Source of the DNA: an uncultured Arenicella sp.
GTDB taxonomy: Bacteria > Pseudomonadota > Gammaproteobacteria > Arenicellales > Arenicellaceae
DNA: 37,940 nt
Reading direction: 5' to 3'
Assembly: GCA_937918955.1 (NCBI GenBank)
Contig: CAKZRZ010000278.1
Location: forward strand, 1-37,940
How positions within the stretch are numbered: the stretch's first letter is position 1; each line of letters starts with the position of its first letter. Made by a program: the position numbers and the translations under genes. The notes beneath the pieces were generated by a model. That model ran no database searches and was not told the origin of the DNA. It was given only the letters and a program-made list of their open reading frames with translations. Positions 1-37,940 of the stretch are shown in pieces.

Positions 1-42
1 TTAAAAGAGAGCTCAGTAAAACATTTTATCTTCCCAGACAAT

Positions 43-798
43 TTACTGGCCTCGCTGCCGAACAACCTCGTACAAGCAAATACCTGTGGCAACCGATACA
101 TTCAAGCTCGAAACTACGCTTCCGGCCATTGGTATTTTAACGAGTGAGTCGCATTTTTTTTCGGTTAAATTTCGCATCCCTTTGCCTTCGGCTCCCATAA
201 CAATCGCTAAAGGCCCGTCCAGCTTCTCTTGGTAGATCGAATGACTTGCTTTGTCGGAAGTGCCGATCATCCAAATACCCAATTGCTGAAGCTTCTCCAT
301 GCTGCGTGCCAAATTAGTCACTCGAAATATCGGCATTGTTTCAGTGGCGCCACTGGCGACTTTCTGAACTACTGGCGTCATTGGACTAGCATTGTCTTTA
401 GCAACAACGACCGCATTAGCACCCGCAGCATCAGCAGTTCGCAAACAAGCGCCGAAATTATGCGGGTCTTGGACTTGATCAAGTATCAGTAATAGCGGTG
501 GTTTCTCGCTATCTAGTTTTTTAATAAACGCTTCGAGTTCTTTATCACCACCATCGTGCTTTGGCCTTGCCTGAAGTGCGACACCTTGATTTTGCTCTGA
601 ACCGCAACGTCGAGCCAATTCTCTTTTATCTACCCTTTGCACTGGCAGGCCAAGTTGTTGCATTTGATCGATAATGCTTCGTTGAGATTCACTATTGGAA
701 TTAATACTCACCCAGAGAGCGACTGCACGTTCAGGGTTGATTGCAAGCACTGCGTTTACAGCATGGTGACCAAGCACCCAAGATAGTTGTTGAGCCAT
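43..798 (-). CDS. rlmB: 23S rRNA (guanosine-2251-2'-O)-methyltransferase RlmB
   Basis: A SpoU/TrmH-family (SPOUT) methyltransferase of 251 aa, the usual length for RlmB, which 2'-O-methylates G2251 in the P loop of 23S rRNA using SAM. The N-terminal substrate-binding part (about 1-80) includes the family start WVLGHHAV. The three SpoU motifs are all visible in the C-terminal domain: LDQVQDPHNFGACLRTADA near residue 106, IVMGAEGKGMR near 199, and IPMAGSVVSSLNVSVATG near 223, which supplies the knotted SAM site. The ATG overlaps the last base of the rnr stop codon (TAATG), so the two genes are probably translationally coupled in one transcript. The rnr-rlmB pair is conserved in gammaproteobacteria. 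Identification is secure; the rRNA position is taken from the family. Confidence 0.96.
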   Translation of the reverse strand: MAQQLSWVLGHHAVNAVLAINPERAVALWVSINSNSESQRSIIDQMQQLGLPVQRVDKRELARRCGSEQNQGVALQARPKHDGGDKELEAFIKKLDSEKPPLLLILDQVQDPHNFGACLRTADAAGANAVVVAKDNASPMTPVVQKVASGATETMPIFRVTNLARSMEKLQQLGIWMIGTSDKASHSIYQEKLDGPLAIVMGAEGKGMRNLTEKKCDSLVKIPMAGSVVSSLNVSVATGICLYEVVRQRGQ

Positions 799-3119
799 TA
801 TTTACGTTTTTTATTCTTGCTTGATTTAGAGCTGCTTGATTTAGAGCTGTTAGATTTGCTGTAAGGCTTTGCTTTGCCAGCCGACTTTTTACCTGACGGC
901 TTAGAGTATCCGCCTTTCTTTGAACCGGACTTAAACTGCTTTCCTCGGCCAAACTTCTCATTCTTAACATCGGTTAGAGAGAAGTCTATGCGCCCCTGCT
1001 CCATATCTACGCGCGCTACTTGCACTTCTAAGCGATCACCACTTTGATACACCTTGCCACTGTTCTCGCCAACCAATTGACGTTTATCGGCATTGAAATG
1101 GTAATAGTCTTGACCGAGAGAGGTTATGTGCACCAGTCCATCAATGTAAAACTCTTCTAACTCTACGAATATTCCAAACTCGGTTGCGGTAGAGACCACA
1201 CCGAAAAAATTATCGCCAATCTTATGACTCATAAATTCGCATTTTAGCCACTGAATAGCTTCGCGAGTTGCAGCTTCTGCTCGACGTTCGGTAGTCGATG
1301 TTTGTTCCGCTGTTTTCTCCACTTGAAGGAACTTATCGTCACTATCTTGCAAGTCAGGATTATCAAGTAATCGACGAATCTGACGATGAACAATAAGATC
1401 TGAGTAGCGTCTAATTGGCGAAGTGAAATGTGTATATGAATCAAAATCTAAGGCGAAATGCCCTGTATTTTCAACATCATAGCGAGCTTGCTTCATGCTT
1501 CGTAACAAGCTTGTCTGTACGATCTTAGCGACAATGGGGTCGTCTACTTTATTGATCACTTCTTGAAAATGCTTGGCCGAAGGTTGCTCGCCACCACCTA
1601 GTAACAATTTGAACTGGCGTAAAAACACTCTTGCATCGGCGATCTTATCTTCATCGGGCGCGTCATGAACCCGATAAATACCGGCGGCACCAGAATCATC
1701 CAACATCAAGGACGCGCAAATATTTGCGGCTAACATGCATTCCTCAATTAAGCGATGAGCATTGTTTCGCTCACGAGCCTCAACTCGTTCGATCTTTCGC
1801 TCTTCATCGAAAATAATAATAGGCTCGGGAATCTCAAACTCGATAGTACCAGTGACTCGGCGGCGCCCACCTAACTTTTGGGACAAGACATAGAGATCAT
1901 GAATTGATTGTTGTAAGCCTTCTTCAATTGAAGATTTTTCAGCATCCCCTTCGATTAAGGCAGCGACCTGCGTATAGGTCAATCGAGCGTGCGAGAACAT
2001 CACCGCTTGATAGAAATCATAGCTTTCGATTTCACCATTGTTATCGACAATCATGTCACAAACAAAGCAGAGACGGTTTACCTTAGGATTGAGTGAACAC
2101 AAGCCATTTGATAACACCTCAGGAAGCATTGGAATCACATTATTCGGAAAATACACCGACGTGCCGCGTTGCCATGCTTCTTGATCTAACGGGCTTTGCT
2201 CTTTGACATAGCTTGAAACATCGGCAATCGCAACAAGCAATCGGTTACGGCCATTTGCCAGGGGTTGGCAATATACCGCATCATCAAAATCACGAGCATC
2301 TTCACCGTCGATAGTAACCAGAGGTAGATCTCTAATGTCTCTACGGCCTGCAAAGTCTTTTTCAGTAACTTCTTCATCAAATGAAGCTATTTGGCTTTCG
2401 ACGCTGCTTGGCCATTCATGCGGCAATTGATGTTTACGAATGGCAATTTCAATTTCCATACCTGGCGACATGTAGTCACCGAGTACCTCAGTAATTTCAC
2501 CTAAGGGTTGAAAGTTCTTGGTCGGATGCTTGGTAATGGTTATCGCCACAACCTGACCGTGCTGAGCATTCATTGTGTGCTCAGGAAGCACGTACACATC
2601 TTGCCCTATGCGCTGATCATCAGGTACCACAAAGTGAATATTGCTCTCGTTAAAGTAACGCCCAACAATGCTTAGGTTACCTCTTTCAACAATATCGGTG
2701 ATTTGACCAAACAACTTTTGCCGACGGTCTCGACCCGTGATACGCACATTAACGATGTCGTTATGCAACACCTCACGCATTTCATGCGATCGCAAGAACA
2801 CCTTCTCGCGGGTTTCATCGGTGAGCACATAACCATGACCATCAACGTGGCCAACAACGCGACCTCGGTGTTCGACAATCGCGTGTTTCATTGCCCATCG
2901 GTGTTTGCTTAGCTGTGATACTTTGCCGTCGTCACGTAGCGCTTCTAAGATTTCGAATGTTTCTTGTCGACCTTCCTTGCCGACTCGGCCTAGCGTCTCT
3001 GCGATGGCCTTGGTGTTCGCAGGCTCTGTGCGCTGCGATAAATATTTTAAAACAATGTCGGTACTTAACCGTTTATGCTTTCGTGTAGATTGTTTCTTAT
3101 TTTTGTTACTTTTACTCAA
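798..3119 (-). CDS. rnr: Ribonuclease R (3'-5' exoribonuclease)
   Basis: RNase R, 773 aa, degrades structured RNA processively from the 3' end and takes part in rRNA and tmRNA-linked quality control. Domains in order: N-terminal winged-helix region (about 20-85), cold-shock/OB domains (about 85-240), RNB catalytic domain starting with DGEDARDFDDAVYC, whose metal-binding acidic residues are D271, D277, D279 and D280, an S1 domain (about 640-725), and a Lys/Ser-rich basic tail that in the family helps unwind and bind RNA. The start is TTG at 3119: an in-frame TAA lies two codons upstream (TAA AAT TTG) and the next Met is residue 77, inside the domain. An AGGA lies about 13 bases upstream of the TTG. 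It overlaps rlmB by one base. A perfect TATAAT lies upstream, so it probably has its own promoter downstream of purA. Confidence 0.96.
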   Translation of the reverse strand: MSKSNKNKKQSTRKHKRLSTDIVLKYLSQRTEPANTKAIAETLGRVGKEGRQETFEILEALRDDGKVSQLSKHRWAMKHAIVEHRGRVVGHVDGHGYVLTDETREKVFLRSHEMREVLHNDIVNVRITGRDRRQKLFGQITDIVERGNLSIVGRYFNESNIHFVVPDDQRIGQDVYVLPEHTMNAQHGQVVAITITKHPTKNFQPLGEITEVLGDYMSPGMEIEIAIRKHQLPHEWPSSVESQIASFDEEVTEKDFAGRRDIRDLPLVTIDGEDARDFDDAVYCQPLANGRNRLLVAIADVSSYVKEQSPLDQEAWQRGTSVYFPNNVIPMLPEVLSNGLCSLNPKVNRLCFVCDMIVDNNGEIESYDFYQAVMFSHARLTYTQVAALIEGDAEKSSIEEGLQQSIHDLYVLSQKLGGRRRVTGTIEFEIPEPIIIFDEERKIERVEARERNNAHRLIEECMLAANICASLMLDDSGAAGIYRVHDAPDEDKIADARVFLRQFKLLLGGGEQPSAKHFQEVINKVDDPIVAKIVQTSLLRSMKQARYDVENTGHFALDFDSYTHFTSPIRRYSDLIVHRQIRRLLDNPDLQDSDDKFLQVEKTAEQTSTTERRAEAATREAIQWLKCEFMSHKIGDNFFGVVSTATEFGIFVELEEFYIDGLVHITSLGQDYYHFNADKRQLVGENSGKVYQSGDRLEVQVARVDMEQGRIDFSLTDVKNEKFGRGKQFKSGSKKGGYSKPSGKKSAGKAKPYSKSNSSKSSSSKSSKNKKRK

Positions 3120-3191
3120 ATTTTATTCTTTTTCCTAATTTCTCTTTTGTAGAGCCGCAGGCGCAACACTACGCCGCGGGCGCTTCTATTT

Positions 3192-3197
3192 ATTATA
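3192..3197 (-). promoter_or_regulatory. Candidate -10 element for rnr-rlmB
   Basis: A perfect TATAAT on the minus strand in the 113-base space between purA and rnr, within CTTTCTATAATAAATAG. I see no good -35 at the usual spacing, so confidence is moderate. Downstream of it, before the TTG start, a GC-rich imperfect hairpin (about 3153-3182) would lie in the rnr leader; it has no U-run and is not an obvious terminator. Confidence 0.45.
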
Positions 3198-3232
3198 GAA
3201 AGCACGCGACGATCGCGTTTTGCCTGTGAGGC

Positions 3233-4537
<1,305 letters not shown>

Positions 4538-4598
4538 CTAACGTAAATCAGCCGCTTTAATTGTTTTAATAATTATTTCTTTGAAAAACGTGATTTAA

Positions 4599-5561
4599 TT
4601 AGCCAAGTTTTACCAAGGTTTTTAAATCAGCGCTAAACCCTGTTGCAGGTCGTGCTCGGCCAAATTGTTTGCCAATTCGGTCATAGCGGCCGCCTTGCGC
4701 TACTGTACGGCCTCTTCCCGCCACAAAGGCATTGAAGGTCAAACCCGTGTGATAGCGGTAACCAAGCACGTCAGCCAAATCTATATGCAGATTTAAATAA
4801 GCATCCGCACTCAAATGGCCGACCACATTATTAAGCTGCGCTAAAGAGTCGGCGATTGCTTGATTAGACTCAAATACAGCTTGAGCCTCTTCAACGGTTT
4901 TCACTGAACCGGCTAATCCTAACAATTTCTCAAAAGGTTGAATGTCAATCTGAGCTGACAAGTCTTGTAAATCTGGCGTCGATTTTCTCAATAGAACATC
5001 ACGTAAGCTTTGTTCAATTGGACCTTGTATACCTTGCTCTTCAATCAGCGCTCGATAAATACCAACGTGACCCAAGCTCAAGGTTAAATCTTTAGCATTG
5101 CTCAAACGCAGTGCTGTAAGCATCGCATCGATCACTTCAATATCAGCGCTTTCATCTTCGATTCCGAATATCTCAGCGCCAATTTGTAGCAACTCACGTT
5201 GGCCTCCCATTTGAGACGGCTGTGTACGCAGCACAGTGCCAGCGTAACAGAGCTTATTTATCGCAATATCAGATAAGTAATGAGAATCTATGCGTGCAAT
5301 TTGCGGCGTGATATCGGCTCGAATGCCCAACATACGATGCGTATGCTGATCCATAAACTTATACGTTTGAGTATCTAGCTCTTCGCCTGTTCCTGTTAGC
5401 AAAGAATCTAAAAATTCCATCACTGGTGGCATCACCAATTGAAAACCACGGCTGATTAGGTCATCAGTAACACTGCGTCGCAGCATCTCCAACTTAATCG
5501 CCTCGTCTGGCAGAATTTCTTCAACACCTTCTGGTAGAAGCCAGTTAGCGTCATTGACCAT
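4599..5561 (-). CDS. hisZ: ATP phosphoribosyltransferase regulatory subunit HisZ
   Basis: A paralogue of histidyl-tRNA synthetase that has only the class II catalytic fold and no anticodon-binding domain (320 aa against about 420 for HisRS). HisZ forms a hetero-octamer with short-form HisG and gives it feedback inhibition by histidine at the first step of histidine synthesis. Visible class II remnants are the motif-2-like GGQRELLQIGAEIFG near 142-156 and the C-terminal GGRYDRIGKQFGRARPATGF. Its presence implies a short HisG elsewhere in the genome. Start ATG at 5561 with AGAAGG about 8 bases upstream. A terminator separates it from hflC, and a perfect TATAAT upstream suggests it begins the hisZ-purA transcript. 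Confidence 0.93.
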   Translation of the reverse strand: MVNDANWLLPEGVEEILPDEAIKLEMLRRSVTDDLISRGFQLVMPPVMEFLDSLLTGTGEELDTQTYKFMDQHTHRMLGIRADITPQIARIDSHYLSDIAINKLCYAGTVLRTQPSQMGGQRELLQIGAEIFGIEDESADIEVIDAMLTALRLSNAKDLTLSLGHVGIYRALIEEQGIQGPIEQSLRDVLLRKSTPDLQDLSAQIDIQPFEKLLGLAGSVKTVEEAQAVFESNQAIADSLAQLNNVVGHLSADAYLNLHIDLADVLGYRYHTGLTFNAFVAGRGRTVAQGGRYDRIGKQFGRARPATGFSADLKTLVKLG

Positions 5562-5604
5562 GGCGAATCGCCTTCTTGGAAAGAGTCTGGTTAATTACGA
5601 GCGG

Positions 5605-5610
5605 ATTATA
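5605..5610 (-). promoter_or_regulatory. Candidate -10 element for hisZ-purA
   Basis: A perfect TATAAT (within GACGTATAATCCGC) on the minus strand, 44 bases upstream of the hisZ ATG and downstream of the hflC terminator. The -35 side is poor (closest is TGTACT at 16 bases). The position between a terminator and the next gene makes a promoter here necessary in some form. Confidence 0.55.
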
Positions 5611-5696
5611 CGTCATGACGCTTTTTAGTACAGCACTGATAGTGAAAATCTCGCAAGCCAATCAAGACAGTCTCGACTTATCAACAAGACAAACAT

Positions 5697-5730
5697 AAAA
5701 AAGCCCCTGCTTCGACGCAGAGGCTTTTTA
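5697..5730 (-). terminator. Rho-independent terminator after hflC
   Basis: Hairpin of 8 bp (AAAAAGCC/GGCTTTTT, 5698-5705 with 5722-5729) plus an inner 4-bp stem (CTGC/GCAG), one mismatch between them and a 6-base loop. The A/T flanks give a U-run on either strand. It closes the hfq-hflX-hflK-hflC side of the minus-strand series. Confidence 0.88.
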
Positions 5731-5746
5731 TAATTCAAGCTCAACC

Positions 5747-6616
5747 TTATTTGGTTGTTGAATTAAAGTGCTTAAAGAAATCAGAGTTCGGGTCGAGAAT
5801 AATTAAATCACCCGATGAATTGAACGTATTCTTATAAGCGCCCAAGCTTCGATAAAACTCGTAAAAGGCTTCGTCTTGACCAAATGAATCAGCGTAGATT
5901 TTGGTTGCAGAAGCATCTGCATCACCGCGTGTTAACTGCGCTTTTTTCTCGGCTTCAGCGACCAACTCAACCTTTTCACGATCAGCGTTTGCTTTAATTT
6001 CAATCGCTTTCTCATTACCTTCTGCGCGATATTCGTTAGCAATACGTTGGCGTTCTGAGCGCATACGCTCATACACATTTGACTGAATCTGATCGGCCAA
6101 ATCAACACGTTTTAAACGTACATCAACAACCTCAACGCCAATTGAGATAGCCTCTTCAACAATCGCCGCTTGCACGACATTCATGATTTCGATTCGATCG
6201 CCCGCGACCACATCAGCAATTGAACGCTTAGCAATTTGCGCTTTCAGGCTGTTGTTAATCTTTTGCTCGAGACGATTCTCGGCGTTAGCTCGTGTTTTAA
6301 CCGATTTAAAATAGGTTTGAAGATCTTTAATTCGCCATTTAACAAAGCTGTCGACTAGCAATTCTTCTTTATTAACCGTGATAAAGCGTTCTGGCGAACG
6401 GTCCATCGTCTGGATGCGAACATCATAGGTTTGAATCGTATTCACAAATGGCATCTTGAAATTGATACCAGGTTGCAATTCCTCACCCGAGAACTCACCA
6501 AATTGGAACTTGAGACCACGTTCCCACTCGTTAACTGTAAACACGGTACTGGCAAAAACCACAATCGAGATGACTAGGGCAATAACGATGCCCATTAAAA
6601 ATTTATCAGATTTCAT
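5747..6616 (-). CDS. hflC: Band 7/SPFH membrane protein HflC
   Basis: One of the two subunits of the HflK-HflC complex that surrounds the membrane protease FtsH and modulates its access to substrates. 289 aa: one N-terminal membrane segment (about 8-27, FLMGIVIALVISIVVFASTVF), then a periplasmic SPFH/band 7 domain (ERGLKFQFGEFSGEELQPGINF near 34) and an Ala/Glu/Lys-rich helical stretch (about 180-245) typical of the family coiled coil. The stop of hflK is directly followed by this ATG. Its strong ribosome binding site GGGGAGG is written inside the last Arg-Gly codons of hflK, so coupled translation and matched subunit supply are likely. Confidence 0.95.
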   Translation of the reverse strand: MKSDKFLMGIVIALVISIVVFASTVFTVNEWERGLKFQFGEFSGEELQPGINFKMPFVNTIQTYDVRIQTMDRSPERFITVNKEELLVDSFVKWRIKDLQTYFKSVKTRANAENRLEQKINNSLKAQIAKRSIADVVAGDRIEIMNVVQAAIVEEAISIGVEVVDVRLKRVDLADQIQSNVYERMRSERQRIANEYRAEGNEKAIEIKANADREKVELVAEAEKKAQLTRGDADASATKIYADSFGQDEAFYEFYRSLGAYKNTFNSSGDLIILDPNSDFFKHFNSTTK

Positions 6617-7807
6617 TTATCGACCTCCCCGGCGCGTAGTTGTTGTTGTCGTGCGAGGTGTTTCTTTTTGCGATTGAGCCGGAGGCAACACATCGTCTCG
6701 TCGAGTCGTTGCTGATGACGCATTACGGCGCTGGTTATTCTCAACAATCTTATCAATTGGCAAATACATCAAGCTATTGCCACCGGCATCTTGATCCATC
6801 AGCACTTTACTGCTTTCTGTAAGCACATCTTCCATAGTTTCAATATATAAACGCGTTTTAGTAATGGCTGGCGCTTTTTGATACTCGGCCAAAATCTTAT
6901 TAAAACGTTCGGCTTCACCTGTGGCTTCAGCGACAACCTTAGCTTTGTAAGCTTCGGCTTCTTGTAGAATACGAGCTGCTTCACCACGCGCATTTGGCAC
7001 TAATTTTTTCGCATAAGCTTCAGCTTGGTTAGTCAACTTGGTTCTATCTTGGTCGGCTCGTACAACGTCATCAAACGCATCACGCACTTGCAATGGCGGC
7101 TTGGCGTCTTGAATCTCGATCGACTGAACCTGTATGCCGGTTTTATAACGGTCTAATACATTTTGCAGTAACTCTTTGGTTTCAGTGTCCACTACCGCGC
7201 GACCGGTAGTTAGTAGCTCATCCATGTTTGTACTACCCACAACTTCGCGCAGAGCACTTTCAGTAGCACTTCGCACCACTCGATCCAACTCACCGGGGTT
7301 AAAAATATCACCAACATTGAATACTAAGTCTTCTATCGACTTGATTGTATATTGCACCGCCATGGTTACATCTACGATGTTTTGATCGCGCGTAAGCATA
7401 AGGGCTTCTTTAAGTTCAGGAGTATTGTTTCGATAGCCGACCTCAACAGTCCTTACTTGTTGGGTATCAATGACGATCTTCTCTTCCAACGGCCAGACTA
7501 CGAAATTCAAACCTGCACCAACAGTTTGCTTAAACTTGCCGAAGCGCAATTCTATACTTTCATTACCCTCATCAACCTGATAAAGAGACTGAAATAGCCA
7601 GTAAACCACAGCTATCAGAAGAATAAGCAACCAAGGCGAGAACATACCATTGCCTTTACCGTTGCTGCCGCCGCCACCGCCAAAACGTTTGCGGACATTG
7701 TCGATTATTTGATCTAGGTCAGGGTTTTGACTACCCTTATTTTTATTACCGTTACCCCAAGGGTCGCGGTTTCCAGAATTGCCTGAGCCAGGTTCATTCC
7801 AAGGCAT
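6617..7807 (-). CDS. hflK: Band 7/SPFH membrane protein HflK
   Basis: Partner of HflC in the FtsH-associated microdomain complex. 396 aa: a cytoplasmic N-terminus rich in Gly, Asn and Pro (MPWNEPGSGNSGNRDPWGNG), a poly-Gly stretch near 44-48, one membrane segment (about 58-74, WLLILLIAVVYWLFQSL), an SPFH domain, a long Ala/Glu-rich helical region, and a Thr/Arg-rich C-terminal tail ending RRGGR. The poly-Gly and proline-rich N-terminus is normal for HflK. ATG start with GGAG about 10 bases upstream. It lies 93 bases after hflX in the conserved hfq-hflX-hflK-hflC order. Confidence 0.95.
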   Translation of the reverse strand: MPWNEPGSGNSGNRDPWGNGNKNKGSQNPDLDQIIDNVRKRFGGGGGSNGKGNGMFSPWLLILLIAVVYWLFQSLYQVDEGNESIELRFGKFKQTVGAGLNFVVWPLEEKIVIDTQQVRTVEVGYRNNTPELKEALMLTRDQNIVDVTMAVQYTIKSIEDLVFNVGDIFNPGELDRVVRSATESALREVVGSTNMDELLTTGRAVVDTETKELLQNVLDRYKTGIQVQSIEIQDAKPPLQVRDAFDDVVRADQDRTKLTNQAEAYAKKLVPNARGEAARILQEAEAYKAKVVAEATGEAERFNKILAEYQKAPAITKTRLYIETMEDVLTESSKVLMDQDAGGNSLMYLPIDKIVENNQRRNASSATTRRDDVLPPAQSQKETPRTTTTTTRRGGR

Positions 7808-7900
7808 GTTTCATTTCTCCAAAAGGGAATAATAAGACGTTAAGATAATTGTTGCGTAGTTTAGCAAAGTTATAGTGATTAGCTTGCCTACATACAAGGC

Positions 7901-9184
7901 TTAAAGCTGTTTAATTTCGGTAATATCATTTTGTTTCTTCAACCAGCCCAAATCCGCCGGAGATAACTCGAGAGTAAGGCTAAATGAGCCATCATCATTG
8001 ACAAGCTCCTGTTTAATTACACTTTTTTGATACAAAGCAGCTCTTAACTTACCATTACTGGCAGGCAAAGTGAGCTGGCAGCGCGTGTGTAATAACGATA
8101 GATGCTCGGTAATCGCATCAAGCAACAAATCCACTCCCTCGCCTGTGTGCGCCGAAAGCCACACATCGGTGACCAGTCCTTTATCGTTTCGTTTAAACTT
8201 TGGCGACGAATCATTCAAATCTATCTTATTGAACACCATTATGGTCGGAATGTCAGAGGCATCTATCTCACTCAGCACCTTGTTTACTTCGCTAATACAT
8301 TGTTCACGGTAATGACTTACTACGTCAACAACGTGCAAAAGAAGGTGCGCATTACTGACCTCTTCGAGCGTAGAGTGAAAGGCCTGAACCAATGAATGTG
8401 GCAGGTCACGAATAAATCCAACGGTATCAGACAGAATGCTAGTACCAAACTCTTCGAGTTCTACTCGACGCATCGTAGTGTCGAGTGTGGCGAACAATTG
8501 GTCCTGAGCGTAGACCTCAGCATTGGTAATGGTATTAAACAAGCTGGATTTACCGGCATTGGTATACCCTACCAGAGAAACTGTTGGGACCGGCACCTTT
8601 GCTCGTGACTTGCGACGCAGCTGACGTTGGGACGAAACCACATCAAGTCTCTTATTCAGAGCTTTTATTCGATGACCGATTAAGCGGCGATCGGTTTCTA
8701 ACTGAGTTTCACCAGGTCCACGCAAACCAATACCACCCTTCTGACGCTCCAGATGAGTCCAGCCGCGTACCAGTCGCGTAGAAATATGCTGTAGTTGAGC
8801 CAGCTCAACTTGCAACTTCCCTTCGTGGCTTGTTGCTCGTTGCGCAAAAATGTCTAAGATCAATCCAGTTCGATCTAGCACCCGCACCTTCAAGGCTCGC
8901 TCGAGGTTACGTTCTTGAATTGGGCTAACAGAGTGATTCAATATCACTAGGTCGATCTCGGCACTTTCGATCATTGCTTTGACTTCATCGACCTTGCCTT
9001 TGCCGATATAAGTAGAAGCATCCGGCGATCGTCGAAATGCGGTCATGGTATCAATAACAACAGCACCAGCTGACCCAGCAAGCAATTGAATTTCCTCAAG
9101 AATTTCTGCATCTTCTTGTGAGGTATCACGCTGATATACGATCAGAGCATTAGGTTGTTCTTTGGCTTCGGCTAGTTCGAACAC
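7901..9184 (-). CDS. hflX: GTPase HflX (ribosome-splitting factor)
   Basis: A TRAFAC GTPase that binds 50S subunits and splits stalled ribosomes, notably after heat stress. 427 aa. The N-terminal HflX domain includes GLRGPGETQLETDRR near 153-167, the family signature. The G domain has GYTNAGKSS (G1, K212), DTVGF (G3, 253-257) and NKID (G4, 319-322). The start is GTG at 9184: a TAA lies two codons upstream (TAA ATC GTG) and the next in-frame Met is about residue 47, inside the domain. There is no clear Shine-Dalgarno. An 11-codon reading frame and a small hairpin lie directly upstream (see findings). Gene order hfq-hflX-hflKC supports the assignment. Confidence 0.95.
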   Translation of the reverse strand: MFELAEAKEQPNALIVYQRDTSQEDAEILEEIQLLAGSAGAVVIDTMTAFRRSPDASTYIGKGKVDEVKAMIESAEIDLVILNHSVSPIQERNLERALKVRVLDRTGLILDIFAQRATSHEGKLQVELAQLQHISTRLVRGWTHLERQKGGIGLRGPGETQLETDRRLIGHRIKALNKRLDVVSSQRQLRRKSRAKVPVPTVSLVGYTNAGKSSLFNTITNAEVYAQDQLFATLDTTMRRVELEEFGTSILSDTVGFIRDLPHSLVQAFHSTLEEVSNAHLLLHVVDVVSHYREQCISEVNKVLSEIDASDIPTIMVFNKIDLNDSSPKFKRNDKGLVTDVWLSAHTGEGVDLLLDAITEHLSLLHTRCQLTLPASNGKLRAALYQKSVIKQELVNDDGSFSLTLELSPADLGWLKKQNDITEIKQL

Positions 9185-9502
9185 GATTTACTTGTAGAGG
9201 TAGCAGACCGTCATGCATAACATGAACGGCCTAAGGAGTTGAATAGTTTTTACGGAAAACCCTTTTGAGGGGCGAAGCTATGTGACTTATTAGGTCATTG
9301 TTAAACAAATAAAAGCTGCAGTAAATACAATAAATCCAGCAACGTCCAAGCACCACTCTGAGATATCAATAATCAGAGCTTAGTATTAGAGCACTTTGGT
9401 TCAGCTAGAAAAAGTCAGCGCAGTTTTTGGTATGTAGCACTGGACGTTTTGTCAAGTGGTCAATGTGATCGCTTGCAACGCTAGCGATCGAGACGAACTT
9501 TC
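9185..9502 (-). other. hfq-hflX intergenic region (318 bases)
   Basis: No gene seen. On the minus strand it holds, in order: a hairpin just after the hfq stop (GATCGCT/AGCGATC, 9467-9489, loop 9 bases, no U-run, so at most an RNA-stabilising or attenuating structure); a consensus TTGACA (9450-9455) with only a weak TACCAA at 17 bases (9427-9432), a possible hflX promoter; and near hflX a bulged hairpin (9208-9229) that covers the start of an 11-codon frame ending three bases before the hflX GTG. Confidence 0.4.
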
Positions 9503-9739
9503 TTATTCGCCTTCTTCGAAATCGATTCGGACGGCCTTTGACGGCACAACCGTAGAGACTGCGTGTTTGTAAATCATCTGGTTTACGGTGTTGCGAAGTA
9601 CAATTACGAACTGATCAAATGATTCAACTTGCCCTTGAAGTTTGATGCCGTTTACTAAATAAATTGATACTGGAATTCGTTCCTTTCTAAGCGCATTTAA
9701 GAACGGATCTTGAAGCGCTGTTCCTTTATTCTGTGCCAT
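9503..9739 (-). CDS. hfq: RNA chaperone Hfq
   Basis: Sm-like hexameric RNA chaperone that pairs small RNAs with mRNAs. 78 aa. Sm1 motif: [25 protein letters not shown] split over about 26-50; Sm2: [14 protein letters not shown] (57-70), with the poly-U-binding K58/H59 equivalent to E. coli K56/H57. Rim basic residues (R18, K19, R21) are kept. The acidic C-terminal tail (DFEEGE) is short, as in Pseudomonas, without the long disordered tail of E. coli. ATG start; the Shine-Dalgarno is weak in an A-rich leader. It is separated from miaA by an unusually long 552-base gap and so probably has its own promoter. Confidence 0.97.
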
Positions 9740-10291
9740 TTTTTCTTATTCTCTTTTTAATTCTATGTATGCATTTATAAGACTTAGCGAACGCTATTTA
9801 CATTGCATATGTACAATGCTCAATAACCTCAACTCTAAGCTCACATTTTTCGAACGAATTAGCAGTTTAATAAAAACACAACTAGTTACATTCTGACCAA
9901 AAAAGGTATTGGCAAAACCTCGCTAAAATCGGTGTCCCTCAAGTGTATTGCCCAATAAAACACTAAAAGATTAAAGCAATTAAGTTTCGTTCAAATAAAA
10001 CTCTGATCTTTACTATAATATAAAGACAAGTTGTGAAATTCCAATGACTGGCGCCCGCAAAAAAGATTTATAAGACAAAGCCTCAGATAACACTCATTTG
10101 AATGGCACAAGGTCTGCTGCAATTGCTATAGCGAGTCACAGGCCAATGCTCTTATTCGTGTACATAAAGCTCAGCTCCACGAGCCTCATGATACGGTCTT
10201 ACACTTACCCAAAAGACCGCCAATCCCCCTAAGTACACTACAGATTATAGGCTATTTTAAACGGCGGCGATGATTAAATAACGCACATATA
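9740..10291 (-). other. miaA-hfq intergenic region (552 bases)
   Basis: No convincing reading frame on either strand. Minus-strand contents: an inverted repeat CGGTCTT/AAGACCG (10194-10200 with 10213-10219, 12-base loop) about 75 bases after the miaA stop, without a U-run; a promoter-like pair at 10015-10044; and a weak CATTG/CAATG repeat around an ACATATG core (about 9800-9818) in the presumed hfq leader. The region is AT-rich. It would give hfq a leader of about 270 bases, or it could host a small RNA; I cannot decide which. Confidence 0.4.
10015..10044 (-). promoter_or_regulatory. Candidate sigma-70 promoter for hfq
   Basis: On the minus strand, TTGGAA (10039-10044) and TATTAT (10015-10020) are separated by 18 bases. 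Each matches consensus at 4-5 of 6 positions. The start of hfq is about 275 bases further on. Confidence 0.45.
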
Positions 10292-11245
10292 TCAAACAAA
10301 ATGCCGAATCATCCCCACGAGCGTTTGAAACTGCTTCGATTCGAGACCATGATCAACCCACCAAATTAAATTTTGCTGATTTCGCAACCAAGTAAGCTGC
10401 CGCTTAGCGAGCTGCCTTGTGGCGACAATTCCCTTCTCTCTCATTCGATCAAGATCGATTGAATGATCTAAGTACTCGAGCATCTGACGATAGCCAATCA
10501 TGCGCATGGATGCCGCATCAGCATCGACGCCTCTGTCGAGTAGACTTCGCACTTCTTGCTCGAGTCCCGCGTCCAACATAATATCGAAGCGACGCGCAAT
10601 ACGGTCATGCAGTACCGATCGATCGGAGAACGACAAAGCAATTTTAATCAAAGGATTCGGCGGCGGGAGCTTTCGATTCGCGTTGTGCTCAGCAACGGGC
10701 ACTCCACCGGCCAATACAATTTCAAGCGCTCGCTGGATACGCTGAGCGTCCATCGTATCTATTCGCTCGGCACTTTGTGGATCGAGCACCGCCAACCGCG
10801 CATGTAGAGCCGGCCAGCCTAACTCGCCGGCCTCTTTGGATATTTCTAACCGCAACTCAGCATCCGCTTCGGGCAAGTTGGTTAGACCTTGTTCAAGCGC
10901 ATTGAAATAGAACATCGTTCCACCAGCAAGCACAGGCACCTTACCTCTTTGAGTAATATCGTGCACGAGAGAGCTGCAATCATTGAAAAATTCAGCTACT
11001 GAATAGGTGTCGTTTGGATGCCGAACATCGACCAGGTGGTGCGGGTAACGTTCGAGAAATTCAACATTTGGCTTTGCCGTGCCGATGTCCATGCCAGTGT
11101 AAACAAGGGATGAATCAACACTTATGATCTCCGCGTCAATTTGCTCATAAACCTGGGCAGCCGCATCGGTTTTACCGGTCGCAGTAGGCCCCATTAAGCA
11201 GAGTATTGGAATCTGCTCAGGAGGCAGCGTTGATTTAAGTTTCAT
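10292..11245 (-). CDS. miaA: tRNA dimethylallyltransferase MiaA
   Basis: Transfers the dimethylallyl group of DMAPP to N6 of A37 in tRNAs that read codons beginning with U. 317 aa, normal length. The P-loop is GPTATGKT (19-26). SVDSSLVYTGMDIGTAKP near 43-60 is the conserved segment that carries the catalytic Asp and Thr contacts. HHLVDVRHPNDTYSVAEF and GGTMFYFNAL follow, and RIQRALE near 166 is the tRNA-binding helix. IGYRQMLEYL and ATRQLAKRQLTWLRNQ are C-terminal family motifs. It starts 17 bases after the mutL stop and must be cotranscribed with mutL. Between it and hfq the conserved operon is opened by a long gap. Confidence 0.96.
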   Translation of the reverse strand: MKLKSTLPPEQIPILCLMGPTATGKTDAAAQVYEQIDAEIISVDSSLVYTGMDIGTAKPNVEFLERYPHHLVDVRHPNDTYSVAEFFNDCSSLVHDITQRGKVPVLAGGTMFYFNALEQGLTNLPEADAELRLEISKEAGELGWPALHARLAVLDPQSAERIDTMDAQRIQRALEIVLAGGVPVAEHNANRKLPPPNPLIKIALSFSDRSVLHDRIARRFDIMLDAGLEQEVRSLLDRGVDADAASMRMIGYRQMLEYLDHSIDLDRMREKGIVATRQLAKRQLTWLRNQQNLIWWVDHGLESKQFQTLVGMIRHFV

Positions 11246-11262
11246 GCTGCACCAAGCATTCT

Positions 11263-13215
11263 TTACTGGCCACGTTTAAACCAGCCATCAAGTTGAGAAA
11301 TTGACATTTGCACCCAAGTTGGTCGGCCATGATTGCACTGCCCGCTTCGTTCAGTGGCCTCCATGTCTCGAAGTAAGGCGTTCATTTCAGCGATCGACAG
11401 TAATCGATTTGCCCTGACTGAGCCATGACAAGCCATTGACGACAAGACTTCATGCATTGTCTCTTCAATGCGATTACTGCTTTCATTCGCGACTAAGTCG
11501 GACAAAACATCTCGCACCAATTGCGAAACATCAGAGTTAACTAAGACATCAGGCACACTGCGCACCACTAAAATTTTTTCATCAAGTTGCTCTACTTCAA
11601 GGCCCAGTTTTGCGAATAAATCGTTCTGTTGTTGCCAAGCCATCATTTCAGTTTCGCTAACCTGAATTGTCACGGGAACCAGCAACGGTTGTTGCGCAAT
11701 TGCTGAAGCGTCCATCGCCGATTTAAGTCGTTCGTAAGTAATACGCTCATGCGCCGCGTGCATGTCAACCAGAACCAAGCCTTGCTCGTTTTCAGCGAGG
11801 ATATAAATGCCTTTTAACTGCGCCAAGGCGTAACCCATTGGCGGTATCACTGAATCTTCACCACTTTGTTCTTTTGCAATTAGCGGGACATTCAAATGAC
11901 GGCTAGCGCCCCCCGAGTCAGAATTATGTGCGTCAGGGCGAGACTTTGCATCAGCTCGAAACAACGATTCAGCCAGTGTTTTATAGCCACCTATCTCTTC
12001 ACGCACCTGATTTGGAGTAAGCCGATCGCCAGTTTGATAGCGGCTCGAAACCTGCGAATTATCTTGGTAGCGAATCGGCGACTGCTCACTCATTTGCGTA
12101 AAACCATTCGGCACACCCGCTTGTGAATTCGGGTTGATTGGCCTAGGCGCCGCGGCGCCCTGCTCGGCATCGACTTGTAGACTGCCCACTTCCCCAGCGC
12201 TTGCACCTATGTGACGTTGAATAGAACGAAAAACAAAACCGTGTACGCTTCGACTGTCTCGAAAGCGCACTTCATGCTTGGTGGGATGAACGTTTACGTC
12301 CACTCCAGCGGGGTCCATTTCAAGGTACAGCACATACACCGGATGCCGACCATGAAATAGAACATCTTGATAGCCTAGGCGAACAGCATGCACAATGGTT
12401 TTATCGCGAATAAGACGGCCGTTTAAAAAGAAATACTGCATGTCGGCCTGGCTTCTAGAGAAACTCGGCAAGCCTGCCCAGCCCGAAATTCGCATGTCAT
12501 CGCGTTGCTCATCAAAGTATAGGCTGTTTTCGGGGACGTTATCACCACAGACCATTTTCAAGCGCCTTGCATCATCGGCAGGCACACTTGGCAGATGCAA
12601 AACCACACGGCCATTGTGTTGCAATTTAAACGCTACATCAAAGCGCGACAACGCCATTTTACGAACAACTTGATCTAGGTGCTTAAATTCAGTGTTGTCA
12701 GTACGAAGAAACTTACGACGCGCTGGCGTGTTATAAAATAGGTCACGGGTTTCAATAGATGTGCCAACAGGATGCGCTACCGGCTGCGGCTCAGTGGTAA
12801 TATTGTTGCCGTCACTGGAAACCATCCATGCCTGATCCGAATTCATCTCACGCGACTTGATGGTCATACGGGTTACCGAAGCGATACTTGGCAACGCCTC
12901 TCCACGAAATCCTAGGGTCGCAATTTGTTCAAGGTCGGTAAGATTTTCGATTTTACTCGTCGCGTGCCGAGACAGTGCCATGGACAAATCTGTCTTTAAA
13001 ATACCGTGTCCGTTATCAGTAATCTTAAGACGTTTTACACCAGCGTTTTCTACTTCGATATCAATACTAGTTGCGCCAGCGTCAAGCGCGTTCTCGATAA
13101 GCTCCTTGAGCATCGACGCAGGACGTTCGATGATCTCTCCAGCGGCTATCTGATTGATTAAGCGCGGGTCGAGAGCATATATACGTTGCTTAGGGCTTGA
13201 GCTGGTATCGGTCAT
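11263..13215 (-). CDS. mutL: DNA mismatch repair protein MutL (endonuclease type)
   Basis: MutL couples MutS mismatch recognition to strand incision and excision. 650 aa. GHKL ATPase motifs at the N-terminus: ELIENALDAGATS (catalytic Glu), DNGHGI (67-72), LGFRGEAL (101-108). A linker (about 335-450) joins the dimerisation domain. The C-terminal domain carries DMHAAHERITYE (484-495), fitting the endonuclease motif DQHA(x)2E(x)4E with Gln replaced by Met, plus ACHGSVRA (595-602) and CNHGRP (627-632), the accompanying metal-site motifs. E. coli MutL lacks these; Pseudomonas-type MutL has them. So this is expected to nick DNA itself in a MutH-independent pathway (inference from family). Neighbours: amiB upstream and miaA 17 bases downstream. 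Confidence 0.97.
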   Translation of the reverse strand: MTDTSSSPKQRIYALDPRLINQIAAGEIIERPASMLKELIENALDAGATSIDIEVENAGVKRLKITDNGHGILKTDLSMALSRHATSKIENLTDLEQIATLGFRGEALPSIASVTRMTIKSREMNSDQAWMVSSDGNNITTEPQPVAHPVGTSIETRDLFYNTPARRKFLRTDNTEFKHLDQVVRKMALSRFDVAFKLQHNGRVVLHLPSVPADDARRLKMVCGDNVPENSLYFDEQRDDMRISGWAGLPSFSRSQADMQYFFLNGRLIRDKTIVHAVRLGYQDVLFHGRHPVYVLYLEMDPAGVDVNVHPTKHEVRFRDSRSVHGFVFRSIQRHIGASAGEVGSLQVDAEQGAAAPRPINPNSQAGVPNGFTQMSEQSPIRYQDNSQVSSRYQTGDRLTPNQVREEIGGYKTLAESLFRADAKSRPDAHNSDSGGASRHLNVPLIAKEQSGEDSVIPPMGYALAQLKGIYILAENEQGLVLVDMHAAHERITYERLKSAMDASAIAQQPLLVPVTIQVSETEMMAWQQQNDLFAKLGLEVEQLDEKILVVRSVPDVLVNSDVSQLVRDVLSDLVANESSNRIEETMHEVLSSMACHGSVRANRLLSIAEMNALLRDMEATERSGQCNHGRPTWVQMSISQLDGWFKRGQ

Positions 13216-13240
13216 TAATTGAACTTCTAAAGTGAATAGT

Positions 13241-15052
13241 TTATCGAGGAATCTTTAAGGTTTGCCCCAGCATTACAGTGCGCGTGCGCATTTTGTTTTC
13301 ACGCATTATCGCATTGATTGACACGCCATACTGCTCGGCAATTTCAGACAAGGTATCGCCTCGTTTAACTTTATGCGTCACCAGCACAGACTTAGCTTTA
13401 TTTGAACCGCCACTAGGTATCGTCAAACGTTGCCCTAAATAGACAGCATCTTTAGACAAGCCATTTTCTCGTTTAATCGCTTGAATAGTGACATTATAAC
13501 GCGCTGAAATTTTAGATAAAGAATCTCCACGCCTAACAACATGGATTGAGTTATTAGCTTGTCTAGATGGCGTTGAGCTACTGGCCGACACCTTCAATTT
13601 ACGCCCTAAAACGGCAACATTGCTCTTTAACTTGTTGATTTTTTTAAGCTCTTTAACGGTCATCGAGTATGTTAACGCAATGCTTGAGAGTGAGTCACCG
13701 CGTTTTACTGTGTGAGTTCTAGGCCTAGCGTTTGCGCTGCTGTTATTTGCTCCAGCAAGCTTTGGCGACGAATAGCTTGCTTGCGAATAATAAGGTGTTT
13801 GCTCAAAGTAGTCGCCCAATGCGGTATGGATCGCGCGAGCAATTTTCTTTTGATACTTAGTCGTTCGAAGCCGTTTTTCCTCATTTAAGTTAGTAATGAA
13901 ACCTGTCTCAACCAAGATTGACGGTATATCGGGTGATTTAAGTACCGCAAACGAGGCTTGCTCAACTCGCTTAGAATGAAGCCTGCCTACATTCGATAAT
14001 TCTTTAAGAACTCTGCCGCCCAAGTTCACGCTCTCACTAATAGTGTTTGTCATCGACAAGTCCACCAAAACTTGAGCCAAAACTTGGTCTTTGTCTGCGA
14101 GGCTCACTCCACCTATCAAGTCGGCCGCATTCTGCTTTTTAGCCAGTGCTCTGGCCATGGCACTTGTGGCACCACGTTGAGATAAAGCGAACACCGACAG
14201 ACCGTTCGCGCTTTTTTTATCAAAGGCATCAGCATGAATGGAAATAAAGATATCGGCATTTCTCTCACGGGCCAGAGTGCGCCTGCGCGAAAGGTCTACA
14301 TAATAGTCACCCTCTCGAACTAAAAAGGCCTGCATTCGCGGGTCGTTATCTAAGATCTTTTTTAAATGCTTCGAAATCGTAAGCGTAATCTCTTTTTCAC
14401 GACTACCTCGATGACCCAATGCACCAGGGTCTTCACCTCCGTGCCCAGCGTCAATCGCGATAGTTAGCTTTCTTGCTTGTTTTGGCGCCTCAAGTATTAT
14501 TTGTGGTGTTTGCGGCGCTGTGTCTGCCGTTGTTGTTGCCTCGGGCATCCCATCGGAGTTCGTGTTTGCCTGCGAACTGGTTGCTTGCTGATCGATCAAA
14601 TCAATAACTAAGCGATAGCCGTACAACTCGTTCGGCGTTAATACAAAAGCATTCGCCTGCATAGGCTTAGATAACTCTAATACCAATCGAAGTACATTTT
14701 TTTGAGGAATACCAGAACGTAAATTTACGATGTGCGAGTTACTCGCTTCAATATTTGGAAGCTTCGTTTGTAAGGCCGCGTTCTCAATATCAACAACCAA
14801 GCGATCAGGGTTCTTCAGACTGAACATTGTGTGTTGAATATTCTCCGACACATCGAGAACAACGCGAGTTTTTTCCCGCGAGTGCCATAAGCGAATGCTT
14901 TCAATTTTGTTATCTACCGCAGAGGTTGAACTCTCGGCTTGCGCCAATACCGATTTAGTTGTGCATAAGCAGGCAATTGCCAGCGATAACGCTAGCAGCA
15001 AAAAAAATATGCGATTTTTTGCTAAGTGGCTAGTTAGCCTTGAATTATTCAA
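13241..15052 (-). CDS. amiB: Secreted N-acetylmuramoyl-L-alanine amidase with AMIN and three LysM repeats (AmiB type)
   Basis: Periplasmic zinc amidase that cuts the peptide from muramic acid during daughter-cell separation. 603 aa. A signal peptide (about 1-39, cleavage near VLAQA) is followed by an AMIN targeting domain (about 50-155), an Amidase_3 domain (about 195-420) and three LysM repeats (about 446-490, 502-546, 557-602), each with the RGDSLS/RGDTLS core. Zinc ligands fit H204 (DAGHGG), E219 and H273 (SIHAD); catalytic Glu is E382 (VETGF). A segment around 285-340 matches the position of the autoinhibitory helix that EnvC/NlpD-type activators displace. Start TTG at 15052: it gives a complete signal peptide, and no ATG or GTG lies between it and the upstream in-frame TGA. 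Three LysM repeats are more than E. coli AmiB has. Confidence 0.93.
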   Translation of the reverse strand: MNNSRLTSHLAKNRIFFLLLALSLAIACLCTTKSVLAQAESSTSAVDNKIESIRLWHSREKTRVVLDVSENIQHTMFSLKNPDRLVVDIENAALQTKLPNIEASNSHIVNLRSGIPQKNVLRLVLELSKPMQANAFVLTPNELYGYRLVIDLIDQQATSSQANTNSDGMPEATTTADTAPQTPQIILEAPKQARKLTIAIDAGHGGEDPGALGHRGSREKEITLTISKHLKKILDNDPRMQAFLVREGDYYVDLSRRRTLARERNADIFISIHADAFDKKSANGLSVFALSQRGATSAMARALAKKQNAADLIGGVSLADKDQVLAQVLVDLSMTNTISESVNLGGRVLKELSNVGRLHSKRVEQASFAVLKSPDIPSILVETGFITNLNEEKRLRTTKYQKKIARAIHTALGDYFEQTPYYSQASYSSPKLAGANNSSANARPRTHTVKRGDSLSSIALTYSMTVKELKKINKLKSNVAVLGRKLKVSASSSTPSRQANNSIHVVRRGDSLSKISARYNVTIQAIKRENGLSKDAVYLGQRLTIPSGGSNKAKSVLVTHKVKRGDTLSEIAEQYGVSINAIMRENKMRTRTVMLGQTLKIPR

Positions 15053-15314
15053 TGACTCGAGTGTTTTGGTGTGATGAGTTAATCAACTTAGAACGATTTA
15101 AGAGGTATTTTAAGGAGATATCTCACTATTATCTTATTCAGTAATTACAACAGTTTTTAGTGGCCAGTGCGAGAAAATATACAGAGCGTTAAGAAAGGAA
15201 ATTTTGAGAAAAAAGTTAGGATCGAGGAATAAAAACGCCCGAATAAAAACCAAGCGAGTGTAATTTTAAGAACTTAATACATTGCTTAACAAAAATGGAG
15301 AGCACTCGAAGAGA

Positions 15315-15449
15315 GAGCCAAGACAGCTAAGGGGGATGGGGGTGCTGGCTTGACTCAAGGAGTGTCAGGGAATTTAGGTCAATTCTCCTAACCCAAAGAG
15401 GGTAAGTCTTCGGTTGTCGACAAATCGCTAACCATACCGACCTGTCGAC
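15315..15449 (-). ncRNA. Candidate small RNA, unit A (sibling of unit B)
   Basis: Minus-strand order: stem GTCGACA/TGTCGAC (15443-15449 with 15416-15422); hairpin 1 CCGAAGA-CUUACCC-UCUUUGG (15393-15413); hairpin 2 UUAGG/CCUAA (15374-15391, 8-base loop); hairpin 3, a 13-bp stem with one G·U and one mismatch (15344-15356 with 15315-15327) and a 16-base loop whose core is CCCCCAUCCCCC. Hairpin 1 needs a G·U pair, which becomes an A·C mismatch on the plus strand, so the minus strand is favoured. No U-run follows hairpin 3 directly. A longer-range CGAGTG/CACTCG pair (15303-15308 with 15255-15260) ahead of GGTTTTTATT could end the transcript instead. The ends are estimates. No Rfam family was recognised from memory. 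Confidence 0.55.
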
Positions 15450-15477
15450 GAACGAGATATTCTCACATCTTTTCTCC

Positions 15478-15496
15478 ACATTATGTCAAATAATGT
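15478..15496. promoter_or_regulatory. Palindrome upstream of unit A, possible operator
   Basis: Perfect inverted repeat ACATTAT-GTCAA-ATAATGT. On the minus strand its centre reads TTGACA (15484-15489), a consensus -35, but no good -10 lies at 16-18 bases (the nearest AT-rich hexamer is GAATAT at 21). It is a plausible regulator site for unit A, not proven. Confidence 0.35.
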
Positions 15497-15557
15497 CAGA
15501 AATACGCCACAAATGTGAAATAAACATCACCTGTCTTATATAAGTCTTATAATTAAC

Positions 15558-15592
15558 TTTTCTGCGGTTTTCCTCCATATTACCGCAGAAAA
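15558..15592. other. Perfect 11-bp hairpin with a Shine-Dalgarno-like loop
   Basis: TTTTCTGCGGT (15558-15568) pairs exactly with ACCGCAGAAAA (15582-15592) around a 13-base loop. The loop reads AATATGGAGGAAA on the minus strand (GGAGG) and contains CCTCC on the plus strand. Neither side is followed by a U-run, so it is not a standard terminator. Because the pairing is perfect, it does not tell which strand is transcribed. Confidence 0.5.
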
Positions 15593-15633
15593 CTCTTACG
15601 GAATTTGAACTATTTCTTGACTTTCTCGAGCTC

Positions 15634-15676
15634 GATTCTCTTCAAAAGACCTTTCGGAAAGACAGGTCTGAGAACC
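15634..15676 (-). other. Long bulged hairpin between the two RNA-like units
   Basis: On the minus strand GGTTCTC pairs with GAGAATC (with one G·U), followed inwards by AGACC/GGTCT and UUU/AAA around a CCG loop, with bulges of 4 and 6 bases. The G·U becomes an A·C mismatch on the plus strand, again favouring minus-strand RNA. Confidence 0.4.
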
Positions 15677-15776
15677 ATCAAAGTTTTACTAACACAAAGG
15701 AGAACTAACGCACCTTAACAGCTACAACAGCAGTCTGACTAAGTTTGTACTTTATAGGAGCTAGAGGGCTTGGGCG

Positions 15777-15836
15777 ATAAAAAAACCGAGCCGGCAAAAT
15801 GGGGATGTTAGGAGGAGGAATATACCAGCCCGGTTT
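15777..15836 (-). terminator. Terminator-like hairpin 3 of unit B
   Basis: 13-bp stem AAACCGGGCUGGU/GCCGGCUCGGUUU followed on the minus strand by TTTTAT (seven T in all, three of them in the stem). The loop is unusually large (28 bases) for a plain terminator, which suggests the loop itself has a role. On the plus strand three pairs become A·C mismatches and no U-run follows. Confidence 0.65.
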
Positions 15837-15925
15837 ACGAGTCATGTTGCACCAAATAAAATGCAACTCAAAAGAGGGTAAGTCTTTTGTCTTGGCCTAG
15901 AAACAAGTCCGATCACACAAAACGG
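15777..15925 (-). ncRNA. Candidate small RNA, unit B, with terminator
   Basis: Minus-strand order: hairpin 1 CAAAAGA-CUUACCC-UCUUUUG (15869-15889); hairpin 2 GUUGCA/UGCAAC (15846-15867, 10-base loop); hairpin 3, a 13-bp stem with three G·U pairs (15824-15836 with 15783-15795), topped by a 28-base loop containing CCUCCUCCU and CCCC and followed by a U-run. It shares 16 identical bases with unit A (15395-15410 and 15871-15886), the same loop sequence and the same spacing from hairpin 1 to hairpin 3 (32 against 36 bases). The CCUCCUCC loop could pair with Shine-Dalgarno sequences, as in known C-rich-loop sRNAs. The 5' end is estimated from the promoter-like pair upstream. About 150 nt. Confidence 0.62.
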
Positions 15926-15931
15926 AAATTT

Positions 15932-15960
15932 CCTATAGACACAAATACAGTCTATCTAAA
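15932..15960 (-). promoter_or_regulatory. Candidate promoter and operator for unit B
   Basis: On the minus strand TTTAGA (15955-15960) and TATAGG (15932-15937) are 17 bases apart, each 4 of 6 to sigma-70 consensus. The inverted repeat ATAGAC-N9-GTCTAT (15935-15955) fills the spacer and would suit a repressor. Confidence 0.4.
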
Positions 15961-16022
15961 AATCAGGTATAACACTGTTACACAATGTAAAGCTAAACCG
16001 ATATAGCTGAAGGTTTTCTCGA

Positions 16023-16484
16023 CTAGATGTGTTGCAAAACAATATTTCGATGATTTGGTGCAGAATCGAATATTTTATTCAGTCTTATCTCAATATTTGC
16101 AGGTTGCAAGAGTCCCTCACCCTTTTCGGGCCACTCGATCAGAAACAGGCTGTGATTTGCCCACAGGTCCTCTAAACCTAAGAATTCCAACTCACCCGGA
16201 TCTTCAAGCCGATATAGGTCCATGTGATAGACTGTACCCTGCTCCACTTGATACTCCTGAATCAAATTGTAAGTCGGGCTGGTAACATCACCAACATAAC
16301 CTAATGAGTTAATAATTGACTTCACTAGACTCGTTTTCCCAGCACCCAAGTCACCAATTAAATAAACACAACTAGGGAAGTTCAACATCAACGCGATTTT
16401 AGAACCAACTTCACAGGTTTGTTCAAGACTATTGGATTCAAAGTTAAATTGGCGCTCATCAAGGCTGGAAGTCGAATTAATCAC
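16023..16484 (-). CDS. tsaE: tRNA threonylcarbamoyladenosine biosynthesis ATPase TsaE
   Basis: P-loop ATPase that works with TsaB, TsaC and TsaD to make t6A at A37 of ANN-decoding tRNAs. 153 aa, normal size. Walker A GDLGAGKTS (44-52), switch region SPTYNLIQEY, then YHMDLYRLEDPGELEFLGLE and LIEWPEKGEG, all diagnostic of the YjeE/TsaE family. The start is GTG at 16484: in-frame upstream codons are ATT, ATC, CCA and then TAG, so no ATG is available, and the next Met is near residue 32. No clear ribosome binding site. It diverges from queG with only 37 bases between starts. nnrE, which usually sits upstream of tsaE in this locus, is missing. Confidence 0.93.
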   Translation of the reverse strand: MINSTSSLDERQFNFESNSLEQTCEVGSKIALMLNFPSCVYLIGDLGAGKTSLVKSIINSLGYVGDVTSPTYNLIQEYQVEQGTVYHMDLYRLEDPGELEFLGLEDLWANHSLFLIEWPEKGEGLLQPANIEIRLNKIFDSAPNHRNIVLQHI

Positions 16485-16521
16485 AATGATTGGCTATGGT
16501 TTAGACGGTTTACGTTAGAAT

Positions 16522-17682
16522 ATGGCTATTATGACAGGCGAGCAACACAACATAAACGCTAGAGAACTCAGTCTGAGCGAAAAGCACCCTCTCGACCAAA
16601 GTCAGCGACAACAGCTCGCCAAACAAATAAAGCTTTGGGGTAAGGAGCTCGGGTTTGATCACGTTGGTATTAGCGATGGCAATATTGGCGAGCACGAGGG
16701 TCATCTTCAAAATTGGCTCGACAAAGGTATGCATGGAGACATGGACTACATGCATAAACATGGTGTAAAACGTACTCGACCGAACCTGCTTGTGGAAGGC
16801 ACCGAGCGGGTAATTTCAGTACGTATGGACTATGCGCCTGCCGATATAAAAGAGGCAGAAGGCGTTTTAGAAAAACAAGGCACTGGATACATCTCTCGCT
16901 ACGCTCTCGGTCGTGACTATCATAAAGTTTTGCGCTCACGTTTGAAGAAATTAGCACAAAAGGTCGAACAAAATGTCGGTCAACTCGGCTATCGCGTATT
17001 TACCGATAGCGCACCTGTTATGGAGAAAGCACTTGCCGAAAAAGCAGGCCTCGGCTGGATAGGCAAGCACTCAAACCTTTTAGACTCTAAAACGGGGTCG
17101 TGGTTCTTTCTTGGTGAAATTTATATCGACCTACCACTGCCAACCGATGAGCCCGCAACAAACCATTGCGGCAGCTGTAGAAAATGCATTGACGTGTGCC
17201 CAACACAGGCAATCGTCGGCCCATACCAAGTTGATGCTCGGCTATGCATTTCCTATTTGACCATAGAGTTAAAAGGCCCAATTCCTTTGGAGCTGCGCGC
17301 AAAACTCGGGAATCGTATTTACGGCTGTGACGATTGCCAATTCGTGTGCCCTTGGAATAAATTCGCGCAAACGAGCAAAGAACAGGATTTTAGCCCCAGA
17401 GAACAACTGACCGACCAAAAGCTCATCGATCTGTTCAATTGGAGCGAAGATGAATTCTTAAAGCATACCGAAGGCAGTGCCATTCGCCGAATTGGTTATC
17501 AATCATGGCAACGCAATGTCGCCATAGCGCTGGGAAATATTTGCCCCTCCTCAATCGCTGAGCGCGACCAGCTTCTTCAGCTACTAAAGTCGAAGCAGTC
17601 AAGATCAAACGACATGGTTAGCGAACACATACAATGGGCGATCGACTCGCTCATCGCTAAACCATTAATACCACGCAGTTAA
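16522..17682 (+). CDS. queG: Epoxyqueuosine reductase QueG
   Basis: Cobalamin- and Fe-S-dependent enzyme that reduces epoxyqueuosine to queuosine in the wobble position of GUN-decoding tRNAs. 386 aa. The N-terminal DUF1730 region carries FTDSAPVMEKALAEKAGLGWIG split over about 160-181, including the catalytic Asp D162. Two 4Fe-4S clusters follow: C216, C219, C222 (then C226) in CGSCRKCIDVCP, and C269, C272, C276 in CDDCQFVCPW, with C242 completing the set. The C-terminus is HEAT-like. About 20 residues at the N-terminus extend beyond E. coli QueG; Met4 is an alternative start. The divergent tsaE/queG arrangement matches the E. coli and Pseudomonas locus. Confidence 0.95.
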   Translation: MAIMTGEQHNINARELSLSEKHPLDQSQRQQLAKQIKLWGKELGFDHVGISDGNIGEHEGHLQNWLDKGMHGDMDYMHKHGVKRTRPNLLVEGTERVISVRMDYAPADIKEAEGVLEKQGTGYISRYALGRDYHKVLRSRLKKLAQKVEQNVGQLGYRVFTDSAPVMEKALAEKAGLGWIGKHSNLLDSKTGSWFFLGEIYIDLPLPTDEPATNHCGSCRKCIDVCPTQAIVGPYQVDARLCISYLTIELKGPIPLELRAKLGNRIYGCDDCQFVCPWNKFAQTSKEQDFSPREQLTDQKLIDLFNWSEDEFLKHTEGSAIRRIGYQSWQRNVAIALGNICPSSIAERDQLLQLLKSKQSRSNDMVSEHIQWAIDSLIAKPLIPRS

Positions 17683-17722
17683 CTGCTGCCGTCTTTACAA
17701 CTCAACTCTCGTTAGACTATCG

Positions 17723-18193
17723 ATGTCACTATTTCCCGATTATAAAAACGCACTCTATTTTTCGATGGACGACGCCGCCGAGCTGATGTCACGAACCTCC
17801 TTGCATTCATTTGAACTAGATGGGCAAACATGGCCAACGGTGGAACACTACTACCAAGCCATGAAGTTTGAGAATCAAACTTATAGAAACAAGATACTAA
17901 ATGCCGACAGCCCTGAGCAAGCGCGAAAACTTGGCCAAGCTAGATTTAAACGCAAGCGTGCCGACTTTAAAAAAGTTAGGACTACCCTAATGACGCGAGC
18001 TTTTTATACTAAGGCAAAAACATACCCGACCGTCGCTACTAGGCTACTTGAGACGTTAGAACAAGACTTAGTAGAGAACAGTCAATTTGATTACTACTGG
18101 GGTTGTGGACGTGATCACCGCGGCGATAACCATTACGGCAAAGTACTAATGAATGTTCGAAAAAAGTTACAACAAGAGGCGGCCGAGAGCTAA
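17723..18193 (+). CDS. NADAR-family protein (YbiA/RibX-like N-glycosidase)
   Basis: 156 aa, matching the NADAR (DUF1768) family over its whole length: TWPTVEHYYQAMKF (about 36-49), LGQARFKRKRADF, and the C-terminal block YYWGCGRDHRGDNHYGKVLM. In E. coli YbiA and plant homologues this fold hydrolyses the N-glycosidic bond of early riboflavin intermediates, a damage-control role. Other NADAR proteins act as antitoxins that remove ADP-ribose from guanine in DNA, next to DarT toxins. No DarT-like gene is adjacent here, so the housekeeping role is the better guess. It starts 40 bases after queG on the same strand and is probably cotranscribed. The exact substrate cannot be told from sequence. Confidence 0.85.
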   Translation: MSLFPDYKNALYFSMDDAAELMSRTSLHSFELDGQTWPTVEHYYQAMKFENQTYRNKILNADSPEQARKLGQARFKRKRADFKKVRTTLMTRAFYTKAKTYPTVATRLLETLEQDLVENSQFDYYWGCGRDHRGDNHYGKVLMNVRKKLQQEAAES

Positions 18194-18343
18194 AACTGAG
18201 AAGTGGGTTGACGAGCAAACAAGCCTCTTTTGCTCGCCTTAACTTTTTGACATCAACGCCATGTCACCATTTAATCAAAGCTACCATCACTCGCTTATTA
18301 AAGTTTTGCGCTTACCACTATTAATATAGCTTTGAGGGAAAAG

Positions 18344-19021
18344 ATGGAAACGAAATTCCGCACACTTTATCAGTTAGTATTTTTACTGCTAGCTTCTTGT
18401 ACTGCTCTTCATGCTTCAGCGAATAGTGAAGACTTCGTCTTACCGAATACGGTTACGGAGATGCGCACCGAGCTTGATGTTGTTAACTTTGACTTAAAAG
18501 ATAAAAAAGGCCGCATTGAACGCCTAAAAATATTACTCCCTCACGCCGAAGACCTTGCTAAGAAAAATGAGGATAACGCTGGCTTCCAGATGATGGCAGG
18601 TTTCTATAACGCTCAATATGCCGGCTACACGGGCGGTGTTGGCGCTCTGAAATATGCCAAAGCCGCGCGTAAATACTTAGAAAAATCGACTGAGATAGAT
18701 CCGTCACTCTATGGCGCTTCAGCCCACTCAGTGTTAGGCACTATCTATTATCAAGTACCAGGCTGGCCGATTGGGTTTGGTGATAAAAAGAAGGCTCTGA
18801 AAAACTACCAAACAGCGTTGCAATTATCCCCCAATGGTATGGACGCAAACTTCACTTATGGTGAGTACTTATTCGCTGAAAAAAAATACACAGAAGCAAA
18901 AACCTACTTCGAGAAAGCCAAGCTAGCGCCACCCCGCAAAGAACGGCCAAAGGCTGATGTATACGCGCACGAGACCTTGCAAAAGTATATTGCCGAAATT
19001 GAGAAACGATTGTCTAAATAG
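18344..19021 (+). CDS. Secreted TPR-repeat protein, possible lipoprotein
   Basis: Not a named gene. 225 aa from the ATG at 18344, which has GAGGG at good spacing; a TTG four codons upstream is less likely. The N-terminus METKFRTLYQLVFLLLASC is a signal sequence ending in a good lipobox (L-A-S-C, Cys19); a signal peptidase I cut after ASA near residue 26 is the alternative. The mature part has TPR-like helices (about 85-110, 120-150, 160-185), with YLEKSTEIDPSLYGASAHSV, GWPIGFGDKKKALKNYQTAL and YTEAKTYFEKAKLAPP as readable pieces. TPRs imply protein-protein contacts in the periplasm or at the outer membrane. It ends ahead of a strong bidirectional terminator. Its function is unknown. Confidence 0.8.
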   Translation: METKFRTLYQLVFLLLASCTALHASANSEDFVLPNTVTEMRTELDVVNFDLKDKKGRIERLKILLPHAEDLAKKNEDNAGFQMMAGFYNAQYAGYTGGVGALKYAKAARKYLEKSTEIDPSLYGASAHSVLGTIYYQVPGWPIGFGDKKKALKNYQTALQLSPNGMDANFTYGEYLFAEKKYTEAKTYFEKAKLAPPRKERPKADVYAHETLQKYIAEIEKRLSK

Positions 19022-19067
19022 ACCTTAATGAGTTTAGGTTCAAAGAGCCTTAAAATAGTCTAGACAC

Positions 19068-19096
19068 AAAAAAACCAGCACTAGGCTGGTTTTTTT
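19068..19096. terminator. Bidirectional terminator between the TPR gene and rpmG
   Basis: Perfect 12-bp stem (7 A plus CCAGC against GCTGG plus 7 T) with a 5-base loop. It serves the plus-strand TPR gene and the minus-strand rpmB-rpmG operon, which converge here. Confidence 0.93.
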
Positions 19097-19118
19097 ACGA
19101 CTACTTAAAAAGCGAAAT

Positions 19119-19274
19119 CTATTTGATTTTCGCTTCTTTGTAATCAACGTGCTTACGAATAACTGGATCGTACTTTTTGATAACCATTTTCTCAGTCATA
19201 GTACGTTTGTTCTTAGTCGTAGTGTAGTAGTGACCAGTTTTGGCTGTTGAAACCAATTTGATTTTATCTCTCAT
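19119..19274 (-). CDS. rpmG: 50S ribosomal protein L33
   Basis: A small gene of 51 aa: [20 protein letters not shown] at the start, then [20 protein letters not shown], ending [10 protein letters not shown]. This is the cysteine-free form of bL33, without the zinc-ribbon CXXC pairs, as in E. coli. It lies 17 bases after rpmB, the conserved rpmB-rpmG operon, and ends just before a strong terminator. Confidence 0.95.
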
Positions 19275-19291
19275 GATTGCTTACCTCAGCC

Positions 19292-19528
19292 TTATACTTT
19301 AACGCCTGAAGCGCGCAAGTCTTTTAATACAGTGTCGATACCTTTTTTGTCGATAATACGGATACCTTTCGAAGATACACGTAGACGAACCCAACGGCTT
19401 TCGCTTTCTACCCAAAATTTACGGTAGTGTAGGTTTGGCAGGAAAGTGCGGCGCGTGCGATTTTTCGCGTGCGATACATTGTTACCAAACGTCGTACCTT
19501 TACCAGTCACCTGACATACTCTAGACAT
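19292..19528 (-). CDS. rpmB: 50S ribosomal protein L28
   Basis: bL28, 78 aa, the standard length for proteobacteria. The typical N-terminus [20 protein letters not shown] and the segment [20 protein letters not shown] are plain. Only one Cys (C5) is present, so there is no zinc site. First gene of rpmB-rpmG and downstream of radC, as in E. coli. An extended -10 promoter with a GC-rich discriminator lies about 190 bases upstream. Confidence 0.97.
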
Positions 19529-19836
19529 TGTTCTAACCTTTTAAATAATAATGCTGTTGATCTTAGCCTGACAACTAAAGCAACTTTAAACTTCTACCTA
19601 AGAGAACACGTTGATCGCTATCTCAAAATACAAGCAGCAGCTTTTTACAATCAGGCTAAGTGTTTGTTTTTTCAAGAATGAGAGCCTGTTGTAGGCCGTC
19701 ATTCGTTTCTAGGGGGCGATTTATACCAGAAAGCCGTTGAAAATAAAACTGATTCTCACATTTTTAGCGCTTATTTCATCGCCTTTTATGGCTTTTAACA
19801 ATTCACCACGAAAAAGTACTCAAAGAGGGCCATATT
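19529..19836 (-). other. radC-rpmB intergenic region (308 bases)
   Basis: No gene seen. It holds the rpmBG promoter (19720-19728) and a leader of about 185 bases. In the leader the minus-strand segments TTAGCCTGA and TCAGGCTAA (about 19563-19571 with 19651-19659) are complementary and could close a long stem. No terminator was seen after radC. Confidence 0.45.
19720..19728 (-). promoter_or_regulatory. Extended -10 promoter for rpmB-rpmG
   Basis: Minus-strand TGGTATAAA fits the extended -10 pattern TGnTATAAT. It is followed by the GC-rich stretch TCGCCCCC. GC-rich discriminators are typical of ribosomal promoters under negative stringent (ppGpp) control; applying this here is inference. The -35 is poor, as expected for extended -10 promoters. 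Confidence 0.6.
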
Positions 19837-20541
19837 TCATGTCAAGGCGCCCATTTCGGCAAATGAAACCACCTCAGAATCACCAATAACAAAATGATCG
19901 AGTAGTTTCACGCCAACCATCGCCAACGCCAAATGAAGTGTTTCGGTTAGTGATTTATCAGCCAAGCTAGGTTCAGCAACACCACTCGGATGATTGTGAG
20001 CCACAATCATCGCCGCAGCATTATGTTTAAGCGCTTCTTTTACCACCTCGCGTACTGGCACCGTTGCACTATCGATTGTTCCTCTGAATAATTCTTGATG
20101 ATGGATAACGCGATGCTTACTATCCAAAAACATGGCAAAAAACGATTCATATTGTTTATCGCGTAACTGCAGAGTTAGGTAATCACGACTGACTTGCGGG
20201 CTTGAGATTGCATCACCCTTCTCCATTTTCTCCATCAAATAACGACGTCCCAATTCTAGGCCGGCTTGAAACTGCACAAATTTGGCGGTCCCAATACCTT
20301 TGAGCTCGCACAGCTGGCTATGCGACAAATTTAGTAGCGCCCGCAATCCACCGGTTTCAAGCAAAGCATCACGTGCTAAATCGAGAGCCGTTTTGCCCGG
20401 AAGACCCGTGCGAATAAAAATAGCCAAAAGTTCGGCGTCACCCAATGACTCCGGTCCATTGTCAAGCAGCTTTTCTCTGGGTCGTTCGGCCTCAGGCCAT
20501 TCTTTAATGGGTAAGTGTTGAATATCGTTCTTAAAAAACAT
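19837..20541 (-). CDS. radC: RadC family protein (JAB1/MPN domain)
   Basis: 234 aa. The N-terminal helix-hairpin-helix-like part (about 20-95, with LKGIGTAKFVQFQAGLELG) precedes an MPN/JAB domain whose metal site is complete: AHNHPSG followed by SLADKSLT, giving the H-x-H and Asp ligands. The family was long linked to DNA repair, but a repair role in E. coli was not upheld, and its true substrate is unknown. The position divergent from coaBC-dut and upstream of rpmB-rpmG is the conserved gammaproteobacterial order. ATG start; MFFKNDIQHLPIKEWPEAER is a normal N-terminus. Confidence 0.94.
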   Translation of the reverse strand: MFFKNDIQHLPIKEWPEAERPREKLLDNGPESLGDAELLAIFIRTGLPGKTALDLARDALLETGGLRALLNLSHSQLCELKGIGTAKFVQFQAGLELGRRYLMEKMEKGDAISSPQVSRDYLTLQLRDKQYESFFAMFLDSKHRVIHHQELFRGTIDSATVPVREVVKEALKHNAAAMIVAHNHPSGVAEPSLADKSLTETLHLALAMVGVKLLDHFVIGDSEVVSFAEMGALT

Positions 20542-20736
20542 GATGCGCTCCTTGCGATTAACAAATTAATTAGTGAGTAATAAAAACTCTACAAGTGTCG
20601 AATAATTCCTTCATTCGACGAGTTAGAAGCATAGTCGAAAATAAAAATATGACAAGCCCGTGAGCAATCAGAGATAATCTCGTTCTAATAAATAGCCAAC
20701 TAATTATCAAACTCCATCATAAATGGCATTAACACA

Positions 20737-21939
20737 TTGAAAAGTCTCACAAATAAACGTGTCTTACTCGGCGTTAGCGCGGGTATTGCCGCCTATAAAA
20801 CACCAGACCTTGTTCGCAAGTTGACCGAACTGGGTGCTGAAGTACAAATAATTCTAAGCAAAAATGCGGATCAGTTTGTTGCACCTCTATCGCTTCAAGC
20901 CGTCAGTGGTCACGCAGTCCATAACTACGCGATGACGGCCGAGAGTGAATCTGGCATGGGTCATATCGATTTAGCTCGTTGGGCCGATATAGTCCTGATC
21001 GCTCCGGCGACCGCAAACGTAATGGCTCGACTATGCCAGGGCAACGCCGATGAACTGCTCACCACTGTATGTGTAGCAACCGAAGCACCTATTGCAGTAG
21101 CACCCGCTATGAACCAGCAAATGTGGCAAAACGCCGCCTCAGAAGCGAATATCGCGACATTAGAATCGAGAGGTGTGCATATATTGGGGCCTGATGCTGG
21201 CGAACAAGCCTGTGGTGAAGTTGGCCCGGGGCGTATGTTACAACCCGCCGATATTGCTGCGCGCGTTGCTTCGCTGTTTCAAAACACGCAACTCACCGGC
21301 AAACGGATTATGATTACTGCCGGCCCCACTTGGGAAGCCCTCGACCCAGTCCGTGGAATTACAAATCATAGCTCTGGCAAAATGGGCTACGCTCTGGCCG
21401 AAGCAGCTATAGAAGCAGGCGCAGAAGTGACACTCGTAAGCGGTCCAACCTATATTGCTAAGCCTGAGCGCGCGAACATTGTAGATGTTGTTTCAGCATT
21501 GGACATGCATTCAGCGGTAATGAGCACGATAGACCAGCAAGATATATTCATCGGCGTCGCCGCAGTAGCGGATTATCGCCCGGTTGATTCTGCTGACCAA
21601 AAAATCAAAAAAAACGCCGATCAAATGACCATAACCATGGTGAAAAATCCGGATATATTGGCAGACGTGGCATCGCGCGATACACCTCCATTTTGTGTTG
21701 GTTTCGCGGCAGAGACCAACGATGTAGTCGAATATGCGCGTGGCAAGCTTGAGCATAAGAAGCTTGATTTAATCGCTGCTAACCATGTTGGCGGTAGTGA
21801 AACAGGTTTTGGCACGACTGATAACGCAATTACCTTGATAAGTAACGACAACGCAATCGAGCTACCGAGACAACACAAGTCCGCATTAGCTCGCCAACTC
21901 ATCTCTGAAATATCTAAGGCTTTCAATGAACAGTCATGA
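20737..21939 (+). CDS. coaBC: Bifunctional phosphopantothenoylcysteine decarboxylase/synthetase
   Basis: Two consecutive steps of coenzyme A synthesis: ligation of cysteine to 4'-phosphopantothenate (CoaB) and FMN-dependent decarboxylation to 4'-phosphopantetheine (CoaC). 400 aa. The CoaC half (1-190) has GVSAGIAAYKTPDLVRKL, GHIDLARWAD with active-site H76, PAMNQQMW (123-130) and ACGEVGPGRM with C159. The CoaB half (190-400) has ITAGPTWEALDPVRGITNHS, the conserved KIKK (289-292) and AAETND. The start is TTG at 20737: between it and the upstream in-frame TAA (20701) there is no ATG, GTG or other TTG, and a nearby ATG at 20723 is out of frame. No Shine-Dalgarno is seen. dut follows by 54 bases. 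Confidence 0.95.
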   Translation: MKSLTNKRVLLGVSAGIAAYKTPDLVRKLTELGAEVQIILSKNADQFVAPLSLQAVSGHAVHNYAMTAESESGMGHIDLARWADIVLIAPATANVMARLCQGNADELLTTVCVATEAPIAVAPAMNQQMWQNAASEANIATLESRGVHILGPDAGEQACGEVGPGRMLQPADIAARVASLFQNTQLTGKRIMITAGPTWEALDPVRGITNHSSGKMGYALAEAAIEAGAEVTLVSGPTYIAKPERANIVDVVSALDMHSAVMSTIDQQDIFIGVAAVADYRPVDSADQKIKKNADQMTITMVKNPDILADVASRDTPPFCVGFAAETNDVVEYARGKLEHKKLDLIAANHVGGSETGFGTTDNAITLISNDNAIELPRQHKSALARQLISEISKAFNEQS

Positions 21940-21993
21940 GCTAATCAAAAGCCATTAACAGCCAAGAGCCTTAAGCATAAATAGTCACAAATC

Positions 21994-22452
21994 ATGAAGA
22001 CAAAAATACAAATGAAAATACTCGACCCAAGACTGGGTAGCGAGTTTGAAATGCCTGAGTACGCGACAGCCGGATCGGCAGGTATGGATTTACGTGCATG
22101 CGTTGAACAAGACACAACTATTGAACCCGGCGAAACAGTCTTGATCTCAACCGGTATGTCTATCTACGTGGCAGACCCAAGCCTAGCCGCGGTACTATTG
22201 CCTCGTTCAGGCTTAGGTCATAAACACGGTATCGTGCTCGGCAACCTCACCGGCCTGATTGACTCCGACTACCAAGGCCCATTAATGGTATCATTGTGGA
22301 ATCGGTCAGACAGTAGCTTCACAGTTCAAGCTGGAGACCGCATTGCTCAAATGATCATCGTGCCAATCGTTCAAGCACAATTCGAGATCGTTGAAGAGTT
22401 TGTTGAGTCTGATCGAGCCAGCGGCGGTTTCGGTCATACTGGTGTAAAATAA
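21994..22452 (+). CDS. dut: dUTP diphosphatase (dUTPase)
   Basis: Trimeric dUTPase that hydrolyses dUTP to dUMP and keeps uracil out of DNA. 152 aa. All five motifs are present: AGMDLRA (1), [10 protein letters not shown] (2), GLIDSDYQG (3), GDRIAQMII (4) and [10 protein letters not shown] (5), the last being the flexible C-terminal lid. ATG start; Met7 is a possible alternative. Downstream of coaBC, as in E. coli. A weak hairpin (22457-22481) follows. Confidence 0.97.
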
Positions 22453-22456
22453 AACA

Positions 22457-22481
22457 GGTTTAATCCTGCGTAAATTGAACC
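22457..22481 (+). terminator. Weak terminator-like hairpin after dut
   Basis: GGTTTAAT/ATTGAACC, 8 bp with one G·U and a 9-base loop, followed by TTGTT. The U-run is poor, so termination would be partial. Confidence 0.35.
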
Positions 22482-22526
22482 TTGTTAAGGGCCAATTTAG
22501 CGTTGGATAAACAATATTCGCGCACC

Positions 22527-22538
22527 TGATAGCTATCA
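22527..22538. promoter_or_regulatory. 12-base palindrome upstream of gltA
   Basis: TGATAGCTATCA is a perfect palindrome 45 bases upstream of the gltA extended -10. It could be an operator, but a single 12-base palindrome can occur by chance. Confidence 0.3.
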
Positions 22539-22582
22539 TTCAGTTATCAATCAAAGGGCTTGTTAATTTTTTATCACGACTT

Positions 22583-22591
22583 TGCTATACT
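22583..22591 (+). promoter_or_regulatory. Extended -10 promoter for gltA
   Basis: TGCTATACT matches TGnTATAAT closely. The 5' leader of about 130 bases then includes a perfect hairpin CTTCATG/CATGAAG (22630-22650, 7-base loop) and a run of seven C, before the GAGGA ribosome binding site. Confidence 0.6.
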
Positions 22592-22726
22592 ACGCGTCGC
22601 AATTCTAGACCGCCTGCGCGATGCTGAACCTTCATGCAACAATCATGAAGCTAGCAAGCCCCCCCAAAACAAGGCTCTCAAGCCAAGTTTTGTCGCAAGC
22701 ATATAAACTAAGTTTTTGAGGAAATC

Positions 22727-24010
22727 ATGTCAGATACCCTGTCAATTAAAGACAACCGAACCGGAAAAGAATACGAAATCGAAATTGTTGATGGCAACAT
22801 TAGTGCTGCACAGCTTCGTCAGATTAAAGAGAACGAAGGCGATTTTGGCATGATGAGTTACGACCCTGGCTATTTGAATACAGCCAGCTGTACGAGTCGC
22901 ATCACTGATCTACATGGCTCTGAAGGCATTTTACGTTACCGTGGATACCCTATTGAGCAACTTGCTGAGAAGAGCACATTCTTAGATGTCGTTTACTTGT
23001 TATTCAATGGTGAGCTACCCAACGCTCAGCAATCTAGCGATTGGGAAGAGCGCATCACACATCACACAATGTTGCATGAGAAAACAAAACGCTTGATGGG
23101 CGGCTTTAATTACGACGCACATCCAATGGGAGTATTCATTTCAACCGTTGCGGCTTTGTCTACGTTCTACCCTGATGCTAAAGAAGTCGACAATCATGAG
23201 TCTCGTATGTTGCAAGCTTGTCGCTTGATCGGTAAAACTCCGACCATCGCCTCATACGCTTACCGCAACAGCAAGGGCTTGCCTTACATCTACCCAGACA
23301 ATGAGTTGAGCTATACCGGCAACTTTTTAAACATGATGTATCGCATGGTTGAACCGCGTTACCAGGCGCACCCAGTTCTTGAACGTGCGCTAGACGTTTT
23401 GTTTATTCTTCACGCTGACCATGAGCAAAACTGCTCCACCAGCGCAATGCGTAACATTGCCAGCTCTAAAGCTGACCCCTTTGTGTCGGTTGCTGGTGCG
23501 GCAGCGGCTCTTTACGGCCCTTCACATGGTGGTGCTAACGAAGCCGTGTTGAACATGCTTCGTGAAATCGGCACTAAAGACAAAGTTGCTGATTACGTAA
23601 AACGCTGTAAAGGTGGAGAGCTTCGCTTGATGGGCTTTGGTCATCGTGTATACAAAAACTACGATCCTCGCGCTCGCATTGTTAAGCAAATCGCAGATGA
23701 GGTATTTGAAGTTACGGGTCGCAACCCACTGATTGATGTTGCTATGGAGCTTGAGCGCATCGCGCTTGAGGATGAGTACTTCGTAAAACGTAACCTTTAT
23801 CCGAATGTAGATTTCTACTCTGGCTTGATTTACGAAGCGATGGGCTTCCCAATGGAAGCGTTTACGGTATTGTTTGCAATTCCACGTACAGCGGGCTGGT
23901 TAGCTCAATGGATGGAGTTAATGAACGACCCAGAGTTCCGCATTACTCGCCCACGTCAAAACTATCAAGGCTCTGGCGAGCGTCACGTACCAGATAACTA
24001 CCGAGTGTAG
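22727..24010 (+). CDS. gltA: Type I citrate synthase
   Basis: Condenses acetyl-CoA with oxaloacetate at the entry of the TCA cycle. 427 aa, the size of the hexameric, NADH-regulated gram-negative form. The catalytic triad is visible at H267 (GPSHGGAN), H306 (GFGHRVY) and D362 (NVDFYSG), equal to E. coli H264/H305/D362. ILRYRGYPIEQLAE near 68-81 is a family signature. ATG with a strong GAGGA at good spacing. It has its own promoter and a strong terminator (24055-24083), so it is transcribed separately from sucA, which follows after 382 bases. Confidence 0.97.
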   Translation: MSDTLSIKDNRTGKEYEIEIVDGNISAAQLRQIKENEGDFGMMSYDPGYLNTASCTSRITDLHGSEGILRYRGYPIEQLAEKSTFLDVVYLLFNGELPNAQQSSDWEERITHHTMLHEKTKRLMGGFNYDAHPMGVFISTVAALSTFYPDAKEVDNHESRMLQACRLIGKTPTIASYAYRNSKGLPYIYPDNELSYTGNFLNMMYRMVEPRYQAHPVLERALDVLFILHADHEQNCSTSAMRNIASSKADPFVSVAGAAAALYGPSHGGANEAVLNMLREIGTKDKVADYVKRCKGGELRLMGFGHRVYKNYDPRARIVKQIADEVFEVTGRNPLIDVAMELERIALEDEYFVKRNLYPNVDFYSGLIYEAMGFPMEAFTVLFAIPRTAGWLAQWMELMNDPEFRITRPRQNYQGSGERHVPDNYRV

Positions 24011-24054
24011 TTGAAGATTGTCGCTATAAAAATTAGCCTTAGTCTTCACCCTAA

Positions 24055-24083
24055 GAAAGCGACTCAATTGAGTCGCTTTTTTT
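24055..24083 (+). terminator. Rho-independent terminator after gltA
   Basis: AAAGCGACTC/GAGTCGCTTT with an AATT loop, a near-perfect palindrome, followed by seven or more T. Confidence 0.93.
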
Positions 24084-24115
24084 ATGCCTGAATCTGCACG
24101 AGTGTATTGTCCATT

Positions 24116-24151
24116 CAACGGCACTACCAACAACACTACCAACGGCACTAC
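24116..24151. repeat. Three 12-base tandem repeats
   Basis: Units CAACGGCACTAC, CAACAACACTAC, CAACGGCACTAC: units 1 and 3 are identical, and unit 2 differs at two positions. Between the gltA terminator and the sucA leader. Confidence 0.85.
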
Positions 24152-24392
24152 GTAAACATTAGCAGCACCATCTGCTTGTTACCCAGCCGATAAAAATACC
24201 AACGTCGCGTGCACTTTAAAGTGGCATATTTGTTTAAGCTGACCTATATTTGAGCAAATTGTCTTGCAACTTAAAAAAACTGGATTAACTATAGGAAAAT
24301 CTTGTTTTAATACTCCCTAGTTAAACAAGTTTTGGGTATCATCCCATTCCGTGTCATTGGCCTAATTAAACGCGAACTCGCAACTACCAATA

Positions 24393-27200
24393 ATGTCGAA
24401 AAACTTCACGTCATCCGTCGACCCGCTCAGCATGCTGAACGGCCAAAACATTGCTTTCTTAGAAGATGTTTATGAGCAATATCAAGAAGATCCAAATTCA
24501 GTTCCTTCTGAGTGGCAACAGTACTTTAGCGGCTTAGCTACTTCATCAGCGAGCACCACTAGCGCAGCATCGTCATCAGGCGCAGGCCTAGATGCCGTGG
24601 CGGCTACCAAACAAGGCTCGGTATCGCGATTGATTAGCACCTATAGAGCGATGGGCCACAAACGCGCAACCATTGACCCGATCAACGAAATGGAGCTTCA
24701 AGATGCAAGTGAATTGGAACTTGAATACCATGGCCTTTCTGATGTCGACCTTGATACTGTCTTCGACACTGGGCCATTACGCGCACCAGATCGCTTACCG
24801 CTGCGAGATATCGTTGCGATCTTAAAATATAATTACTGTGGTCCAATCGGTTATGAATATGGCCACATGGCTAGCGCCGAACAACGCCGCTGGTTACGCA
24901 CAAAAATCGAACAACCCATCGGGCATCAACCATTTAGCAATGAGCAACGGAAACACATTTTAAACCGTGTTACCGCCGGTGAAGGCATGGAGCGCTATTT
25001 ACATAATAAGTACGTTGGTCAAAAACGCTTCTCACTTGAGGGCGGAGAAAGCTTGATTCCGATGCTCGACCACATTATTCAAGAAGGCGGTAGCGACGGC
25101 ATAAAAGAATTTGTTATCGGTATGGCTCATCGTGGACGTTTGAACGTGCTCGTGAATACACTAGGCAAAATGCCTAAAAATCTGTTCTCTGAGTTCGAAG
25201 GCAAACACGATGTTAATGAGCTCGCAGCCAGTGGTGACGTTAAGTATCACCAAGGTTTCTCATCAGACATTCAAACTAAAGGCGGTACGGTTCACTTATC
25301 GCTGGCGTTCAACCCATCTCATCTTGAAATCGTTAGCCCAGTTGTTGAAGGCTCTGTGCGCGCTCGTCAAGATCGACGCGACGATGACATGGGAAGTACG
25401 GTTCTACCAATTTCAATTCACGGTGACGCGGCATTTGCTGGCCAAGGCGTGGTAATGGAAACCTTCCAAATGTCGGGCTGTCGCGGTTATCACACCGGCG
25501 GCACAATGCACATTGTGATTAATAATCAAATTGGTTTCACTACAAGCCACCCCGACGATACTCGCTCAACACCTTATTGCACCGAAATCGCTAAAATGAT
25601 CGAGGCGCCAATCTTCCATGTAAATGGTGATAACCCCGAGGCTGTGGTTTTCGCAACCAAGCTAGCCTTGGAGTTCCGCCAAAAATTTCGTAAAGACGTA
25701 GTGATCGACCTAGTTTGCTATCGCCGCCACGGCCATAACGAATCGGATGAGCCGTCGGTAACACAACCAGTGATGTATAAGAACATCAAAGCTCTGCCGA
25801 CTACTCGCCGTTTATATGCACAAAGTTTGATTGACGACGGTGTGATTACCGCCGATGACGAAAAGAAAATGAACGCCGATTATCGTGCTGCAATGGTAGC
25901 CGGTGAACGCGTAGTGCCCGAATTCGTTGAAGCCCAGCAAGGCGATCATACAATCGATTGGTCGCCTTACTACAATATAAAATGGGATCACAAGACTAAA
26001 ACCAGCTTCAACGCTAAGCGTCTAGACCTATTAGCTGAGCGCCTGGTTGATATCCCTGAAGGTTTCGAACTGCATGCTCGTACCAAGAAGATCCTGCAAG
26101 ACCGTGAAAAAATGAAAGACGGCGAACTCGCACTTGATTGGGGTATGGCTGAAAATTTAGCCTACGCAACCCTACTCGACGAGAACTTCTCAGTTCGTAT
26201 CTCAGGTCAAGATTGTGGTCGAGGTACCTTTTTCCATCGCCACGCGGTTTTGCATAACGTCAATGACCGCAACGTGCATATCCCGCTGCGCAACATCAAA
26301 GATAAGCAGCCTGAGTTTAAGGTGATCAACTCCTTACTCTCAGAAGAAGCGGTACTTGCATTTGAATACGGCTATGCCTGTTCAGACCCAAAAACGATGG
26401 TCATTTGGGAAGCCCAATTTGGTGATTTCGCTAATGGTGCTCAAGTTGTACTCGACCAATTCATTTCAAGTGGTGAGGCTAAATGGGGTCGCTTAAGCGG
26501 CTTAACGATGTTCTTGCCACACGGTTACGAAGGCCAAGGCCCAGAACATTCATCAGCACGTTTAGAGCGCTATTTGCAATTGTGTGCTCAACACAATATG
26601 CAGGTTTGTTACCCAAGTACGCCGGCGCAAATGTTCCACATGATTCGACGTCAGATGTTAAGACCCTATCGTAAGCCATTGATTGTTATGACGCCGAAAA
26701 GCTTATTGCGTCATAAATTATCAACGTCTTCACTTGAAGATTTACACAGCGGAGAGTTCCAAACGGTGATTCCTGAGCTTGATAAGCTCACCAATAAAAA
26801 CGTGAAACGTGTGGTCTTCTGTACTGGTAAGGTTTACTTCGACCTGCTTGAGCAGCGCCGCGAAGAGAATATTAAGGACATCGCAATCTGCCGTGTTGAA
26901 CAGCTGTACCCGTTCCCACGCGACTCTGTGGTCAAGGAGCTCAAACGCTATCCGAACGCCAATGAAGTGGTATGGTGTCAAGAGGAGCCCAAGAACCAGG
27001 GCGCTTGGTACCAAATCATGCACCACTTTAAAGCCTGCATCGAAGAGGAACACACGCTCCTTTATGCTGGCAGAGACGCATCAGCGTCGCCCGCTGCTGG
27101 CTATCTAGCTGTGCATCGCGAGCAGCAAGCTACCTTGGTTACCGCGGCGCTGTCGCCACTTGATGAAAGTGATACCCAAAACGTAGAAACCTTTAACTAG
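24393..27200 (+). CDS. sucA: 2-oxoglutarate dehydrogenase E1 component
   Basis: Thiamine-diphosphate-dependent decarboxylase of the oxoglutarate dehydrogenase complex. 935 aa, normal length. The N-terminus (MLNGQNIAFLEDVYEQYQED) is the E2-binding segment typical of SucA. KRFSLEGGESLIPMLD near 210 and GMAHRGRLNVLVN near 243-255 are substrate-site signatures. The ThDP/Mg site runs from HGDAAFAGQG to INNQIGFTTS. The C-terminal transketolase-like domain has QDCGRGTFFHRH and GQGPEHSSARLERYLQL. The ATG has little Shine-Dalgarno character, and an upstream hairpin may affect translation. sucB follows 84 bases after the stop. Confidence 0.97.
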   Translation: MSKNFTSSVDPLSMLNGQNIAFLEDVYEQYQEDPNSVPSEWQQYFSGLATSSASTTSAASSSGAGLDAVAATKQGSVSRLISTYRAMGHKRATIDPINEMELQDASELELEYHGLSDVDLDTVFDTGPLRAPDRLPLRDIVAILKYNYCGPIGYEYGHMASAEQRRWLRTKIEQPIGHQPFSNEQRKHILNRVTAGEGMERYLHNKYVGQKRFSLEGGESLIPMLDHIIQEGGSDGIKEFVIGMAHRGRLNVLVNTLGKMPKNLFSEFEGKHDVNELAASGDVKYHQGFSSDIQTKGGTVHLSLAFNPSHLEIVSPVVEGSVRARQDRRDDDMGSTVLPISIHGDAAFAGQGVVMETFQMSGCRGYHTGGTMHIVINNQIGFTTSHPDDTRSTPYCTEIAKMIEAPIFHVNGDNPEAVVFATKLALEFRQKFRKDVVIDLVCYRRHGHNESDEPSVTQPVMYKNIKALPTTRRLYAQSLIDDGVITADDEKKMNADYRAAMVAGERVVPEFVEAQQGDHTIDWSPYYNIKWDHKTKTSFNAKRLDLLAERLVDIPEGFELHARTKKILQDREKMKDGELALDWGMAENLAYATLLDENFSVRISGQDCGRGTFFHRHAVLHNVNDRNVHIPLRNIKDKQPEFKVINSLLSEEAVLAFEYGYACSDPKTMVIWEAQFGDFANGAQVVLDQFISSGEAKWGRLSGLTMFLPHGYEGQGPEHSSARLERYLQLCAQHNMQVCYPSTPAQMFHMIRRQMLRPYRKPLIVMTPKSLLRHKLSTSSLEDLHSGEFQTVIPELDKLTNKNVKRVVFCTGKVYFDLLEQRREENIKDIAICRVEQLYPFPRDSVVKELKRYPNANEVVWCQEEPKNQGAWYQIMHHFKACIEEEHTLLYAGRDASASPAAGYLAVHREQQATLVTAALSPLDESDTQNVETFN

Positions 27201-27284
27201 GGAGCGTTCGCAATAGAACGATCTCGTCAGAAATAATTTAATTACAATAAAGCTGCACACTAACCATATGCAGGAGCAACCAAT

Positions 27285-28493
27285 ATGTCAGTTGAAGTAA
27301 AAGTTCCCGTTCTTCCAGAATCAGTCGCCGATGCGATTGTCGCCACTTGGCACAAGCAAGTTGGCGATGCCGTCAGCATCGATGAAAACTTGGTGGATAT
27401 CGAAACCGAGAAGGTGGTTTTAGAAGTACCTGCAACCGTAGATGGCGTCATCAAAGAGATTCGCGCTGAAGAAGGTGCAACCGTCGGCGAACAAGAGGTT
27501 ATCGCGATCATCGAAGAAGGAGCAACCGCTTCAGCTTCAGCACCTGAGCCTTCAAGCGAAGAAAAGCCTGCGGCAGTTGCCGAAGAGCCTCAAGCTGCGA
27601 ATGCTGACGATGCCGACAAACTAAGCCCTGCGGTACGCAAAATGTTAGCTGAGAATAACCTTGAAGCTAGCAGTATTAAAGGCACGGGTAAAAATGGCCG
27701 TCTATTGAAAGAAGATGTTCAGAATGCACTTAAAGCAAAACCTGCCAGCGCTGCATCTGGCGAAGCTGAAGTGAAAACGCCGCAAGCTGGCGAACGCAAT
27801 GAACGCCGAGTGCCAATGACTCGACTTCGTTCGACCATTGCTCGACGCTTAAAAGAAGCACAAGACACCCAAGCAATGTTGACCACGTTTAACGACGTTA
27901 ACATGCAAGCGGTTATGGACCTGCGTAAGGAGTACAAAGAGTTATTTGAGAAAAAGCATGGCACCCGCCTTGGCTTTATGTCTTTCTTTGTCAAAGCTGC
28001 GGTAGAAGCACTGCGTCGTTTCCCAGCGGTTAACGCATCGATTGATGGCAATGACATCGTTTATCATGACTACTATGACGTTGGTATTGCGGCCTCTTCT
28101 CCGCGTGGCCTAGTTGTGCCAGTATTGCGAGACGTTGACCAATTGAGTTTCGCCGGCGTAGAGAAAACCATCGGCGAATACGGCAAGAAAGCCAAAGACG
28201 GAAAGCTAACAATGGAAGACCTTGTTGGCGGTACTTTCACGATCTCGAACGGTGGTACCTTTGGATCAATGATGTCGACTCCAATCGTTAATCCTCCGCA
28301 AAGCGCAATCCTAGGCATGCACCGCATCGAAGATCGCCCAATCGCCGAAAACGGTGAGGTGGTCATTAGGCCAATGATGTATTTAGCACTTACTTACGAT
28401 CATCGAATTATTGATGGTTCTGAGTCGGTACTTTTCTTGCGCACCATTAAAGAGTGCCTAGAAGACCCTGCACGGCTTTTATTGGAGCTCTAA
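27285..28493 (+). CDS. sucB: Dihydrolipoyllysine-residue succinyltransferase (E2)
   Basis: Core of the oxoglutarate dehydrogenase complex; passes succinyl from lipoate to CoA. 402 aa. Lipoyl domain 1-77 with the lipoylated K43 in ETEKVVLEV; an Ala/Glu/Pro linker (about 80-105); a peripheral-subunit-binding domain (about 109-145, [14 protein letters not shown] and [13 protein letters not shown]); and a catalytic domain from about 175 with H373 and D377 in DHRIIDG. ATG preceded by AGGAG at 8 bases. In the sucA-sucB-lpd series. Confidence 0.97.
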
Positions 28494-28542
28494 CGAGCTC
28501 TGCATGTAATTTAGATTTTATATTAACGACAAACTTAAATAG

Positions 28543-29976
<1,434 letters not shown>

Positions 29977-30075
29977 CCTAAGAGATATGGGTCAGTGAGC
30001 CTGTCTAAAACTGGCCTGTATTTTAGGTTTCCTAAACCACTATCTTGATTCGTAACTGCCTAACTCCGAGTTACA

Positions 30076-30654
30076 CTAATCTTCTGAAAGTAGTATATTA
30101 ATAACTGCAGGGAGGAAGACGTTGTTGGGTATCTGCGATATTTCGGGAGCAGATGGGCTTACGTTGCCGATTACAACATTATCAATCCATCCGGTGTCCA
30201 GACCATTAGATATCGAGCCGTCTTTAATATAACCCCAAGTAGGAAAAAATCGTCCTGCTGGAATTTGTACAGTCATTCTTTCAAAACCTGTCTCGCCAGA
30301 AATGGCCTCAACTATCGACGTTGGCTCGAAGTTTTGATCGAGAACAACGATGGCGAGAAAATCAAAGTCTAACTCGCTGGATACCCTCCAATCAAATGAG
30401 ACAGTCGTAGGACCTTGAACTTCAACGGCCATTACAGTGACGCCATCATTGGGTATAGCGCCAGCTTGAGCCGCATCGCCGCCTCTCGAAAACACATTAG
30501 TCTGACGAAAAAACGCTGGGCTCTCAGTAACAAACTCGACTCGAGTATTATCAACTGCTTGCGACAAAGGGTTTGATTCAAACTGCGCAGTTGCAACATT
30601 TGAGAAAGTTACGCTCATGATTAGCGCGAGAAAAGAAAGATATACCTGCTTCAT
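30076..30654 (-). CDS. Small secreted protein with a jelly-roll-like beta domain, function unknown
   Basis: Not a named gene. 192 aa. A clear signal peptide (MKQVYLSFLALIMSVTFSNV, cleavage near ATA-QF). The rest reads as beta strands, including TTVSFDWRVSSELDFDFLAI, ISGETGFERMTVQIPAG and YIKDGSISNGLDTGWIDN. The last pattern (K-D-x-S-x-S-x-G-x-D-x-x-W-I-D-N) is one I know from jelly-roll modules in many secreted bacterial proteins, where it usually accompanies enzymes or surface proteins; here it stands alone. It ends in an hydrophobic stretch and ILLSED, with no clear sorting signal. It is convergent with lpd and downstream of tRNA-Arg. ATG start; the ribosome binding site is not strong. A role at the cell surface or outside the cell is inference. 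Confidence 0.72.
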   Translation of the reverse strand: MKQVYLSFLALIMSVTFSNVATAQFESNPLSQAVDNTRVEFVTESPAFFRQTNVFSRGGDAAQAGAIPNDGVTVMAVEVQGPTTVSFDWRVSSELDFDFLAIVVLDQNFEPTSIVEAISGETGFERMTVQIPAGRFFPTWGYIKDGSISNGLDTGWIDNVVIGNVSPSAPEISQIPNNVFLPAVINILLSED

Positions 30655-30758
30655 ACAAGACTCCGAAAATAATTATTGTTTGTTCTCTACGGATGTCTAT
30701 TAAAGACTGAAAACATCCCTATTCTCTATAAATAAAGCCAACAATTCATTGGTTAAAA

Positions 30759-30835
30759 TGGCGCGCCCGGAGGGATTCGAACCCCCGACCAATTGGTTCG
30801 AAGCCAACTACTCTATCCAGCTGAGCTACGGACGC
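30759..30835 (-). tRNA. tRNA-Arg (anticodon UCG)
   Basis: 77 bases with encoded CCA. Acceptor arms GCGTCCG and CGGGCGC pair fully (one G·U), discriminator G. The D arm contains AGCTCAGCTGGATAGAGT. The anticodon stem GTTGG/CCAAT closes the loop CTTCGAA, giving anticodon TCG, which reads CGA. T arm GGGGGTTCGAATCCCTC. It stands alone; TATACT lies about 20 bases upstream. Confidence 0.96.
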
Positions 30836-30853
30836 ATGTCTTTAACGAGTGAG

Positions 30854-30861
30854 AGTATAAT
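30854..30861. promoter_or_regulatory. Overlapping divergent -10 elements (tRNA-Arg and hrpA)
   Basis: AGTATAAT can be read both ways: TATAAT on the plus strand (30856-30861) facing hrpA, and TATACT on the minus strand (30854-30859) facing tRNA-Arg. For the tRNA a TCGAAA lies at 17 bases; the hrpA -35 is poor. If both are real, the two promoters compete for polymerase. Confidence 0.5.
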
Positions 30862-30952
30862 GTAATCCTAGCGATGTTTCGAGCCGTGTTTACACCTCAT
30901 TAACAAATAGTTTTATACTCTGACTTTTCCACAAACGGCTCTGCCTTATCTA

Positions 30953-33900
30953 ATGCGACCAGACATAAAAAACAACAAAACTGGTAAGCACAAAGCCGTT
31001 AAACGCGAACCTTGGGCGAGCCCAATTAGCTTTCCAGAGAGCTTGCCGATCAGCCAGCGTTATAAAGAGATCGCTAAAACCATTCGCGACAATCAGGTTG
31101 TGATTCTCGCTGGCGAAACGGGCTCGGGCAAAACCACTCAATTACCTAAAATTTGTTTGTCTCTAGGTTACGGTGAAACGGGCCTGATTGGGCATACCCA
31201 GCCTCGTCGTATTGCGGCGCGCACGGTGGCCGACCGAATTGCTTCTGAGCTTAAAACGCCACTTGGCGAGGGCGTTGGCTATCAGGTTCGCTTTAACGAT
31301 CATTCTAGTAAAAACACACGCATAAAGCTTATGACTGATGGCGTGCTGCTTGTTGAGTTTCAGCATGATCGTCTACTCAGAAAGTACGATGTGATCATCA
31401 TTGATGAAGCGCATGAGCGTAGCTTGAATATCGACTTCTTACTGGGGTTGTTAAGACCGTTGTGTAAAGAGCGGCCTGATCTCAAAGTTATCATTACATC
31501 CGCAACGATTGACCTTGAGAAGTTTTCAAAGCATTTCACGCTCCGAGGCAAGGCCGCGCCAATCATAGAAGTCTCAGGTAGAACTTATCCGGTTAAGACC
31601 ATTTACCAAGAGCCCACCGAAAAAGCGCCGAACCTCGCAGAGCTTATCAGCGAAACCGTTGGCAAAGTTATTCGCGCAGAAGCCAAAGGTGAATACAAGG
31701 CCAGTGGTGACATCCTGGTTTTTTGCGCGGGCGAGCGAGAAATTCGAGATGCCGCAGATGCTCTAAGAAAAGCTCAACACCCGGTTGAGGTTCTCCCTCT
31801 TTATTCACGCTTAAGCGTGGCAGAACAGAACAAGGTATTTAAACCGGCGCATAAGCGTAAGGTTGTTTTGGCGACAAACGTTGCTGAAACATCGATTACA
31901 GTGCCAGGTATCGCCTACGTTATTGACCCAGGCTTGGCGCGTATTTCACGATACAGCTTTCGTTCAAAAGTACAGCGATTGCCGATTGAAGCAATATCTC
32001 AAGCCAGCGCTAATCAACGCCAAGGGCGCTGTGGTCGTGTCGCTAACGGCGTTTGTATTCGCTTGTATTCACAAGAAGACTTCGAGCAACGTGCTGAGTT
32101 CACACCGGCTGAGATTCTTCGCAGCAATCTAGCTTCTGTCATTCTAAAAATGCTGAGGCTTGGCATCAAAGACGTGCGCTCTTTTGAGTTTTTGGACCAA
32201 CCTGACTCTCGGCTTTTGAACGATGGTTTCAAGCTGCTACAAGAACTCGGCGGCGTCGATGAAAATCGCAAACTAAGCTCTCTCGGGAGACAAATGAGCG
32301 ACCTCTCGGTGGACCCTAAATATGCGCGCATTCTCATTGAAGCAAACAAACTTGGTAACCTTAAAGATACGCTTGTTTTAATAAGTGCTCTGAGCATTCA
32401 GGACCCTAGAGAGCGGCCAGCTGAGAAGCAACAGGCGGCTGATCAATCGCATCAAGTTTTGCATCATCCTCAGTCGGACTTCTTCAGTTTTTTACATTTA
32501 TGGCAAGCTATCAACAATGCGAAGCAAGACTTAAGTAATACTAAATTTAGACAATATTGCGTTGAACAATATTGGTCTATCGCGCGAGTATTTGAATGGC
32601 GCGAGTTGTTTCGACAACTGCAAACTCAAACTAAATCACTCGGCTGGGAATCATGCCCATGGCAAACGCTCACTCTTCCCGAGAAGGGTCAGAAAAAAGC
32701 TAAGCCCAGCAACCAATTTGATGCACGCTATGAAAACCTTCATCGAGCATTGTTGAGCGGCCTTGTTAGCAACCTTGCAACTAAGGATGTCGATGGAGAA
32801 TATACCGCGACGCGCAGTCGCCATGTACACCTCTTTCCCGGGTCCGCTCAAGCAAAGCGTAAACCTAAATGGATTATGTCGGCAGAGTACATCGAAACGT
32901 CGCGCTTATTTGCGCACACCATTGGCGAAATTAAGCCGATATGGGCGTTCGAAGCCGCTAAGCATCTATGCAAATTCAGCTATAGCACGCCGCATTATCA
33001 TGTTCGCTCTGGCAGCATTAAAGCCTATCGAAAAACCTTGTTCTACGGCCTGACACTGCGCGATAAAGAGCCCATTAATTATGCGCCGATAAACGCAAAG
33101 GAATGTCGTGAGGTGTTCTTACAACAAGCATTGGTAGACGGCGCGTATAAGCCGCGTGGCAAGCTTGCAGAATTCGTCGCGCACAATGAATCGCTAATTA
33201 ACGATATTGAAAAGCTTGAAACTAAAACGCGACGACGTAACCTGCTGGTCAATGATCGGATCATCTATGATTTCTATAAGGAGAGATTGCCGAGTAGCAT
33301 TCATAATCGCAGCTCCTTAGAAAAGTGGCTAAAAGCTGGCAATGAGGAAGTTCTAAAGCTTGACCGAGAAACATTGCTGCGGGCCGAGCTTGCAAGCGAC
33401 CAAGGTGCGCAGTTTCCCGATTCGATCGACGTGCAAGGTAAAACTGTCAAAATCAGCTATAAGTTTGACCCTGGCAAGCAAGGTGATGGCGTCACCATGA
33501 TAGTGCCGATCGAGGTGCTAGCGCCCTTTCCTAAACATATAGGCGATTGGCTCGTGCCTGGTCTGTTACGCGAAAAATGCATTGCCTTAGTTAAAACTTT
33601 AGCAAAGCCGATTCGCCGCAATTTTGCGCCTGCCTCGGATGCTGTCGACCGCATTTTTTCTAAGTTAGTCATCAAGGATCAGGCTCTCACTGAAGCCTTA
33701 GCTGAAGCCTTATTTCGCACTCGCGGGGTAAGGGTCACGGCCGAGGACTTTGATATCGCAAAGCTCGATGAGTTCTATCGCATGAACTATCGTGTAATTG
33801 ATGTTGACGGCTCACTCATTGAGGAGGGTCGAGACCTTGAACGCCTAAAGGCGAGCTACGCCCACTCCGTTCAAGAAAGCGTGCATTCTAACAATGCCAG

Positions 33901-34873
33901 TGAACGGATTAAGTTAGAGCAACACAATATTGATAGTTGGAGCTTTGGCGAGCTGACTGATTTTGTCGATTATCAACATCAAGGAATGACTGTACGCGCT
34001 TTTCCAATGTTGCAACTTCAAGCAGATAACAGCATTTCCTTGCTTGTACATGACCAGCTGGCCGTGGCGCAGTATCAAAGCAACCGCGCAATTATTGAGC
34101 TAGCTAAGAACCAGCTAAGCAAGACGACTCAAAAGCAAAGCCTTAAGTACTTACAAAAAGAACTTATGTCGGTAAAGCAAGGCGGTAAAAAAGGAGGCTT
34201 AGGCAGCCTCGCTTCACAGCTCAAAACAGTAAGCCCAACTACCCTCAATAAATCTGACTGGGTCGACAAGCTCATCAATGCGGGCCTTGCTCAGGCATGC
34301 TTTGTAAATGGTACGGGCAACATACGCGATGCGCGCAGTTTCGAAGATGCGCTTACCCAAGGCGGCAAGCAATGGGTTCCTATTGCAATGGAATTAGAAG
34401 CCTCATTAATTACGGCATTCAAGCATCGAGATACGGTATTGGCTCAAGCAAATAAGGTTTCCGTTGACAGCGTTGCAATCGACCTATCAGTTGAAGATAT
34501 TAAAACCCAGGTTTACCGGTTGTTCGAACCTAGTTTTTTGAGTTACACGCCGCTAAGCATGCTCAAGCAGTATCCAAGATATTTGCGCGCAATTGAGAGT
34601 CGACTGGAAAAGTTAAAGTTTGCAAGTAAAACCGTCAGCGAAGAAATGGCATTGGAGACGCTACAAAAAAGCTTTAACCAAAAGATAGAAGAATTGAGCC
34701 ACCCTAATTTAGAGCTCGACTTTGTATTTATCGCGCACCCTAAATTGGTTGAATATGCGCGAATGCTCGAAGAATGGCGTGTATCTATTTTTGCGCAACA
34801 CCTTCGTACACAAATGCCCGTATCAGAAAAACGCCTACTTAAGTTTTGGAAAGAGCAAATTGAGAAACCGTAA
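30953..34873 (+). CDS. hrpA: DEAH-box ATP-dependent RNA helicase HrpA
   Basis: 1306 aa, the usual length (E. coli about 1300). Walker A GETGSGKT (54-61), DEAH box (151-154) in VIIIDEAHERS, SATIDLEKF (motif III), then QRQGRCGRVANG (motif VI) in the second RecA-like domain. The helicase-associated and OB-fold regions and the long DUF3418-type C-terminal half follow, typical of HrpA rather than the shorter HrpB. HrpA acts on mRNA and has been linked to rescue of stalled or collided ribosomes in E. coli. ATG start MRPDIKNN; the N-terminus is basic. Ends at a terminator shared with eno. Confidence 0.95.
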   Translation: MRPDIKNNKTGKHKAVKREPWASPISFPESLPISQRYKEIAKTIRDNQVVILAGETGSGKTTQLPKICLSLGYGETGLIGHTQPRRIAARTVADRIASELKTPLGEGVGYQVRFNDHSSKNTRIKLMTDGVLLVEFQHDRLLRKYDVIIIDEAHERSLNIDFLLGLLRPLCKERPDLKVIITSATIDLEKFSKHFTLRGKAAPIIEVSGRTYPVKTIYQEPTEKAPNLAELISETVGKVIRAEAKGEYKASGDILVFCAGEREIRDAADALRKAQHPVEVLPLYSRLSVAEQNKVFKPAHKRKVVLATNVAETSITVPGIAYVIDPGLARISRYSFRSKVQRLPIEAISQASANQRQGRCGRVANGVCIRLYSQEDFEQRAEFTPAEILRSNLASVILKMLRLGIKDVRSFEFLDQPDSRLLNDGFKLLQELGGVDENRKLSSLGRQMSDLSVDPKYARILIEANKLGNLKDTLVLISALSIQDPRERPAEKQQAADQSHQVLHHPQSDFFSFLHLWQAINNAKQDLSNTKFRQYCVEQYWSIARVFEWRELFRQLQTQTKSLGWESCPWQTLTLPEKGQKKAKPSNQFDARYENLHRALLSGLVSNLATKDVDGEYTATRSRHVHLFPGSAQAKRKPKWIMSAEYIETSRLFAHTIGEIKPIWAFEAAKHLCKFSYSTPHYHVRSGSIKAYRKTLFYGLTLRDKEPINYAPINAKECREVFLQQALVDGAYKPRGKLAEFVAHNESLINDIEKLETKTRRRNLLVNDRIIYDFYKERLPSSIHNRSSLEKWLKAGNEEVLKLDRETLLRAELASDQGAQFPDSIDVQGKTVKISYKFDPGKQGDGVTMIVPIEVLAPFPKHIGDWLVPGLLREKCIALVKTLAKPIRRNFAPASDAVDRIFSKLVIKDQALTEALAEALFRTRGVRVTAEDFDIAKLDEFYRMNYRVIDVDGSLIEEGRDLERLKASYAHSVQESVHSNNASERIKLEQHNIDSWSFGELTDFVDYQHQGMTVRAFPMLQLQADNSISLLVHDQLAVAQYQSNRAIIELAKNQLSKTTQKQSLKYLQKELMSVKQGGKKGGLGSLASQLKTVSPTTLNKSDWVDKLINAGLAQACFVNGTGNIRDARSFEDALTQGGKQWVPIAMELEASLITAFKHRDTVLAQANKVSVDSVAIDLSVEDIKTQVYRLFEPSFLSYTPLSMLKQYPRYLRAIESRLEKLKFASKTVSEEMALETLQKSFNQKIEELSHPNLELDFVFIAHPKLVEYARMLEEWRVSIFAQHLRTQMPVSEKRLLKFWKEQIEKP

Positions 34874-34901
34874 ACCTAAGAATAATTTACTAAGACTAAA
34901 T

Positions 34902-34940
34902 AAAAAGCCCCGCTCTTTAACAAAGAACAGGGCTCTTTTA
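34902..34940. terminator. Bidirectional terminator between hrpA and eno
   Basis: Outer stem AGCCC/GGGCT and inner stem TCTTT/AAAGA with an AAC loop, separated by a small internal loop. Flanked by A-run and T-run, so it works for both converging genes. Confidence 0.85.
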
Positions 34941-34973
34941 AAGTCGGCTTCTAATCGCCGAAGCTAATAAGGC

Positions 34974-36284
<1,311 letters not shown>

Positions 36285-36340
36285 TCAGAATAAAATTAAA
36301 AATTGGTTTCTCTGGATCATAGTGAGATCGTTTAACAGGC

Positions 36341-37180
36341 TTATGACAGCTCGTTTTCTAAGAAACCACCAGCTTTCGTGGACTGGTCGATTTGTTGTAA
36401 AACCGTTAGTAAATCTTTTAAGCGTTGGGTTGGCATCGCATTAGGGCCATCGCTTTTAGCATTTTCAGGGTCAGGATGAGTTTCCATAAACAAACCCGAT
36501 ACACCTGCGGCAACCGCGGCTCTCGCAAGCACGGGAACAAACTCACGCTGGCCTCCAGAACGGTCGCCTTTACCGCCAGGCAATTGCACCGAATGCGTGG
36601 CGTCGAACACCACTGGGCAACCTGTTTCACGCATTTGCGCCAAACCTCGCATATCAACGACTAAATTATTGTAGCCGAACGAAGCTCCGCGCTCACACAC
36701 CGTGATTTTATCTTTACCACCTGCTGCTTCGGCTTTTTTAGTAACGTTAACCATTTCAGGAGGCGATAAAAATTGGCCTTTTTTAATATTAGCTGGGATG
36801 CCGCAGGCGCCCACCGCTTCAATTAAATCAGTTTGACGACATAGAAACGCCGGAGTCTGGATCATGTCGACATATCTAGCCGCTAAATTCACTTGCTCGG
36901 GCGTGTGCACATCGGTAAGCACTGGCATACCAACGGTTTCACGCACCTCTTGGAGAATTTCTAAGCCTTCTTGAATACCTGGGCCTCGAAACGAGGTACC
37001 CGAAGTACGATTGGCTTTATCGAAGGATGATTTGTACAAGGCATTAATGCCTAATTCGCCAGTGATCTCGCGAATCATTTTGGCGGTCTCTAAAGCATGC
37101 TCTCGTGACTCGATAACACAGGGCCCCGCAATAAGAAAAAACGGCTTATCCAAACCAACTTCAAAATCTGCGATCTTCAT
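36341..37180 (-). CDS. kdsA: 3-deoxy-8-phosphooctulonate synthase (KDO-8-P synthase)
   Basis: Joins phosphoenolpyruvate and arabinose 5-phosphate to make KDO 8-phosphate for lipopolysaccharide, which confirms a gram-negative outer membrane. 279 aa. [20 protein letters not shown] at the N-terminus, [12 protein letters not shown] (arabinose phosphate and PEP binding), [20 protein letters not shown] and LFMETHPDP near the C-terminus. It carries Asn rather than Cys in AGPCVIES-type positions only by family comparison, so metal dependence was not decided. It lies between pyrG (64-base gap) and eno (83-base gap), all probably one transcript. Confidence 0.96.
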
Positions 37181-37244
37181 AAAACTGCCTCTAAAACTCT
37201 GTGCTTAAATATGTAATGTCAAATCAGGATATCGCCAATTCAAA

Positions 37245-37940
37245 CTAGGCTTTTTCACGTTCAGCGCGAGCCGCTTCGACGTATGACGTGAATAAGGGGT
37301 GGCCATCTCGCGGGCTCGAGGTAAATTCAGGGTGGAATTGCACACCAACAAACCAAGGATGATCAGCAATTTCAACCGTCTCAACTAGATCATCGTCCGA
37401 CACACCACCAATTATTAAACCGGCGTCTGTCAGTTTTTCTCGAAGCATGTTGTTGAATTCATAACGATGACGATGGCGCTCAACAATAGTTGCCTCACCA
37501 TATACATCGCGAACTTTAGAGCCTTCTGTCAAATGACATTTTTGGCCACCAAGGCGCATAGTACCACCGAGGTCAGAATTTTCATCCCGTTGTTGCACAT
37601 TACCCTGTTCGTCAGTCCACTCTTCAATCAGTGCAATAACTGGATTCGGTGTATCTTGATTAAACTCTGTACTGTTAGCGTTTTCCATCTGGGCAACGTT
37701 TCTAGCAAAGTCGATAACCGCAACTTGCATGCCAAGGCAAATGCCTAAATAGGGAATTTTATTTTCGCGCGCATGTTTGGCCGCCATGATCTTGCCTTCA
37801 GTGCCGCGATCACCGAAGCCGCCTGCTACCAAAATAGCGTCGTTATTCGCTAAAATCTCAACGCCCTGTTTCTCAATTTCTTCGGCTTCAATATAATTGA
37901 TATTGACCTTGGTTAAGGTTTTGATGCCAGCATGAATTAA
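37245..37940 (-). CDS. pyrG: CTP synthase, C-terminal glutaminase part (cut by the window edge)
   Basis: Only the last 231 codons lie in the window; the frame is open to base 37940 and the start lies beyond. This is the class I glutamine amidotransferase domain that feeds ammonia to the synthase domain for UTP to CTP. HAGIKT and [13 protein letters not shown] match the linker end of the synthase. The nucleophile Cys is in GICLGMQ (codon 37737-37739), and the His/Glu of the triad are in FHPEFTS. The oxyanion-hole loop reads VAGGFGDRG where the family normally has VPGGFG. Upstream of kdsA, as in Pseudomonas-type genomes. The product is certain; only completeness is unknown. Confidence 0.96.

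Follow-up and report, generated by a model that had tools for sequence, protein, structure and literature searches.

The window, by which we mean the whole 37,940-nucleotide stretch of DNA analysed here, is contig C278 of the genome of a marine, Arenicella-like gammaproteobacterium (G000); the nearest matches to its TsaE among named records are two uncultured Arenicella contigs, at 81% and 65% identity. Between tsaE and a gene for an N-acetylmuramoyl-L-alanine amidase, both on the minus strand, lies the interval 15053-16022. We call the amidase gene amiC after its best NCBIfam match, amidase_AmiC, which scores under that model's cut-off. Past amiC the gene order continues with mutL, miaA and hfq, the last at 9503-9739 of the same window. 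Plasmid records searched with the intergenic region gave no match. The initial annotation had placed two small-RNA-like units on the minus strand of this interval, at 15315-15449 and 15777-15925, and both are found there: unit A at 15315-15449, about 260 bp upstream of amiC and on the same strand, and unit B, with its structured part at 15779-15925 and a predicted start further upstream (around 15942), some 80 nt past tsaE and again on the same strand.

Unit A folds into four hairpins and unit B into three main ones. At the predicted 5' end of unit A, hairpin H0 (15416-15449), identified by covariation and by its spacing from a putative -10 element, carries UGGUUAG in its loop. It is followed by H1 (15393-15413; CCGAAGA-CUUACCC-UCUUUGG), a middle hairpin H2 predicted by folding (15364-15392), and H3 (15315-15356), whose loop holds CCCCCAUCCCCC and which gives way to a CUCUCU-like tail with no U-run. 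Unit B has H1 at 15869-15889 (CAAAAGA-CUUACCC-UCUUUUG), H2 from the fold at 15846-15867, and at 15783-15836 an H3 that forms a terminator stem with UUCCUCCUCCU and AUCCCCAU in its loop. In both units, folding and covariation support H1 and H3. Much of the initial description survives this closer look: the 16 bases said to be identical at hairpin 1 are AAGACTTACCCTCTTT, present in both units, and unit B does end in a U-run, of seven U (15779-15785). The three-hairpin plan holds for H1, H2 and H3, while the span of unit A also contains the previously undescribed H0. The 13-bp terminal stem does not hold, being 12 pairs with one mismatch in unit A and 14 pairs in unit B, and of the H1 stem differences described as compensating, one pair is truly so and the other is a G-U/A-U change. 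Predicted RNA sizes are about 125-170 nt across the related units described below, and about 143 and 165 nt in the window.

Relatives were sought with a 15-mer pattern of the shared block and with a covariance model, R1, built from 10 units; a covariance-model search of related genomes had been proposed in the initial annotation, and it found related units at the same locus. In all, the tsaE-amiC locus holds 15 units, spread over 12 of the 18 genomes of the genus: two each in G000, G013 and G016, and one each in G003, G006, G007, G009, G010, G011, G012, G015 and G017. A unit was counted if it lay between matches to TsaE and AmiC, with the exception of that in G012, which adjoins amiC near a contig end while tsaE is on another contig. 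From the 12 genomes in which R1 first gave matches, G004, whose match lies elsewhere, was dropped, and G010 (E 0.011) was added. With filters off, R1 has no match at the locus in G001, G002, G004, G008 and G014, five of the 17 assessable genomes of the genus; G005 is left out of these because no tsaE was found there. The candidate pairs in G000, G013 and G016 are homologous, each unit scoring 79-96 bits with R1, a model in which all six units were part of the training set.

The folds of these units are unlikely to be accidental. Compared with dinucleotide shuffles, the minus-strand fold has a z-score of -6.6 for unit A and -2.8 for unit B, against -0.8 and +0.8 for the plus strand, and across all 15 units the sense fold lies between -2.5 and -8.8 and is below the antisense fold each time. 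In a 15-row alignment (A4), 97.3% of the H1 and H3 cells are paired, and the comparison that the initial annotation had suggested, a look among relatives for stem changes that do not compensate, found changes on both sides at 16 of 20 pairs; A4 was fitted to R1, and the training set of that model supplied 10 of the 15 rows, so that these pair counts lean towards structure. Covariation in H1 and H3 is 0.576, compared with 0.288 +/- 0.022 in shuffles (none of 500 equals it) and 0.07-0.21 (maximum 0.209) in slid controls; because the 15 units are related, such shuffle controls overstate significance, those for the upstream motif discussed below included. H0 is present in eight units, which we call A-type, one each in G000, G006, G007, G010, G012, G013, G016 and G017. 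Its alignment (A5) was made with MAFFT and not fitted to structure, and is thus free of the bias of A4; in it 95.6% of cells are paired, with two-sided changes at 9 of 12 pairs. Finally, the stems contain 30 G-U cells against one A-C cell in H1 and H3, and 14 against two in H0, an excess that fixes the sense strand as minus, as the initial annotation had argued from the G·U pairs of the two units. The G-U and A-C counts rule out a plus-strand RNA. Chance folding is ruled out by the fold z-scores, the H1 and H3 covariation and the same cell counts, and the recurrence of related units at the same locus in relatives likewise shows that the units are not a product of chance.

In a tree of TsaE and AmiC, neither of the two main branches of the genus lacks units, a pattern that fits presence in the ancestor and several losses. 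The genomes with two units, G000, G013 and G016, fall in one clade (support 0.83) together with G004, G007 and G015, which suits one duplication and subsequent losses; several inner nodes of this tree have low support. Beyond the genus, R1 gave nothing convincing, whether in 109 genomes of the order, where two matches reached E ~0.004 (G089 and G101), or in 369 sampled genomes of the class, where the one match, in G236, had E 4e-4; stricter filters applied whenever more than 40 genomes were searched. Nor did R1 find a member at 75 tsaE loci outside the genus (best E 0.39), of which 20 came from the order and 55 from the 57 named-record matches, the other two being Arenicella. At 53 of these 75 loci amiC was identified past tsaE; the gap between the two genes is below 300 bp at 50 of them, all but L158, L014 and L038. 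The distribution looks limited to the genus.

Several candidates outside this set were not accepted as members: L149 in G004, a G-rich stem at an ORF end; L096 in G009, in which the terminator part is missing; L171 in G000 (E 8.4); L037 (E 0.39); L098 and L099, the weak R1 matches in G101 and G089; L097 in G015, another terminator with the loop ACCCCAACCCC; and L170 in G236, a C-rich-loop terminator. The 15-mer pattern also matched elsewhere than at tsaE-amiC, L079 being one example, and these matches were folded; the many C-runs past tsaE at L158 looked by eye like repetitive coding sequence. Two of these loci are worth describing for themselves. The terminator-like hairpin of L097 (G015:C6, 1500-1611) lies downstream of an ORF that by eye resembles gluQ and is perhaps another C-rich-loop RNA of the genus, and L170 (G236:C42, ~978-1027), in a different gammaproteobacterial family, is a terminator near an ORF end with the strongly C-rich loop AUCCCUCCCCUCCCUCCUC, perhaps an instance of this design that arose independently. 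At L135 in G014, which has no RNA unit, an extra ORF that by eye encodes a secreted metalloprotease-like protein separates tsaE from amiC.

The initial annotation had recognised no named family, and none of the 4227 families of Rfam 15 reaches its gathering score in the region; at E values up to 10 there are three matches in 15000-16050, all far under their gathering scores. Among openly available papers, a search on Arenicella small RNA returned a single title, on an oligoribonuclease, and one on tandem C-rich sibling sRNAs returned none. We regard the units as an RNA family that is well supported and has no entry in Rfam.

What the members have in common is less a fixed loop than a property of their loops. 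The H1 loop is exactly CUUACCC in 10 of 15 units, the others being AUUACCC (G003), CUACCCA (G009), CACCCC (G010), UAAUCCCCCCCC (G007) and UUAAUU (G017). By eye, a C-run is present in 14 H1 loops, all except that of G017, and 12 units have a C-rich H3 loop, G006, G007 and G012 being the exceptions; the middle hairpin is as a rule not C-rich. G007 has an H3 loop without a C-run and an H1 loop with a long one, and every one of the 15 units has a run of at least three C in its H1 or H3 loop (by eye). The earlier picture of conserved loops on diverged stems must therefore be amended, since neither CUUACCC nor a C-rich H3 loop is universal, but it stands in the form of a C-run in one loop or the other. 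The 3' ends are more variable. A U-run past the terminator, the feature sought as the mark of an Hfq-dependent sRNA, reaches at least five U in six of the 15 units (G000B, G016B, G015, G013B, G006 and G012, by eye); the other nine have other or mixed tails, and six of the eight A-type units have no U-run.

The movement of the C-run between loops would also suit a partner that needs accessible C-runs alone, and thus a sponge: in place of silencing mRNAs directly, the units would sequester some other RNA or else a protein, which could be Hfq or something that binds C-runs or the H0 loop. The H0 loop adds to this, as UGGUUAG recurs exactly in five of eight A-type units, while G007 and G012 each deviate at one position and G017 at two, and there is precedent in CrfA of Caulobacter, described as an sRNA sponge (PMC12559287). 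We nevertheless consider a sponge unlikely: it has no known partner, and the H0 loop is missing or different in seven of 15 units and so cannot be the common function. A kissing contact between GGUUAG of the H0 loop and CUUACC of the H1 loop, which would pair at five of six positions in the window, was rejected as impossible in G017 (by eye).

H0 could alternatively begin a short ORF (AUG GUU AGC...), making the A-type units dual-function RNAs that encode a micropeptide or leader peptide. AUG or GUG stands at the same place in seven of eight A-type units, preceded by GGAGG at 5 nt in G016A and by AAAAGG at 4 nt in G007, and the 15-codon ORFs of G000 and G016 differ at one residue. The distance from the start codon to the H1 region, however, varies from 16 to 21 nt across genomes and takes all three phases, the ORFs range in length between 14 and 78 codons, the start codon is missing from G017, and the H0 stem covaries as RNA. 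We rejected the ORF because its reading phase is not kept, and hold a coding role to be very improbable.

The regions upstream of the units provide a second line of evidence. A Gibbs search of 15 upstream regions with no preset pattern found TGACATTnTTTGACAGnnTG, a TGACA-N5-TGACA-like direct repeat with a 10-bp period. Its log-likelihood ratio of 277 compares with at most 210 in 25 dinucleotide-shuffled sets searched with equal effort, a control that replaces an earlier one in which shuffles of two-base blocks had received fewer restarts; in a reduced set of 11 units from 11 genomes, which lessens the effect of kinship on the score without removing it, the value is 206 against at most 166 in 15 shuffled sets. 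By construction the search puts a site in every sequence, and some, as in G012 and G017, are poor. For unit B the box is TTACATTGTG/TAACAGTGTT at 15971-15990 on the minus strand, with half-sites 10 bp apart, followed after 16 bp by a putative -10, TAGACT (15949-15954); for unit A it is TGACATTATT/TGACATAATG at 15479-15498, with a putative -10 region, GAGAATAT, at 15457-15464 in which the exact hexamer is ambiguous. Across units a -10-like hexamer lies 14-16 bp past the box, with a mean best score of 4.65 against 3.51 +/- 0.22 and none of 2000 shuffles as high, in a 13-18 bp window picked after viewing the sequences. In seven of eight A-type units H0 begins 6-9 nt past this hexamer, where transcription would start.

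That both units have this box suggests that they are transcribed separately under a regulator of the OmpR/PhoB family. OmpR-family regulators read direct repeats about one helical turn apart, as CenR does with TGA-N8-TGA (PMC9275681), and CiaR reads TTTAAG-N5-TTTAAG, which in its csRNA genes is placed 10 nt ahead of the -10 (PMC3091779). The units are arranged correspondingly, with repeated half-sites roughly a helical turn apart ahead of a putative -10, and the sites differ in quality. The box also bears on the idea that unit B is simply where the tsaE mRNA terminates, unit A being a copy of it. Unit B's good terminator, and a predicted start so close past tsaE on the same strand, would agree with such a 3' UTR element. 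The same box upstream of both units, an H1 conserved as well as the terminator stem, and the genomes in which tsaE is followed by amiC without a unit (G001, G004 and G008) argue otherwise, and we give this origin hardly any credence. Further boxes in 18 genomes numbered 54 against 40 in reversed controls, which is near background, and hence no regulator was identified; three of the 54 are the units' own boxes. Inspection of 30 matches that were given a locus, two of them the units' own (L180 and L184), yielded no regulator identity. In two genomes without units at tsaE-amiC, one-mismatch copies of the box (L172 in G001:C3 and L178 in G008:C374) occur at the same intergenic position, flanked by an unknown gene and by one that by eye encodes a TerC-like membrane protein.

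A separate promoter-like block, recognised by motif count and comparison by eye, lies between unit A and amiC (15144-15205, minus strand) and ends in AAAACTGTTGTAAT. If one mismatch is tolerated, 16 of 19 intergenic regions contain its motif AAANCTGNTGTAAT; within the genus the count is 16 of 17, and it includes four genomes without units (G001, G004, G008 and G014). The rest of the block was compared by eye, with TATA- and CTCG-like stretches seen upstream of AAANCTGNTGTAAT, and a regulator may have its own site there. This block weighs on the reading of unit A as part of the amiC 5' leader, where it would serve as a riboswitch or attenuator; the position of unit A on the amiC strand, the terminator-like stem at its end and the conserved synteny would speak for this. 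Set against that are the block itself, conserved between unit A and amiC even in those unit-less genomes, the possibility of two units in series, each with its own box, and the five genomes that keep amiC without any unit. A cis-acting leader was set aside as the main reading on the strength of the conserved block, and we judge it quite improbable.

Known systems offer parallels for parts of this arrangement. The sRNA sX13 of Xanthomonas is described as highly structured and as working without Hfq; it has three stem-loops, and its C-rich loops (CCCC, CCCCC) target G-rich motifs close to start codons. Its gene is chromosomal, at polA, and its homologues are predominantly in one bacterial family (PMC3771888). 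The units resemble sX13 in their high degree of structure, C-rich loops, chromosomal location and homologues in a narrow group, and differ in lying between tsaE and amiC, in occurring also in tandem, in the H0 of the A-type and in the direct-repeat box upstream. Measured against the three C-rich loops of sX13, the units have, by eye, C-runs in 14 of 15 H1 loops, C-rich H3 loops in 12 and a middle hairpin that is generally not C-rich, and A-type units have four hairpins. NmsRA and NmsRB of Neisseria are tandem sibling sRNAs from one intergenic region, with three stem-loops and anti-Shine-Dalgarno sequences (PMC5362039), and sX13 and the NmsR pair are reported to use C-rich or UC-rich stretches against targets that are G-rich or Shine-Dalgarno sequences (PMC3771888, PMC5362039). 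The window units are likewise tandem siblings in one intergenic region. Unlike the NmsR siblings, which share 70% of their sequence, they share mainly H1, and they differ from them in locus and in having C-tracts where the NmsR pair has UC-rich sequences (PMC5362039).

The csRNAs of the CiaRH system of Streptococcus are several related sRNAs under one response regulator, with unpaired stretches complementary to Shine-Dalgarno sequences and AUG (PMC3091779). The likeness is one of related sRNA candidates behind a direct repeat before a -10; our candidates differ from them in belonging to another phylum, in having TGACA-like half-sites 10 bp apart and in carrying their putative pairing sites in hairpin loops. 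The alpha-r8/SisA-D siblings of Caulobacter are reported to have no common promoter motif (PMC12559287), whereas the units here have a box in common. The units could be assigned to none of the named families tried: the Rfam search was negative and the locus differs from that of sX13. To judge by analogy, their build appears to suit the way in which sX13 and other C-rich-loop sRNAs work, and yet they look like a separate family.

The sequences show a conserved structured RNA encoded on the minus strand, duplicated within a clade and preceded by a common box. Because the folded shape and the upstream control site are kept in relatives, the units probably silence mRNAs through their exposed C-rich loops. 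We favour, with reasonable though not high confidence, a model of sibling, trans-acting noncoding RNAs activated by a response regulator, in which each unit would be transcribed from its own minus-strand promoter. An OmpR/PhoB-family response regulator would bind the TGACA-N5-TGACA-like repeat at the -35 position and switch transcription on, as the common box suggests. The exposed C-runs of the H1 and H3 loops may then pair with G-rich ribosome-binding regions of mRNAs, to judge from anatomy and analogy, and such pairing would lower translation of those mRNAs; Hfq, encoded in the same window, possibly takes part. The initial annotation had further supposed a target seed common to the siblings, to which our target searches lent no support. 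The pattern GAGGGTAAG before ATG had 17 matches in seven genomes against six for the reversed control; four of the 17 open ORFs of at least 100 codons, apparently gene-internal, and none reads as a real gene start. The pattern GGGGATGGGG had 17 matches against 16 for the control in six genomes, eight of them the units' own loops, leaving nine; folding nine of the loci from this search brought no target to light.

A more ambitious reading, which we put forward as a possibility of rather low probability, is that of a genus-wide stress circuit in which a two-component regulator drives tandem sRNAs beside a cell-wall amidase gene, with a two-domain A-type and mobile C-run loops directed against ribosome-binding sites. 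We lowered its probability slightly because the H0 loop, exact in five of eight units, is not clearly more constant than the H1 loop. If this reading were true, H0 with its recurring UGGUUAG loop would serve on its own as the place where a protein or a dedicated target docks, and the interchangeable C-run loops would provide a broad activity against ribosome-binding sites that moves from loop to loop during evolution.

The tsaE-amiC locus unites a C-rich-loop design with an apparent response-regulator box, and does so with duplication, loss and loop turnover among close relatives. The genus thus offers a natural series for seeing what selection fixes in such an RNA, a C-run somewhere, and what it lets drift, namely the position of that run and its exact sequence.
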